In this document: positions 1 to 64,000 of the stretch, in pieces
Position numbering within the stretch: position 1 is the first letter of the stretch
How the letters are laid out: each line of letters opens with the position of its first letter
Source of the DNA: Pseudomonas frederiksbergensis
GTDB taxonomy: Bacteria; Pseudomonadota; Gammaproteobacteria; Pseudomonadales; Pseudomonadaceae
Length of the DNA: 64,000 nt
Reading direction: 5' to 3'
Assembly (NCBI RefSeq): GCF_035751725.1
Contig: NZ_CP142104.1
Location: forward strand, 2,480,001-2,544,000
The notes under the pieces: generated by a model
What the model was told of the DNA's origin: nothing
The model's database searches: none
Seen by the model: the letters and a program-made list of their open reading frames with translations, nothing else
Program-made: the position numbers and the translations under genes

Positions 1-48
1 AGTCGATCCCACCCCCCACAACCGACCTGTAGGACGTCCCGGTCCCCC

Positions 49-180
49 ATGGCGAGGGAGCTTGCTCCCGCTCGGTGGCGCAGCCGCCGCAAAACCGGGC
101 GCTGCGGTACGTCTGACGAAACGGAGTCGCCAATCCTAGGCCGCTTCGCAGCCCAGCGGGAGCAAGCTCCCTCGCCACGG
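49..180. repeat. REPIN: inverted pair of REP palindromes
   Basis: Two copies of the motif GGCGAGGGAGCTTGCTCCCGC lie in inverted orientation, one from about 49 to 95 and one from about 139 to 180, with about 45 bp between them. Each copy is itself a short hairpin followed by a GC-rich tail, which is the layout of a REP doublet (REPIN) in fluorescent pseudomonads. The same core recurs as single elements elsewhere in the window. There is no coding sign in 1-285. Confidence 0.85.
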
Positions 181-285
181 GTCGTCATTTCCTACGAGAT
201 TTTCGGACCGTAAAATCGCGCCACATATCCTGTCATCCGAGACGCTTCACATCTCGGTGATGCTGACCGACAATGCCCGCTCTGC

Positions 286-360
286 TCCGGGGTAGTTCAG
301 CGGTAGAACACCTGGCTCTTAACCGGGTGGGCGCTGGTTCGAATCCAGCCCCCGGACCCA
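286..360 (+). tRNA. Atypical tRNA, anticodon CUU (Lys by anticodon)
   Basis: A complete cloverleaf can be drawn. The acceptor arms TCCGGGG (286-292) and CCCCGGA (350-356) pair perfectly. The D-arm is GTTC/GAAC, the anticodon stem is CCTGG/CCGGG around loop CTCTTAA (316-322, anticodon CTT at 318-320), and the T-arm GCTGG/CCAGC encloses TTCGAAT. CCA is encoded at 358-360. The body and loop resemble tRNA-Asn (loop CTGTTAA), with G34 replaced by C34. The discriminator base is C (357), whereas tRNA-Lys normally has A or G and tRNA-Asn has G. It may be a functional minor tRNA-Lys, a repurposed tRNA-Asn or a specialised tRNA. The gene ends 24 bp before the next ORF on the same strand. Confidence 0.85.
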
Positions 361-384
361 TTATTCGCAGGGTCATCAGCACGT

Positions 385-2697
385 ATGCTCAAGGACGACA
401 CTGAATCTGACGGAACACAGGGCATCGGCGCGGGCTATGCGGCCTTCCAATTGTCCAAGGCCCTCATCGCCCAAGGCGCCGATTCCGAGCCAGAAGCCCA
501 GGTCCAGGTGGCTCAGCGGATCGCCCGTTGGCAGCAGGTACTGGCGCATGCCGTGCAGGGAACTGTGCAGTACGGCGCCCGCATGCCGATGGCGGATATT
601 CCCGTCTGGGTGACGTTGGAGGTTGCCACGGGCGGGTTTGCCACGGGGCAGCTGCTGGCCGGTGGTCAGCTCAATGAGCACGAGCAAGTGCTGGCAGCAT
701 CGATCCCGGGCATCCGTCCGGGTTTTGAACGTCTGGATCTCAATGCGTGGTATCTGACGGATGAAGGGCTCGACGTCTTGCGGGGGTATCTGGGGACGGG
801 CAATTACCGCGTCGATGTTGCGGAAGAGTCGGCCCTGCTGTGCGTGGCGTGGCTGCTGGATCAACATCAAGTGGATGAGGCCTGGGCGCTCATCGAGACG
901 ATCACCCCGTTCTTCGATCGCTTGCGCTTCTTTCCATCGCCTTGCGCAAAACCACAATCTTCTTCGGCGCAAGTCCATGTATTCAACGTTGGTGAGATTC
1001 GCCAACGGCTCTTGGAGTTGCGGGCTCAGCCACGTCTGGCGGTTCAGAAGCAGGTGATCGAAATCTACCTGCCACTGTACGACGCCGCCGTCGCCCATTT
1101 CCTTTTGACTTACCAGGATGAATGGCCGTGCCGGGTTTATCCCGAGGGCTGGCCCGAAGAGGCCGCTTCGCTTTGCACGCGCTTCAACGCATTCCGCGAT
1201 GCCGAAGAGCACACCATTGGCGCTTCGAAACCACGCCTCTCGGAACTGTTCGCACTGCTCGAACAATGCTCTGGCGACCCAAGCTCGTTGACAGGCCGGC
1301 AAGTCGGCCGGATTCGTCAGATCGTTGGGGATTTCGTGCGCAAGCATGGTCTGCCCGACTCCGACCTTCATCGTGAGTACCGGTCCAGACAGCGCGAGGA
1401 TGTCGCCGCGCCGGGCCACCATGTGCTCGCCAAGGCGGTTGCCAAGCGAATGGAACATTTTCCGGCTGATGATGGCGTATCGGATTTGACGCCCTTGCTT
1501 GAGCCGGTCACTGCGCAAGAGGCAAACGCATTTGCCCTTGCGGGCGAGGCTGATCTTCCGCGATCGATTCGCCAGCGCGTGGAGCGCTGCGGTAGCGGTA
1601 CGATTGCCGAACTGATCGAGCGCGGCTTGATTACGTCGGGCGACACCGTCGCGCGGGTATTGCCGGCGATGACCGCTGACATACGGAGCGCCGGGTTTCG
1701 CGACCCCGCCTTGGGCAATCTCTACGCGGCAACTTATCGTGCTTTTCGCCAGCGCCGCTCGTTGTTACTGGTCGATCTCCAAAGCCAGGTCAGGCTGGAT
1801 GAGCTGCCCTGGGTGGCGCTCATGGAAGGCCAACGACAACGTCACTCGCTCGACGCGGACATCGCTCGGCAGGCGCTTATCGAGGCGTCAGCGCTGACGC
1901 TGACTGCCTTTCCCCAGGCGATCCTGCCCAACAAGCTGCTCAAGGAACTGCGTGCCCTCGCCGAAACAGCCGGGCTGGATCTGCCGTTCGTGGACGAAGT
2001 CGCTTCGGACATATTCATGGGGGAATTTTCCAACAAGTTCATTGATGCGGCCAGGCGGGCGGGCAGGGCGCTGGCAGGTACCCTGTACGCCCGTTACTAC
2101 GATATCGATACCCACATCCTGGCGACGCTTCCCGACAAACCCAAGTCGAGAGCGAGCCAACCCTTCTGGCGACGTTCGTCAACAAGCACCGACCCCCTGA
2201 CGACCTTGTGCGCGCGGCGTGCAAACGCAGAGCTGGGTACCTGGCGTCCCGCAACCAACGGCACCATCATTGAACAGCAACAGATAGTGACCACGCAGAA
2301 TCTCTCGATACTGTTCTGCGAGCTCGATTTGAAAACACTGTTGTATCCGCGCGTGAGCTCACTCGCCCAGGCCTGTTTTGAATGGATCTGCAGACGCCAG
2401 CAGATGCGTATCGAGCATTATCACGGGCGCTTGATCATGCTCAAGAACACGGCTTACGCCTGGCGCCAGATGATTTTTTACCTGTCGATGCTCGATGAAT
2501 CCGAGACGGCGTCGACTATCGAAGGCATCGAAGCACACTTCGTTAGCCAGCCGATTGCTTTTCAGGAGAAATTTCGACCGGTGATGATTGGGCTGCGCCT
2601 GGCAGCGGCGGGACGTCGCTTGCCGCAGCAAGATCGAACCATCGAAGGTGCGCGTGTTTTTCTGGGGTGGACGACGGAGTCGCATTGGTTGCGATAA
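385..2697 (+). CDS. Large protein of unknown function, 770 aa
   Basis: This is an uninterrupted 770-codon frame starting at ATG 385, only 24 bp downstream of the tRNA and on the same strand, without an obvious Shine-Dalgarno sequence. I do not recognise the family. The protein is soluble-looking, with no signal peptide or membrane segment. The N-terminal part has a Gly-rich stretch (VATGGFATGQLLAGG, about residues 72-86), followed by mostly alpha-helical sequence rich in Arg, Glu and Leu. No Walker, nuclease or helix-turn-helix motif stands out by eye. Codon use looks like normal pseudomonad DNA. The lack of a promoter-sized gap suggests it could be read through from the tRNA transcript. A translation start slightly downstream is possible. 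Confidence 0.75.
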   Translation: MLKDDTESDGTQGIGAGYAAFQLSKALIAQGADSEPEAQVQVAQRIARWQQVLAHAVQGTVQYGARMPMADIPVWVTLEVATGGFATGQLLAGGQLNEHEQVLAASIPGIRPGFERLDLNAWYLTDEGLDVLRGYLGTGNYRVDVAEESALLCVAWLLDQHQVDEAWALIETITPFFDRLRFFPSPCAKPQSSSAQVHVFNVGEIRQRLLELRAQPRLAVQKQVIEIYLPLYDAAVAHFLLTYQDEWPCRVYPEGWPEEAASLCTRFNAFRDAEEHTIGASKPRLSELFALLEQCSGDPSSLTGRQVGRIRQIVGDFVRKHGLPDSDLHREYRSRQREDVAAPGHHVLAKAVAKRMEHFPADDGVSDLTPLLEPVTAQEANAFALAGEADLPRSIRQRVERCGSGTIAELIERGLITSGDTVARVLPAMTADIRSAGFRDPALGNLYAATYRAFRQRRSLLLVDLQSQVRLDELPWVALMEGQRQRHSLDADIARQALIEASALTLTAFPQAILPNKLLKELRALAETAGLDLPFVDEVASDIFMGEFSNKFIDAARRAGRALAGTLYARYYDIDTHILATLPDKPKSRASQPFWRRSSTSTDPLTTLCARRANAELGTWRPATNGTIIEQQQIVTTQNLSILFCELDLKTLLYPRVSSLAQACFEWICRRQQMRIEHYHGRLIMLKNTAYAWRQMIFYLSMLDESETASTIEGIEAHFVSQPIAFQEKFRPVMIGLRLAAAGRRLPQQDRTIEGARVFLGWTTESHWLR

Positions 2698-2814
2698 GAC
2701 GTGCGCTGACGAAGGGCAAGCCGGCTGAAGATTGCCCTGCTCATCGCAAGGCAATAGGTCATGGCTGGGTGCTGTTCACACAACAGCATCCAAGACTAGC
2801 CAGTATTTACGTCT

Positions 2815-4296
2815 CTATGGAACCACCGCTGTTTTTTTCTTCCTGATGTATGTTTTTCTGGTGCCTGAAGGGGGGCAGGAGGTTACGACGTGGCTTGGAA
2901 TCAGGCACAAGTTTCCCTGCCGAACCTGGCCACAACCGCATTTGGGATCCGGAGCGCCAGGCGAGAACTTAAGCAGCACGTTCCCATGGAGATGTGAATG
3001 CGTCGCAGGGAACAGCGCTACTGTGTGTGGACAAGTTTGTCGCTGGTGTGTGGCAATAACATCCCAATCCCAGCCTTTGGCTTGGTAGGCATCTATGGAT
3101 TCCTGTTTTGGATGCCCATAGACATTCCCGTTGCCCACTGACAACACAAGCTTTTTCGGCCCTCGCTTTAACGGTTTTGGAACATCCGCGACCGTTATTC
3201 TTGACCCATGGTGGGGAGCGATCATGCCAGCCAATTTCAGGCGTTTGTTTGTCTGCAAGGAGGGGATAGACGGGAAGTCCGCGTCGCCAGTCATCAAGAT
3301 AGCTGGGCCCTTGCGATTGGGTTGGACAAACATTGCTATACCGGTGTTGTTTCTGTCCTGCGGCAAATGGGAGGGAGGATCGCAGGCTTCCAGCCAACCC
3401 TCGGAGAAATCAATTCGGCGGCAATTGTTTGGCCATAGAAGCATGGCTGGGATTCCAGGAAAGAGATGAACCTTGGTCAATTCGCGATAGAAACTCATCG
3501 CCAATGGACCGATCTGGTGCGCTTTGGTCTGAGGCGCGCGTCCAATCCAGAAACGCTGGAGCGCTTGCGCGTTCCATTCGTGCCTGGTCGTTAAGTTCGT
3601 TGGGTTGAATGCGCTTCGCTTGATGGCATAAGACCAGTGGTCCATATCCCAATGGGACAGGACTACTGGCGCTACAGTGCGTCTGTCGCAGGCAAAGAAG
3701 TCCGGCTGTGAAGGCGGTCGGGTAAAAGAGTGGAAGTTGGGGGCCCAGCCTAAGTCAAAGAAAACCCGGGGATGCTCGTATTGGTCAACTATGGCGTTGC
3801 AGTTCCCCTGGCCCACATCGTAGGCGGCAGCGGCGAGGTCGCCCGACGCACGCAGAGAGAAATCCAAGATCGCAGCAATAAAAGTCGCCGGTGTTCGAGC
3901 CTCTCCAGAGAGCGTCAACATCCTGTATTCATCCGGTTCCAGCTGCGCTGGAGTCAAGCTTGTGATGTGAAGATAAATAGACTCAGTGTTATCCCCAAAC
4001 ATCACCACCTCGGCGGGAATTGAATGGGCAGCGGCGTGTGAGGCCACCTCGATGCTCACCCATTGGCCGGTATATTCGGCAAGGCCGGAGAACAGCTTCG
4101 CTAATGAGTTAAAAGTGGTGCGTAAAGCAAGCAGGTCGAAGATTTGTTCGTCGCTGAAGGTTCTGGCGAATCCATCGAAGATCACCCATCCGCCGGTTTC
4201 TTCGTTTTGCTCATCGCGCTCTATTTCGAGGAGTGCCGTGAATTGTCGACGTTTGCCTTCGAAAGCGTCATGTTCCTTCGTCTCGTATTCGCCCAT
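2815..4296 (-). CDS. MBL-fold (ComEC/Rec2-like) metallohydrolase with an unassigned N-terminal domain
   Basis: This 493-aa protein starts at ATG 4296, preceded by AAGGA at a good distance. Residues 1 to about 150 form a domain I cannot assign. From about 157 a metallo-beta-lactamase fold begins with DVGQGN (160-165), the signature of ComEC-type MBL proteins. It continues with the metal-binding SHWDMDH (214-220), GDAD (337-340), PHHGS (361-365) and YGHP (393-396). The key ligands H215, D217, D219 and H220 are intact, so a metal-dependent hydrolase activity is likely. The substrate (nucleic acid, nucleotide or lipid) cannot be read. There are no membrane segments, so it is not ComEC itself. It converges on the 770-aa gene with a 117-bp gap. 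Such stand-alone MBL proteins are common in accessory and defence loci. Confidence 0.75.
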   Translation of the reverse strand: MGEYETKEHDAFEGKRRQFTALLEIERDEQNEETGGWVIFDGFARTFSDEQIFDLLALRTTFNSLAKLFSGLAEYTGQWVSIEVASHAAAHSIPAEVVMFGDNTESIYLHITSLTPAQLEPDEYRMLTLSGEARTPATFIAAILDFSLRASGDLAAAAYDVGQGNCNAIVDQYEHPRVFFDLGWAPNFHSFTRPPSQPDFFACDRRTVAPVVLSHWDMDHWSYAIKRSAFNPTNLTTRHEWNAQALQRFWIGRAPQTKAHQIGPLAMSFYRELTKVHLFPGIPAMLLWPNNCRRIDFSEGWLEACDPPSHLPQDRNNTGIAMFVQPNRKGPAILMTGDADFPSIPSLQTNKRLKLAGMIAPHHGSRITVADVPKPLKRGPKKLVLSVGNGNVYGHPKQESIDAYQAKGWDWDVIATHQRQTCPHTVALFPATHSHLHGNVLLKFSPGAPDPKCGCGQVRQGNLCLIPSHVVTSCPPSGTRKTYIRKKKTAVVP

Positions 4297-4551
4297 TTTG
4301 CGTCCTTGCTGGATTCACCGGCTGATAATTGGCACCGCGCGTATCGCGTCGGCGTCCTGCCGAGAATAATGGCCATCTGATATTGAATAGGCAAGCGAGC
4401 GTTGTGTTGAGATCCGGCCTTACTTTTTTGGGACGGTTCAGGGGGCACGTTCCAAACGTAGTGAATTTATAAATAAGTGCTGGGTCATTAAAGGGACGAT
4501 GGGCTCCATTTCGAGTGCTCTCTGCCTTCTATCCCCAACCAAGGACGGACA

Positions 4552-4992
4552 ATGACCTTCTTTATTTTTCTCCTCGCCTGCTGTGCTGCTGCAAGCACTG
4601 GCGTCATTTTCAAACCAGGCCCATGGTACGAATCCCTGGTCAAACCCAGCTTCACGCCGCCCAATTGGCTGTTCCCCGTGGCCTGGTCGGTTATTTACCT
4701 GCTGCTGGCCTGGGCAGGGTACCGCTTGAGCCTGATACCGGGAAGCCAATTGGCGCTGTCGTTGTGGGCGGCGCAGATTGCGCTTAACACGTTGTGGACG
4801 CCGGTGTTTTTCGGCGCGCATCACATGATCGCCGGCATGGTGATCATCACGCTGCTCTGGCTGGTCGTGGCCGCGATGGTGGTGTTGGCGTTGCGCCTGG
4901 ACGTGATCACCGGGTTGATCCTGTTTCCCTACCTGGCGTGGCTTTGCGTGGCTGCTGCGCTGAACTTCTCCATCCTGCGCAACAATCGCTGA
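4552..4992 (+). CDS. tspO: TspO/MBR family membrane protein
   Basis: A 146-aa protein with five hydrophobic segments, the size and topology of bacterial TspO (tryptophan-rich sensory protein, relative of the mitochondrial translocator protein). It has the conserved GPWYESLVKPSFTPPNWLF block (about residues 23-41), the NTLWTPVFFG motif in the third helix and a short loop before the final helix. The family binds and degrades porphyrins and affects stress responses. The gene stands alone with normal pseudomonad composition. Its closeness to heme-related genes further along may be coincidence. Confidence 0.88.
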   Translation: MTFFIFLLACCAAASTGVIFKPGPWYESLVKPSFTPPNWLFPVAWSVIYLLLAWAGYRLSLIPGSQLALSLWAAQIALNTLWTPVFFGAHHMIAGMVIITLLWLVVAAMVVLALRLDVITGLILFPYLAWLCVAAALNFSILRNNR

Positions 4993-5330
4993 CGGCGCGA
5001 AGCAAAGCCAGCACGCATCGCCTTTGCACCCATCACGCCGGTTTCAGGCATTGAATAAGCCCAGAACACCCTGTCGACTGGAGCCAAGCCGCTCTGCTGT
5101 CTGCTAACCAGCGCGGCCATGCCGGTCTTGGCGAGATCAGACAAAAAAGCGACGCTCACAGCTAACTGACTCGGGAGCGTAGGCGGGTAACGTGGCTCAA
5201 CTGTTTACCGCAGAGCCAACTACACGAGGGATTGGATCAGACATCCAGGGTGTGCCGCTTTCAGGAGGAGCGAAAACCAACCAGCACCGACAGTCCCTCG
5301 ACACGCCTCACTGTCGATAAGAGAACAACA
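4993..5330. other. Non-coding gap upstream of the permease gene
   Basis: This is 338 bp without a convincing gene. A longer in-frame extension of the downstream permease begins at 5232 but is not conserved-looking. No tRNA, REP palindrome, FNR-type box or terminator with a T-run was seen. Confidence 0.5.
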
Positions 5331-6731
5331 ATGACCAGCCCGACCTTCAAGGATTCGAACGGCCACCTGGCGCAGGGCTTCAAGCCTCGTCACGTCACCA
5401 TGCTTTCAATTGCCGGGATAATCGGTGCAGGCCTGTTTGTCGGATCGGGCCATGCCATCGCCGCTGCAGGCCCCGCCGTGATGCTGGCGTATCTTTTTTC
5501 CGGTCTGCTGGTGGTGCTCGTCATGCGCATGCTGGGCGAGATGGCGGTGGCGCGGCCGGATACCGGTTCGTTTTCCACCTACGCCGACCAGGCGATCGGG
5601 CGCTGGGCCGGCTTCACCATCGGTTGGCTCTACTGGTGGTTCTGGGTGTTGGTGATTCCCATCGAGGCGCTGGCCGCCGGCCATGTCATGAACCAGTGGT
5701 TTCCCGCCGTCGATGCCTGGCTGTTCGCCTCGGTGTCGATCATCGCCCTGGCGGTGACGAACCTGTTCAGCGTGTCCAAGTATGGTGAGTTCGAGTTCTG
5801 GTTCGCCATGGCCAAGGTGGTGGCGATCATCGGTTTCATCTCCCTGGGCTTCGCGGTCCTGATGGGCTGGATTCCCGAGCGCGAAGCCAGTGGCTTGAGT
5901 CGCTTGATGGAAGAATATGGCGGCTTCGCGCCCAATGGCTTGTCGGCCGTGGTCGGGGCGTTCATCACGATCATGTTCAGCTTCATCGGGACGGAAGCGG
6001 TGACGATCGCTGCCGCCGAGTCCAGCAACCCCGCACAGAACATCGCCAAGGCCACCCGCTCGGTGATCTGGCGCATCGGCGTGTTCTACCTGCTGTCGAT
6101 CTTCGTGGTGATTTCCGTGGTGCCGTGGAACGATCCTCTCTTGGCGTCGGTGGGTTCCTACCAGCGGGCACTGGAGTTGATGAACATTCCCCACGCCAAG
6201 TTCATGGTGGACGTGGTGGTGTTGATCGCCGTGGCCAGTTGCATGAACTCCTCGATCTACATCGCTTCGCGCATGCTCTATTCCCTGGGGCGGCGTGGCG
6301 ATGCGCCGAGGGCGGTGGAAGTCACGTCGTCCGCCGGGGTGCCCAGGGCAGCGGTGATTGCCAGTACCGTGTTGGGGTTGGGCATCACCTTGTTCAGCTA
6401 TTTCATGCCGGCCGGGTTGTTCCAGTTCCTACTCGCCAGCTCCGGCGCCATCGCGCTGTTGGTGTACCTGGCAATCGCCGTCTCCCAATTACGCATGCGC
6501 CGCCAGCTGGTTCGGCAAGGTGTTGAGCTGGGCTTTCGCATGTGGTTGTTTCCCTGGCTCACCTGGGCGGTAATCCTGTTCATCTGCGGCGCGCTGGCGG
6601 TGATGATGGTGACACCCGAGCACCGCAGCGAGGTGAGCACCACCCTTGGCCTGGCCCTGGTCATTTCCTTTATCGGATTGGTGACGTCGCGGCAATCGCC
6701 GCAGCCTGAAGAAGCGGTGTCCCTGGGTTAA
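5331..6731 (+). CDS. gabP: GABA permease-type amino acid transporter (APC superfamily)
   Basis: From ATG 5331 (preceded by AAGAGA) the protein is 466 aa, the same length as E. coli GabP. It aligns with GabP from the start (FKPRHVTMLSIAGIIGAGLF) through DTGSFSTYADQAIGRWAG, KYGEFEFW and NIPHAK to the C-terminal MWLFPWLTW block. About twelve hydrophobic segments are present, as expected for a proton-coupled amino acid importer of the inner membrane. The family also contains closely related aromatic and basic amino acid permeases, so substrate is inferred from similarity only. No gabD or gabT neighbour is present. The in-frame codons 5232-5330 upstream look like leader DNA. Confidence 0.8.
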   Translation: MTSPTFKDSNGHLAQGFKPRHVTMLSIAGIIGAGLFVGSGHAIAAAGPAVMLAYLFSGLLVVLVMRMLGEMAVARPDTGSFSTYADQAIGRWAGFTIGWLYWWFWVLVIPIEALAAGHVMNQWFPAVDAWLFASVSIIALAVTNLFSVSKYGEFEFWFAMAKVVAIIGFISLGFAVLMGWIPEREASGLSRLMEEYGGFAPNGLSAVVGAFITIMFSFIGTEAVTIAAAESSNPAQNIAKATRSVIWRIGVFYLLSIFVVISVVPWNDPLLASVGSYQRALELMNIPHAKFMVDVVVLIAVASCMNSSIYIASRMLYSLGRRGDAPRAVEVTSSAGVPRAAVIASTVLGLGITLFSYFMPAGLFQFLLASSGAIALLVYLAIAVSQLRMRRQLVRQGVELGFRMWLFPWLTWAVILFICGALAVMMVTPEHRSEVSTTLGLALVISFIGLVTSRQSPQPEEAVSLG

Positions 6732-7050
6732 CACTACAAACCTGTGCGAGCTTGCTCGCGATAGCGGTGTGGCAGTCAAATCCCAGCCACTGACCCGACG
6801 CCATCGCGAGCAAGCTCGCCCACAGGGGCCTGCGTCTCATCCCCTCGTTTTTCACCGTCCGCCGAAAATCCCTCATCCGCCTCTGGCACTTACCTTTGGC
6901 AGCGTTGTCAGTAGTTGGCGCCCGTACGGGTGGAGTTCGCCACAGATGGCGACAATGTCAGCAGGATGACGCTCTTTTTTTGACGCCTTCGGGCTAATGA
7001 CTCGCATGGATTGCATCGGGACGGTTATTTCTTTTGCGGGTTGACACTCT
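6732..7050. repeat. REPIN in the gap before the type I exporter operon
   Basis: This 319-bp gap holds an inverted pair. CTGTGCGAGCTTGCTCGCGA at about 6742-6761 is mirrored by ATCGCGAGCAAGCTCGCCCA at about 6804-6823, each arm itself hairpin-forming. The core GCGAGCTTGCTCGC belongs to a different REP subfamily from that at 49-180. Nothing else was recognised between 6830 and the ATG at 7051. Confidence 0.8.
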
Positions 7051-8772
7051 ATGGGTTTGCTCCTTGATCCACGGCATGACATTGACGCCGCGTTGTTAAG
7101 TTATCGGCGTGTGTTCTGGTCCCTGGGCTTGTTCAGCGGGGCGATCAATCTGCTAGTGCTGGTGCCGTCGTTGTACATGATGCAGGTCTATGACCGGGTC
7201 CTCACCAGTCGCAACGAAACCACTTTGTTCATGCTCACCTTGATCGCCCTCGGGCTGTTCATGTTCAGTGCGTTGATCGAGTGGGTGCGCGGCGAGGTGA
7301 TGATCCGCATGAGCGCCGGGCTGGACGATGCCTTGGGCGAACGGATCTTCGATGCGGCGTTCGCCCGCAGCCTGCGCGAGCACAACGCCAACCCGGCGCA
7401 AGTGCTGAGTGACCTGGCGACCCTGCGGCAACTGATTACCGGCCAGGGCCTGATCGCCTTGCTCGATGCGCCGTGGTTGCCGATCTTCCTGTTGGTGGCG
7501 TTTATCTTTCATCCCTGGTTCGGCGTTTTGACCCTGGTGCTCGCCGTGTTGCTGATCGGCCTGGCGCTGTGGGGCGAGCTGGCGACCCGCACGCGCCTGG
7601 GGGAGGCCAATCGACTGGGCGTGCAATCCTCGATCTACGTCAACAGTACCCTTCAGAACGCCGAAGTCATCCAGGCCCTGGGCATGCTCGGGCCGCTGCG
7701 CCAACGCTGGAGCCTGCTGCAACAACGGATCATTGCGGCGCAGGCCCACGCCAGCGATCGCGGGGCGCGCATCACCTCGGCGACGCGTTTCGTGCGGATT
7801 TCCGGCCAGTCCCTGGCTCTGGGATTGGGCGCGCTGTTGGTGCTTGAAGGGCAGCTCTCGGCGGGCATGATGATCGCCATGTCTTTGTTGTTGGGACGCG
7901 CCCTGGCACCGGTGGAAATCGCCATTGGCTCGTGGAAGCAATTCAACAGCGGCCGCCAGAGCTACCAGCGCCTGAGCCAATTGCTTGAGCAACACCCCCG
8001 TGATCGCTTGCGCATGCCGCTGCCGCCGCCCACGGGTGCGGTGCGCCTGGAGCAAGTGTATGCGGGGCCGCCCGGGGCTTCGCAGCCGATCTTGCGGGGC
8101 ATCAATTTCAGCCTCGGCAAGGGCGAAGTGCTCGCGGTGGTTGGCCCCAGTGCCAGCGGCAAGTCGACCTTGGCTCGCGCGTTGGTTGGCGTGTGGCCGG
8201 CCATGGGGGGCTCGGTGCGCCTGGACGATGCCGAGATCAGCCAGTGGTCCCATGATGCGCTGGGGCCGTACCTCGGTTATCTGCCCCAGGACATCGAGCT
8301 GTTCGACGGCAGCGTCGCCGATAATATCGCCCGCTTCGGTGAACAGGACGCCGACAAGATCATCGCCGCCAGCCGCCACGCGGGCATCCACGAAATGATC
8401 CTGAGATTTCCCAAGGGCTACGACACGCCGCTGGGCCCCGGCGGGCTGGGTTTGTCGGGCGGCCAGAAGCAGCGTCTGGGCCTGGCGCGTGCACTGTACG
8501 GCAGCCCGTCGCTGATCGTGCTCGACGAGCCCAATTCCAATCTGGATGAAGCCGGTGAACTGGCGCTGGTGCAAGCCATTGGTGTGCTGAAGGCCGCCGG
8601 CAGCACCGTGGTGTTGATCACCCATAGGCCCAATGTGTTGGCGGTGGTCGATCACATCCTTGTGTTGAAGGACGGCACTCAGCAAGCGTTCGGCCCGCGA
8701 GACCGAGTGCTCAAGGCGCTGATGCCGGGGCCAAGGCCAACCGCCGTGCGGGAGGCAAGCAAAGATGCGTGA
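7051..8772 (+). CDS. Type I secretion permease/ATPase (PrtD/AprD family)
   Basis: This 573-aa half-size ABC exporter has an N-terminal membrane domain of about 300 residues and a C-terminal nucleotide-binding domain. The latter has Walker A GPSASGKST (about 367-375), the signature LSGGQKQR and Walker B LIVLDEP. It would energise one-step export of an RTX protein from cytoplasm to medium. The gene overlaps the membrane-fusion gene by 8 bp and forms a three-gene exporter operon. The only RTX substrate in view is the convergent epimerase at 11586-17195; Azotobacter uses a similar exporter (EexDEF) for its AlgE epimerases. No protease or protease-inhibitor gene of the apr type is present. Confidence 0.92.
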   Translation: MGLLLDPRHDIDAALLSYRRVFWSLGLFSGAINLLVLVPSLYMMQVYDRVLTSRNETTLFMLTLIALGLFMFSALIEWVRGEVMIRMSAGLDDALGERIFDAAFARSLREHNANPAQVLSDLATLRQLITGQGLIALLDAPWLPIFLLVAFIFHPWFGVLTLVLAVLLIGLALWGELATRTRLGEANRLGVQSSIYVNSTLQNAEVIQALGMLGPLRQRWSLLQQRIIAAQAHASDRGARITSATRFVRISGQSLALGLGALLVLEGQLSAGMMIAMSLLLGRALAPVEIAIGSWKQFNSGRQSYQRLSQLLEQHPRDRLRMPLPPPTGAVRLEQVYAGPPGASQPILRGINFSLGKGEVLAVVGPSASGKSTLARALVGVWPAMGGSVRLDDAEISQWSHDALGPYLGYLPQDIELFDGSVADNIARFGEQDADKIIAASRHAGIHEMILRFPKGYDTPLGPGGLGLSGGQKQRLGLARALYGSPSLIVLDEPNSNLDEAGELALVQAIGVLKAAGSTVVLITHRPNVLAVVDHILVLKDGTQQAFGPRDRVLKALMPGPRPTAVREASKDA

Positions 8773-10135
8773 TTTGAAACCGACCGCAGCGGCCCACGGT
8801 GAGCATGGCTTGAGCGTGCTCAGCAGCAACACGCTGCCCAGCGCCAGCACTGATGCGGGCGGCGCGGCGCGCTACGGCGTGGTTTTCCTCGCCCTGACCC
8901 TGGGCGGTTTTCTGCTTTGGGCGTGCCTGGCACCGCTCGATCAAGGCGTGGTCGGCAGCGGCACCGTGGTGGTGGCGGGGGAGCGCAAGGCGGTGCAGTC
9001 GCTGGTGGGCGGCGTGGTGGAGAAACTACTGGTCAGTGACGGTGACCGCGTCAGCCAGGGGCAACTGTTGGTGCAGCTCAACACGGTGCAGGCCCAGTCG
9101 CAGTTGGACGTGACCCTGGGCAAGCTGCTCAACGACCGCAGTATCGAGGCGCGGTTGATGGCTGAGCGCCTGGGCGCCGATGAAATCCAGTGGCCGCAGC
9201 AATTGCTGGAGCGCGCCGACGAGCCCCGCGTCAAGGCAGCCATGGCCCTGCAGAGCCAATTGTTCATGACCCGACGTGCCGAGCTGGGCAGTCGCTTGCA
9301 GATCATCGAGCACGAAATCGGCGCCTTGCAGCAACAGTTGCAGGGCTACGAAGGGGTCAAGCGCAACTACGACGCGCAGATGCGCTTTCAACAACAGGAG
9401 CTCGTGGGGCTGCGGGAGCTGGCCCGCGAAGGCTACGTGCCGCGCAACAAGCTCTTCGAGGCCGAGCGCAACGCGGCGCAACTGGCCGGACAGATCGCTT
9501 CTGGCATCGGCGACGTCGGCCGCACGCGCCAAGCCATCAACGAGAGTCGGCTCAAGGCGTTGCAGGCGCAGCAGGAATTCCGCCGCGATGCTGAAACCCA
9601 GCTCAGCGAAGTGTCGGCCGAAGCCGCCGGCTATGCCGATCAGATCCGCGCCTTGCAATTCGAAGTCGACAACGGTGCGATCCGCGCGCCAGTGGCGGGC
9701 CAGGTCATGGATTTGTCCATCCATACGGTGGGCGGTGTCGCCCAGGCCGGGCAAACGTTGATGCAGGTGGTGCCGTTGGACGCACCGATGGCGATCACCG
9801 CGCGCTTTGATCCGTTGATGGCCAACAAACTCACTCCCGGGCTGCCCGTGCATGTGCATTTCACCGCCCTGCAACGGGTGGATACGCCGACGGTGACCGG
9901 CACGGTCACCACCGTGTCGGCGGATCAGTTGATCGACGAGCAGACCCACCAGCCGTACTTCTCCGCCAAGGTCGAGATTCCCGCCGAGACGGTTGTCTCG
10001 TTGCAAAGCGCCGGGCTGCTGGTGCGCCCCGGCATGCTCGCCGACGTCACCGTGGTGACGGGTGAGCGCACCCTGATGAATTACCTGATGAAACCCCTGC
10101 GCGAACGCTTGCTGGCTGCCTTCAAAGAGGAATGA
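8765..10135 (+). CDS. Type I secretion membrane fusion protein (HlyD/PrtE family)
   Basis: A 456-aa HlyD-type adaptor with one N-terminal membrane helix (about residues 38-60). A lipoyl-like half (VVVAGERKAVQSLVGGVVE), a long coiled-coil hairpin (about 130-310, rich in Gln, Glu and Arg) and a second lipoyl half with the typical IRAPVAGQVMDL motif follow. It bridges the ABC permease and the outer membrane channel. The start overlaps the ATPase gene, and the stop overlaps the candidate upstream ATG of the TolC-like gene, so translational coupling is likely. Confidence 0.92.
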   Translation: MRDLKPTAAAHGEHGLSVLSSNTLPSASTDAGGAARYGVVFLALTLGGFLLWACLAPLDQGVVGSGTVVVAGERKAVQSLVGGVVEKLLVSDGDRVSQGQLLVQLNTVQAQSQLDVTLGKLLNDRSIEARLMAERLGADEIQWPQQLLERADEPRVKAAMALQSQLFMTRRAELGSRLQIIEHEIGALQQQLQGYEGVKRNYDAQMRFQQQELVGLRELAREGYVPRNKLFEAERNAAQLAGQIASGIGDVGRTRQAINESRLKALQAQQEFRRDAETQLSEVSAEAAGYADQIRALQFEVDNGAIRAPVAGQVMDLSIHTVGGVAQAGQTLMQVVPLDAPMAITARFDPLMANKLTPGLPVHVHFTALQRVDTPTVTGTVTTVSADQLIDEQTHQPYFSAKVEIPAETVVSLQSAGLLVRPGMLADVTVVTGERTLMNYLMKPLRERLLAAFKEE

Positions 10136-10137
10136 GC

Positions 10138-11487
10138 ATGACCGACCGTTGCCGTTATGGCGTCCGTGTGCTGTTGAGCCTGTGCACCAGTTGGGCGGTG
10201 ATCGGCCCCGCCTGGGCGGCGGAGGGCGGGTTGAGCCTGACCGCCGCCTACGACGCCTCGCGGCTCAATGACCCAACCTTGCAGACCGCGACCCACGCCT
10301 ACGACGCGTCACGACAGGAGGAGGCGATCGGGCGTGGCGGGCTTTATCCGCAAGTGTCGCTGTCATCGCGTTATGGCTATGGCGGGCGTACGGACGGCGG
10401 CGATGACAGCAGTTATGTGAACAGCAACGATTACCAGGCGAACAGCGTGACCCTGGCGGCACAACAACCCCTTTACGATAAGGGGCGCTGGGCGGCGTAC
10501 CAGGAAGGCAAGGCGCGGGGCGTGCTTGGCAGCCAGCAGTTCGATGTGGCCGGCCAAGCCTTGTTCGATCGCGTCGCCAAGGGCTACTTCGATGTCGCGC
10601 GCGCCGAGAATGAACTCAAGTTGATTGCCCAGCAAAAAACCGCCATCCGTGGCTTGGTCGTGCAGAGCAAAAAGCTCTATGAGGGCGGCCAGGGCGCGAT
10701 TACCGATATCGACGAGGCCCAGGCCCGGCTCGATCTGGTGGAGGCCCAGGAAACCGAAGCCCAGGCGCGCCGCGTGGCTGCGTTGCGGGCGTTGTCGGGG
10801 CGTACGAGCGTGCCCATCGACGACATCCAGCCGATGCGCGAAGAGTTGCCCACCGGCAGCCCCATCCCGCCTGAGCAGGATTTGCCTTACTGGACGGCAA
10901 TCGCTCGCGAGGCCAGCCCCGAATTGGCGGCACGGCTGGCGGCGGTGAAAGTTGCCGAGGCCCAGGCCGACAGCCAGCGCGCCGGGCATTATCCGACGTT
11001 GTCGTTGACCACCCAGTTGACCCGTCGGGAAACCCGCCAGTACCAGGAGCTCGATCCGCGCCAGGACACCTATTACGTTGGCGTTCAACTGGACATTCCG
11101 TTGTACCGCGGCGGCGCGGTCCGCGCCTCGGTAGCCAAGGCCGAGGCACAGTTGGCTGGCGCCCAGTCGGACTATGACGTGCAGCGCCAGGAACTGGCGG
11201 AATCAATCGAGACCGATTACCTGGGCGTGGTCGCGGGGTTCGCCAAGAGCAAGGCGATGCTACGGGCGGTGGAGTCCAACCAGCGGGCGCTGACCTCCAC
11301 CGAGAAGGGGTTCCAGGGCGGCGTGCGTTCGACCGTCGATATCCTCGACGCCCAGCAACGCTTGTTCCAGGCGCGCCGGGACCTGCTCGATACCAAGCTC
11401 GACATGCTGCAAAGCTATGTAAGCCTGCACACCCACACCGGCCAGATGAACCGTGCAGTGCTGGAGCAGGTGCAAAGCCTGTTCTGA
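10138..11487 (+). CDS. Type I secretion outer membrane channel (TolC/PrtF family)
   Basis: An outer membrane efflux protein of about 449 aa. ATG 10138 is preferred over ATG 10132 because GAGGA lies 7 bp before it but directly abuts 10132. A signal peptide (hydrophobic stretch, then AWA-AEG) is followed by two OEP repeats with the usual long Ala/Gln/Glu-rich helices, and QLDIPLYRGG marks the second repeat. It completes the three-component exporter. A 31-bp palindrome after the stop (11508-11538) may act as terminator for this operon and the convergent epimerase gene. Confidence 0.92.
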   Translation: MTDRCRYGVRVLLSLCTSWAVIGPAWAAEGGLSLTAAYDASRLNDPTLQTATHAYDASRQEEAIGRGGLYPQVSLSSRYGYGGRTDGGDDSSYVNSNDYQANSVTLAAQQPLYDKGRWAAYQEGKARGVLGSQQFDVAGQALFDRVAKGYFDVARAENELKLIAQQKTAIRGLVVQSKKLYEGGQGAITDIDEAQARLDLVEAQETEAQARRVAALRALSGRTSVPIDDIQPMREELPTGSPIPPEQDLPYWTAIAREASPELAARLAAVKVAEAQADSQRAGHYPTLSLTTQLTRRETRQYQELDPRQDTYYVGVQLDIPLYRGGAVRASVAKAEAQLAGAQSDYDVQRQELAESIETDYLGVVAGFAKSKAMLRAVESNQRALTSTEKGFQGGVRSTVDILDAQQRLFQARRDLLDTKLDMLQSYVSLHTHTGQMNRAVLEQVQSLF

Positions 11488-11507
11488 TCTGAAGTGTGCA
11501 ATGTTGT

Positions 11508-11538
11508 TGTGGCGAGGGAGCAACCTCCCTCGCCACAA
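11508..11538. repeat. Single REP-type palindrome between convergent genes
   Basis: GTGGCGAGGGAG and CTCCCTCGCCAC form a near-perfect hairpin around CAAC, without a T-run. It lies between the stop of the TolC-like gene and the stop of the epimerase gene, where a bidirectional terminator or mRNA-stabilising hairpin would be expected. Confidence 0.75.
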
Positions 11539-11585
11539 AGGCAGGTGGAACACAAGGGGCTGCATAGCAGCCCCAAAAAGCTCAA

Positions 11586-14500
11586 TCAGGCAGTGAAGTC
11601 ACTGGCATGCAGCTCCTTGACGCCCACCAGTTGCACTTCGAACTCGGCGGTGGCGTCCGCGTCGACGCTGCCGTAGAGGATGCCGTCGACAAAGCGCAGC
11701 TGGCCGGTGGCGTTGGCGTCGAAGGCGTTGCTGCCGATAAAGGTGAACGCATCGAGGGTGGCGGTCAGCGGGTTGGCGTCCAGGCCGGTGAAGTCCAGCT
11801 TGTCCAGCTCGGTGCTCTTGAAGCCGTTGATCACGTCCCGCGCCGCGCCGACGTCCATGTCCGACAGTGCGCCAAACGCGTAGGTGTCCGCGCCGGTGCC
11901 GCCGGTGAGGTTATCGGTGCCGGCGCCGCCGATCAGCCGGTCATCGCCGGAGCCGCCCACCAGGGTGTCGTTGCCCGCGCCGCCGTTGAGGATGTTCCCG
12001 GCGCTGTTGCCCGATAACGTATCGGCGTAGGCGCTGCCGGTCAGGTTCTCGATGAACTTCAAGGTGTCCAGCCCGGAACCCACGGTGTTCTGTTGCGCGG
12101 ACGTCGAGAGGTTCACGGTCACCCCGGCCAGGGCTCGCTCATAGGAGACGGTGTCGTTGCCATCGCGTCCGTCGAGGATGTTGTCGCCGGCACCGGCGAA
12201 CAGAATGTTGGCCAGCGCGTTACCGATCCCGTTGGCGGCGCCGGGGCTGTCGAGGTAGAGGTTCTCGACGTTGTTGCCCAAGGTGTAGGTCGCCAGGCTG
12301 CTGTGGACACTGTCGATCCCGCCCGACACCGGGTTGCTGCTGTTTTCGATCACGGTATCGCTGGCGTTGTCGACATAGTAGGTGTCGTCGCCGTCGCCGC
12401 CGCTCATGCTGTCGGCGCCTGCGGCTCCGTTGATCACGTTGTTGGCGACGTTGCCGGTGATGAAGTTGCGTCGCTCGTTACCGGTGCCGTCGATGTCCGA
12501 GACGCCGGTCAATACGAGGTTTTCCAGGTTGGCGCCGAGGGTCCAGCTGACCGAGGCCTGCACCGTATCGATCTGTGAGGTGGAGGTGTTGGTTTCCACC
12601 ACGCTGTCGAACGCGTTGTCGACGATGTAGATGTCATTGCCATCGCCACCGGTCAACGTGTCGGCGCCCAGGTCACCGTCCAGCGTATCGTTGCCGGAGC
12701 TGCCCACCAGGGTATCGGCCTGGTCGGTGCCGGAAATCATCCCGCCTTCATTCTGCGCGCCGTCGAAAATGTCCTGCACGCTGTTGTTGTCGTTGGGGTT
12801 GCCCTGGAAACCGAGGTCATCGGCGATGTAGTCCGCCAGGCGCTGGCCGACGATTTCCGCTGATTCCTCGTGCAGGTGCCAGACGTCGTCGGGGTAGACC
12901 AGCGGGTCCACTTCATAGCGCAAGGGCAGGTCGTCATAGTCCACCGCCAGTTTCACGTCGGCGCGCTCGGCGGCGATAGCTTCCTGGGTGGCGCGGACAT
13001 AGCCCACGCCCTCGACGATGGCGGCGATTTTTTCCTCCGAGTAGCCACGGGCGCGTGCGGCGTCCTGCTCGTAGTGGCCGGTCTCCATCATGTATACGGT
13101 GAAATTGCCGAACTGGGCGTGCAGGTAATCGAAGACCTTCAGTGTCGCCGCCTTGTAGGCCGCCGCGGCGGCTGCCTTGTCGGTTGAGCGGGCGATTTCC
13201 TGGGCGGCTTCCTCGCCCTGGCCCCAGATGATGCCCATGGTCACGTTGTCGATGGACTTCAGTTCGGTGAGCTGGTCGCGCAACAACGTCACGGCCCGCA
13301 ACAGCGCCGGCCCCGGTTGGTTGGTGTCGGTCAGCCACCAGCACAATTTCAGTTCCTCGGCCCCCAGCGTCGACAAGCCGTTGACCGTGCTGCCGCCCAC
13401 GGCAATGTCGATGCCGTTGCCGTCGGCATCGTTGAACTGGCTGCGCACGTCGTAGGTGGTGTACTTGCTCAGGTCGTTGACCAGCATCGAGGTGCCGGAT
13501 TGATCGTCGTCCTCGCTCATGCGCAGCAGGCGCGCGTTGGACTGGCCGAGGGTCGGCAAGTAAAGGATGTCTTGCTGGGCGCGTTCGTCGAAGACGAAGT
13601 CGCTGGCGGTCAGGGTGTTGAGGTAGTTGCCGTTCAGGGCGATCTCGAAACGGTTGCCATCGGCGTCGGCCTGGCTGGACTTGACATAGGTCTTGTCGCC
13701 CGCCGCGTTCAAGGTCATGTAGAGCGTGCCGTTGCTGCCGTCGCCGAGACCAAGGAAGCCCAGGCCGGACACGTCGATCTTGTCCACGCCCACGGTGAAG
13801 TCATAGATCGTGTCCGTGGCCGTGACGCCGCCGGTGTCGTAGTCCCGGTAGCTGTCGGACAGGTTGTTGTAGCGGAACGTGTCGGCGCCGTCGCCGCCAT
13901 ACAGCGAATCGCGCCCGGCGCCGCCGTCGACGATGTCCGCGCCGGTGCCGGCCTTGATGGTGTCGTTGCCGCCGAGCCCGAGGATCAGATCGGCGCCTGC
14001 CGTGCCGTTGAGGCTTTCTGCGTTGGCCGTACCGGTGATGGTGTTGGCCGGCGCATCGGCGACCACCAGGGCGAAGCTGTCGCTGACCGAGGCACCCGAG
14101 GGATCGGTGGCCTTGATCAGTACATCGTAGTTGCCGGCGGCGGTGCTGGAGGGTGTGCCGCTGAAGGTCAGGTTGGTGGCGTTGAACGCCAGCCATGAGG
14201 GCAGGGGGCTGCCGTTGGCGAGGGTCGCGGTGTAGGTCAACACATCCTGGTTGGCGTCGCTGAAGCTGTTGCTGGCGACGGTGTATTGGAACGGCGTGCT
14301 TTCGCTGGCGTTCTGGTCCAGGAGCGGGATGACCACCACTGGCGCCACGTTGGTCGGGGTGTTCTGGTCGGCGAAGACAAAGTGATTGGCCGTCAGGCTG
14401 CTGACGAGGTTGCCCGCCATAGAAATCTCGAAGCGGTTGCCGTTGGCATCGACCGTGAGGTCCTTGAGGTAGGTGCGGTTGGTCGAGGAACTGTAAGTGA

Positions 14501-17195
14501 CCTGCAGCGTGCCGTTGAGCCCGTTGCCCAGGCCGGTATAGCCCAGGGCCGCGACGTCGATCTTGTCGGCGGCCACGTCGAAATCGAGGATCTGGTCACT
14601 GGCGCTGGTGGAACTGGTGCGGTAGCTGTCGAGTTTGGAGGTGTAGCGAAACACATCGGCGCCCGTGCCGCCGGTGAGTTTGTCCACGCCAGTGCCGCCC
14701 ACCAGGATGTCGTTGCCGGCGGCGCCGTTGATCGTGTCGTTGCCCGCGCCGCCGAAAATCTGCTCGTTGGCGACCGTGCCGGTCAGCGTGTCGTTGTTCG
14801 GCGTGCCGTTGATCACGACGGACGAGGGCACGTCTTGCACGGCCAGGGTAAAGCTGTCGCTGACGGTGGCATTGCTGCCGTCGGTTGCGGTGACCTGGAT
14901 CGAATAGGTGCCCGAAGCCGTGTCCGGCGGAGTACCGCTGAAGGTGCGCGTGGCGGCGTCGAACGTCAGCCAGCTGGGCAGGGCGCTACCGTCGGCCAAC
15001 TTGGCGGTGTAGCTGAGGCTGTCGTTATCGGGGTCGGTGAAACTGGTGGCCGGGACCACGTAGTTGAAGGGCGTTTTTTCGGTGGCGTTCTGGTCCAGCA
15101 ACGGCGTGGCGACGACCGGTGCCTGGTTGGTCGGCGACGAGGTGGCGAAGACGAAGTTGGCGCTGGTCAGGGTGTTGAGGTAATTACCCTCCAAGGCCAC
15201 TTCGAAGCGGTTGCCATTGGCGTCGGCTTCGAGGGATTTGACGTACGTCTTGGTGCCCGCGCTGTTGAGCACCAGGTAAACCGTATTGTTCTTGCCGTCG
15301 CCCAGCCCGGTGAAGCCCATGGCGGAAAGGTCGATCTTGTCGGCGGCGACGTTGAAGTCGGTGATCACGTCGCCCAGGTTCGCGCCGCCGGTATTGTAGT
15401 TGCGGTAGCTGTCCAGCCGGTTGGAAAACACGAAGGTGTCCGCCCCGGTCCCGCCCGTGAGGGTGTCCATGCCGGCGCCGCCGTCGAGCTTGTCGTCACC
15501 CGCGCCACCACTGAGGCTATCGTTGCCCGCGAGGCCGAGCAGGGTGTCGGCGGCGTCGCTGCCCAGCAACGAATCGCTGCCGGTGGTGCCAGTGATCACT
15601 CGGTTGAAGATGAAGTTGTTGGCCGTCAAGGTACTCGTCAGGTTGCCCGAGAGAATCAGCTCGAAGCGATTGCCGCTGGCGTCGGCGTCGTAGTCCTTGA
15701 TGTAGGTGCGGTCGCTGCTGGCGTTGTAGCTGACCTGCAAGGTGCCGCCACGGCCGTTGCCCAGCCCGGTGAAACCGAGGCCCGCGAGGTCGATCTTGTC
15801 CTGGGTCACATCAAAATCGGTGATGGTGTCGTCGAAGCTCGCCGTTGCATTGCGATAACTGTCGGACTGGCTGGTGAAACGGAACATATCGGCACCGGTG
15901 CCGCCGGTGAGTTTGTCGATGCCCGCGCCACCCACCAGGATGTCGCTTCCGGCCCCTGCGTTGATAGTGTCGTTGCCGGCCGCGCCATAGAAAATCTCGC
16001 TGGCGCTGGTGCCCGTGAGAATGTCGTTGCCCGCAGTGCCTTGCACAGTGGTCATCGGCACCGTGGCGCTGACGTAGCTGCCGTCGCCATAGACCAGCGT
16101 GGCGCCCTTGCTGGTGTGGCTGATGGTGTTGGCGATGATGGCGTTGCGATCGGTGCCGTCCTCGTTGCGCTCGGCGACGCCGTAGGTGGACAGGTCGCTG
16201 CCACTGATGACGTTGCCCTGGATCAGGTTGTCGCTGCCGTTGAAGTATTTGCCGGACACCCCGAGGGTATCGTCGTAGGACTGGATGATGATTTCCGGCA
16301 CGGCGCTGCCCAACGAGTTGTTGTTGAGCGTGTTGTCGAGCACGTCGACGTGGTTGCTGCCGTAGATGCGAATGCCGGCGCTGGCGTTGTCATGGATATC
16401 GACGCCGGTCACGGTCACTTCGCTGGACAGCTTGATCAGCACACCTTCAGCGCCGTTTCCGTATACCTCGCCGCCGGTGATGGTGATGTTGCTGGGGGAG
16501 GGGATGTCTTCGCTGCCGCGCTGCACCACGATGCCGTTGCCGCCGTTGTTATAGGCGACGTTGTTGGCGAGGGTGAAATCGTGCGTGCTGGTGACGACGT
16601 TGAAACCGTGGCGGTCGTTGTCGTAGGCGATGTTGTTTTCAAAGATGCTGTCGCTCAAGAAATCGGCGACAAAGCCATCCAGGCCATTGCCATGGGACAC
16701 GCTGTTCTTGATGACCATGTTGACGGTTTGCTCGTGGGGGTCGAAGCCGTACCCGGAACAATCCTTGATCTCGACGCTGTCGAGGGTGACGTTGGAGTCG
16801 TAGCCTTCTTCGCCGGGAATATAACCGTTGAACCAGCCGTCCACCTTGCCGGTGGTGGCGTCTCGGTTGCCGTCGATGGTGAGGTTGCTGACCCCGAAAT
16901 CGTGGGTCTCCTCGCCATAGGCCGAACGGATGATGCCGGTGATCTTCGTGTCCGAGCCATCGGCCAATTTGACCGTGGTGTCACCCATGCCGTCGCCGTA
17001 CAGGTAGACGTTGCTCTTGAGCATCAGGCAGCCATCGGACGGTTCCTCGCCCCCCGAAACGATATAGGTGCCGGTCGGCATGTACACCTGCCCGCCGCCT
17101 GCGGCCGCTGCCGCATCGATTGCACTCTGAATGGCCGCCGTGTCGTCAGTGACGCCATCTCCTTTGGCGCCAAAATCTTGTACGTTGAAAATCAT
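11586..17195 (-). CDS. Secreted mannuronan C5-epimerase with internal acetylhydrolase-type domain (PsmE/AlgE-like)
   Basis: 1869 aa, starting at ATG 17195 with GGAGA upstream. Residues 1-383 are the A-module, a right-handed beta-helix converting D-mannuronate to L-guluronate in alginate polymer. K117, Y149, D152 and H154 (YGFDPHE) carry the same numbers as the AlgE4 catalytic residues. Four RTX R-modules follow (384-532, 533-685, 793-945, 1050-1203), with cadherin/He_PIG-like spacers at 689-790 and 948-1048. An SGNH/SASA-type esterase domain spans 1207-1466, with LGQSN (S1219), WGQGE (1324-1328) and DVWH (1437-1440). More RTX nonapeptides and a serralysin-type secretion tail end the protein. 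The plan matches P. syringae PsmE, known to epimerise and O-deacetylate alginate. No signal peptide is present, so export by the adjacent type I system is expected. Confidence 0.93.
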   Translation of the reverse strand: MIFNVQDFGAKGDGVTDDTAAIQSAIDAAAAAGGGQVYMPTGTYIVSGGEEPSDGCLMLKSNVYLYGDGMGDTTVKLADGSDTKITGIIRSAYGEETHDFGVSNLTIDGNRDATTGKVDGWFNGYIPGEEGYDSNVTLDSVEIKDCSGYGFDPHEQTVNMVIKNSVSHGNGLDGFVADFLSDSIFENNIAYDNDRHGFNVVTSTHDFTLANNVAYNNGGNGIVVQRGSEDIPSPSNITITGGEVYGNGAEGVLIKLSSEVTVTGVDIHDNASAGIRIYGSNHVDVLDNTLNNNSLGSAVPEIIIQSYDDTLGVSGKYFNGSDNLIQGNVISGSDLSTYGVAERNEDGTDRNAIIANTISHTSKGATLVYGDGSYVSATVPMTTVQGTAGNDILTGTSASEIFYGAAGNDTINAGAGSDILVGGAGIDKLTGGTGADMFRFTSQSDSYRNATASFDDTITDFDVTQDKIDLAGLGFTGLGNGRGGTLQVSYNASSDRTYIKDYDADASGNRFELILSGNLTSTLTANNFIFNRVITGTTGSDSLLGSDAADTLLGLAGNDSLSGGAGDDKLDGGAGMDTLTGGTGADTFVFSNRLDSYRNYNTGGANLGDVITDFNVAADKIDLSAMGFTGLGDGKNNTVYLVLNSAGTKTYVKSLEADANGNRFEVALEGNYLNTLTSANFVFATSSPTNQAPVVATPLLDQNATEKTPFNYVVPATSFTDPDNDSLSYTAKLADGSALPSWLTFDAATRTFSGTPPDTASGTYSIQVTATDGSNATVSDSFTLAVQDVPSSVVINGTPNNDTLTGTVANEQIFGGAGNDTINGAAGNDILVGGTGVDKLTGGTGADVFRYTSKLDSYRTSSTSASDQILDFDVAADKIDVAALGYTGLGNGLNGTLQVTYSSSTNRTYLKDLTVDANGNRFEISMAGNLVSSLTANHFVFADQNTPTNVAPVVVIPLLDQNASESTPFQYTVASNSFSDANQDVLTYTATLANGSPLPSWLAFNATNLTFSGTPSSTAAGNYDVLIKATDPSGASVSDSFALVVADAPANTITGTANAESLNGTAGADLILGLGGNDTIKAGTGADIVDGGAGRDSLYGGDGADTFRYNNLSDSYRDYDTGGVTATDTIYDFTVGVDKIDVSGLGFLGLGDGSNGTLYMTLNAAGDKTYVKSSQADADGNRFEIALNGNYLNTLTASDFVFDERAQQDILYLPTLGQSNARLLRMSEDDDQSGTSMLVNDLSKYTTYDVRSQFNDADGNGIDIAVGGSTVNGLSTLGAEELKLCWWLTDTNQPGPALLRAVTLLRDQLTELKSIDNVTMGIIWGQGEEAAQEIARSTDKAAAAAAYKAATLKVFDYLHAQFGNFTVYMMETGHYEQDAARARGYSEEKIAAIVEGVGYVRATQEAIAAERADVKLAVDYDDLPLRYEVDPLVYPDDVWHLHEESAEIVGQRLADYIADDLGFQGNPNDNNSVQDIFDGAQNEGGMISGTDQADTLVGSSGNDTLDGDLGADTLTGGDGNDIYIVDNAFDSVVETNTSTSQIDTVQASVSWTLGANLENLVLTGVSDIDGTGNERRNFITGNVANNVINGAAGADSMSGGDGDDTYYVDNASDTVIENSSNPVSGGIDSVHSSLATYTLGNNVENLYLDSPGAANGIGNALANILFAGAGDNILDGRDGNDTVSYERALAGVTVNLSTSAQQNTVGSGLDTLKFIENLTGSAYADTLSGNSAGNILNGGAGNDTLVGGSGDDRLIGGAGTDNLTGGTGADTYAFGALSDMDVGAARDVINGFKSTELDKLDFTGLDANPLTATLDAFTFIGSNAFDANATGQLRFVDGILYGSVDADATAEFEVQLVGVKELHASDFTA

Positions 17196-17424
17196 GGACT
17201 TATCTCCGTATTAGGCTAAGAACCTCGTTGGATGCCAATATTCCATCGGCGACCACGGTGTTATGACCCAACGGAGCGAAAAAGTTGTGACCGCGTATCG
17301 GTGAAGTGTCAAAAAACTGATAAACGGTTGCGCGGAGTTTGAAGTGTGTAACATTTCCTTGACGCTTTTCACGCAAAACGTTGATCCCTGTGGCAGCGGT
17401 GGTCTCCCGTGGCGTGGTCTTTCC

Positions 17425-17438
17425 TTGATTGGCATCAA
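17425..17438 (+). promoter_or_regulatory. ANR/DNR box, perfect FNR-type palindrome
   Basis: TTGAT-TGGC-ATCAA matches the FNR/ANR/DNR consensus at all ten positions. Its centre is 17431.5, so a class II promoter would start near 17473, with a TAnnnT -10 match (TACCCT) at 17461-17466. The ATG of the downstream membrane gene is at 17503. The rest of the 307-bp gap 17196-17502 must also hold the epimerase promoter, which I cannot identify. Confidence 0.85.
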
Positions 17439-17502
17439 CCCCACCGCCAGGCCCGCGCGATACCCTCGAATAAACCATTCGCCCCGCCGAAAAAAGGCTG
17501 CC

Positions 17503-17946
17503 ATGACCTATCCGCTGTTTCTGACCTTGCACCTGTTCGCCGCGCTGGTTTTCATCGGCACGGTGTTTTTCGAGGTGTTGTTTCTGGAGAGCATCCGCAA
17601 GCAATTGCCCAACAAAGTGATGGTGCTGCTGGAGCAGGGCATCAGCCGGCGCGCCCGGCAATTGATGCCGTGGGTGCTGCTGGTGTTGTTCGGTGCGGGC
17701 ATCGCCATGGTCTGGCTGCGTTATCTTCCGGTGCTGGCGGCGCCGTCGCAGTCATCGTTCGGCATGTTGCTGGGGCTCAAGATCCTGCTCGCCGCCAGCG
17801 TATTGGGGCATTTTCTCTGGGCGATGTGGCTGTTCCGCAGCGGGCGCATGAATGGTCGTTACGTCCGGATCATCCATACCAGCGTGTTTGCCCACATGGT
17901 CGCGATTGTGCTGCTGGCCAAGGGCATGTTCTACCTCACCTGGTAG
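17503..17946 (+). CDS. Small four-helix membrane protein (CopD/DUF-type), anaerobically controlled
   Basis: A 147-aa protein from ATG 17503 (AAAAGG seven bases upstream). Four hydrophobic segments carry a conserved-looking His in the first helix (LHLF), FIGTVFFEVLFLES, LLGLKILLAASVLGH and HMVAIVLLAKGMFYLTW. It is clearly paralogous to the protein encoded at 52311-52748, which sits behind nnrS. The helix His and copper-protein-like layout suggest a heme- or copper-related role, but function is unknown. A perfect ANR/DNR box lies 65 bp upstream of the ATG, tying it to low-oxygen or NO conditions like the neighbouring nos, nir and nor genes. Confidence 0.8.
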   Translation: MTYPLFLTLHLFAALVFIGTVFFEVLFLESIRKQLPNKVMVLLEQGISRRARQLMPWVLLVLFGAGIAMVWLRYLPVLAAPSQSSFGMLLGLKILLAASVLGHFLWAMWLFRSGRMNGRYVRIIHTSVFAHMVAIVLLAKGMFYLTW

Positions 17947-17960
17947 CCGTTGCCGGGCGC

Positions 17961-17974
17961 TTGATACAGGTCAA
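17961..17974 (+). promoter_or_regulatory. ANR/DNR box upstream of the hemN pair
   Basis: TTGAT-ACAG-GTCAA matches the FNR consensus at nine of ten positions. Its centre is about 64 bp before the ATG at 18031, a distance like that of the nosR and norC boxes. The -10 region is weak by eye. Anaerobic induction of hemN by ANR is established in pseudomonads. Confidence 0.8.
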
Positions 17975-18030
17975 GGTGCCCGCACGGGATAAGCCCGACA
18001 CTGTCGCCGCGCAGCCACTCGGAGATTGTC

Positions 18031-19395
18031 ATGTTCGACCTGTTTCATACCCTCGGTGAGCGTGCCGCGGACCGTACGCCAGTGGCGGCGGATGTCGATT
18101 GCCCGGTCGGCACGGAGAGATTCCACGGCGGCATCGGTTCGCTCGACCTGCTCAGGGGCTTGCGCGGCAGCCGACAGAAACGTCGCCCGCTGTCCCTGAA
18201 GGTGCACTTGCCGTCGTGCTTGAGACTGGCATCCTGTTCACCGCTGGCCAGCGTATGCCAATGCGGCGAGATCGAAGGGTATCTGCAACGCCTGGCCTAT
18301 GAAGTGGGGCTGGTCGCCTGCCACCTGGGCGCCGGGCGACGCGTCGAGCAGTTCTGCCTGACCGGCGGAACGCCGGTGATCATTCATCTGCAACGGCTGA
18401 TGGACGACCTGCGCAAACGTTTCGACTTCTGCGAAAGCGGCGACCACAGCATCGAGGTCGACCTGCACCATACCGATTGGTCGACCATGGGGCAGATTCG
18501 CGACCAGGGTTTCACCCATGTCAGCATCGGCGTGCCCGACATTGGCCTCGACAACGAGCTGTCGGTGGATTGCTACCAGAACCCCGCACCGATCCATTCG
18601 TTGATCGATGCGGCGCGGACCTTCGGTTTCCGCTCGATCAACATCGACCTCGGCTACGGCCACGCCTGGCAGACGCCCCAGAGTTTCGCCCGCAAACTGG
18701 CCACGCTGATCGAGCTGGAGCCCGATCGCCTGCAGGTGTTCGACTATGCCCACGCACCTTATCGCTACCGTTCCAAAAGTGCCGGCGGGTACGGTGCTTT
18801 TTGCAGCGAGGCGGACAAGGACGCCATGCGCCGCAGTTGCTGCGATCAACTGCTCGGTGCGGGCTATCACTACATTGGCATGGGACAGTTTGTCCGGGCC
18901 GACGATGACCTGGCAGTCGCTCAGGAACATGGGCGGCTGCACCGCAACTGCCATGGGTTCACCCGTCACGGTTGCTGCGATCACGTGGGGTTCGGCCTGG
19001 CGGCGATCACCCAGATCGAAGATTTATACGTGCAGAACACCGCTGATCTGTTGCAGTACTGCCGGCTACTCGATGCTGGGCAACTGCCGGTGTGCCGTGG
19101 CTGGCGCTGCGAAGCGCAGGATCAGATCAGGCTCACCGTCACCGAACAGTTGTCCTGTGACCTGGAGCTGGAAATACCCGCCATCGAAGCACGTTTCGGC
19201 CTGGTGTTCCGCGAGTATTTCGCGGACATCTGGCCGTTGCTGGAGCAATTGCATGCTCAGGGATTGATCGAGCTGTCGAGCCGTTTCATCGGCATCCTGC
19301 CCGCCGGGCGCCTGAGCGTGGATGCGATCTGCAACCTGTTCGACTCCGTGCCGGTTAACGCAGGCCCAAACTCCTTTGAAAAGTTGAACCCTTGA
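18031..19395 (+). CDS. HemN-like protein with a disrupted radical-SAM cysteine motif
   Basis: 454 aa, homologous along its length to the intact HemN encoded immediately downstream. Shared blocks include LTGGTPVIIHLQ, SIEVD, FRSINIDLGYGHAWQTPQSF, PDRLQVFDYAH, AGYHYIGMGQF and the HGRLHRN motif. The [4Fe-4S]-binding CxxxCxxCxC motif is replaced by PSCLRLASCSPLASVCQC, with cysteines at 63, 69, 76 and 78 (C-x5-C-x6-C-x-C). The usual three-Cys spacing for S-adenosylmethionine chemistry is therefore lost. The frame is otherwise open and normal in codon use, so this is not simple decay. It could be a heme-binding or regulatory HemN relative, or a partner of HemN. Its stop overlaps the hemN start by one base (TGATG), which implies translational coupling and shared ANR/DNR control. 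Confidence 0.8.
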   Translation: MFDLFHTLGERAADRTPVAADVDCPVGTERFHGGIGSLDLLRGLRGSRQKRRPLSLKVHLPSCLRLASCSPLASVCQCGEIEGYLQRLAYEVGLVACHLGAGRRVEQFCLTGGTPVIIHLQRLMDDLRKRFDFCESGDHSIEVDLHHTDWSTMGQIRDQGFTHVSIGVPDIGLDNELSVDCYQNPAPIHSLIDAARTFGFRSINIDLGYGHAWQTPQSFARKLATLIELEPDRLQVFDYAHAPYRYRSKSAGGYGAFCSEADKDAMRRSCCDQLLGAGYHYIGMGQFVRADDDLAVAQEHGRLHRNCHGFTRHGCCDHVGFGLAAITQIEDLYVQNTADLLQYCRLLDAGQLPVCRGWRCEAQDQIRLTVTEQLSCDLELEIPAIEARFGLVFREYFADIWPLLEQLHAQGLIELSSRFIGILPAGRLSVDAICNLFDSVPVNAGPNSFEKLNP

Positions 19396-20783
19396 TGAAT
19401 GCTCCCTGTGCTTTCAACCGCGCCCTGGTCGAAAAATACGATCGTCCGGGGCCGCGCTACACCTCCTATCCCACCGCGCCGCAGTTTCACTCGGCGTTCG
19501 CCATGGATGAATACCACCAGGCTGCCCAGCGCAGCAACCAGGTTCCGGTGCCCAAGCCGTTGTCGGTGTACATCCATATCCCGTTCTGCCAGAGCCTTTG
19601 TTATTACTGCGCCTGCAACAAGATCATCACCCGCAAGACCCACCGCGCCGCCGAATACCTGAGTTACCTCAAGCGCGAAATTGCCTTGCAAGCGGCGTTG
19701 TTCGACCGCTCGCGCAAGCTGACCCAACTGCACCTGGGCGGTGGCACGCCCACCTATCTGACCCACGGGCAACTGGCCGACCTGATGGATTGCCTGCACC
19801 AGTCGTTCAACATGGACGACAGCGACGCCCACGAGTTCTCCATTGAGGTCGATCCGCGCACGATCGATGCCGAGCAAGTCCAGGGCTTGCGGCAGCTAGG
19901 GTTCAATCGCCTGAGCTTCGGCATCCAGGATTTCGACGCGCAGGTGCAGGCGGCCGTCAACCGCATACAAAGCGAAGCGCAGGTCGCCGAGCTGGTGGCG
20001 GCCGCACGACGGGCGCGGTTCAAGTCGGTGAGCGTCGACCTGATCTATGGCCTGCCACTGCAAACCATCGCCAGTTTCGACGTCACCCTGGGCAAGATCA
20101 TCGCCCTGCGCCCGGACCGGATCGCGGCCTACAGCTATGCGCATTTGCCGCAGCGGGTGAGGGCGCAGCGGATGATCCGTCCCGAAGACATGCCGCCGCC
20201 CGAGCGCAAGCTGGAACTGCTGGAGCTGACCATCAATCGCCTGACCGCGGCCGGTTACGTCTACGTGGGCATGGACCACTTCGCGCTGCCGGACGACGAG
20301 CTGGTGCGCGCCCGTGCCGAGGGTTCGTTGCAACGTAATTTCCAGGGTTACTCCACCCACGCCGACTGTGACCTGATCGGCCTGGGCGTGTCCTCGATCG
20401 GCAAGGTCGGTGACAGCTACAGCCAGAACGTCAAGGAGCTTTCGCAGTATTACGCGCGCCTGGACCAGGGCTTGTTGGCGGTCCAGCGTGGTTACCGGCT
20501 GAGCGATGATGATCGCTTGCGGCGCGAGGTGATCAGCGAACTGATGTGCCATGGACGGATTGATTTCGGCCGGGTCGAGGCTGCTCACGGCATTCGTTTT
20601 GCCGATTATTTTGACGAGGCGCTCGACCGGCTCCAGGAACTCGTGGGTGATGGGCTACTGGACATCCGCAACGATTCGCTGGTGCTGCTGCCCCAAGGAC
20701 AGCTGATGATGCGCAACGTAGCCATGGCCTTCGACGCGTATCTGGCGGGGGAGCAGACGGTGCAGTATTCGCGTACGGTCTGA
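19395..20783 (+). CDS. hemN: Oxygen-independent coproporphyrinogen III oxidase
   Basis: 462 aa from ATG 19395, which shares its A with the preceding stop. Radical-SAM enzyme that converts coproporphyrinogen III to protoporphyrinogen IX without oxygen in the cytoplasm. It carries the intact motif IPFCQSLCYYCACNK, LHLGGGTPTYL, SIEVDPRTID, FNRLSFGIQDF, the Tyr-rich AAYSYAHLPQR and the C-terminal HemN domain. It provides heme when the oxygen-dependent HemF cannot work, which fits a cluster making several heme enzymes under denitrification. It is co-transcribed with the degenerate paralogue upstream, under an FNR-type box. Confidence 0.95.
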   Translation: MNAPCAFNRALVEKYDRPGPRYTSYPTAPQFHSAFAMDEYHQAAQRSNQVPVPKPLSVYIHIPFCQSLCYYCACNKIITRKTHRAAEYLSYLKREIALQAALFDRSRKLTQLHLGGGTPTYLTHGQLADLMDCLHQSFNMDDSDAHEFSIEVDPRTIDAEQVQGLRQLGFNRLSFGIQDFDAQVQAAVNRIQSEAQVAELVAAARRARFKSVSVDLIYGLPLQTIASFDVTLGKIIALRPDRIAAYSYAHLPQRVRAQRMIRPEDMPPPERKLELLELTINRLTAAGYVYVGMDHFALPDDELVRARAEGSLQRNFQGYSTHADCDLIGLGVSSIGKVGDSYSQNVKELSQYYARLDQGLLAVQRGYRLSDDDRLRREVISELMCHGRIDFGRVEAAHGIRFADYFDEALDRLQELVGDGLLDIRNDSLVLLPQGQLMMRNVAMAFDAYLAGEQTVQYSRTV

Positions 20784-20825
20784 TGCACCGGCTGCTAGTG
20801 GGTGGGACGGCTCTCGCCACAGGGC

Positions 20826-23462
<2,637 letters not shown>

Positions 23463-23697
23463 CGGGGATTCCTTGTGGCTATCGGTGCGTTACGCGCGGT
23501 GGGGAGCGGACTGCATCACAGCGCTGACCATTATGCGACCGGGTTTGACCGCTTGCGTGCGAAAAGAATTTACTCCGGGCGCGGCAGATGACGAAAGCGT
23601 TGCAGGTGAAAATGGGACCAAGTCCTGCCGTTCGCGCCGAACCGCTTCCTCGCCACGGTCGGGTGTGTAGAACCGTCGCAGCTGGTTTTTTGCCAAG

Positions 23698-23740
23698 TTG
23701 ATTTCAATCAAGGGCCCAGGCCAGGGGCGGGTCGCAGAAT
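23698..23740 (+). promoter_or_regulatory. nosR promoter with perfect DNR/ANR box
   Basis: TTGAT-TTCA-ATCAA at 23698-23711 is a perfect FNR-type palindrome. A -10 like sequence (CAGAAT, 23735-23740) places a class II start near 23746, about 30 bp before the nosR ATG. Known nos promoters in pseudomonads are activated by DNR in response to NO. The rest of the uvrA2-nosR gap (23463-23697) shows nothing more. Confidence 0.88.
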
Positions 23741-23775
23741 GAGCGCCAAGATCCTGTAATCAAGCCCTGGCGCTC

Positions 23776-25941
23776 ATGACCCGTCCCGTTGCGATGCTGC
23801 ACCCATTCCGTTCCTGGATTCCCGGGCTGTTCCTTCTACTGCTGATGTTCGCCGCCATCGTCCAGGCCAAGGACTACGGTGAAGTCCAGCAACAGCGCAT
23901 CCACCATGTCCTGGGCCCCGTCGATTCGATTTCCGAGCCCGAAGGCCCGTTCAAGGTTCGCAAACTCTCCGCCGCCGGCAAGGTCTTGGGCTACGTGTTC
24001 CAGAGCCTGGACGTGGTGGACATTCCGGCGTATTCGGGCAAGCCGATCAACGTCCAGGTCATTCTCGACCCTGCCGGTGTGATCCTCGATGCCTACGTAC
24101 TGAAGCACCACGAACCGATCCTGCTGATCGGCATCGCCGAAGAAAAGCTCCACGCCTTCAGCGCTCGATACAGCGGCATCAAGGTCAACCAACGGGTGGT
24201 GGTGGGGCATTCCAGCGACCCGAATGCGGTGACAGTCGACGCGATCGCCGGCGCCACGGTGACGGCCATGGTGGTCAACGAAGTCATCATGCGCGCCGCC
24301 CATGACGTCGCGGTGTCCCTGGGCCTGGTCAAGGGCGATGCCGGATTGGCCGTGGCGCCGGCCCGCGTACGGGACGATTTCTACCAGCCTGCCGATTGGG
24401 CCACGCTGACGGGCAACGGCGCTGTCCGTCGCCTGCACCTGACCCGAGGGGAGGTCGACGCCTCGTTCAAAGGCACCGAAGCCGAACAGGTCGAAACCGC
24501 CAGCGACGAGCAGGTGGACGACACCTTCATCGATCTCTACGTCACCCACCTCAACCCGCCCACCATCGGCCGCAATCTGCTGGGCGAGACGCAATACCGC
24601 GCGCTGATGGCCGAACTCAAGCCAGGCGAACAGGCGATCGCGGTGATGGGCAGCGGCCGTTATTCATTCAAGGGTTCGGGCTACGTGCGCGGAGGGATTT
24701 TCGACCGGGTGCAACTGCGCCAATCCGGCGACACCATCAGCTTCCGCGACCTGGATTTCCAACGCCTGGATGACGTCGCCGCCGACATGCCGGACTTCGA
24801 CGAAATGGCGATCTTCACGATCCGCGCCTCCCATCGCTTCGACCCTGGCGCGCCGTGGAGCCTGGAACTGTTGGTGCGGCGCCAGACCGGCCCGGTCAGC
24901 GGCACATTCAGCAGTTTCGAACTCGGCTACCAACTGCCCGAGCTCTACCTCGAGCGACCTTTGCCGACGGCCGAGCAACTGGCGGCGGCCGAAGAAGCCA
25001 GCCGGCCGATGTGGCTGACCCTCTGGTACCAGAAAAGCGTCGAAATCGGCGTGCTCGGCGCGGCGTTGCTGGTACTGACGGCGATCCTGTTTTTCCAGGA
25101 CTCACTGGCCCGACGGCCAACGCTGCTGCACTGGGTTCGCCGTGGATATCTGGTGTTCACCGTGGTGTTTCTCGGTGGCGTCGCGCTGGCGCAGTTGTCG
25201 GTGGTCAACGTGTTGACCTTTGTCCACGCGTTGTTCGAGGGCTTTCGCTGGGAGCTGTTTCTCACCGACCCGCTGATCTTCATTCTCTGGGTGTTCACCG
25301 CCGCCAGTATCCTGCTCTGGGGGCGCGGGGTGTTCTGTGGCTGGCTGTGCCCGTTCGGCGCGCTGCAGGAATTGATCAACGAGCTGGCACGCAAGCTCAA
25401 GGTGCCGCAATACGAATTGCCGTTCGCCGTTCATGAGCGGCTGTGGGCGATCAAGTACATCATTTTGCTGGGGCTGTTCGGCGTCTCGCTGGAGTCAATG
25501 GCCACCGCCGAACGGCTCGCCGAGGTGGAGCCATTCAAGACCGCCATCACCCTCAAGTTCGACCGCCAATGGTGGTTCGTCGCCTACGCGGTGGGCCTGC
25601 TGGTGATCAACGTGTTCACCCGCAAAGTCTATTGCCGCTACGTCTGCCCGCTGGGCGCAGCCTTGGCGATGCCAACCCGGCTGCGCCTGTTCGACTGGCT
25701 CAAGCGCCGCAAGGAGTGCGGTAACCCGTGCCAACTGTGCGCCAAGGAATGCGAGATCCAGGCGATTCACCCCGATGGCCGGATCAATGCCAACGAATGC
25801 CATTACTGCCTCGACTGCCAGATGACCTGGCACAACGAAAACAAATGCCCGCCCTTGATCAACAAGCGCAAGAAGCGTGGCAAGCCAACCCCGTCCGACC
25901 CGCAACGAATCCCGGTGGTGCAGGTGGAGCTGACGCCTTGA
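23776..25941 (+). CDS. nosR: NosR, flavin/iron-sulfur membrane protein for N2O reduction
   Basis: 721 aa. An N-terminal signal/anchor is followed by a periplasmic FMN-binding domain with the flavinylation-type motif DAIAGATVT (155-163), then a second periplasmic region. Several membrane helices (about 415-620) with two polyferredoxin motifs, CGWLCPFGA and CRYVCPLGA, come next. A C-terminal cytoplasmic ferredoxin region with CGNPCQLCAKECE and CHYCLDCQ ends the protein. NosR is needed for nosZ expression and for electron delivery to NosZ. The Ser of the classical SGAT flavinylation motif is Ala here. No apbE/nosX flavin transferase is found in the window, so flavinylation would need one encoded elsewhere. 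First gene of nosRZDFYL. Confidence 0.95.
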   Translation: MTRPVAMLHPFRSWIPGLFLLLLMFAAIVQAKDYGEVQQQRIHHVLGPVDSISEPEGPFKVRKLSAAGKVLGYVFQSLDVVDIPAYSGKPINVQVILDPAGVILDAYVLKHHEPILLIGIAEEKLHAFSARYSGIKVNQRVVVGHSSDPNAVTVDAIAGATVTAMVVNEVIMRAAHDVAVSLGLVKGDAGLAVAPARVRDDFYQPADWATLTGNGAVRRLHLTRGEVDASFKGTEAEQVETASDEQVDDTFIDLYVTHLNPPTIGRNLLGETQYRALMAELKPGEQAIAVMGSGRYSFKGSGYVRGGIFDRVQLRQSGDTISFRDLDFQRLDDVAADMPDFDEMAIFTIRASHRFDPGAPWSLELLVRRQTGPVSGTFSSFELGYQLPELYLERPLPTAEQLAAAEEASRPMWLTLWYQKSVEIGVLGAALLVLTAILFFQDSLARRPTLLHWVRRGYLVFTVVFLGGVALAQLSVVNVLTFVHALFEGFRWELFLTDPLIFILWVFTAASILLWGRGVFCGWLCPFGALQELINELARKLKVPQYELPFAVHERLWAIKYIILLGLFGVSLESMATAERLAEVEPFKTAITLKFDRQWWFVAYAVGLLVINVFTRKVYCRYVCPLGAALAMPTRLRLFDWLKRRKECGNPCQLCAKECEIQAIHPDGRINANECHYCLDCQMTWHNENKCPPLINKRKKRGKPTPSDPQRIPVVQVELTP

Positions 25942-25995
25942 GCGGCGCGCAAGACCTGGCCCTGACCGTTTCATCCTTCACGGAGCACACACAGC

Positions 25996-27915
25996 ATGAG
26001 CGATAAAAAAATCCCGACGCCTGACGCAGTGCCAGAGCCCAGGGGCGTCAGCCGCCGCAGTTTCCTCGGCACTGGCGCGGTCACCGGCGCGGTGTTGGCC
26101 GGTGCCACCGCACTGGGGGCCGGCACGTTCACCCGCGAGTCCTGGGCGGCGGCAGCCAAGGAAGCCAAGTCCAAGGTCCACGTCGGTCCCGGCGAGCTCG
26201 ACGAATACTACGGCTTCTGGAGCGGTGGCCATCAAGGCGAGGTGAGGGTGCTGGGCGTGCCGTCGATGCGCGAGCTGATGCGCATCCCGGTGTTCAACGT
26301 CGATTCCGCGACCGGCTGGGGCCTGACCAACGAGAGCAAGCGCATCCTCGGCGACAGCGCCAAGTACCAGAACGGCGACTGCCATCACCCGCACATCTCC
26401 ATGACCGACGGCAAGTACGACGGCAAGTATCTGTTCATCAATGACAAGGCCAACTCGCGGGTCGCGCGCATTCGCCTGGACATCATGAAGTGCGACAAGA
26501 TCCTCACCGTGCCCAATGTGCAGGCGATCCATGGCCTGCGCCTGCAGAAGGTCCCGCACACCAAGTACGTATTCGCCAACGGCGAGTTCGTGATCCCGCA
26601 TCCCAACGACGGCAGCACCTTCGACCTGCAGGACAAGAACAGCTTCACGATGTTCAACGTCATCGATGCCGAGAAAATGGAGATGGCGTTCCAGGTCATC
26701 GTCGACGGCAACCTGGACAACACCGATGCCGACTACACCGGCAAATACGCTGCCAGCACCTGCTACAACTCCGAGAAGGCCTACGACCTGGGCGGCATGA
26801 TGCGCAACGAGCGCGACTGGGTGGTGGTGTACAACATTCCGCGCATCGAGGCGGCGGTCAAGGCGGGCAAGTTCATCACCCTGGACGGCTCCAAGGTGCC
26901 GGTGGTCGACGGACGCAAAGTCAACGGCAAGGACAGCGAATTCACCCGCTACATCCCGGTGCCGAAGAACCCCCATGGCCTCAACACCTCTGCTGACGGC
27001 AAGTATTTCATCGCCAACGGCAAGCTCTCGCCGACGGTCTCGATGATCGCCATCGACCGCCTCGATGATCTGTTCAACGACCGCTACAAAGATCCGCGGG
27101 AAGTGATCGTCGCCGAACCGGAGCTGGGCCTGGGGCCGCTGCACACGACCTTCGACGGACGTGGCAACGCCTACACCACGCTGTTCATCGACAGCCAGGT
27201 GGTGAAGTGGAACATGGACGAAGCGATCCGTGCCTACAAGGGTGAGAAGGTCAACTACATCAAGCAGAAACTCGACGTGCAATACCAGCCCGGGCACAAC
27301 CATGCGTCCCTGACCGAAACCAGCGAGGCGGATGGCAAGTGGCTGGTGGTGCTGTGCAAGTTTTCCAAGGACCGCTTCCTGCCCACCGGCCCGCTGCACC
27401 CGGAGAACGACCAACTGATCGACATCTCCGGCGAGGAAATGAAATTGGTCCATGACGGCCCGGCTTTCGCCGAGCCTCACGATTGCATCCTGGCCCGGCG
27501 CGACCAGATCAAGCCCCAGAAGATCTGGAGCCGCAACGATCCGTTCTTTGCCGACACCGTGGCCCGGGCGAAGAAGGACGGCATCAACCTGGAGACCGAC
27601 AACAAGGTCATCCGCGACGGCAACAAGGTGCGGGTCTATATGACGTCCATGGCACCGGCCTACGGCCTGACGGAGTTCACCGTCAAGCAAGGCAACGAGG
27701 TGACCGTGACGATCACCAACATCGACCAGATCGAGGACGTGTCCCACGGTTTTGTCATGACCAACCACGGCGCGAGCATGGAGATCAGCCCGCAGCAAAC
27801 GTCCTCCATCACCTTCATCGCCGACAAGCCTGGCCTGCATTGGTACTACTGCAGCTGGTTCTGTCACGCGCTGCACATGGAAATGGTCGGGCGCATGCTG
27901 GTTGAAAAGGCCTGA
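25996..27915 (+). CDS. nosZ: Nitrous oxide reductase (clade I, Tat-exported)
   Basis: 639 aa periplasmic copper enzyme reducing N2O to N2. The N-terminus has a Tat signal (SRRSFLG at about 15-21, then a hydrophobic stretch ending near SWAAAA), which defines clade I NosZ. The seven-bladed propeller carries the CuZ histidines (CHHPH, AIHG, HGLN, GHNHAS, EPHDC). The C-terminal cupredoxin domain has the CuA motif CSWFCHALHMEM (C619, C623, H627, M630). GGAG lies before ATG 25996. All expected ligands are present, so the enzyme should be active. Confidence 0.97.
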   Translation: MSDKKIPTPDAVPEPRGVSRRSFLGTGAVTGAVLAGATALGAGTFTRESWAAAAKEAKSKVHVGPGELDEYYGFWSGGHQGEVRVLGVPSMRELMRIPVFNVDSATGWGLTNESKRILGDSAKYQNGDCHHPHISMTDGKYDGKYLFINDKANSRVARIRLDIMKCDKILTVPNVQAIHGLRLQKVPHTKYVFANGEFVIPHPNDGSTFDLQDKNSFTMFNVIDAEKMEMAFQVIVDGNLDNTDADYTGKYAASTCYNSEKAYDLGGMMRNERDWVVVYNIPRIEAAVKAGKFITLDGSKVPVVDGRKVNGKDSEFTRYIPVPKNPHGLNTSADGKYFIANGKLSPTVSMIAIDRLDDLFNDRYKDPREVIVAEPELGLGPLHTTFDGRGNAYTTLFIDSQVVKWNMDEAIRAYKGEKVNYIKQKLDVQYQPGHNHASLTETSEADGKWLVVLCKFSKDRFLPTGPLHPENDQLIDISGEEMKLVHDGPAFAEPHDCILARRDQIKPQKIWSRNDPFFADTVARAKKDGINLETDNKVIRDGNKVRVYMTSMAPAYGLTEFTVKQGNEVTVTITNIDQIEDVSHGFVMTNHGASMEISPQQTSSITFIADKPGLHWYYCSWFCHALHMEMVGRMLVEKA

Positions 27916-27940
27916 GTCATTCATCGAGGAGGCAGGTGCA

Positions 27941-29254
27941 ATGACCGGGAACATGCCGCACGCAAACGCTCATCGAACGGTCATTGCACTGATGTTCTGC
28001 CTGTTGTCGGGCGGCGCGTCCAGCGCGCCGCAATCGATCATGGACCTGCCGTTGCAGGCCGAGGGCGACCAGCAATGGCGCCTGCCGGCCGGTGAGTACC
28101 GTGGCTCGTTCAGCATTGATCAAGCCATGACGCTCACCTGTGCGCCGGACGCGGTATTCCAGGGGCAGGGCGAGGGCAATGGTCTGGTCATCCGAGCGCC
28201 GAATGTCCAGGTCCAGGGTTGCACGTTCCTGGACTGGGGCCATGACCTGACAGCCATGAACGCCGCCGTCTTCATCCATCCTGCCGGCCAGGGCGCGGTG
28301 GTGCGGGCGAACCGCATGCAGGGCCAGGGCTTCGGCATCTGGGTCGATGGCACGCGGGACGTCAGCCTCATCGACAACCGCATCCAGGGCGACCCGGGCC
28401 TGCGGTCCCAGGACCGAGGCAATGGCATCCACCTCTACGCGGTGCGTGGCGCGCGGATCATCGGCAACCAGATCCGCGACACCCGCGACGGCATCTACAT
28501 CGATACTTCCAACGGTAATCTGCTGCAGGGCAACACCCTGGAGGATTTGCGCTACGGCGTGCATTACATGTTCGCCAACGACAACCAACTGCTGGGCAAC
28601 ACCACCCGCCGCACTCGCACGGGCTACGCGCTGATGCAAAGCCGCCAGTTGACGGTGATCGGCAACCGTTCCGAACAGGACCAGAACTACGGGATCCTGA
28701 TGAACTACATCACTTATTCGACCTTGCGCGACAACTTCGTCAGCGACGTGCGCGATGGGTCCACCGGCGACACCATGATCACCGGCGCCGAGGGCAAGGC
28801 GCTGTTCATCTACAACTCGCTGTTCAACCGCATCGAAGGCAATCGTTTCGAGCGCAGCGCCGTGGGCATCCACCTCACCGCCGGCTCGGAGGACAACCGC
28901 ATCGCCGGCAATGCCTTCGTCCATAACCAGCGCCAAGTCAAATACGTCGCCACCCGGTTGCAGGAATGGTCGGCGGACGGGCGCGGTAATTACTGGAGCG
29001 ATTACCTGGGCTGGGACCGCAACAGCGATGGGCTGGGCGACGTCGCCTATGAACCCAACGATAACGTCGACCGGCTGCTGTGGCTGTATCCCCAGGTTCG
29101 CTTGCTGATGAACAGCCCGGGCGTCGAACTGCTGCGCTGGGTGCAGCGGGCGTTCCCGGTGATGAAATCCCCCGGGGTGATGGACAGCCATCCGCTGATG
29201 CAGGCGCCCATCCAACCCCTTCAACGCAACGTTGCCCAGGAGGACGCGTCTTGA
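27941..29254 (+). CDS. nosD: NosD periplasmic copper-site assembly protein
   Basis: 437 aa from ATG 27941, chosen because AGGAGG lies eight bases upstream; the longer frame opening at 27902 lies inside nosZ. A signal peptide ([14 protein letters not shown]) is followed by a right-handed beta-helix of NosD/CASH repeats with many RI.GN and NRI.GN turns. NosD works with the NosFY ABC transporter to build the CuZ sulfide-copper centre of NosZ. The stop overlaps the nosF start. Confidence 0.95.
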
Positions 29255-30168
29255 ACGTCGTCGAAATCGAAGGCGTCAGCCAGCGTTATGGCGACGTCGC
29301 CGTGCTGCACGGGCTTGACCTGACCCTGGCCCAGGGCGAAGTGCTCGGCCTGTTCGGCCACAACGGCGCGGGCAAGACCACCACCATGAAATTGATTCTT
29401 GGGCTGCTGCAGCCCAGCTCGGGAGAGGTGCGGGTCTTCGGCCGTGAGCCCAGCGACCCGAATGTGCGGCGAATGCTTGGTTACCTGCCGGAGAACGTCA
29501 TGTTCTATCCGCAGTTGAGCGGGCTGGAAACGTTGCAGCATTTCGCCCGGCTCAAGGGCGCGGCACCTACGCAGGTCGAGCGCTTGCTGGAGGAGGTGGG
29601 GCTGGCGGGCGCGGCGAAACGTCGGGTGCGCACCTACTCCAAGGGCATGCGCCAGCGCCTCGGCCTGGCCCAGGCCTTGCTCGGCCAGCCGCGCCTGTTG
29701 CTGTTGGACGAACCGACTGTGGGCCTGGATCCCATTGCCACACAGGACCTCTATCAATTGCTTGATCGCCTGCGCTGGCAGGGCACCAGCATCATTCTTT
29801 GCTCACACGTCTTGCCGGGTGTGGAGGCGCACATCAACCGCGCCGCGATTCTCACCAGGGGGCGGCTGTTGGCCCTGGGCAGCCTGGCGCGTTTGCGCGA
29901 GGACGCGGGACTGCCGACGCTGATCCGCGCGTCGGGTCTTTCCCGCGCCGACTGGCTGCGCCAGCACTGGCGCAGTGAAGGGCACGTCACCCAGGGCTGG
30001 GGCGCCGAAGGGGTGCAGGTGTCTGCGCCGGACGGCAGCAAGTTGCTGTTGCTGCGCCAGTTGCTGGCCCAGGACGACCCGACGGATGTGGAAATCACGC
30101 CACCCTCGCTGGAAGATCTGTATCGCCACTTCATGAACCGCGCTGCGATCGAGGAGACCGGCCAATGA
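29251..30168 (+). CDS. nosF: NosF ABC transporter ATPase
   Basis: 305 aa when started at TTG 29251, which is preceded by AGGAGG at ideal spacing and overlaps the nosD stop; no in-frame ATG is near. It has Walker [10 protein letters not shown], the signature YSKGMRQRL and Walker [14 protein letters not shown], and a C-terminal region typical of NosF. It energises NosY in export of a sulfur species for CuZ assembly. The rare TTG start may lower translation relative to nosZ. Confidence 0.94.
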
Positions 30169-30995
30169 ACCCGATCTGGAACATGGCCCGCAAGGAACTC
30201 AGCGACGGCCTTCGCAACCGCTGGCTGCTGGCGATCAGCTTGTTGTTCGCGGTGCTGGCGATCGGCATCGCCTGGCTCGGCGCGGCGGCGTCCGGTCAAT
30301 TGGGCTTCACCTCGGTGCCGGCGACGGTGGCGAGCCTGGCCAGCCTGGCGACATTCCTGATGCCGTTGATTGCCTTGCTGCTGGCCTACGACGCGATTGT
30401 TGGCGAGGACGAAAGCGGCACGTTGTTGCTGTTGCTGACCTACCCGTTGGGGCGTGGGCAGCTGTTGTTGGGCAAGTTTGTCGGCCACGGCCTGATCCTG
30501 GCACTGGCGACCCTGATTGGCTTCGGCTGCGCGATGTTGGCCATCGCGGTGCTGGTCGATGACGTGGAGCTGAGCCTGCTGCTCTGGGCCTTCGGCCGTT
30601 TCATGCTGTCCAGCACGCTGCTGGGTTGGGTGTTCCTCGGATTGGCCTATGTGCTGAGTTGCCTGTCGGCGGAAAAATCCACCGCGGCGGGGTTGGCGCT
30701 GGGGGTGTGGTTTTTCTTCGTGCTGGTGTTCGACCTGGCGCTCCTGGCGTTGCTGGTAATGAGCGAGGGCCGGTTCAGTCCGGACTTGTTGCCTTGGCTG
30801 TTGCTGTTGAACCCCACCGATGTGTATCGCCTGATCAATGTGTCCGGGTTTGACGCCGCGTCCAACGGCGCAGGCGTGCTGACGCTGGGTAGCGATTTGC
30901 CGGTTGCCGGGTCGCTGCTCTGGCTGTGCCTGGGGTTGTGGTTGGTGGTGCCGTTGTGGCTGGCCTATCGGTTGTTCAATCGTCGACGTCCATGA
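30165..30995 (+). CDS. nosY: NosY ABC transporter permease
   Basis: 276 aa with six hydrophobic segments, overlapping nosF by four bases (ATGA). It starts [20 protein letters not shown] and has the [15 protein letters not shown] motif, both typical of NosY/ABC-2 permeases. It is the membrane partner of NosF in maturation of the NosZ CuZ site. Confidence 0.94.
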
Positions 30996-31023
30996 ATGTC
31001 TGATCTTGATGAGGAAGCATGTG

Positions 31024-31551
31024 ATGAACAGGGTTTATTTCAAGGCGAGCCGTGTCCTGGCCGGGGTTTTGATGTGCCTGGCGCTGGTGGCCTGCGACAA
31101 GGTCCAGTCGCCGCCGGCAGCCCAGGCGGGGTTGGCTTTTCATCCCGGGGATGAATGCCATGTGTGTGGCATGGTCATCAGCGATTTTCCCGGGCCCAAG
31201 GGCGCGGCGGTCGGTGCCGGCGGGACGAAGAAGTTTTGCTCACCGGCGGAAATGCTCGGCTGGTGGCTGCAACCGGAGAATCATCGCGCCGACGTGAAGC
31301 TGTACGTCCACGACATGGGCCACAGCCACTGGGACGCACCGGACGACGCTCACCTGATCGACGCGCGCACCGCCTACTTCGTGATCGGCTCCCGACTCAA
31401 GGGCGCCATGGGCGTGGTCCTGGCTTCGTTCTCCGACCTCGAGGCGGCACAAAAACTCGCCCACGAAGCCGGCGGCAAGGTCCTGCGCCTGGAGGACATC
31501 GACCAGAAGCTGCTCGGGCAGGCTGGCGCGATGTCATCGATGAGCCACTGA
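31024..31551 (+). CDS. nosL: NosL copper chaperone lipoprotein
   Basis: 175 aa from ATG 31024 (GAGGA about nine bases upstream). It is a lipoprotein, with lipobox LVAC before DKVQ, then the copper-binding CHVCGM motif of NosL and the conserved MGHSHW segment. It delivers Cu(I) to apo-NosZ at the outer membrane. Last gene of the nos operon; no nosX or tatE follows, the next element being a REP palindrome and the convergent nirN. Confidence 0.94.
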   Translation: MNRVYFKASRVLAGVLMCLALVACDKVQSPPAAQAGLAFHPGDECHVCGMVISDFPGPKGAAVGAGGTKKFCSPAEMLGWWLQPENHRADVKLYVHDMGHSHWDAPDDAHLIDARTAYFVIGSRLKGAMGVVLASFSDLEAAQKLAHEAGGKVLRLEDIDQKLLGQAGAMSSMSH

Positions 31552-31620
31552 CCGCTTTCGGGTGAAGAAGCAACACCATGGGGATAGGGTGGCCGGAAAA
31601 ATGGATTATCGACGCCGCCC

Positions 31621-31663
31621 TTGTGGCGAGGGAGCTTGCTCCCGCTGGGTTGCGCAGCAGCCC
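31621..31663. repeat. REP element between nosL and nirN
   Basis: TGGCGAGGGAGCTTGCTCCCGC plus a GC-rich tail, the same subfamily as the arms at 49-180. It is a single copy between the convergent ends of the nos and nir operons and could form a terminating hairpin for either. Confidence 0.8.
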
Positions 31664-31678
31664 CTCGGAACTGCGATG

Positions 31679-33175
31679 TCAGTGTGAGGTGCCCTCGGCA
31701 AATTCGATCTTGTTGCCCACGTTGTATTTGCCCGACGGCTTGTTCATCGGTAGGCGCTTGATCTCCTTCAGGGTGCTGCTGTCATAGACGATCAGCGCGC
31801 CGTCGGTGTCCCAGATGCTCAGCAGCAGGTAGCGGCCGTCGCGGGTGAATTCGACGTGGGCGGCGGTTTTGCCGGGCATCGGGCGCAGCGTGTGGGCAAT
31901 TTCCAGAGTCTGCTTGTCGATGAGGTGGATGGCATCGTTGTCCGGGCCGAAGAACACGTCGGTCCAGGCATAGCGGGAGTTGGCATGGCTGCGCAGGAAG
32001 AAGCCCGGCCCGAGGGTGGGGATCTGCTTGATGACCTTCCAGGTGTCGAAGTCGATCACTGAAATCAGCCCCTTGCTGATGTTGGGCGTGGCGAATACCC
32101 AATGTCCGTCACGTTTCCAATAGGTGCCCGAGCCCAGATGCGGCATGCCCGGCAGCGCGATATCCGTGACGATCCGTCCGGTGTCGAGGTCGATCACTTG
32201 CCCTCCCTGGGCCTTGCGCGAGGTGGCGAGCAGTTGCCGATAATCCGGAGAGAAGGAGAAGTCATCCAGGTAATCCTCGGCCTCGATGCGCCTGGGCACA
32301 AAGTCCGGGTTCGGCCTGGTGGACACTTCCCAAACCTCTTTCACATCTTTCAACGCAACGATGAAGCTGTCCCGCGGTGGCGCCGTATAGACCGCGCTGA
32401 CCCGCGATGCCTGGCCATCCAGCCCGACCGTTGCAACGGTCTTGACCAGCGACAGGTCACGGGCGTCGAGCACCACCAGGTTGCCCGGCAAGGTGTTGCC
32501 CACCAGCACCCAGCGGCCGTCCTTGCTCACTGCCAGATTACGGGTATTGAGCCCGGCGCGGACCTCGGCGATGAGCTTGAGGTTGTGCAGGTCGTACAGG
32601 CTGATCCAACCGTCCCGTGAGGCGAAGTAGACGAAACGGCCGTCCGGCGAGAATTTCGGCCCGCCGTGCACGGCAAAGTGCGAGGCAAAGCGCGCCAGCA
32701 CCTCGAAGCGATCGCCGTCGACGATATCGACGTGATGGTCGCCGGCCTCCACCACCACGAACAGGTTCAGCGGGTCGGCGTTGTGCTGGGGTTTGTCCGG
32801 CAGCGTGGCAAGATTCGCCAACAGGCGATGACTGCGACGGGTGTCGTCTTCGTTCCAGGTCGGCTCGACGGCGGGCGGGCGCTGGAGATAATGAGTCAGG
32901 CCATCGATCTGCGCGGCATCCAGTACGGTGCCGAACGCCGCCATTTGGCTGGCGGGGCGGCCGTTTTCGATGACCTGGCGGATTTCAGCGGGCTTGATCC
33001 GGCTCAGGCTCTGGGGCAATAGCGCCGGGCCGGCGCCGCCGATGCGATTGACGCCGTGGCATTGCTCGCAGTGCTGCTGATAGTTGCGCTCGGCCAGGTC
33101 CAGGTCCGGCCCGCTGACATCGGCACCGTTGGCCGCGCCTATCCACAGCATCGGCGTGAACCACCAGCCCTTCAT
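31679..33175 (-). CDS. nirN: NirN, dihydro-heme d1 dehydrogenase (cd1-like cytochrome)
   Basis: 498 aa with a signal peptide, one c-type heme motif (CEQCH, about residues 36-40) and an eight-bladed propeller similar to NirS (HYDGR-like repeats, [17 protein letters not shown]). In P. aeruginosa NirN introduces the last double bond into heme d1 in the periplasm. It is last in the nirSMCFDLGHJEN operon, overlapping nirE by four bases. Confidence 0.95.
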
Positions 33176-34014
33176 GACGCCACCTTCGAGGCATAGGGTT
33201 GGGCCTGTGGCATCGGATGAATCCGTGCCGGATGCTGCACCGGCTGCTGGGCAAACAGGCCGACGACCTTGCCGATCACGGTCAGGGTGGGCAGCCCGTC
33301 GGCGCAGGCCTGGGCCATTTCCGGCAACTGCCCAAGTGTGCCGCGCAGCACCTGTTGGTCAGGGCGCGTGCCGTTGCTGATCAACGCTGCCGGCGTGTCG
33401 GCTGCGAGTCCAGCCTCCATCAAGCGCTCGGCAATGGTGCGCAGGTTCGACAAGCCCATGTAGAAGACCAGCGTCTGGCTGTCATCGGCCAGGCTTTGCC
33501 ACGGCAAGTCCAGCTCACCGTCGCGCTGCAAATGACCGGTGATGAATCGGCAGGAGTTGACCAGGTCGCGATGGGTCAGCGGGATGCCGGCATAGGCGGT
33601 ACAACCTGCCGCGGCGGTGATGCCGGGCACCACTTGGCAATCGATGCCACGAGACAGCAGGTATTGCAGCTCTTCAGCGCCACGGCCGAAGATGAACGGG
33701 TCGCCGCCCTTGAGCCGGACGACCCGCTGGCCCTGGTCCGCCAGATCGGCCAACAGTTGGTTGATCTGCGGCTGGGGCAGGCTGTGGCAACCGGCGGCCT
33801 TGCCGACATAATGCCGGGCGCAAGTCAGTGGGATCAGGCTGAGCAGTTGCGGGCTGATCAAGCGGTCGTAGACCACCGCGTCGGCTTGCATCAGCAGGCT
33901 CCAGGCCCGCAACGTCAGCAGGCCCGGGTCACCGGGGCCGGCGCCGACCAGGGCGACTTCCCCTGGTACGAAGGACGATTGCAGGGCAGCGGGCAAAACG
34001 ATGGGGGCAGGCAT
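33172..34014 (-). CDS. nirE: NirE, uroporphyrinogen III C-methyltransferase for heme d1
   Basis: 280 aa from ATG 34014, chosen because AAGGA lies upstream of it and not of the more distal ATG at 34035. Tetrapyrrole methylase fold with [36 protein letters not shown] and VPGITAAAG motifs. It makes precorrin-2, the first committed step of heme d1 synthesis. The length agrees with P. aeruginosa NirE. Confidence 0.95.
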
Positions 34015-34057
34015 GGGACTTCCTTGGTTCGTCATCAGGTTCGCCGTCGGCTTCGGG

Positions 34058-35236
34058 CTATATCGGTTGCAGTGCAACGCTGGGAATCGCGTGCACGCCG
34101 ATTTCTTCATCGCTCAAGTGGCAACCGGGGTCTTGGCCCCACAAGTCACCGTCGGCCCAGGCGCGGGTGCGGGTGTTGCCGTTGCAGATCCCCAGCCAGC
34201 GACATTGGCCGCAGCGTCCCCCGACGGCGCGAGGGTGCTCGCGCAGCTTCAGGAGAAGGGGCTCGGGGCGGTCCAGCCAAAGGGACTTGAACGGCGTCCG
34301 GCGGACATTGCCCACCGAGTGCTGCCACCAATACGTGTCGGGATGCACCTCGCCGGTGTTGTCGATGTTGGCGATGCCGCTGCCCGAGGCATTGCCGCCC
34401 CAGGCCCGCAGCATCTGCTCCAGCGCGGTGGAGTGTTGGGGCAGGCACCGGGCGACCCAGTGCAGCAGCAGGATCGCATCGGCATCGTTGTTGCCGCTGA
34501 CGAAATCGCTGTCGCGGCCGTGTTCGATGTCCGCCCAGGCACGCTGGAAAATCATATCCATGGCCTCGCGGCTCATCTGCTGATGGGCATCGAGCTTGCG
34601 GCTGCGCTTGCCGCGACCGCTGTAGTTGAGATGCGACAGGTAGAATTTCTGCACATCGTATTCGTCCATCAGCTCCAGCAGCCTGGGCAGTTGCAGATGG
34701 TTCTGCTGGGTCAGGGTCGTGCGCAATCCGACCCTGATCCCACGTTCGCGGCAGAGCCGGATCGCCGCCATTGAGCTGGCGAAGCTGCCCTTGAGCTGCC
34801 GGAATTCATCGTGGGTCGCTTCCAGGCCATCGATGCTGATGCCCACGTAATCAAAATTCGCCGCCGCGATCTGCTCGATATTGGCGGCATCGATCAGCGT
34901 GCCGTTGGTGGACAGGGCGACGAAGAAACCTCTGGCACGGGCGTAGGCGCTGAGCTGGAACAGGTCCTCGCGCAGCAACGGTTCGCCGCCGGACAGGATC
35001 AACACCCGCACCCCGGCGTCGTGCAGGTCGTCGATCACTTGCAGGGCTTCGGCCGTGTTCAGCTCATCGTGAAACACGCTGTCGGCGGAGGTTGCGTAGC
35101 AATGCTTGCAGGTCAGGTTGCAGCGCCTGAGCAGGTTCCAGATCACCACCGGTGCGCGCAGGCTGCCCGGGGGTGCGACGCGAGGGGCGGGGCATTGCCC
35201 GGCCAGGGCGCGCAGGTAATGGCTGATCCTCAACAT
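34058..35236 (-). CDS. nirJ: NirJ, radical SAM enzyme of heme d1 synthesis
   Basis: 392 aa. The radical-SAM motif CNLTCKHC is at about residues 39-46, with [15 protein letters not shown] and an SPASM-like C-terminal cysteine cluster ([10 protein letters not shown] then GC). It removes two propionate side chains on the path to heme d1. The gene lies between nirE and nirH with short gaps, the usual order. Confidence 0.95.
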
Positions 35237-35263
35237 AAGCGCTCCTTCGGTCGATGTGCAGGT

Positions 35264-35785
35264 TCAGCGCGCGGCCGGTGTCAGGCGCAAGCCGGTTTTC
35301 TTCAGGATCCGGCTGCTCACCAGCATGTCGTCGGCGGCGCAGGCATCCCCCAGCAGGTAACGCAGGTGGTCGCGGTAGCTGTCGATTTCTTCGCGACTGC
35401 GCCCGTGGACCATGGCGAACAGGTTGTAACGCCAGCCGGGGCGGCGCGGGCGGCGGTAGCAATGGCTGACGAAGGGCTGCGCGCCCAACAGCGCGCCGAG
35501 GCGCGGCATGTCGGTGTCGGCGACATCCCAGACGGTCATGCCGTTGTGGCGATAGCCCAGGCGATAATGGTTGGGTACGGCGGCGATGCGACGGATTGCG
35601 CCTTCGGCCTGCAGGCGCTTGAGCAGGTCGAGGGTGGACTCGACACTCAAGCCCAGTTGTTCGGCGAGCCAGCTCCAGGGATCTTCGAGCAAGGGCAGGC
35701 CGGCCTGGGTCAGTTCGACCAGGCGCAGGGCCAGCGGAGTTTCTTCCTGTTGCAATGAGTCAAACCGGGAAATACAAACCGACAT
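35264..35785 (-). CDS. nirH: NirH, siroheme decarboxylase subunit (AsnC/Lrp-like)
   Basis: 173 aa with an AsnC-like winged-helix start and the conserved HCYRRPRRPGWRYNLFAMVHG block carrying the decarboxylase active-site His/Tyr region. It works with NirD, NirG and NirL to decarboxylate siroheme to didecarboxysiroheme. The start lies inside nirG (26-bp overlap). Confidence 0.92.
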   Translation of the reverse strand: MSVCISRFDSLQQEETPLALRLVELTQAGLPLLEDPWSWLAEQLGLSVESTLDLLKRLQAEGAIRRIAAVPNHYRLGYRHNGMTVWDVADTDMPRLGALLGAQPFVSHCYRRPRRPGWRYNLFAMVHGRSREEIDSYRDHLRYLLGDACAADDMLVSSRILKKTGLRLTPAAR

Positions 35786-36203
35786 GGTAGGTTTCCTCCT
35801 TGGGCAGGTTCAGCGGCACCAGGCCGGTCAGCCGTTCGATGCGCAGCAGGGTGTCGGCGATCGCCTGTTCGCTGGGGCAGGCAAGCACGAACCACATGTT
35901 CCAGGCGTGCTCGCGACGGTAGTTGTGGGCCACTTCGGGCAGGTCGGCGAGCAGCTCGGCGATGGTCTCGAAACGCGCTTCGGGCACGGCCAGGGCGGCG
36001 AGGGTGAACGCGCCGCCGAGGCGATCGATGTCGAACATCGGGCCGAAACGAGTCAGCACGCCTTCGTTGAGCAACTCATGCAGACGGTCGAGCAGCTCGG
36101 CGCTGTTGCTGTCCAGCTCGCGGGCCAGGTGCTCCCAGGGATGGCGCACCAGGGGCAAGCCCAGTTGCAGCCGGTTGATCAGGCGGCGGTCCAGGTCATC
36201 CAT
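35760..36203 (-). CDS. nirG: NirG, siroheme decarboxylase subunit
   Basis: 147 aa from ATG 36203 ([13 protein letters not shown]), overlapping the end of nirL by eight bases. AsnC-like fold with [19 protein letters not shown], the NirD/NirG version of the active-site block. It forms a complex with NirH/NirL/NirD. Confidence 0.92.
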
Positions 36204-36708
36204 CGATCGAGGCTCCGGCCGGTGCGGCGAAACGTCCGCCGCATTGCTTGAACAAGTGCGTGCTGAACAACAATTGATGGGGCAGGTCATCCAGCAGATG
36301 TTCCTGGAGCAACGCCTGGACCTGGGCCTCGACGCGATCGCGCTGGCGTCCGTGAATCATGCAGAACAGGTTGTATTGCCACTGGGGCAGCCGTCGTGGG
36401 CGCTGGTAGCAGAGGCTGATGCCCGGTGCATGGCCGAGGCGTCGCCCGACTTCATCGACCAACGCATCCGGCACGTCCAGCACCAACATGGCATTGGCGG
36501 AAAATCCCAAGGCGCGGTGATTGACCACCAGGCCAACGCGGCGGAACAGGCCTTGCTCGTGCCATAGCCGTACTTGCTCGAGCACCTGCGACTCGCTGGC
36601 CTCGATCTGTTCGGCCAAGGCCTGGAAGGGACGCGGAGTCAGCGGCAAACCGGTTTCCAGCGAACGGCGCAGCGCCAGGGATTGTGGCTCGCTCAGGGCG
36701 GTGTTCAT
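36196..36708 (-). CDS. nirL: NirL, siroheme decarboxylase subunit
   Basis: 170 aa from ATG 36708, overlapping nirD by four bases. Paralogue of NirH with [21 protein letters not shown] and the C-terminal FKQCGGRFA segment. The length agrees with NirL of P. aeruginosa. Confidence 0.92.
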
Positions 36709-37163
36709 GGGGTGGCCTCCAGGGCAAAGCCCAGGTCGATGCGGTAGGCGGTGAGCATGGGCAGGTCCAGGGGCGTGAGGCCGGTGTCCTGCTCCAGTTC
36801 CTGGAGGATGTTGTCCAGGTGGGCGCGGTCGGGACCGGTCAGCACGAACCAGAGGTTGTAGCGATGCTCCCGTTCGTAGTTGTGATTGACTTCCGGGTAC
36901 TGGCTGACGCGCCCGGCCACTTGATGCAAGCGCTCCGGCGGCACCGCGAGGGCGGCTAGGGTGCTGGCGCCGGCCCGGCTGTGTTCGAACACCGGACCGA
37001 CCCTCGACAACGTCCCCGCCAGTTGCAGGTGTTGAAGACAGTCGATGACCTGGGTCTCGCTGCAACCGAGGGTTTCGGCCATGGCCTTGTAGGGTTCGGC
37101 ACACAGCGGCATGCCGTGTTGGAAGCGGTCGATCAGGCGACGGGCGAGTGGGCTCGGTGTCAT
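36705..37163 (-). CDS. nirD: NirD, siroheme decarboxylase subunit
   Basis: 152 aa from ATG 37163; the frame extends to a TTG at 37169, which is less likely. AsnC-like, with [20 protein letters not shown] near the centre. Four consecutive genes (nirD, L, G, H) are internal duplications of one another, as known for this pathway. Confidence 0.92.
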
Positions 37164-37165
37164 GG

Positions 37166-38344
37166 TCAATACCCTGGCTTGTGCGCGCGGCTGCTGAAGA
37201 AAATGCCGCTGGGGCTCAGTGACGGCAGCGTGCCGATCCGTTCCAGTCGATAGGGATCCCAGACTTGCACTTCACCGCCATCCCGGGCGGACAGCCACAA
37301 TTGGTCGCCGCGGGCGGTGAACTCCATGTGCAGCACCGCCGCCCCGGGACGCAGATCGGCAACGATGGCATGGGTCTGGGTGTCGATGACCTGGACGTGG
37401 TCGTTGTCCGGATAGGCGAAGTTGACCCAGAGCTGGCGTCCATCCGGCCGTGCGGTGACGAACACCGGCTGCCCGGCCACGGCAATGGCGTCGACCTGCT
37501 GCCAATTCGTCGCGTCCATCACCAGCACTTGGTGGTGACCGACGGCGGGCACGAAGGCTTGCTGCCCAGCCAAGGCCCAGCCTTCCAGATGGGGCATCTT
37601 GTAGACCGGCAGCCGGGCCTCGCCGCGTCCGTAATGGCCCAGCACGCGCTTGACCCCGTGCTCCGGATGCCAGAGATCGAGTTGTGCCATGCCGTCTTCG
37701 CCGAACAGCCCGGCCATGTAGTAGCGCCCGTCCGGGGTGATCAGCGCGTCGTAGGGTTGCTTGCCGATGCCGGTGAAACGCTCGATGCGCGGTGTGGTGC
37801 CTTCGCTGAAGTCGGCGGTCCAGATCTCGTCGGTGTCGAACAGGCTGAACACAAAACGCTGGCCGGGCGCATCCACCAGGCCCACCACCCGGGAGCGTCT
37901 ACCGGTGTCCGGCAGCGGTGTGGCCGGGATGTCGGCGATCGGGTCCAGGGTCCGGGCATCGAATACTTTCACGCCGCCGGGTTCGTAGTTGGACACGGCG
38001 ATCAGCTTGCCATCCTGGCTGATCGCGCCACCGATACTGTTGCCGCCCTGGAGGATGCGGCGGTCGATGCGAGCGGTCAGCAAATCGACCTTGCTCAGCC
38101 CGCCATCGCGGCCAAACACGTAGGCGTAGCGCTGGTCCCGGGAGAACACCACCGAGGCATGGGACAAGTCGCCCAAGCCTTCGACGCGGGCGAGCAGGCT
38201 GCGGTTGTCGCTTTCGATGATCTGCAGGCTGCCGCTGGCGCGCTCTATCACCACGCCCAGGTCGCCCGTGCCGCGCAGCGTGGGCTGGGCGCAACCGGCG
38301 AGCAGGATTGCAGCGCTGGCCACGCAAAGGAGGGTACGGATCAT
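37166..38344 (-). CDS. nirF: NirF lipoprotein of heme d1 synthesis
   Basis: 392 aa from ATG 38344, overlapping the nirC stop. The signal peptide ends in a lipobox (LLAGC-AQ), consistent with a membrane-anchored periplasmic protein. The rest is a cd1-like propeller without the c-heme domain. NirF acts late in heme d1 synthesis and interacts with NirS and NirN. Confidence 0.94.
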
Positions 38345-38670
38345 GATGCGGGTTTTCCTTGAAGAAGCCGGTCCACCAACCAGCGAATATCGTCGGGGCC
38401 GAGCAGTGGCGCCCAACCGGGCATCGCGCTGCCGGGGCGGCCCAGGGTGACGGTGGCGATGAGGCTGTCACGGGATTTGCCCGTCAGCGCTTCGCGGGTC
38501 AGCGGCGGACCGAGGCCGCCGGTCATTCGCAGGCCGTGGCAGGCGCCACAGTCCTGGTCCAGAAGATGTTGGAGTTGGGCCTGGCGCGGCGGGTCGGGAG
38601 CGGCCAGCGCGCAGGCGGGGATAAGCAGGAGGAGGGCGCTGATCGAGGGGGTGAAGCTGTGTCGTTCCAT
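38341..38670 (-). CDS. nirC: NirC c-type cytochrome
   Basis: 109 aa from ATG 38670 with GGAGGA directly upstream at good spacing. It has a signal peptide (ACALAA) and a single CGACH heme motif. It is a periplasmic electron carrier that can donate to NirS or serve maturation of heme d1. It is separated from nirM by a 69-bp gap holding a REP hairpin. Confidence 0.93.
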   Translation of the reverse strand: MERHSFTPSISALLLLIPACALAAPDPPRQAQLQHLLDQDCGACHGLRMTGGLGPPLTREALTGKSRDSLIATVTLGRPGSAMPGWAPLLGPDDIRWLVDRLLQGKPAS

Positions 38671-38700
38671 GACGTCCTCCGGGTTGAATGATGTTGCTTT

Positions 38701-38730
38701 CGTGGCGAGGGGCAAGCTCCCTCACCACGG
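38701..38730. repeat. Intercistronic REP hairpin between nirM and nirC
   Basis: CGTGGCGAGGGGCAAGCTCCCTCACCACG forms a hairpin inside the nir operon, in the 69 bp between the nirM stop (38740) and the nirC start (38670). Confidence 0.8.
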
Positions 38731-38739
38731 GTTATGTAA

Positions 38740-39048
38740 TTACTTAAGGGTCAAGACCCAAGCCGCGAGGATCTTGGCCTCTTCTTCCGTCACCGGGTTG
38801 GCGGGCATCGGCATCGGTCCCCAGTTGCCCTGCGTGCCTTCCTTGATGTGTTTGGCCAGTAGCGCCTCGGCCCCGGCGACGCCTGCGTTTTTCGCCGCGA
38901 CTTCCTTGAGCGCCGGGCCCACTACCTTGGTGTCGATGGAGTGGCAGGCTGCGCACGGTTTGCTCTTGAACAATGTCGGGCCGTCCTGCGCCATTGCCGG
39001 CAGGCTGTAGGCGGCGGTCAGGGCCAGCGCGATGAGAATAGGCTTCAT
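38740..39048 (-). CDS. nirM: NirM cytochrome c551
   Basis: 102 aa with a signal peptide (AAYSLPAMA) and one heme motif CAACH, C-terminal WVLTLK and the axial-Met region WGPMPMP typical of c551. Periplasmic electron donor to NirS. GAGGA lies before the ATG; the gene follows nirS by 24 bp. Confidence 0.95.
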
Positions 39049-39072
39049 GTTTTTTCCTCTTATTGATGGGGC

Positions 39073-41748
<2,676 letters not shown>

Positions 41749-41765
<17 letters not shown>

Positions 41766-42333
41766 ACGCGTTGAAGTGGCCCGGCGGTTGCCCGGGGATC
41801 TGGCGATGTGGTTCTTCATCCTCGCCGAGCTGTCAGTGTTCGCGCTGCTGATCCTCGCGTTCACCGCCGCCCAGGCACTGCACCCGCAGATGTTCAGCGA
41901 AGGCCGCCAATTGCTCGACCACTCCACGGGCCTGGCGATGACCCTCAGCCTGCTGACCGCCGGACTGTTCGCCGCCCTGGCCCTGGAGCAAGCCCGGCAA
42001 GACCGGCCACGACGAGCCGCGTTGATGTTGTGCGGCGCGTTGCTGCTCGCCTGTGGCTACGTAGGCATCAAGCTCAGCGAGTATGCGCACCTGCTGGCGA
42101 ACGGCCTCGGCATGGAGCACAACACCTTCTTCACCTTGTACTGGATCCTCACCGCGTTCCATTTCCTCCATGTGCTGCTGGGCATGGTCATCCTCGCGTG
42201 GTTGGCCGAGGGTTGCCGCCGCCGGCGCTACGGTGCGCAGCAACACAGCGGGCTGGAATCCGGCGTGTTGTATTGGCACATGGTGGATCTGGTCTGGGTG
42301 GTGTTGTTTCCGGTGGTCTATATCCTCGATTGA
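41749..42333 (+). CDS. nirO: NirO/NorE, cytochrome oxidase subunit III-like membrane protein
   Basis: About 194 aa from ATG 41749 (an in-frame ATG at 41740 is the alternative; both lie inside nirQ). Five hydrophobic segments with PGDLAMWFFILAELSVF, FTLYWILTAFHFLHVLLG and GVLYWHMVDLVWVVLFPVVY, as in oxidase subunit III. It accompanies NO reductase and improves its activity in other denitrifiers, though it is not a core subunit. Confidence 0.9.
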
Positions 42334-42345
42334 ATGGAGGTGCCC

Positions 42346-42591
42346 GTGTCGACGTCCCGTATCCTGATCGTCTGCTGGACAATGCTGGCCGTGTTAAGTA
42401 CCGCCACCGTTGCCTTGGCCCAGGTCGCTGCCAACGGGCTGGTGGCAATCGCCATCCTGGCAATTGCCGTGACCAAGGCCTGGTTGATCGCCGACGGCTT
42501 CATGGAATTGCGCCATGCCCCGCGGTTGTGGCGGCGGTTGGTGTTGAGCTGGGCGGTGGTGCTGGCGGTGGGGGTTTCTTTTGGGGTTTGA
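42346..42591 (+). CDS. nirP: NirP/NorF small membrane protein
   Basis: 81 aa if started at GTG 42346, which has GGAGG five bases upstream; an ATG at 42334 adds four residues but lacks a ribosome site because GGAGG lies downstream of it. Three hydrophobic segments, with AVTKAWLIADGFMELRHAP typical of the oxidase subunit IV-like NorF family. Last gene of nirQOP; a REP hairpin follows. Confidence 0.85.
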   Translation: MSTSRILIVCWTMLAVLSTATVALAQVAANGLVAIAILAIAVTKAWLIADGFMELRHAPRLWRRLVLSWAVVLAVGVSFGV

Positions 42592-42608
42592 GTCCCTGCG
42601 TAAACCCC

Positions 42609-42639
42609 CGTAGCGAGGGAGCGGGCCCCTCGCTACGAA
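42609..42639. repeat. REP-type hairpin after nirP
   Basis: CGTAGCGAGGGAGC and GCCCCTCGCTACG form a strong palindrome 18 bp after the nirP stop, a likely transcription end point or mRNA cap for nirQOP before the inserted effector pair. Confidence 0.75.
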
Positions 42640-42717
42640 TGTGACACTGGACGAATGGGGGGACGTGGCCAATTAGGGGAGTGGTTGGTCTGGAATACGG
42701 ACGTAGGGACCGATCTC

Positions 42718-43488
42718 TTATTTGTTCTCCGCAGCCAGGCGAATGGCTTGGAGTTTTGTGAAATCAGGCTTGGCCCTTCCATCAGCCACTGTACTGCCAT
42801 CAGGATAAGTAAAGGTGGTGTGATTACCTTTCCTCTTAATGTTGGGTCCGGCTGAATAGACTACATAGCTGGAGTGCAGGATGGGCTCAAAGTGCACTGC
42901 CTGTGCTTGTACCGCTCGATAGCTTAGATAGATATTTCCTTCGCCAGCTAAGCTGACAGTTTTCTTATATGGTCCTAAAAATTCTTCATCAATCCATGGG
43001 TAGTAGTCTTTTTTAATAATCAAATCTCCTTTGACGTTGAAGTCAGCCCCACCGCGTGGCGAGTTGTTGCGGTCAAAAATCACTACAACACCCCCTCCGG
43101 CACGATAAGTTACGTTTTCGCCAAAGGGAGTCGGCGTGGCATAAGCGACGCCGAAGGTCACATTGCTCAAGCGCCATTGGCACGCGCCGCCACCGTCCAT
43201 AGGCAGCTCGGCTCGATAGAGGTCACTCTGTCCTTGACGCACTGGCCATATATCCGTTCGCTGATACTCGTCACGTTGGTAGGGTTTGCCCATTGCAGTG
43301 TGGTCGGTGAAGGTACAGATGGTGGAGCGGTAAACGACCTGCATGACTTCATTTGTCAGCTCCTTGGGCAGATTTACCGTTACCGTCACTTTTTCGCTGT
43401 CCGCAGGTGGCGCCAGGCCGTAGTCCTTGGCGCAACCGCTGAGACTGATGAGCATTGCCACTATGACGATGGGTATTTTCTTGATCAT
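42718..43488 (-). CDS. Lipoprotein, probable immunity partner of the adjacent lipase effector
   Basis: 256 aa from ATG 43488 with AAGGAG upstream. The signal peptide ends in the lipobox SLSGC-AK, placing it in the periplasm on a membrane. I do not recognise the remaining sequence. Immediate position downstream of a lipase gene on the same strand, periplasmic lipidation and a base composition visibly AT-richer than the flanking nir and nor genes all fit a Tli-type immunity protein for a type VI lipase effector. Function is inferred from context only. Confidence 0.7.
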   Translation of the reverse strand: MIKKIPIVIVAMLISLSGCAKDYGLAPPADSEKVTVTVNLPKELTNEVMQVVYRSTICTFTDHTAMGKPYQRDEYQRTDIWPVRQGQSDLYRAELPMDGGGACQWRLSNVTFGVAYATPTPFGENVTYRAGGGVVVIFDRNNSPRGGADFNVKGDLIIKKDYYPWIDEEFLGPYKKTVSLAGEGNIYLSYRAVQAQAVHFEPILHSSYVVYSAGPNIKRKGNHTTFTYPDGSTVADGRAKPDFTKLQAIRLAAENK

Positions 43489-43516
43489 GATCCACTCCTT
43501 GCTCGTGTCGACGGAC

Positions 43517-45562
43517 TCAGCCCCAGGTCTTCGTAAAGTAGGTATTCGGGTCGGCCACGGCGTCAAAGCGCTGTAACGCCTCGATACCGCCCTCGACCCC
43601 CCGTGTGGTGCCCAAGGCCTGGGTCAGCAAACCCTGCAAACCCAGGAAGACCCGGTTACGGTCCCGTTCGTGTTCGTGGATGCGGCTGTAATGCTCGTGC
43701 ATCTGCTGCTCGAAGCGTTGTCGCTCAAGCTGCTCCTTCATCAAGGGCTCCCGCTCGGGGTTGATCGACTCCAGCAGATGGTTATGCAGGTAGGGTTGAT
43801 ACTCGCTCATGAAATGGTTGCCGAGGCCACTCAGTCGGCCCTTCTTGGGGTTGCCGTGGGGCGGGAAATAACGGGCCCGATCACCCGGTCGCAGCGTGCC
43901 GATCAGGCCTTCTTGCGCCTGCTTGGCCTGTTGGTCGTCCTCAGGGCTCAGGCTGGGTACGAGGTAGAACTTGGCCTTTTCCTGCAGGGGACGAGCGATG
44001 GTGGTGTAGTAAGGCGCGCCGAGCCCATCCTTGTTGCGATAGGCCGGGTATTGCGAGCCACGTTCCTGCACGTGCTGCTCGGCCCTGAAGAACATGGCGA
44101 TTTCGCCGTGGTGACAAAACGGATCGCCATGCTTGAACACCGTGCTGGCCGTTAGCTGAAGCAACGACCAGGTAAATCCCAGGGTGGTGCCCAACGGGCC
44201 GTACAAGTCGTACAGGTAATTATCCAGCGCCGCTTCTGGTGGCGCGCTGGGAATGGTGTCGGTGTCGTTGACGTGCCGGAAGTGTTGCAACTCGCCTAGG
44301 CCCTGCACAGCCTTGAGGGTGAAGGTGCGCGGCATGCCGTAGGTGTATAGCAATGGGTTGCGCGTTTGCAGTGAGGCGGCGTGAATCAGCCCTAAGGCAC
44401 CACCAAGACTATGGCCGCAAATAAACAATTCTTTATCACGAGCTTCAACATAAATCGTCTCGCCTAAATCCTTGGCATAAATCCTTCTTGCAACCTCATA
44501 AGCATCCCGAAAGCCCAAATGCACGCTGCCTTCCGGCGTCAGGTCCGCACAGGGCACCTTGGGTTCGCAGTTGGCCGCAACTTCTGGCTGGATCGGTCGA
44601 AAGGTCACGTCTGTCGCCAGGTCGGTAAAGGGGTAGGCCATCTCTGTGCCGCGCCAGGCCACCAGCACCTGGGTTGCACTGATGGCGTAGAAAAGCTGCG
44701 TATCTCCTTCCGGGGGAAGCGCCTGACGGGTGTCCAACGGTTTGGCTATCGTATAGCGCTCATCAAAAGGCACATCACTGACCAGGCAAGGCCAATTCTG
44801 TCCCCCGTCCCATATCCTCGGTGTACGTGACAGGTCCAGGCATTGCTGGTCGAAAAATTCCTTGACGGAGCCTCGGTCCTGCTCCGGCCATGTGCTGTAC
44901 GACAAGATGCTCATCAGCCCCAGGTTGTAGGCATTGGCGAGGCTGTAATCCGGCTGGTGATGCAGCACCAGCAACCAGGCCCGGAACGGACAAACCTCCA
45001 GCACATGACGGCGGTCCAGTTGTTCATCGTCGACCGTAAAACCACTGAACGTCCGGTCCGGGAAATGAAACGCTGGCGGCTGGCTGGGGTCGGTCAACGG
45101 CGGGGACAGCTCGGGCAGCCGATCGCACAACTGCCCCATACGCAGGTAGTGGTAGCCATGCCCGGCCTCAATGGCCTGTCGTTCGATTGGAGAAAAACCC
45201 GAACGCTGCGGACTGTACAGCGGGGTACGGTCGCCAATTACAGGCCTGGGGGGCTCAGGCCGTTCGGCGCGCAAACGACGGGTTTGCAATTGCCCGGCCA
45301 GTGAGTTGGCCTCCAGCAGCAAGGTGATGGCCAGCGGGTGCAAACCCTCGATACGGATCACCCCATCGGCATCGCTGACGCCGGCGTATTCGGGAACATA
45401 GGCCGTGCGCGTGGCCTCGTTCTGCGCACGGAAGGGCATGTTCGCCAAGGGTTCACCGTGTTCGTCCAGTAACTGGAATTCGATCCAGTGCTGTTTCTGT
45501 TTGCCCACGGTAATGACTTTGAATGGATTAAGCGTATCCGTACGGTGCCGGGTGTCGTTCAT
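43517..45562 (-). CDS. Lipase_3-type type VI secretion effector (Tle-like phospholipase)
   Basis: 681 aa from ATG 45562 (AAGGA upstream). Residues about 25-95 form a transthyretin/carboxypeptidase-like beta domain (HWIEFQLLDEHGEPLANMPF) common at the front of type VI cargo proteins. A lipase domain follows with VAWRGTE (oxyanion region, about 301-307), the nucleophile elbow GHSLGG (S385) and the acid motif HVNDTDTIPSAPP (about 430-442). The C-terminal 100 residues are charged and helical. No signal peptide is present. No vgrG, PAAR or tss gene is nearby, so it would be an orphan cargo delivered by an apparatus encoded elsewhere. With its lipoprotein partner it splits the usual nirQOP-norCB junction. 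Confidence 0.8.
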   Translation of the reverse strand: MNDTRHRTDTLNPFKVITVGKQKQHWIEFQLLDEHGEPLANMPFRAQNEATRTAYVPEYAGVSDADGVIRIEGLHPLAITLLLEANSLAGQLQTRRLRAERPEPPRPVIGDRTPLYSPQRSGFSPIERQAIEAGHGYHYLRMGQLCDRLPELSPPLTDPSQPPAFHFPDRTFSGFTVDDEQLDRRHVLEVCPFRAWLLVLHHQPDYSLANAYNLGLMSILSYSTWPEQDRGSVKEFFDQQCLDLSRTPRIWDGGQNWPCLVSDVPFDERYTIAKPLDTRQALPPEGDTQLFYAISATQVLVAWRGTEMAYPFTDLATDVTFRPIQPEVAANCEPKVPCADLTPEGSVHLGFRDAYEVARRIYAKDLGETIYVEARDKELFICGHSLGGALGLIHAASLQTRNPLLYTYGMPRTFTLKAVQGLGELQHFRHVNDTDTIPSAPPEAALDNYLYDLYGPLGTTLGFTWSLLQLTASTVFKHGDPFCHHGEIAMFFRAEQHVQERGSQYPAYRNKDGLGAPYYTTIARPLQEKAKFYLVPSLSPEDDQQAKQAQEGLIGTLRPGDRARYFPPHGNPKKGRLSGLGNHFMSEYQPYLHNHLLESINPEREPLMKEQLERQRFEQQMHEHYSRIHEHERDRNRVFLGLQGLLTQALGTTRGVEGGIEALQRFDAVADPNTYFTKTWG

Positions 45563-45787
45563 TGATCGTTCCTTGATGGTTTCCTTCACTGCGAATGGGC
45601 GCCTTGCCCAACGGATGCAGTCATTTCCGAAGCGAGCCTGCCCCACCCCAACGACTTACTCCACCAACACCACCTCGCTTTTACAATTTTGGGAAACTTC
45701 CGAAGGACCCATCACTCCACGCTGTAGGCCACAAACCCTCCAAGCCGAGCCCCACCAGCAACAACCCACCAAAACCATCGGAGATTC

Positions 45788-45830
45788 TTGATCGCCATCA
45801 AGCGGTTCCGAACCCCTCGCTTTCTAGAAT
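45788..45830 (+). promoter_or_regulatory. norCB promoter with perfect DNR box
   Basis: TTGAT-CGCC-ATCAA at 45788-45801 is a perfect FNR-type palindrome. TAGAAT at 45825-45830 is a very good -10, and the spacing gives a class II start near 45836, 23 bp before norC. The layout is that of a DNR-activated promoter. The rest of 45563-45787 shows no gene. Confidence 0.92.
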
Positions 45831-45858
45831 GGGCACGCCAAGCAATGAGGAAGTGACC

Positions 45859-46299
45859 ATGTCAGATACCTTCACCAAAGGCATGGCCAGGAATATTTAC
45901 TTCGGGGGAAGCATCTTCTTTTTCCTGATATTCCTGGCCCTGACCTACCACACGGAGCAGACCTTTCCGGAGCGCAGTAACCAGGCGCAATTGACGGAAT
46001 CGGTGATACGCGGCAAGGGCGTCTGGGAGCGCAACAACTGCATCGGCTGCCACACGCTGCTGGGCGAGGGCGCGTACTTCGCGCCGGAGCTGGGCAACGT
46101 GGTGAATCGGCGCGGGGGCGAGGAGGCGTTCAAGCCGTTTCTCCAGGCGTGGATGAAGATGCAACCGCTGAACGTCCCGGGCCGTCGTGCCATGCCGCAA
46201 TTCAACCTGAGCGAGCAGGAGGTCGACGACATCGCCGAGTTCCTCAAGTGGAGCTCGAAAATCAACACCAACGGCTGGCCGCCAAACAAGGAGGGCTGA
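45859..46299 (+). CDS. norC: Nitric oxide reductase subunit C
   Basis: 146 aa from ATG 45859 (GAGGAAG upstream). One N-terminal membrane anchor (about 13-32) and a periplasmic c-heme domain with CIGCH. It passes electrons to NorB. First gene of norCB; a frame extension to 45595 runs through the promoter. Confidence 0.97.
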   Translation: MSDTFTKGMARNIYFGGSIFFFLIFLALTYHTEQTFPERSNQAQLTESVIRGKGVWERNNCIGCHTLLGEGAYFAPELGNVVNRRGGEEAFKPFLQAWMKMQPLNVPGRRAMPQFNLSEQEVDDIAEFLKWSSKINTNGWPPNKEG

Positions 46300-47730
<1,431 letters not shown>

Positions 47731-47759
47731 ATCACCACAACGACTAAGCCGGACCCATT

Positions 47760-47790
47760 TGTGGCGAGGGGATAAATCCCCTCGCCACAT
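47760..47790. repeat. REP hairpin between norB and norD
   Basis: TGTGGCGAGGGGATAAATCCCCTCGCCACA is a perfect palindrome filling the norB-norD gap, 30 bp after norB and 16 bp before norD. Confidence 0.8.
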
Positions 47791-47805
47791 CAAGAGGAAA
47801 AAACC

Positions 47806-49644
47806 ATGGCATTCACCCTGGAGCTGGAAGAATGGGTCGGCAGTGTCTGGCACCGTTTCATCACTCGACGGGCCAGTGCGGACTTTCCCGAGGCACGGGT
47901 CGAGCTGACTCCAAGGCAGCGCTCTCTGCAGGTGCTGTTTCGCGCCACCGGTGGTGCCCGGCACCTGGGCGTCGAGGCGGTCAGCGACCGTGATCTTTTG
48001 CTGCGGCGCAACCTGTTGCAGCAGATCGCCGGCACCTGCAAGCAAGTGCCGCTGGCCTGGTGCGATGGCGACAACCTGCGGCTGCCGGCGAGCGTGGCGG
48101 CGTTTCCGGATGTCGAGCTCAACCAGGAGTTGTATCGCTGGCTGGCGTTGCTGGCCGCGCAGTCGGGGCCGATGACGCATTGGGGGCGGGACAACCAGCG
48201 CTGGACTTTGGCCGTGCTCGAACGCTACCCGGCGCTGCGACTTCGTTATCGGCGGTTGGTGGAGGCGCACCTGTCCTTGCGCCCCGATCCTGAATCACTG
48301 AACCCGGCCGAAGCCGCCCTGGAGCGCGCGTTATGCCAAGCTTTGCGCGAACCGGGCAGTGTCGAGCGTTTTCCCCGCAGCGAACGAGCGGCCTGGCCGT
48401 TGCCGTTGTGGCTCTATCCGGCCCAACATCTGGCCAATCCGCAAGCCGCCGACCTCGAAGAGTCCGAGCAATACCTGGCGACACCGCCTGGTGAACAGCA
48501 GGGCGGACGCAAGCGCGCCGAGCGCATCGACGACACCACTCGCGACGGTGGCCTGCTGATCGTGCGCCTGGAGAACCTGTTCAGCTGGACCGAACACGTC
48601 GACCTGGATCGCTGGTCGGACGACAGCGAAGACCCGGACGCCGCGCGCGTCGCTGAAGATCTCGATCAACTGACCCTTTCCCGCACGCGCCTGCGCAAGG
48701 GCGGTGGCTTGAAGCTGCACCTGGATTTGCCGCCGGCGGATGTCGATGACATTCCTCTGGGCGAAGGCGTCTTGCTACCCGAATGGGACTATCGCAAGCA
48801 GCGCCTTCAGGACGATTTCGTCAGTGTGCAGACGTTTATTCCCCGCGACTGTGAACCCCAGCCGCTGCCCTCGCGACTACGAGGCCCGGCCCAGCGGCTG
48901 CGTCGCCAGTTCGAACACCTGCGCAACGATCGCCAATGGTTGCGCCAGCAGACCCAGGGCTGCGAACTGGATTTGCAGGCGTGGCTGGATTTCCATGTCG
49001 AGCGCCAGCACGGTCAATGCAGCGAACGTGGGCTGTTCATGGACCAGCGCCAGACTCGCCGCGACCTGGCCTGCCTGCTGCTGGCCGATCTATCGATGTC
49101 CACCGACGCCCACCTCAACGACGAGCACCGGGTCATCGATGTGATCCGCGACAGCCTGTTGCTGTTCGGTGAGACCTTGTCGGTGCTGGGGGATGATTTC
49201 GCCTTGTACGGATTTTCCTCCCTGCGCCGGCAGAACGTGCGCATGCATGAAGTCAAGGCGTTCAACCAGCGCTACGACGACCAGACCCGGGGCCGGATCC
49301 AGGGTCTCAAGCCGGGCTATTACACGCGCATGGGTGCGGCGATCCGCCAGGCTACCCAGCGCATGGCGGGGTGCAAGCGACGGCGCAAATTGTTGCTGTT
49401 GATCAGTGACGGCAAGCCTAATGACCTGGACCTTTACGAGGGGCGCTATGGTGTCGAGGACACCCGCCAGGCGGTGTTGGAGGCCCGGCGCCAGGGGCTG
49501 ACGCCGTTCTGCATCACCATCGACCGGGAAGCGGGGGATTACCTGCCGTACATGTTTGGCGCAAACGGCTACACGTTGATTCGCCAGCCCGAGCAACTGC
49601 CGTTGCGGTTGCCGCAGCTGTATCGGCAGTTGACTCAGGATTGA
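47806..49644 (+). CDS. norD: NorD, vWA-domain NO reductase activation protein
   Basis: 612 aa. The first 400 residues are mixed and charged. The C-terminal von Willebrand factor A domain has the MIDAS motif DLSMSTD (about 428-434) and KLLLLISDGKPND. It acts with the AAA protein NirQ to activate NorCB. GAGGA lies upstream of the ATG; a REP hairpin separates it from norB, so its transcript level may differ from norCB. Confidence 0.95.
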   Translation: MAFTLELEEWVGSVWHRFITRRASADFPEARVELTPRQRSLQVLFRATGGARHLGVEAVSDRDLLLRRNLLQQIAGTCKQVPLAWCDGDNLRLPASVAAFPDVELNQELYRWLALLAAQSGPMTHWGRDNQRWTLAVLERYPALRLRYRRLVEAHLSLRPDPESLNPAEAALERALCQALREPGSVERFPRSERAAWPLPLWLYPAQHLANPQAADLEESEQYLATPPGEQQGGRKRAERIDDTTRDGGLLIVRLENLFSWTEHVDLDRWSDDSEDPDAARVAEDLDQLTLSRTRLRKGGGLKLHLDLPPADVDDIPLGEGVLLPEWDYRKQRLQDDFVSVQTFIPRDCEPQPLPSRLRGPAQRLRRQFEHLRNDRQWLRQQTQGCELDLQAWLDFHVERQHGQCSERGLFMDQRQTRRDLACLLLADLSMSTDAHLNDEHRVIDVIRDSLLLFGETLSVLGDDFALYGFSSLRRQNVRMHEVKAFNQRYDDQTRGRIQGLKPGYYTRMGAAIRQATQRMAGCKRRRKLLLLISDGKPNDLDLYEGRYGVEDTRQAVLEARRQGLTPFCITIDREAGDYLPYMFGANGYTLIRQPEQLPLRLPQLYRQLTQD

Positions 49645-49648
49645 GAAG

Positions 49649-49849
49649 TCAGGCGATGCTGCGCGGAAGCCAGAAGAACATGACGATGCAGAAGATCGTC
49701 AAGCCGACGCAGAACCAGGTGAAGCGTCGCAGCCGGCGCTCACCGGCGAGTGCCGCCTCCGCCGGCAAGAGCATGCCGCAGCGGCGACACTCGCTTGCAG
49801 CGACGGCGTTGACCTGTTGGCAGTACAGGCAAACGGGCTGCGCACTCAT
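49649..49849 (-). CDS. dnrP: DnrP-like zinc-ribbon membrane protein
   Basis: 66 aa. Two CxxC pairs in the first third (CLYC and CRRC) form a short zinc ribbon, and a single C-terminal membrane helix (WFCVGLTIFCIVMFFWL) follows. It overlaps dnr by four bases and lies downstream of it on the same strand, so it is co-expressed with the regulator. Small proteins of this kind next to dnr are called DnrP in Pseudomonas; role unknown. Confidence 0.8.
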   Translation of the reverse strand: MSAQPVCLYCQQVNAVAASECRRCGMLLPAEAALAGERRLRRFTWFCVGLTIFCIVMFFWLPRSIA

Positions 49850-50529
49850 TCGAACTGCTCCAGGCGCGGGCGGTCGAGAATGGCAATCTGACGACCGTCC
49901 TGGGTGATGATCTTTTCATCGATCAGGCGGCGGATGATCCGCGAGAAAGTTTCGGGTTGGATCGACAGATGCCCGGCGATCAACTGCTTGGCCATCGGCA
50001 ACTCGAACTGGCTGTCGACGGTTTGCAGGCGTACCAGTTGCGTCAGCAAGTAGCGCACCACGCGGTGGGTGGCGTTCTTCAGCGACAGGGTTTCGATCTC
50101 GTTGACCCGCTGATGCAGGCGCACGCAGAGCTTGCCGAGCAGGGCGAAAGTCAGTCGGCTGTTACTCTGCAAAAGGCGCATGTACGTGGCGTTGGATAGC
50201 CGATATATCTGGGTTGGGCCGACGGCTTCGGCGGACGCGACGTAGTTGGGTGTGTCCATCAGCATCATGGCTTCGGCGAAGGTCTGGCGCTCGCCGATCA
50301 CTTCGAAGACTTTCTCCTGGCCGTCCGGGGTCAACCGATAGATTTTCACCGCCCCGGATATCACGAAGTAGAACGCCTGCGCCGGTTCGCCCTGGCGGAA
50401 CAGCGGATCGCCCCTGTCGATGTTCAGCAATTGGCTGTGGCTCATCAACTCATCGAGCTGTTCTTCGTTCAGGGGCTCGAACAGGTGATGGCTGCGCAGA
50501 ATCTGGTGATGGACACGGTGGAGCACCAT
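49846..50529 (-). CDS. dnr: DNR, NO-responsive Crp/Fnr-family regulator
   Basis: 227 aa from ATG 50529 with AAGGA upstream. N-terminal cyclic-nucleotide-binding-like heme domain, long dimer helix and C-terminal winged helix with recognition sequence LSIQPETFSRIIRRL. The N-terminal cysteines of ANR/FNR are absent, so it belongs to the DNR class that binds heme and senses NO. The E..SR pattern explains recognition of TTGAT-N4-ATCAA, the boxes found here before nos, nir, nor and ubi genes. No such box was found upstream of dnr itself; instead a sigma54 promoter and NorR-type sites lie there. Confidence 0.95.
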   Translation of the reverse strand: MVLHRVHHQILRSHHLFEPLNEEQLDELMSHSQLLNIDRGDPLFRQGEPAQAFYFVISGAVKIYRLTPDGQEKVFEVIGERQTFAEAMMLMDTPNYVASAEAVGPTQIYRLSNATYMRLLQSNSRLTFALLGKLCVRLHQRVNEIETLSLKNATHRVVRYLLTQLVRLQTVDSQFELPMAKQLIAGHLSIQPETFSRIIRRLIDEKIITQDGRQIAILDRPRLEQFE

Positions 50530-50566
50530 GGCGTGGATCCTTGTGATAGCGAAAAAGTGATCGGGG

Positions 50567-50656
50567 TCAGACCAGGCTCAGGGACAGGCCGCTGGCAAGC
50601 GCCAGGATGCCGGTGAGCACAACGAACCAGGTGAGCGGCAGGACGACGGATTTCAT
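50567..50656 (-). CDS. Putative 29-aa membrane microprotein upstream of dnr
   Basis: An ATG at 50656 opens a 29-codon frame ending at 50567, starting MKSVVLPLTWFVVLTGILAL and continuing ASGLSLSLV. It is one hydrophobic helix after a Lys. The Shine-Dalgarno is weak. It begins about 26 bp after the predicted sigma54 transcription start and ends 37 bp before dnr. It might be a real microprotein, a leader for dnr or chance. Confidence 0.45.
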   Translation of the reverse strand: MKSVVLPLTWFVVLTGILALASGLSLSLV

Positions 50657-50693
50657 GGGTGACCCCGGAAGTGGAATGTGATGCCGTGCTTGA

Positions 50694-50708
50694 GCAAGAG
50701 CCGGGCCA
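50694..50708 (-). promoter_or_regulatory. Sigma54 promoter reading toward the microprotein and dnr
   Basis: On the minus strand the sequence is TGGCCCG-GCTC-TTGCT, against the consensus TGGCACG-N4-TTGCA. GG and GC are exactly ten bases apart. The predicted start is near 50682. It lies 50 bp from the nearest of three NorR-type sites. Confidence 0.75.
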
Positions 50709-50749
50709 TGCCTGGAGACGTTGAAAGGCGGGGTGTTGGGGCTGGGGAG

Positions 50750-50807
50750 GGTAGAAATGACCCTGGTGTTTCAGGGTAAAAACAACCATGCAAGGGTTAT
50801 GGATACC
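50750..50807. promoter_or_regulatory. Array of three NorR-type GGT-N7-ACC sites
   Basis: GGTAGAAATGACC (50750-50762), GGTAAAAACAACC (50775-50787) and GGTTATGGATACC (50795-50807) are three exact GGT-N7-ACC matches, with centres 25 and 20 bp apart. Three such sites are the known arrangement for NorR enhancers in Ralstonia and E. coli. The array lies between the dnr-side sigma54 promoter and nnrS. Confidence 0.8.
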
Positions 50808-50828
50808 CTATTGTTTTGTCTTTTATGG

Positions 50829-50914
50829 GCGCGGGCCTGCTCGCGAATGGGTTTTGACAAGCAATGGCGATGTCGAGCCCGCCGGCCTCTTCGCGAGCAG
50901 GCTCGCTTCCACAG
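50829..50914. repeat. REPIN upstream of nnrS
   Basis: GCGGGCCTGCTCGCGAA (about 50831-50847) is inverted at TTCGCGAGCAGGCTCGCTTCC (about 50890-50910). It lies between the NorR-type array and the candidate nnrS sigma54 promoter. Confidence 0.8.
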
Positions 50915-50942
50915 GGGGTCTTGCACAGGGAACTGGTCGGGT

Positions 50943-50959
50943 TCGGCAAGCCCCTTGCA
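50943..50959 (+). promoter_or_regulatory. Candidate sigma54 promoter for nnrS
   Basis: TCGGCAAG-CCCC-TTGCA keeps GG and GC ten bases apart, with two or three mismatches in the -24 element. The predicted start is near 50970, 125 bp before the nnrS ATG. It is weaker than the two minus-strand sigma54 promoters. The NorR-type array is about 140-195 bp upstream, a workable enhancer distance. Confidence 0.5.
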
Positions 50960-51094
50960 AGTACCCGGCCGAGGCATGAGTTGCCGAAGCGTCGGCTTGA
51001 TCTGAGACAAGGCCGGCTTGCGTCGTTAGCTCATCATTCGAGCCGTGATTTGTCGCACCTCGCAGGCGTTCCTGCGGGGGCAAAGGAGTGGTGT

Positions 51095-52285
51095 ATGCAA
51101 GTGCTTGACCGTCGCAAGGCCATGGCCATCCCGCCGTTGTGGCGCCTGGCGTTCCGACCGTTTTTCCTGGGCGGCTGCCTGCTCGCGCTGTTGGTGGTGC
51201 CGCTGTGGCTGGCGGTGTTCAGCGGACGGTTGTCCGGCTGGCAGCCGGCTGGAGGCTGGCTGGCCTGGCACCGTCATGAATTGTTGTTCGGTTTCGGCCT
51301 GGCGATCATCGCCGGGTTTCTGCTCACGGCGGTACAGACCTGGACGGGTAGCCCGGGCGTCAGTGGCAAGCGACTGGCAGCGCTGGCGTTGGTGTGGCTG
51401 GGGGCGCGACTGGCCTGGCTGATCGACGCACCATTGCCATTGCTGGCGGTCCTTGAGCTGGCTTTCGCCTTGGGCGTCGCCGCGTTGATGGGCCTGACGT
51501 TATGGCGCGTGCGGCAGAAACGCAATTATCCGATCGTGCTGGTCTTGCTGTTGTTGGCCGCGGCCGACGGCTTGTCCGTGTATGGCCTGCTCCAGGGCAA
51601 CGAGGGCCTGCAACGGCAAAGCGTGCTCACCGGCCTCTGGCTGGTGGCGGCGATGATGGGATTGATCGGCGGGCGCGTGATTCCGTTCTTCACCCAGCGC
51701 GGCCTCGGTCGCGTGGAAGGCGTGGCGCCGTGGCCGTGGCTCGATCGCTTGTTGCTGGCAGGATCGGCGCTGGTGGCGCTGTTGTACGCCTTCGGTCCGG
51801 CGCTGGCGCCCAGCCTCTGGGTTGGCCTGTTGTTCGCCGCGTTGGCGGTGGGGCACGGGATTCGACTGGTGCGTTGGCATGACCGAGGATTATGGCGAGT
51901 GCCGCTGCTGTGGTCGTTGCACTTGGCCTATGCTTGGCTGGCAGTGGCGTGCCTGGGCATGGCGCTGTGGCACCTCGGCGTGCCGGTGAACCCGAGCCTG
52001 GCGGTGCACAGCCTGACCATCGGCGCCATGGCCGGGTTGATCCTGGCGATGATCGCCCGCGTCAGCCTGGGCCATACCGGGCGCGCGCTCGACCCACCGG
52101 CGGGGATGACCCTGGCGTTCATCCTGTTGAACCTGGCGTGCCTGAGCCGCGTGCTGTTGGTGCTGCTGTTACCGTTGACCGGGCTCTGGCTGGCGGGCGT
52201 GTGCTGGACGCTGGCGTTCGGTCTGTACGCCTGGCGCTATGGGCCGATGCTGCTCAAGGCCCGGGTGGATGGACATCCGGGATGA
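51095..52285 (+). CDS. nnrS: NnrS family heme-copper membrane protein
   Basis: 396 aa from ATG 51095 (AAAGGAG upstream). About twelve hydrophobic segments and conserved NnrS features: PLWRLAFRPFFLGG at the start, WHRHELLFGF, GRVIPFFTQRGL, SLHLAYAWLAV, HSLTIGAMAGLILAMIARVSLGHTGR. NnrS proteins protect against NO-derived nitrosative stress and are controlled by NO sensors in many bacteria. The gene is followed after 25 bp by a CopD-like gene, probably in one operon. Confidence 0.93.
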   Translation: MQVLDRRKAMAIPPLWRLAFRPFFLGGCLLALLVVPLWLAVFSGRLSGWQPAGGWLAWHRHELLFGFGLAIIAGFLLTAVQTWTGSPGVSGKRLAALALVWLGARLAWLIDAPLPLLAVLELAFALGVAALMGLTLWRVRQKRNYPIVLVLLLLAAADGLSVYGLLQGNEGLQRQSVLTGLWLVAAMMGLIGGRVIPFFTQRGLGRVEGVAPWPWLDRLLLAGSALVALLYAFGPALAPSLWVGLLFAALAVGHGIRLVRWHDRGLWRVPLLWSLHLAYAWLAVACLGMALWHLGVPVNPSLAVHSLTIGAMAGLILAMIARVSLGHTGRALDPPAGMTLAFILLNLACLSRVLLVLLLPLTGLWLAGVCWTLAFGLYAWRYGPMLLKARVDGHPG

Positions 52286-52310
52286 GTCGGCTGGACGGAG
52301 GGAGTCGATA

Positions 52311-52748
52311 GTGTATGGGGTCTTGTTGGTCACGCACCTGCTGGCGGCAATCGCCTTCATCGGCACGTTGTTCTTCGAAGTGTTCATCTGGCATGCCGCT
52401 CGCCAGCCTTTGTCGCAGGCCGTCAGGGACGGGGCGGACCAGGCGATTGCCAAGCGCTCGCGGCACGTGCTTCACGGCGTGGTGCTGGTGCTTTATGGCG
52501 CCGGCATGGCCCTGGCCTGGCAACATCGCGGCGCGTTGAGCCAGCCGCTGGGCAACAGCTTCGGCCTGTTGCTGAGCTTGAAGATTTTGCTGGCCCTGAG
52601 CATCGTCGGGCATTACGTCTGGCTGGCGTACTGGCTCAAGGGCGGCCGCTTGACTCCAAGCCGGGCCTGCTGGCTGCGGCGCAGCATCCTTGGGCATATG
52701 GTGATGATCGTGGTGTTGGCGAAGGCGATGTTCTATTGGCAGTTTTGA
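52311..52748 (+). CDS. Small four-helix membrane protein, paralogue of the 17.5-kb gene
   Basis: 145 aa from GTG 52311, preceded by GGAGGGAG; no ATG is suitably placed. Four hydrophobic segments with THLLAAIAFIGTLFFEVF, LLLSLKILLALSIVGHYVW and GHMVMIVVLAKAMFYWQF, matching the protein at 17503-17946 nearly throughout. Function unknown. Its place behind nnrS and the ANR/DNR box of its paralogue both connect the family to NO or low-oxygen physiology; a role in heme or copper handling is a guess. Confidence 0.8.
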   Translation: MYGVLLVTHLLAAIAFIGTLFFEVFIWHAARQPLSQAVRDGADQAIAKRSRHVLHGVVLVLYGAGMALAWQHRGALSQPLGNSFGLLLSLKILLALSIVGHYVWLAYWLKGGRLTPSRACWLRRSILGHMVMIVVLAKAMFYWQF

Positions 52749-52772
52749 GTTGGAGGGGACAACACTGAACCC

Positions 52773-52803
52773 CTGTAGGAGCGAGCAAGCGCTCCCACGG
52801 GGG
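52773..52803. repeat. Short REP-like palindrome between convergent genes
   Basis: GTAGGAGCGAGCAAGCGCTCCCAC can fold into a hairpin in the 66 bp between the CopD-like gene and ytfE, which converge. Possible shared terminator. Confidence 0.6.
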
Positions 52804-52814
52804 AGTATTTGAGG

Positions 52815-53492
52815 TTAACGGGCCGCCTTCATCGCATTGACGAACAACACATTGTTTTCCAGGTGAATGTGCTGCATCAGGTCGTCCCGCAGCTCCACCA
52901 GTCCGCGATACAGGGCGCGCCAGGTGTTGCAGGCGTCAGCGGGCGGGGTGATCTGGTCAGTCAGGGCGAGCATGGTTTCCAGCGCTTCGCCGTGCTGGTC
53001 ATGTTCGTAGCGAAGCACCTGGATCGGCGCCGAGGCGCGTTCGCCCAGGCCCTGTTGCAGCATTGGGAACAGCACTTGTTCTTCCTTGAGCATGTGGCCT
53101 TCGAGTTCCTGGTACATGTCCTGCAGATGATCGGCCAGGCCGTTGGGGCAACTGGCGCGTGCGCCATGGACCGTTTCGACCCGACGGGCCAGGCGGATCA
53201 GTTCCGGCAGTTGTTCGCGATGGCGGGCGTGGTAGCGTTCGAGGATGTGGCTGATCAACAATGCCTGGGGTTCATCGCGCCAATCATGGCCGCGCTCGCC
53301 AGCGGCTTGCAGGGTGCGCAGGGCATCGGCGATCAGCAACGGGTTCAGGCCCTTGCCCAGCGCCGCTTCGCGCAAGGACTTTTGTCCGCCGCAACAGAAA
53401 TCGAGGTTGTAATGATGGAAGGTCCGGGTGGCACCGGGAATGTCGCAGGCCAGTTGGCCGAGGCTTTGTTCAAGCAGGTCGAGGCTCATCAT
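52815..53492 (-). CDS. dnrN: Di-iron repair of iron centres protein (YtfE/DnrN/NorA)
   Basis: 225 aa. It starts at ATG 53492 or 53489; AAGGA fits the latter slightly better. An N-terminal ScdA-type domain (about 1-60) with HHYNLDFCCGG is followed by a hemerythrin-like four-helix bundle with the His/Glu ligands (ISHILERYHARH, GHMLKEEQVLFP, YEHDQHGEALE, HIHLENNVLF). It repairs iron-sulfur centres damaged by NO and handles NO in the cytoplasm. Divergent from norR, it has a sigma54 promoter and three NorR-type sites in the shared intergenic region, the classical NorR regulon layout. Confidence 0.93.
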   Translation of the reverse strand: MMSLDLLEQSLGQLACDIPGATRTFHHYNLDFCCGGQKSLREAALGKGLNPLLIADALRTLQAAGERGHDWRDEPQALLISHILERYHARHREQLPELIRLARRVETVHGARASCPNGLADHLQDMYQELEGHMLKEEQVLFPMLQQGLGERASAPIQVLRYEHDQHGEALETMLALTDQITPPADACNTWRALYRGLVELRDDLMQHIHLENNVLFVNAMKAAR

Positions 53493-53537
53493 GTTTCCTT
53501 GGGTTGAATCCCGGGAGGGACAGATGACCGCTCACTT

Positions 53538-53554
53538 TGCAGTCGGCATGCCAG
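53538..53554 (-). promoter_or_regulatory. Sigma54 promoter of the ytfE/dnrN gene
   Basis: On the minus strand the sequence is CTGGCATG-CCGA-CTGCA, with GG and GC exactly ten bases apart. The predicted start is near 53526, 34 bp before the gene. The nearest NorR-type site is centred about 48 bp upstream of the -24 element. Confidence 0.82.
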
Positions 53555-53593
53555 ATTCAAGTCATTGAAAAAAAAGCACTAAATTTATGCCAG

Positions 53594-53650
53594 GGTGATT
53601 GTCACCCTGGTTGCGAAGGGTCAAACGAACCCTGGAGGGTCACCACTACC
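53594..53650. promoter_or_regulatory. Array of three NorR-type GGT-N7-ACC sites
   Basis: GGTGATTGTCACC (53594-53606, inside the 21-bp palindrome 53590-53610), GGTCAAACGAACC (53619-53631) and GGTCACCACTACC (53638-53650). Centres are 25 and 19 bp apart. The last site touches the norR start codon, so binding may also repress norR. Confidence 0.85.
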
Positions 53651-55171
53651 ATGCTGCGTGAAAGCCTGGCCGCCGACCTGATCGTCGAGCTGCCCAATGC
53701 GGTGCGATTGCAGCGCCTGGTGCAGACCCTGCGCGAATACTTCAACAGTGGCGCCGTCGGCTTGCTGCGCCTGGACGATGACAGCCTCAGGCCCGTGGCG
53801 ACCGTGGGCCTGGTCCACGAGGCGCTGGGCCGGCGCTTCGTGATTGCCCAGCACCCGCGCCTGGCGGCGATCATGGCCTCGCGCGAACCGACCTGGTTCG
53901 AGCCGGACAGCCGCTTGCCGGATCCGTATGACGGCTTGCTCGATCACCACGTCGGCGAGCCGCTGCCGGTGCATGACTGCATGGGCGTGAGCCTGTACGT
54001 GGAAGGCCGGCTCTGGGGCGCGATCACCCTGGATGCCTTGCACGCCGGCACCTTCGACGGCCGCGCCCGGGAGGAACTCAAGCGTTGCACGTTGCAGATC
54101 GAGGCGGCGGTGCGGGTCACGCGATTGGAGCAGGAGAATCGCAGCCTGCGGGCGTCACGCAGTGACCCGGCGGACCTGCGCCTGCCGACCGAGGAGGGCG
54201 AAATCATCGGGCGCAGCGAGGGTTTGCAGCAATTGCTCAATGAGCTGGATGTCTTGGCTGATTCGGAACTGCCGGTGCTGTTGCTGGGCGAGACTGGGGT
54301 GGGCAAGGAGTTGTTCGCTCGGCGGCTGCATCGGTTGTCCCGGCGTAGTCACAAGCCCTTGGTGCAGGTCAACTGCGCGGCGTTGCCCGAGTCCCTCGCC
54401 GAAAGCGAGTTGTTCGGCCACGTCAAAGGCGCGTTCTCTGGCGCGACGACTGACCGCGCCGGACGCTTCGACGCGGCCAATGGCGGCACGTTGTTTCTCG
54501 ATGAAGTGGGCGAGCTACCGCTGAGCGTGCAGGCCAAATTGTTGCGCACCCTGCAGAACGGTGAGATCCAGCGGCTGGGAGCGGACAAGCCGCTGCACGT
54601 CGATGTGCGGATCATCGCGGCGACCAACCGACACTTGCCCGACAGCATCCGCGACGGGCTGTTTCGCGCCGACCTGTACCACCGGCTGTCGGTCTACCCG
54701 GTGCCGATCCCGCCGCTGCGCGAACGCGGCCACGATGTCTTGATGCTCGCCGGGCATTTCCTCGAACTCAACCGCACGCGATTGGGCTTGCGTGGCTTGC
54801 GCCTGTCTCCGGCCGCCGAACAGGCGCTGTTGGCGTACCACTGGCCGGGCAACGTGCGGGAGCTGGAGCACGTCATCAGTCGCGCGGCGTTGAAAGAGCT
54901 GAGCCGTGGTGCCAGTCGCGGGGTGATCATGACCCTCGAACCGCAGGTGTTGGATCTGGATGTCAGCACCAACGCAGCCGCCATCGACACGCCGGCGCAA
55001 AGCATTGATGCGCCGCTGCGGCCCCTGAGCGTCACGGTGGATGAATGCCAGCGCCAGGCGATCCTCAGGGCCTTGGAACGCTGCGGGCAGAATTGGGCAG
55101 GGGCGGCGCGGTTGTTGGAGATTGATCCGAGCAATTTGCATAAATTGGCGCGGCGGTTGGGGCTCAAGTAG
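53651..55171 (+). CDS. norR: NorR, NO-sensing sigma54-dependent activator
   Basis: 506 aa from ATG 53651; an upstream frame to 53537 crosses the operator and promoter. The N-terminal GAF domain retains all five residues that match the non-heme iron ligands of E. coli NorR: R70, D91, D94 (LPDPYDG), C110 and D128. The central AAA+ domain has Walker A GETGVGKE and the sigma54-contact loop GAFSGA (260-265), a conservative variant of GAFTGA. The C-terminal Fis-type helix-turn-helix ends NLHKLARRLGL. It would activate the divergent dnrN/ytfE and probably the second array near dnr/nnrS in response to NO. Confidence 0.95.
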   Translation: MLRESLAADLIVELPNAVRLQRLVQTLREYFNSGAVGLLRLDDDSLRPVATVGLVHEALGRRFVIAQHPRLAAIMASREPTWFEPDSRLPDPYDGLLDHHVGEPLPVHDCMGVSLYVEGRLWGAITLDALHAGTFDGRAREELKRCTLQIEAAVRVTRLEQENRSLRASRSDPADLRLPTEEGEIIGRSEGLQQLLNELDVLADSELPVLLLGETGVGKELFARRLHRLSRRSHKPLVQVNCAALPESLAESELFGHVKGAFSGATTDRAGRFDAANGGTLFLDEVGELPLSVQAKLLRTLQNGEIQRLGADKPLHVDVRIIAATNRHLPDSIRDGLFRADLYHRLSVYPVPIPPLRERGHDVLMLAGHFLELNRTRLGLRGLRLSPAAEQALLAYHWPGNVRELEHVISRAALKELSRGASRGVIMTLEPQVLDLDVSTNAAAIDTPAQSIDAPLRPLSVTVDECQRQAILRALERCGQNWAGAARLLEIDPSNLHKLARRLGLK

Positions 55172-55202
55172 GGCCGTCTCCCATTCACCACGATAACCAG
55201 CA

Positions 55203-55216
55203 TTGATAACGATCAA
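55203..55216 (+). promoter_or_regulatory. Perfect ANR/DNR box upstream of the pdxH-moa-moe-ubi operon
   Basis: TTGAT-AACG-ATCAA matches the consensus at all positions. Its centre is 63 bp before the pdxH ATG (55273), giving a class II start near 55251. No other FNR-type box was found before moaB or ubiU, so this is probably the promoter for the whole run up to ubiT. Confidence 0.87.
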
Positions 55217-55272
55217 GGCCTCCCATCCCAGGCGACTCCACACTGGCCCAAACCCAAGTGGAGATCACCGTC

Positions 55273-55920
55273 ATGCCCCTTTCCCTGGCCAACATGCGCC
55301 GCCAATACACTCGCGACGGGCTGGACGAAGCCCATCTGCCAGATGATCCCCTGGCGCTGTTCGGCGTTTGGATGCAACAGGCCCGCGAGACCGAAAGCCC
55401 ACCAGTGGAAGCCAATGCCATGGCCTTGGCGACGGTGGACGAGCAGGGGCGGCCTCATTGCCGGGTGCTGCTGCTCAAGGGCTTCAGCGCGGACGGTTTT
55501 TCGTTCTTCGGTAACTACGAGAGCGGCAAGGGGCACGACCTGGCGCTCAATCCCTGGGCGGCGATGACGTTCTTCTGGCCTGCGCTGGAACGCCAGGTGC
55601 GCATCGAAGGGCAGGTCCACAAGCTCGATCCAGCATTGTCCGATGCCTATTTTCATTCCCGTTCCGTCGCCAGTCGTCTAGGCGCCTGGGCTTCCCCGCA
55701 GAGCCGTCCGCTGGCTGATCGAGCGGCGCTGGAGGCCTTGTTGGCGGGCACCGAACAACGTTTTGCCGAGCAACCGGTGCCACGTCCCGAGCACTGGGGC
55801 GGTTATTGCCTGCGCCCAGGACGGCTTGAGTTCTGGCAGGGCCGCGCGGATCGTCTGCATGACCGTATGGATTTCCGGCTGCACGAGGGCGTTTGGCAGC
55901 GCAGCCGCCTCGCGCCCTGA
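55273..55920 (+). CDS. pdxH: Pyridoxamine 5'-phosphate oxidase homologue
   Basis: 215 aa from ATG 55273 (GGAG nine bases upstream), the normal PdxH length. It shows the FMN-enzyme motifs [62 protein letters not shown] and the C-terminal EFWQGR..RLHDR. It would oxidise pyridoxine or pyridoxamine phosphate to PLP, a reaction that normally uses O2. Its place behind an FNR-type box and in line with anaerobic moa, moe and ubi genes is unexpected and suggests a second, specialised copy. An alternative is a related flavin enzyme acting with another electron acceptor. Confidence 0.88.
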
Positions 55921-56010
55921 GCACCCGAGGGAGGTACCTCCATGGAGGAATAGGCCCGGCACTGATTGCGGTTCAGGCTGGGCCATCTTTTCTGACAGGA
56001 CGGCTGACCA

Positions 56011-56565
56011 ATGGCCCATCTGACCCAACGCGATTTCCAACCGCTGAACATCGCGGTCCTCACCATCAGCGATACGCGCACTTTTGAAACCGACTCCTCG
56101 GGCCAGACCTTGGCCGATCTACTGCAAACCGCCGGTCATGTGCTGATCGATCGTGCCCTGGTGAAGGACGACATCTACCAGATCCGCGCGCATGTCTCGC
56201 AGTGGATCGCCGACCCCAAGGTGCAGGTGGTGTTGATGACCGGTGGCACCGGTTTCACCGCGCGCGACAACACGCCCCAAGCGGTGGCGCCGCTGCTCGA
56301 CAAGCAAGTCGATGGCTTCGGCGAATTATTCCGCCAGGTGTCGTTGGCGGAAATTGGCATGTCCACCCTGCAATCCCGTGCACTGGCCGGTATGAGCAAC
56401 GGCGTGCTGGTCGTTTGCTTGCCGGGTTCTCCGGGCGCTTGCCGCACCGGCTGGGAACAGATCCTCGTCGGGCAACTGGACAGCCGCACCGGGCCGTGCA
56501 ATTTCACCCCGCACCTCAAGCCCCAGGACGGCATCGTTCCGACTGCCTGTGAGGCACGTCCATGA
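56011..56565 (+). CDS. moaB: MoaB, molybdopterin adenylyltransferase-type protein
   Basis: 184 aa with the MoaB/MogA fold: LNIAVLTISDTRTFETDSSG, VLMTGGTGFTARDNTP and CLPGSPGACRTGW. It adenylates molybdopterin or assists this step in molybdenum cofactor synthesis. The 90-bp gap after pdxH contains nested palindromes (GGAGGTACCTCC and CCTCCATGGAGG, about 55931-55950) without a T-run. It overlaps moeA by four bases. Confidence 0.92.
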   Translation: MAHLTQRDFQPLNIAVLTISDTRTFETDSSGQTLADLLQTAGHVLIDRALVKDDIYQIRAHVSQWIADPKVQVVLMTGGTGFTARDNTPQAVAPLLDKQVDGFGELFRQVSLAEIGMSTLQSRALAGMSNGVLVVCLPGSPGACRTGWEQILVGQLDSRTGPCNFTPHLKPQDGIVPTACEARP

Positions 56566-57794
56566 GCGGTGTTTGCGACAGCGGCGCGTTGACGCCGGTA
56601 GACGAGGGGATCCGGCATCTGCTGGACCAGGCGCCGCCGCCTCCACCGGTGCAACGGGTGGCCCTGGACCAAGCCCTGGCGCGAGTGTTGGCGATGGATG
56701 TCCTGTGTCCGATGAACCTGCCGGCCTGGGACAACAGCGCGATGGACGGCTACGCCTTGCGGGCCGAAGACCTGCCGATGGAGGGCGGCTGCCTGGCGCT
56801 GGCCGGGCGCATCGCAGCGGGTGACGGGCCGGGCGAGCCGCTGCCGGCGGGGCGGGCCGTGCGCATCTTTACCGGCGCGCCTTTGCCACCGGGTGCTGAC
56901 ACGGTCGTGCCGCAGGAAAGCTGTCGGGTCGAGGGCGAGCGGGTCTGGTTGCCGTCGGTCAACCGTGGCGACCACGTGCGCAAGGAAGGCGAGGAGCTGC
57001 GCAGGGGTGATCGCTTGCTCGGTGCCGGCACGCGGCTGCGGGCGCAGGAGCTGGGGTTGCTGGCCGGTGCCGGGATCGACCAGGTGGAAGTATTTCGTCG
57101 GTTGCAGGTGGGGTTGCTCAGCAGCGGCGATGAACTGCGCGAACCGGGCGAGCCGTTGGCGCCGGGGCAGATCTACAACAGCAACCGCCACAGCCTCGCC
57201 GCGTTATTGCGGGGCTGGGGCCTGGAGGTCCACGACTTTGGCGTCATGCCCGACCAGCTATTGGCCAGTCGACAGGCGTTGCGCCTGGCCGCGGCCGAAT
57301 GCGATGTACTGATCACCTCGGGCGGTGTCTCGGTAGGTGAAGAGGATCACCTCAAGCACGCCATCGAAACCATGGGCAGCATTGATCTGTGGCGGCTTGC
57401 GATCCAGCCTGGCAAGCCGCTGGCGTTCGGCGACGTGGAAGGCAAACCGTGGATCGGCCTGCCGGGCAACCCCTCAGCGGCGCTGATTACCGCGTTGATC
57501 GTCGTGCGGCCATTCCTGTTCCGCGCCCAAGGCATGCACGACGTACTGCCTGCGCCGCTACAGGTGCCCGCCGGATTCGACTGGTTGAAGCGCAACCGCC
57601 GCCGGCAATACCTGCGGGCCCGATTGGTCTCGGGCATTGATGGGCAGTTGTGCGTCGAACTGCACCCGCAGCAAAGCTCGGCGATGCTGACGGCTGCCTG
57701 CTGGGCCGATGGCCTCGCGGTGGTCGAGCGTGACGCCCAGGTGCACAAGCACGACCGAGTAATGTATCTGCCGTTCGCGAGCCTGATGCATTGA
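56562..57794 (+). CDS. moeA: MoeA, molybdopterin molybdenumtransferase
   Basis: 410 aa, overlapping moaB. Conserved motifs MNLPAWDNSAMDGYALR, IFTGAPLPPGADTVVPQE, SSGDEL, ITSGGVSVGEEDH and GLPGNPSAA. It inserts molybdate into adenylated molybdopterin, needed for nitrate reductase, which supplies the nitrite and NO pathway here although nar/nap genes are outside the window. P. aeruginosa has the same moaB1-moeA1-ubiUVT gene order. Confidence 0.93.
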   Translation: MSGVCDSGALTPVDEGIRHLLDQAPPPPPVQRVALDQALARVLAMDVLCPMNLPAWDNSAMDGYALRAEDLPMEGGCLALAGRIAAGDGPGEPLPAGRAVRIFTGAPLPPGADTVVPQESCRVEGERVWLPSVNRGDHVRKEGEELRRGDRLLGAGTRLRAQELGLLAGAGIDQVEVFRRLQVGLLSSGDELREPGEPLAPGQIYNSNRHSLAALLRGWGLEVHDFGVMPDQLLASRQALRLAAAECDVLITSGGVSVGEEDHLKHAIETMGSIDLWRLAIQPGKPLAFGDVEGKPWIGLPGNPSAALITALIVVRPFLFRAQGMHDVLPAPLQVPAGFDWLKRNRRRQYLRARLVSGIDGQLCVELHPQQSSAMLTAACWADGLAVVERDAQVHKHDRVMYLPFASLMH

Positions 57795-57875
57795 CGGCAA
57801 TTGACTGCCGTCAAGGTCGCCGCCGGTTGGCTGGCTAGACTGGCGGCGCCCTTAGTTTTCCCACGAGGATGCCCC

Positions 57876-58871
57876 ATGCAACTGGTTTGCCCGGCAGGGA
57901 ATCTGCCAGCCCTCAAAGCGGCGGTGCGCCAAGGCGCTGATGCCGTCTATGTCGGCTTTCGCGATGACACCAATGCCCGGCACTTCGCCGGACTGAACAT
58001 GGATGACAAGCAGTTCGATGCCGCGGTTGCGCATATCCGCCAGCATCAACGCAAACTTTACGTAGCGGTCAATACCTACCCGCAACCCAAGGGCTGGGAA
58101 CGCTGGCAGCGGGCTGTGGATCGCGCCGCCGATTTTGGCGTGGATGCGCTGATCGCCGCCGACCCAGGCGTGCTCGGCTACGCGAGCCAGCGCCATCCTC
58201 GATTAGCGCTGCACCTTTCGGTACAGGGCTCGGCGACCCACGCCGCGGCGCTGGCGTTCTACGCCCAGCGCTATGACATTCGTCGCGCCGTACTGCCGCG
58301 GGTGTTGTCCTTGGCCCAGGTCAGGCAGGTGGCGGCGGGCAGCCCGGTGCCGATCGAAGTCTTCGGCTTCGGCAGCCTGTGCATCATGGCTGAGGGCCGT
58401 TGTCATTTATCTTCCTACATCACCGGCGAATCGCCGAACCTCTGCGGCGTCTGCTCCCCAGCCAAGGCGGTGCGCTGGAGCGAAGACGCCCAAGGCTTGA
58501 GCGCACGCTTGAGCGAAGTGCTGATCGACCGCTACACGCCCGATGAACCGGCCGGCTATCCAACCTTGTGCAAAGGTCGCTTCCTGGTGGGCGGCAAGCG
58601 CTTCCATGCGCTGGAAGAACCGACCAGCCTCGACACCCTCGACCTGTTGCCGGAACTGGCGGCCATCGGCGTCGAAGCGGTGAAAATCGAAGGGCGCCAG
58701 CGCAGCCCGGCCTACGTCGAGCAAGTGACGCGAGTGTGGCGCGCCGCGCTGGATGCCCACCACACCGCGCCGCAACGCTTCCGAGTAAGGGAAGAATGGC
58801 GCCAGGTCCTGGCCGGTCTGTCTGAAGGCAGCCAGACCACCTTGGGCGCCTACCATCGATCATGGCAATGA
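57876..58871 (+). CDS. ubiU: UbiU, O2-independent ubiquinone hydroxylation protein (U32 family)
   Basis: 331 aa from ATG 57876 (GAGGA upstream). Peptidase U32-like TIM barrel. Cysteines C169, C176, C193 and C232 have the same numbers as the [4Fe-4S] ligands of E. coli UbiU; an extra C190 lies in the same cluster. With UbiV it hydroxylates ubiquinone precursors without oxygen, a function shown to be essential for denitrification in P. aeruginosa. Followed by ubiV after 10 bp. Confidence 0.94.
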   Translation: MQLVCPAGNLPALKAAVRQGADAVYVGFRDDTNARHFAGLNMDDKQFDAAVAHIRQHQRKLYVAVNTYPQPKGWERWQRAVDRAADFGVDALIAADPGVLGYASQRHPRLALHLSVQGSATHAAALAFYAQRYDIRRAVLPRVLSLAQVRQVAAGSPVPIEVFGFGSLCIMAEGRCHLSSYITGESPNLCGVCSPAKAVRWSEDAQGLSARLSEVLIDRYTPDEPAGYPTLCKGRFLVGGKRFHALEEPTSLDTLDLLPELAAIGVEAVKIEGRQRSPAYVEQVTRVWRAALDAHHTAPQRFRVREEWRQVLAGLSEGSQTTLGAYHRSWQ

Positions 58872-58881
58872 GGGAGACCTG

Positions 58882-59772
58882 ATGAAACTCAGCCTGGGAC
58901 CGGTCCTGTTCTATTGGGACAAAGTGCAACTGGCAAATTTCTATGCCGAGATGTCGGCCTTGCCACTGGACGTGATTTACCTGGGGGAAACCGTCTGTTC
59001 GAAACGCCGGGCGTTTTCCCTGGATCAATGGCTGGGCCTGGGGCGCGAGCTGCAAGCCTGCAGTCAGGCGCAGATTGTGTTGTCGAGCCTGACGCTGATC
59101 GAAGCGGCGTCGGAGCTGTCCTCGCTGCGCCGTCTGTGTGACAACGGCGAGTTGCTGGTGGAGGCCAACGACATGGGCGCTGTGCAGTTCATGGCCGAAC
59201 GCAAATTGCCCTTTGTGGGCGGTCCGGCGCTGAACCTGTACAACGGCCACGCCCTGGGGCAACTGCTCGACAGCGGCATGATTCGTTGGGTGCCGCCGGT
59301 GGAATGCTCGGCGGCACTGATTGCCGATGTGCTGGAACAAGTGCGGGACATGGACCGCGATCTGCCCGAAGTGGAGATCTTCGCCTATGGTCATCTGCCC
59401 TTGGCTTACTCGGCGCGCTGTTTCACCGCCCGGGCTGAAAACCGGCCCAAGGACGACTGCCAATTCTGTTGCATCAACTACCCCGATGGCCTGGCGTTGA
59501 GCAGTCAGGAAGGCCAACAGCTGTTCACCCTCAACGGCATCCAGACGATGTCCGGCGAGGTCACGAACCTGCTGGCCGATTACCCCGCGCTGGCCGCCTG
59601 CGGCGCCGACATGCTGCGCCTGAGCCCGCGCGCCCAAGGCATGGCCGAGGTGGTCACGGCTTTCGACAAGGTTCGCCAGGGCGAAGCACCGCCGTTGTTC
59701 GTGGAAGGATGCAATGGTTACTGGCACGGCCATGCCGGCATGTTGAAGGTAGAGGAGGCGGGCCTGTGTTGA
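58882..59772 (+). CDS. ubiV: UbiV, O2-independent ubiquinone hydroxylation protein (U32 family)
   Basis: 296 aa. U32-family barrel with cysteines C39, C180, C193 and C197 at the same positions as the [4Fe-4S] ligands of E. coli UbiV, plus C196. Partner of UbiU. Its stop overlaps the GTG start of ubiT, so the three proteins are probably made together. Confidence 0.94.
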   Translation: MKLSLGPVLFYWDKVQLANFYAEMSALPLDVIYLGETVCSKRRAFSLDQWLGLGRELQACSQAQIVLSSLTLIEAASELSSLRRLCDNGELLVEANDMGAVQFMAERKLPFVGGPALNLYNGHALGQLLDSGMIRWVPPVECSAALIADVLEQVRDMDRDLPEVEIFAYGHLPLAYSARCFTARAENRPKDDCQFCCINYPDGLALSSQEGQQLFTLNGIQTMSGEVTNLLADYPALAACGADMLRLSPRAQGMAEVVTAFDKVRQGEAPPLFVEGCNGYWHGHAGMLKVEEAGLC

Positions 59773-60236
59773 GTCCGAAGAAGTGGGTGCTCAAAGGTGC
59801 CGATCGCTTGCTGCCGCTGGTGGGCAAGGTGCCGTTCGTAGTGCAGCGACTGGCGTTGCAGCAGGCGCTCAACCGGTGCTTGGCCGAGCCGTTGCGCGAG
59901 GGCGGGTTCGAGGTGCTGCGTGATCGCTGGTTATGTCTTCGGGTGCTTGATCTTAAGCTGTGCTGGTACCTGACCCTCGGCCGCGATGGCCTGCGCATCG
60001 CCGAACGGGCCGAGGCGCAGGTTTCCATCAGCGGCAATTGGCGTGAGTTCCTGTTGCTGGCCAGTCGCCAGGAAGATCCGGATACGTTGTTCTTTCGTCG
60101 TCGGTTGGTGATCGAGGGGGACACCGAGTTGGGGCTGGCGTTGAAGAACTTGATCGACAGTCTTGATCCGGAGGTGTTGCCGCCGTGGCTTTGGCGCAAT
60201 CTGGAAAGGGCGGGGAAGGGGTTGGCGGCGGTCTGA
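59766..60236 (+). CDS. ubiT: UbiT, SCP2-domain lipid carrier for anaerobic ubiquinone synthesis
   Basis: 156 aa from GTG 59766, preceded by GAGGAGG eight bases upstream and lying inside the last codons of ubiV; TTG 59769 is the alternative. SCP2-type sterol carrier domain with ISGNWREFLLLASRQEDPDTLFFRRRLVIEGDTE-like core (about 85-118). It binds isoprenoid intermediates such as ubiquinone precursors. Completes ubiUVT; the next gene converges after 24 bp. Confidence 0.92.
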   Translation: MLSPKKWVLKGADRLLPLVGKVPFVVQRLALQQALNRCLAEPLREGGFEVLRDRWLCLRVLDLKLCWYLTLGRDGLRIAERAEAQVSISGNWREFLLLASRQEDPDTLFFRRRLVIEGDTELGLALKNLIDSLDPEVLPPWLWRNLERAGKGLAAV

Positions 60237-60260
60237 GAGGTTGAGTTGCTGTGGTAATCG

Positions 60261-61430
60261 TCAGATCAAGTCTGAGTCTCTACGCCCAAGGGAAGTGCTC
60301 GTTGACAATCGGACTAGCGCTCGTCGAAAACCTTCCACTTTGGACACGTCTCCCCGGGTTCTATGGGTAATGACGCCATAGGCGTAAGGGAGTAAACCCT
60401 CCAGCCAGTCTCGCGGGTGAATCTCGACGCTGTTCTCCAGTGTCGCGACAACCCAGTCGGGGAGCCATGACATATCGCGGTCCGAGAAATTGACCTCGCC
60501 TGCGATCAGCAACGCCAGCGTGGTACGCAGCGACGATTTTTCTTTCAATAATCTCTCTTGCAGCGCTTGGCAAGCGTCGGGGGCATCCAGTAACACACGA
60601 AGATCGTTGGGGTTGCTCAGCTTCAGCGAGGCCGGAAGTAGCGCAGACAACGCGGGTAATGAGTCCATCCAGCGTTTTTGCACCTCCAGATCAATCCCTA
60701 CGAAGTCCAGCGCTGGGGGCACAAGCGGCGCGTGACGGATAACCGTGGGCGTCAGGTAACGCAGGCGAAGGCTCATGATGTCCATAAAGAGCCGGTCACT
60801 GGCGCATAAAAATTCCACGGCAGGTGCGGCGCCCATTACGGTTGATGGCGGTGGGCCGATAATGAACGTCGCATTGCGTCGATGGGGCAGGTGATGAATG
60901 TCGCCCCAGCTATCGTTCAGGCAGTGGGCGAGCCAAGCCTGGGGCGTAGGGCCGTTGAACGGGTCCAGATTCATGGGAACGCCAAAACCGTTGAACACCA
61001 CGTGACCGAGGGGATTGAGGCGGCTCTTCAATAGTTGGTGGAATCCGTGATCAAACACGATCGGGGCATACGCGCTCTCGGTGTAGAGGTCGACAATAAT
61101 GACGTCGTACCGGTCGGGAGTGACGACCAGGAAGTGCGCGGCATCGGCGACCACGCTGTCGAAGTCGACATGCGCTGCAAGTCGGTTCCGGTTGTCGAGG
61201 CTGCGTACGAGGGCCGTCTCGTCCAAATCAACGGCCAACAGGCTCGCAACTCTGGTGCTGGCTGCGATCGGCGCCAACGCCACACCGTCCGATAGCCCCA
61301 GCATCAGAACCGAGACTCGATCCTTGGACGGATCCCCCAGAAAACCGGTACAGCCCATGTCGTCATAATATTGGCCGCAGAAGATCGATTCATGTCGAGC
61401 AGATTCAGGTCGATCCTTGAAGTCCGGCAT
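60261..61430 (-). CDS. SAM-dependent methyltransferase/spermidine synthase-like protein
   Basis: 389 aa from ATG 61430. A Rossmann core has VLMLGLSDGVALAPIA (glycine-rich nucleotide loop, about 41-56), LLAVDLDET and DVIIVDLYTESAYAP, the pattern of spermidine synthase-like SAM proteins. The C-terminal 150 residues are not recognised. The AT-richer sequence and position as last gene of a four-gene minus-strand run with a transporter and sulfur-transfer proteins suggest a tailoring enzyme (methyl or aminopropyl transfer) for a small molecule. Substrate unknown. Confidence 0.72.
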   Translation of the reverse strand: MPDFKDRPESARHESIFCGQYYDDMGCTGFLGDPSKDRVSVLMLGLSDGVALAPIAASTRVASLLAVDLDETALVRSLDNRNRLAAHVDFDSVVADAAHFLVVTPDRYDVIIVDLYTESAYAPIVFDHGFHQLLKSRLNPLGHVVFNGFGVPMNLDPFNGPTPQAWLAHCLNDSWGDIHHLPHRRNATFIIGPPPSTVMGAAPAVEFLCASDRLFMDIMSLRLRYLTPTVIRHAPLVPPALDFVGIDLEVQKRWMDSLPALSALLPASLKLSNPNDLRVLLDAPDACQALQERLLKEKSSLRTTLALLIAGEVNFSDRDMSWLPDWVVATLENSVEIHPRDWLEGLLPYAYGVITHRTRGDVSKVEGFRRALVRLSTSTSLGRRDSDLI

Positions 61431-61478
61431 GGTTAAAGGCAACTCCGTTTGTAAGAGACTGGGGTAGGGCGAGGCACG

Positions 61479-62783
61479 TCAGTGCGCAAACGCTTTAGGG
61501 TATTTGTCCAGATAGGCATCATTGAGCTGCGTATCCTGGGAACGCATGAAAGTTTTGAAGTCAGGTACCAGAAAGACCAGCAGAGACAACAGCAGCACCA
61601 TGACGCCCAGCAGCGTGATTGTCAGTGCAACCCCCAGATAGGCGATCAGGGCGTTCATCGCGAAACTGCCCAAGGGGCTGGCCGCCGCAGACAGAAATGA
61701 AACTGTGGCAAAAATCCGATTGCGATGCAGCTTTGGCGTTGCCAGCAACCTCACAGCGGAGGTGGGGATGTTAATCAACATCAGCCCAATGCCGCCGCAG
61801 AAAAAGGCTGCGGGCACGATGAACGACGATGAAACGGTCCCGACCACCACTAGGTTGCCCCCCAGTAATGCGAAACCAGCGGACACGCACATGTCACGGG
61901 GGACCCGGTCGGATAACCAGCCGATGATCTTGTAACTGCCCGCCAGAATGCCCAGCCCGAAACACGAATCCAGAAGACCGATGTAAGTGACCGGGTACTG
62001 GATGACGTCTTTTACATACAGTGGGATCAGGATGGTGAAGAACGGAAACAGGGCAAAGTTGATCAGCATTGCGATGATGGCCAGGTAAAATTCAACTTTC
62101 ACTCCATAAACCACTTTGAAGCCGGAATAGATCATGCTGAAGCCGCTGGCACCCGGGGCTTTTTCGCCTTGGCCAGTGGCACCGATGGGGCTCGGGATGG
62201 TCGCGATCAACGCCACGGCGATGAGAATCGCAAAAAAATCGGCGGCAAAGGCGAACGTGATACCGAACCCGTAAATCAACCCGCTGGCCAATACCGGCCC
62301 CAGCAGAATGGAAAAGGACGACATCACGCTTTTGGTCCGAAAGGCCAGGGAGACTTTATCGTCGTCTGCAAACAAAGGAATGATCGACGCCTGGAGAGGG
62401 TCGCGTACGCCGACAATCGCACTGCTGATCATCATCAGCGCGCCAACCGTCCAGGGGTTGAACGACCCCGTGGCGGACAGCACCACCATCAACAGCGCTG
62501 CTAGCAGGCTGATCCATGAGGCCAGCTTGATGATCAGGATTTTGTTGTATTTGTCCCCCAGCCATCCCAGCAGGGGTTTGGCTAACACCTCCGCCGCGAT
62601 GGAACAGGCAATCATGTTGGCGAAATAGAGCGCGGAGCCTGTTTCCTGCAAGGCCCACCAGGCCACTGCCAGTTGATTGCACCGCCCGCCCAAAACCATC
62701 AACAAAAAGCTGAATTGCACTTTCAGAAGACGCCTGTCGATGCCGGGAAAGCCCCACGTAATGCCTGAAAAATTTACATTCAT
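61479..62783 (-). CDS. MFS transporter, probable exporter
   Basis: 434 aa from ATG 62783 (AAAGG upstream; the frame extends to a TTG at 62819). Twelve hydrophobic segments, with the MFS loop GWLGDKYNKILI between helices 2 and 3. Similar to MFS_3-type exporters such as enterobactin EntS. In this context it probably exports, or confers self-resistance to, the product of the locus. Specificity cannot be read. Confidence 0.82.
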   Translation of the reverse strand: MNVNFSGITWGFPGIDRRLLKVQFSFLLMVLGGRCNQLAVAWWALQETGSALYFANMIACSIAAEVLAKPLLGWLGDKYNKILIIKLASWISLLAALLMVVLSATGSFNPWTVGALMMISSAIVGVRDPLQASIIPLFADDDKVSLAFRTKSVMSSFSILLGPVLASGLIYGFGITFAFAADFFAILIAVALIATIPSPIGATGQGEKAPGASGFSMIYSGFKVVYGVKVEFYLAIIAMLINFALFPFFTILIPLYVKDVIQYPVTYIGLLDSCFGLGILAGSYKIIGWLSDRVPRDMCVSAGFALLGGNLVVVGTVSSSFIVPAAFFCGGIGLMLINIPTSAVRLLATPKLHRNRIFATVSFLSAAASPLGSFAMNALIAYLGVALTITLLGVMVLLLSLLVFLVPDFKTFMRSQDTQLNDAYLDKYPKAFAH

Positions 62784-62819
62784 TGACGTACCTTTGATCC
62801 GGATAAGGTAGCTGCGCAA

Positions 62820-63956
62820 TCAGGGGTGTTCAAAAAAAGAAGAGGTACGTTCATTAGGGTAAATCTCCAGATACCGCTCGATGCCACCCTCAAGGCTATA
62901 GAGTTCTGCTTCCTGACTGACGGTACGAATTGCCAGGAGGGCCGCCTTGCTCCTGATGCCGGATTTGCAATAGAAAACGATACGGCGGGCGGTATCGAGT
63001 TCATCCTGGCGCTTGATGATGTCTTTGAGCGGAATCGGTCTGCCGCCTAGCGAACCTTGCTGATGCTCGCTGACATCGCGCACATCAACCAATTGAAATG
63101 GGGCTTGTGTCGCTATCCAGTCATGCAGGGTGTCGGGTGATAGCCAGTCGCTATCGCGCCACGCAGGCGTGGTTGTAGCGCCAAGCGTTCTCGCAGGGGG
63201 GCGGTCCCGTGTTTTTTTGTTGATGTTCAATAGGTGGAAGGTGTTGTCCAGGCAGTCGATAGACAACAATTGCCCGCTCAATGGCTCCCCGGCACGGAGG
63301 ATGAGCTTGAGTACCTCATTGGCCTGAAAGCAACCGAGCAAGCCAGGTATAACGCCAAGAACACCCGCTTCCGAGCAATTTTGCGTCAAGTGCGGTGGCG
63401 GCGGTGTTTCGAACAGATCCCGGAAGCACGGCCCCCGTTGTTGGGTGTGCTGATTGTAATAATTGAATACCGACACCTGCCCCTCGAATTGACTGATCGA
63501 CGCATAGACCATCGGTTTCTCACACTCGATACAGGCGTCACTGATGAGGTATTTAGCGCCGAAGTTATCAGTAGCGTCGACGATGATGTCGTATTCGGCT
63601 AGCAGCGACAGGACGTTGTCCGAGTTCAGCGTCGTGGCAGCGGTGTGGACGACGATGTTGGGGTTCAACTGGTTGATGCGACGTTTGGCTGCCGAGACTT
63701 TCAGGTCGCCTACATCGGCATTCGCATAGAGAATTTGTCGATGCAGATTGTTCACGTCGACAATATCGTTATCAACGATGCCGATCGTCCCGACGCCCGC
63801 ACCTGCCAAGTATAGAAGTACCGGGCAGCCCAGCCCCCCGGCGCCGACCACCAGCACTTTACTGTCTTTGAGACGTTGCTGCCCCTGAGCGCCGACCTCG
63901 CTGAGGATGATTTGGCGGGCGTAACGGGAGGTATCCGTTTTGAGGTTGCAATGCAT
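62820..63956 (-). CDS. ThiF/MoeB-type sulfur-carrier adenylyltransferase fused to rhodanese
   Basis: 378 aa from ATG 63956; a GTG at 63965 is also possible. The E1-like domain (about 10-245) has VLVVGAGGLGCPVLLYLAGAG, IVDNDIVDVNNLHRQ, DATDNF and TQNCSEAGVLG. A C-terminal rhodanese domain (about 270-370) has the active-site loop CKSGIR. Such MoeZ/QbsC-like proteins activate a sulfur-carrier C-terminus and load it with sulfur. The zinc-site pair CxxC of MoeB is CFRD here, and no second CxxC is seen, so the structural zinc is probably lost. It directly follows a carrier ending in GG. Confidence 0.88.
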   Translation of the reverse strand: MHCNLKTDTSRYARQIILSEVGAQGQQRLKDSKVLVVGAGGLGCPVLLYLAGAGVGTIGIVDNDIVDVNNLHRQILYANADVGDLKVSAAKRRINQLNPNIVVHTAATTLNSDNVLSLLAEYDIIVDATDNFGAKYLISDACIECEKPMVYASISQFEGQVSVFNYYNQHTQQRGPCFRDLFETPPPPHLTQNCSEAGVLGVIPGLLGCFQANEVLKLILRAGEPLSGQLLSIDCLDNTFHLLNINKKTRDRPPARTLGATTTPAWRDSDWLSPDTLHDWIATQAPFQLVDVRDVSEHQQGSLGGRPIPLKDIIKRQDELDTARRIVFYCKSGIRSKAALLAIRTVSQEAELYSLEGGIERYLEIYPNERTSSFFEHP

Positions 63957-63957
63957 G

Positions 63958-64000
63958 TCAGCCACCTGCCACTGCGTTGATCAGGATCAATTGCGCATTG
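63958..64000 (-). CDS. MoaD/ThiS-like sulfur carrier, C-terminal part only
   Basis: The frame entering from the right edge on the minus strand ends ...NAQLILINAVAGG-stop (stop at 63958-63960). A C-terminal Val-Ala-Gly-Gly immediately before the stop is the hallmark of MoaD/ThiS-type ubiquitin-like sulfur carriers. The stop lies two bases before the ThiF-like ATG, indicating one operon. The N-terminal part is outside the window. Confidence 0.75.
   Translation of the reverse strand, partial: NAQLILINAVAGG

Follow-up and report, generated by a model that had tools for sequence, protein, structure and literature searches.

The window, by which we mean the whole 64,000-nucleotide stretch of DNA analysed, carries norC, norB, norD, dnr (minus strand), a 29-codon open reading frame (ORF), an intergenic region of about 440 bp and nnrS (plus strand), followed by a small gene, ytfE (minus strand) and norR (plus strand) (Table 1). 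We named norD from its position and its VWA domain. The dnr product shows the Crp/Fnr fold and full-length similarity to P. aeruginosa DNR; its match to the DNR protein in PDB entry 3dkw spans the full length with an E value of 1.6e-94. The norR product consists of a GAF domain, an AAA+ sigma54-interaction domain and a C-terminal HTH, the last assigned by alignment to E. coli NorR. In the same alignment the LPDPYDG, VHxC and TLD stretches of the GAF domain, which we take to hold the iron ligands, are kept. Judged by dnr and norB DNA, the nearest named locus is one labelled P. frederiksbergensis SI8 (L013), and next come loci labelled P. brassicacearum and P. agronomica.

Table 1. Coordinates of genes, predicted regulatory sites and promoters in the window.
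Feature	Position	Strand	Basis or remark
Exact FNR/DNR box before nosR-like gene (23776-25941)	23698..23711		exact match
Exact FNR/DNR box before norCB	45788..45801		exact match; norC, norB reading frames
dnr, Crp/Fnr-type regulator	49846..50529	-	Pfam domains
29-codon ORF, putative one-helix membrane peptide	50567..50656	-	conserved coding sequence
sigma54-type promoter towards small ORF and dnr, TGGCCCGGCTCTTGCT	50693..50708	-	GG-N10-GC, sequence match
NorR-type site, dnr-proximal, GGTAGAAATGACC	50750..50762		exact GGT-N7-ACC; conserved in relatives
NorR-type site, middle, GGTAAAAACAACC	50775..50787		exact GGT-N7-ACC; conserved in relatives
NorR-type site, dnr-distal, GGTTATGGATACC	50795..50807		exact GGT-N7-ACC; conserved in relatives
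sigma54-type promoter towards nnrS, CGGCAAGCCCCTTGCA	50944..50959	+	GG-N10-GC; 151 bp before nnrS start
FNR/DNR-like box beside nnrS, TTGATCTGAGACAA	50997..51010	+	two mismatches, sequence match
nnrS	51095..52285	+	Pfam NnrS, E 1.3e-108
ytfE (dnrN-like), iron-sulfur cluster repair protein	52815..53492	-	NCBIfam NF008221, 327.9 bits, cut-off 254
sigma54-type promoter towards ytfE, TGGCATGCCGACTGCA	53538..53553	-	sequence match
Second NorR-type triple (53594, 53619, 53638)	53594..53650		last site abuts norR start codon
norR	53651..55171	+	Pfam GAF and Sigma54_activat; NCBIfam NF003451, ~690 bits (689.7-690.6), cut-off 476

The small ORF was found in 72 of 81 sequences (the window and 80 named loci), with a length of 29 residues in 61 of the 72. 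Its median pairwise dN/dS is 0.26, and this value together with its wide presence indicates that it is kept as a coding sequence. In L091 its counterpart is the N-terminal start of a 170-residue protein, and L080, L090 and L092 have an ORF of middle length, so that the small ORF looks like what is left of a protein reduced to its membrane anchor. The long form matched no family in Pfam or NCBIfam, and the 29-residue form none in NCBIfam.

Three NorR-type sites lie between the small ORF and nnrS, and the sigma54-type promoter on their dnr side (TGGCCCGGCTCTTGCT) differs by a single base from TGGCACG-N4-TTGCW. The small ORF and dnr are the first reading frames downstream of this promoter, whose position predicts a transcription start near 50682. 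The arrangement resembles that at ytfE: the sites are spaced by about two helical turns, 20 and 25 bp at dnr and 25 and 19 bp at ytfE, and the distance from the centre of the proximal site to the GG element is 49.5 and 48.5 bp, respectively. The earlier note had described these elements, namely three exact sites, a minus-strand sigma54 promoter about 50 bp away, the 29-codon ORF and dnr as the first genes downstream, and a geometry like that at ytfE/dnrN, and we found all of them as described.

We next consider how far these elements recur among relatives. The named-locus sample comprised upstream DNA of the best 80 of 158 dnr loci (n=79, as L048 is too short and was left out), with norR status taken from the loci and, for 22 genomes, from a whole-genome search. 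Among these best 80 of 158, 66 loci have a full-length NorR; at least two exact sites spaced 18-26 bp were found in 65 of the 66, three exact sites in 57 and the dnr-side promoter in 64. None of the 10 loci without NorR has an exact site pair, and their only NorR relative is FhpR, the second NorR-family protein discussed below, at ~52% identity. Sites, spacing and promoter are kept between relatives while the flanking DNA diverges. Of the 65 rows that have the promoter (64 loci and the window), 55 place it at 53-55 bp from the proximal exact site; in L066, L083 and L084 this distance is 216-218 bp instead.

A less selected sample gave a similar picture. In 88 of 398 genomes of the genus dnr was found at E 1e-100; upstream DNA was available for 86 of these, norR status for 77 and both for 76 (G240 ends at the contig). 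Genomes with NorR at 78% identity or more carry an exact pair in 58 of 60 cases and a triple in 54; in one of the 60, G052, the NorR match covers residues 1-439 only. The two exceptions both keep the promoter: G351 also retains three GT-N7-AC sites, of which two deviate by one letter, and in G114 only two GT-N7-AC sites stand at the expected places. An exact pair occurs in 0 of 11 genomes without a NorR match at E 1e-153 (one of which, G004, is by contig coordinates the genome of L087, its GAF-less NorR having fallen below the threshold), in 0 of 4 with NorR at 63-67%, and in the single genome with a GAF-less NorR, where it is placed upstream of dnrN. All 10 relatives without norR status have an exact pair. 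The two samples overlap (G351, for example, is L076) and are therefore not independent. On a tree of 76 rows, from which L025, L034, L046, L074 and L090 were left out for want of a full norB, three changes of norR suffice, and supported branches force them, so the co-occurrence tables overstate the number of independent events. An independent-pair test yielded three pairs, two in the same direction and one tied, and three pairs cannot reach significance, which counts against the link between NorR and dnr. The dnr gene itself occurs in 9 of 38 genomes around that of L068. In keeping with what the earlier note expected of other pseudomonads, close relatives with dnr and nnrS keep the sites and promoter, and the sites track norR.

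The same sites also face a promoter on the other side. The nnrS-side promoter of the window (CGGCAAGCCCCTTGCA) is of a weaker form; a match of at least 10 of 12 positions within 180 bp of the nnrS start was found in all 62 norR-bearing loci that have nnrS versus 0.43 expected from letter shuffles, and a match of 11 of 12 in 34 of the 62 versus 0.04. The distance from this promoter to the nnrS start is 116-178 bp (90 in L070), and that to the dnr-proximal site ranges from 78 to 322 bp; a steady distance to the gene and a variable distance to the sites are as expected of an enhancer. By its layout the predicted three-site enhancer is shared, facing sigma54-type promoters for both dnr and nnrS, a feature that goes beyond the earlier note.

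Could the cluster be accidental, or serve only one of its two neighbours? The window holds 32 single GGT-N7-ACC sites where shuffles predict 14.7, so a single site carries little weight and the cluster is what counts. Exact site pairs, 19 in the 6,001,468-base genome versus 11 for a control pattern, are mildly in excess and by themselves weak evidence. Both figures would fit an accidental cluster in a genome where GGT-N7-ACC is frequent. Against such an origin, pattern searches of the same genome found two triple clusters (dnr-nnrS and ytfE-norR, both in the window) and none for the reversed control pattern; in the 398-genome genus sample a triple cluster occurs in 121 genomes and the forward control pattern in 12 (hand count of rows). 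Since the sites are moreover conserved across species with diverging flanks and track norR, we regard chance as scarcely credible. The promoter motif calls for more caution: sigma54-like matches with two mismatches or fewer are no more frequent in the window than chance predicts (15 versus 16.5 expected), and TGGCCCGGCTCTTGCT, itself one base off consensus, is the only one-mismatch match there. One could argue that the enhancer serves nnrS only, with dnr transcribed from another promoter and the dnr-side motif incidental; no locus of the 62 lacks the nnrS-side promoter, and other bacteria are known to have nnrS under NorR control according to the available part of PMC1274295. However, 64 of the 66 norR-bearing loci have the dnr-side promoter as well, and its usual distance of 53-55 bp from the proximal site varies less than that of the nnrS-side one, and the distant loci L080, L090, L091 and L092, which have no adjacent nnrS, still have sites and promoter before the small ORF and dnr. 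In addition, dnr rises together with nnrS in P. donghuensis P482, as far as the available part of PMC10256816 reports. An enhancer for nnrS alone is accordingly very improbable.

NorR and dnr are connected in other ways in some relatives. The longer small ORF of L080, L090, L091 and L092 is followed by dnr and has two or three exact sites and a promoter upstream. In L047, L053 and L087, a NorR that lacks the GAF domain (the NO-sensing domain), and that might therefore be always active, is encoded beside a short dnrN; a NorR-type triple and a sigma54 promoter lie between the two genes, upstream of dnrN, and the triple is not at dnr's own promoter. We considered whether the short NorR and short YtfE of these loci had arisen by one deletion and rejected this, since the NorR-type sites and promoter lie between them. 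In L047 and L053, the NorR-type triple is followed by dnrN and then dnr, both oriented alike. L166, which belongs to a different genus of the family, has within 652-1500 a NorR-type triple and a sigma54 promoter matching the consensus core ahead of ytfE; dnr starts ~49 bp after ytfE, which makes a ytfE-dnr transcript likely. Of the 25 loci from other genera of the family (groups g15, g16, g4, g12 and g9), none but L166 has a NorR-type cluster upstream of dnr. L279, L280 and L281 each carry an additional NorR-type triple at about 2140-2220, located neither at dnr nor at ytfE, with no clear target gene or promoter at these three loci.

Two proteins encoded in the genome score above the NorR cut-off: the NorR of the window and a second one (778.7 bits) beside hmp, a globin-plus-reductase (flavohaemoglobin) gene. 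We refer to the latter as FhpR after its P. aeruginosa counterpart. The sites near hmp (20 loci, 60 sites) have an inner C..G in 60 of 60 cases and an outer G..C in none, whereas at dnr in other loci (93 triples, 279 sites) the outer G..C is present in 268 of 279 and the inner C..G in 17 of 279. The ytfE-norR sites have the inner C..G in 1 of 174; this set was required to have the outer G..C in two of three sites, which biases the outer column and leaves the inner one unbiased. All three dnr sites of the window have the outer G..C and none has the inner C..G. These letters, being of the dnr/ytfE kind, point to the ytfE-linked NorR rather than FhpR as the regulator.

Regulation of dnr by FhpR, alone or together with NorR, nevertheless deserves weighing, as FhpR is encoded in this genome beside the flavohaemoglobin gene, both paralogues use GT-N7-AC, and FhpR-type letters do occur at dnr in two norR-less species. 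For the present strain we consider it improbable, given the clean separation between the window's letters and those of the hmp sites, and given that two of the three clades without full-length NorR have FhpR-type sites or none, never NorR-type ones, at dnr. The two species are P. chlororaphis PCL1601 (L068) and Pseudomonas sp. Irchel s3h17 (L071). Both lack a NorR orthologue but retain the dnr promoter as well as an nnrS promoter that matches at 11 of 12 positions; the latter lies at 185 bp in L068, beyond the 180-bp counting limit, and at 179 bp in L071. Their three sites keep GT-N7-AC and a spacing of 20/25 and 20/24, and the letters are those of the hmp sites, mostly GTC-N5-GAC: the inner C..G is present in 5 of 6 (Fisher p 1e-5 versus other dnr sites) and the outer G..C in 0 of 6 (p 2e-8), both values treating the sites as independent, which they are not. 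L068 and L071 stand apart on the tree; the sister of L068 there, L076, retains NorR, and its sites are mixed. We infer that FhpR took over the dnr enhancer in L068 and L071. The third loss of norR is in the P. marginalis/cedrina clade, where the eight norR-less loci have neither an nnrS promoter nor a dnr promoter at one mismatch outside the small ORF; the single one-mismatch match, in L037, lies inside the small ORF.

We also asked whether dnr might be controlled through FNR-type boxes. The earlier note had stated that no such box precedes dnr. This holds for boxes with zero or one mismatch, none of which lies between 45801 and 55203; a conserved two-mismatch box (TTGATCTGAGACAA) lies beside nnrS, 468-481 bp upstream of dnr. 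Read on the minus strand as TTGTC-N4-ATCAA, an FNR-like box lies close to nnrS in almost every norR-bearing locus that has this gene; norR-less loci have the box too, and it may provide a second input, of Dnr or ANR type, to nnrS or dnr. As a replacement dnr promoter in norR-less species it was rejected, because norR-bearing loci have it near nnrS too. Exact boxes precede norCB and a gene with Pfam matches to FMN_bind and Fer4_5 only, which we call nosR-like. Two further exact boxes are TTGATAACGATCAA (55203-55216), past the end of norR and ahead of the plus-strand ORF that follows at 55258, and TTGATCAGGATCAA (63977-63990), at the window edge before a minus-strand gene starting near 63965.

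In P. aeruginosa, where dnr likewise encodes an NO-responsive denitrification regulator, low oxygen and nitrate raise dnr through ANR and NarL, as set out in the available part of the review PMC3299288. NorR might thus be a minor input added to a main oxygen- and nitrate-controlled dnr promoter of that kind, and the weak FNR-like box upstream of dnr, which could act on both dnr and nnrS, would fit such a scheme. We think this unlikely. The window has NorR sites and no good FNR box near dnr, and the weak box is close to the nnrS start, which it accompanies when the distance to dnr changes; ANR may have some part all the same. An exact FNR box within 400 bp was found in just one (L156) of the 25 loci from other genera of the family, so the contrast with P. 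aeruginosa rests on what is available of that review.

Expression data for a relative bear on these predictions. P. donghuensis HYS (L079) has the sites and promoter with dnr directly behind; the data are from strain P482 of the same species. According to the available part of PMC10256816, RNA-seq of P482 with tomato exudate gave log2 fold changes of 6.36 for ytfE, 4.99 for nnrS, 3.23 for dnr, 4.2-4.4 for norB/C/D, 6.13 for hmp and -1.67 for norR, and no rise of nir genes. The authors there attributed the response to NO in the exudates and pointed out the gene cluster; NorR control of dnr is not stated in that part of the study. The fall of norR fits autorepression, since the last ytfE-norR site abuts the norR start codon. 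The rise of dnr and nor without nir argues against a full cascade from NO to nir under these conditions, and the extension of the earlier note from NO through NorR and dnr to nir thus found no support in the available P482 data.

Taken together, we consider it likely from the sequence comparisons that NorR and sigma54 control dnr, the core claim of the earlier note, which is supported by the conservation of sites and promoter and by their tracking of norR. In the mechanism we propose, NorR, encoded 3 kb away, would bind the three GGT-N7-ACC sites in the dnr-nnrS intergenic region, sense NO through its GAF domain and activate sigma54 RNA polymerase at a divergent promoter pair that serves the small ORF and dnr on one side, with a predicted start near 50682, and nnrS on the other. 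Dnr, itself NO-responsive, would then act at FNR/DNR boxes such as those before norCB and the nosR-like gene, so that NO would both license Dnr synthesis, via NorR, and activate Dnr. A wider reading, which we put forward only tentatively and as a whole, is that Dnr synthesis is NO-gated through a bidirectional enhancer, that an NO-locked switch is possible, and that loss of NorR was followed by a staged hand-over between regulators. The switch could lock because NO is required by Dnr as well, and Dnr could drive nitrite reductase, which forms NO. In the hand-over, the enhancer would have been lost (P. marginalis/cedrina clade) or re-lettered for FhpR with its spacing kept (PCL1601, Irchel s3h17), the intermediate being the mixed-letter state with NorR still present in Pseudomonas sp. 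NFIX28.

The arrangement is similar to known NorR-family systems. E. coli norVW also has a NorR-family activator, three tandem GT-N7-AC sites (spaced 21/24; here 20/25) and a GG-N10-GC element downstream, but its sites are GTC-N5-GAC rather than GGT-N7-ACC and its target is an NO reductase operon, whereas here a second NO-responsive regulator and nnrS lie on both sides of one enhancer. The FhpR-hmp promoter (own genome and 19 other loci) again combines a NorR-family activator with three tandem sites, but these are GTC-N5-GAC without the outer G..C and are spaced by about 19 and 26. NorR sites have been predicted at norVW, norA/norB, hmp, hcp, dnrN and nnrS (Rodionov et al., 2005, PMC1274295), and the available part of that work describes tandem sites with sigma54 promoters at dnrN, hmp, nnrS and others and, as here, two paralogues (in Vibrio) with different site letters. 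In that part, dnr is not among the NorR targets and no two-way dnr-nnrS enhancer is described. A literature search by title or start of the abstract, with most subscription papers outside it, found no published NorR control of dnr. Promoters of this kind are thus known; what looks new is dnr as the target, the layout with two directions and the change of site letters.

Dnr decides whether a pseudomonad carries out denitrification, and thus its release of NO and N2O. From its sequence, the switch upstream of dnr is conserved in many soil- and plant-associated Pseudomonas and should respond to active NorR, while the model for dnr control comes from P. aeruginosa, in which low oxygen and nitrate raise dnr (PMC3299288, available part). 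Two paralogues with different site letters, and the apparent replacement of one by the other at a single enhancer, make a swap of regulator targets directly testable. If NO does raise dnr via NorR in many fluorescens-type pseudomonads, NO that comes from plants or neighbours could prime NO reductase and possibly denitrification as well, which would fit the response of P. donghuensis to tomato exudate (PMC10256816, available part).
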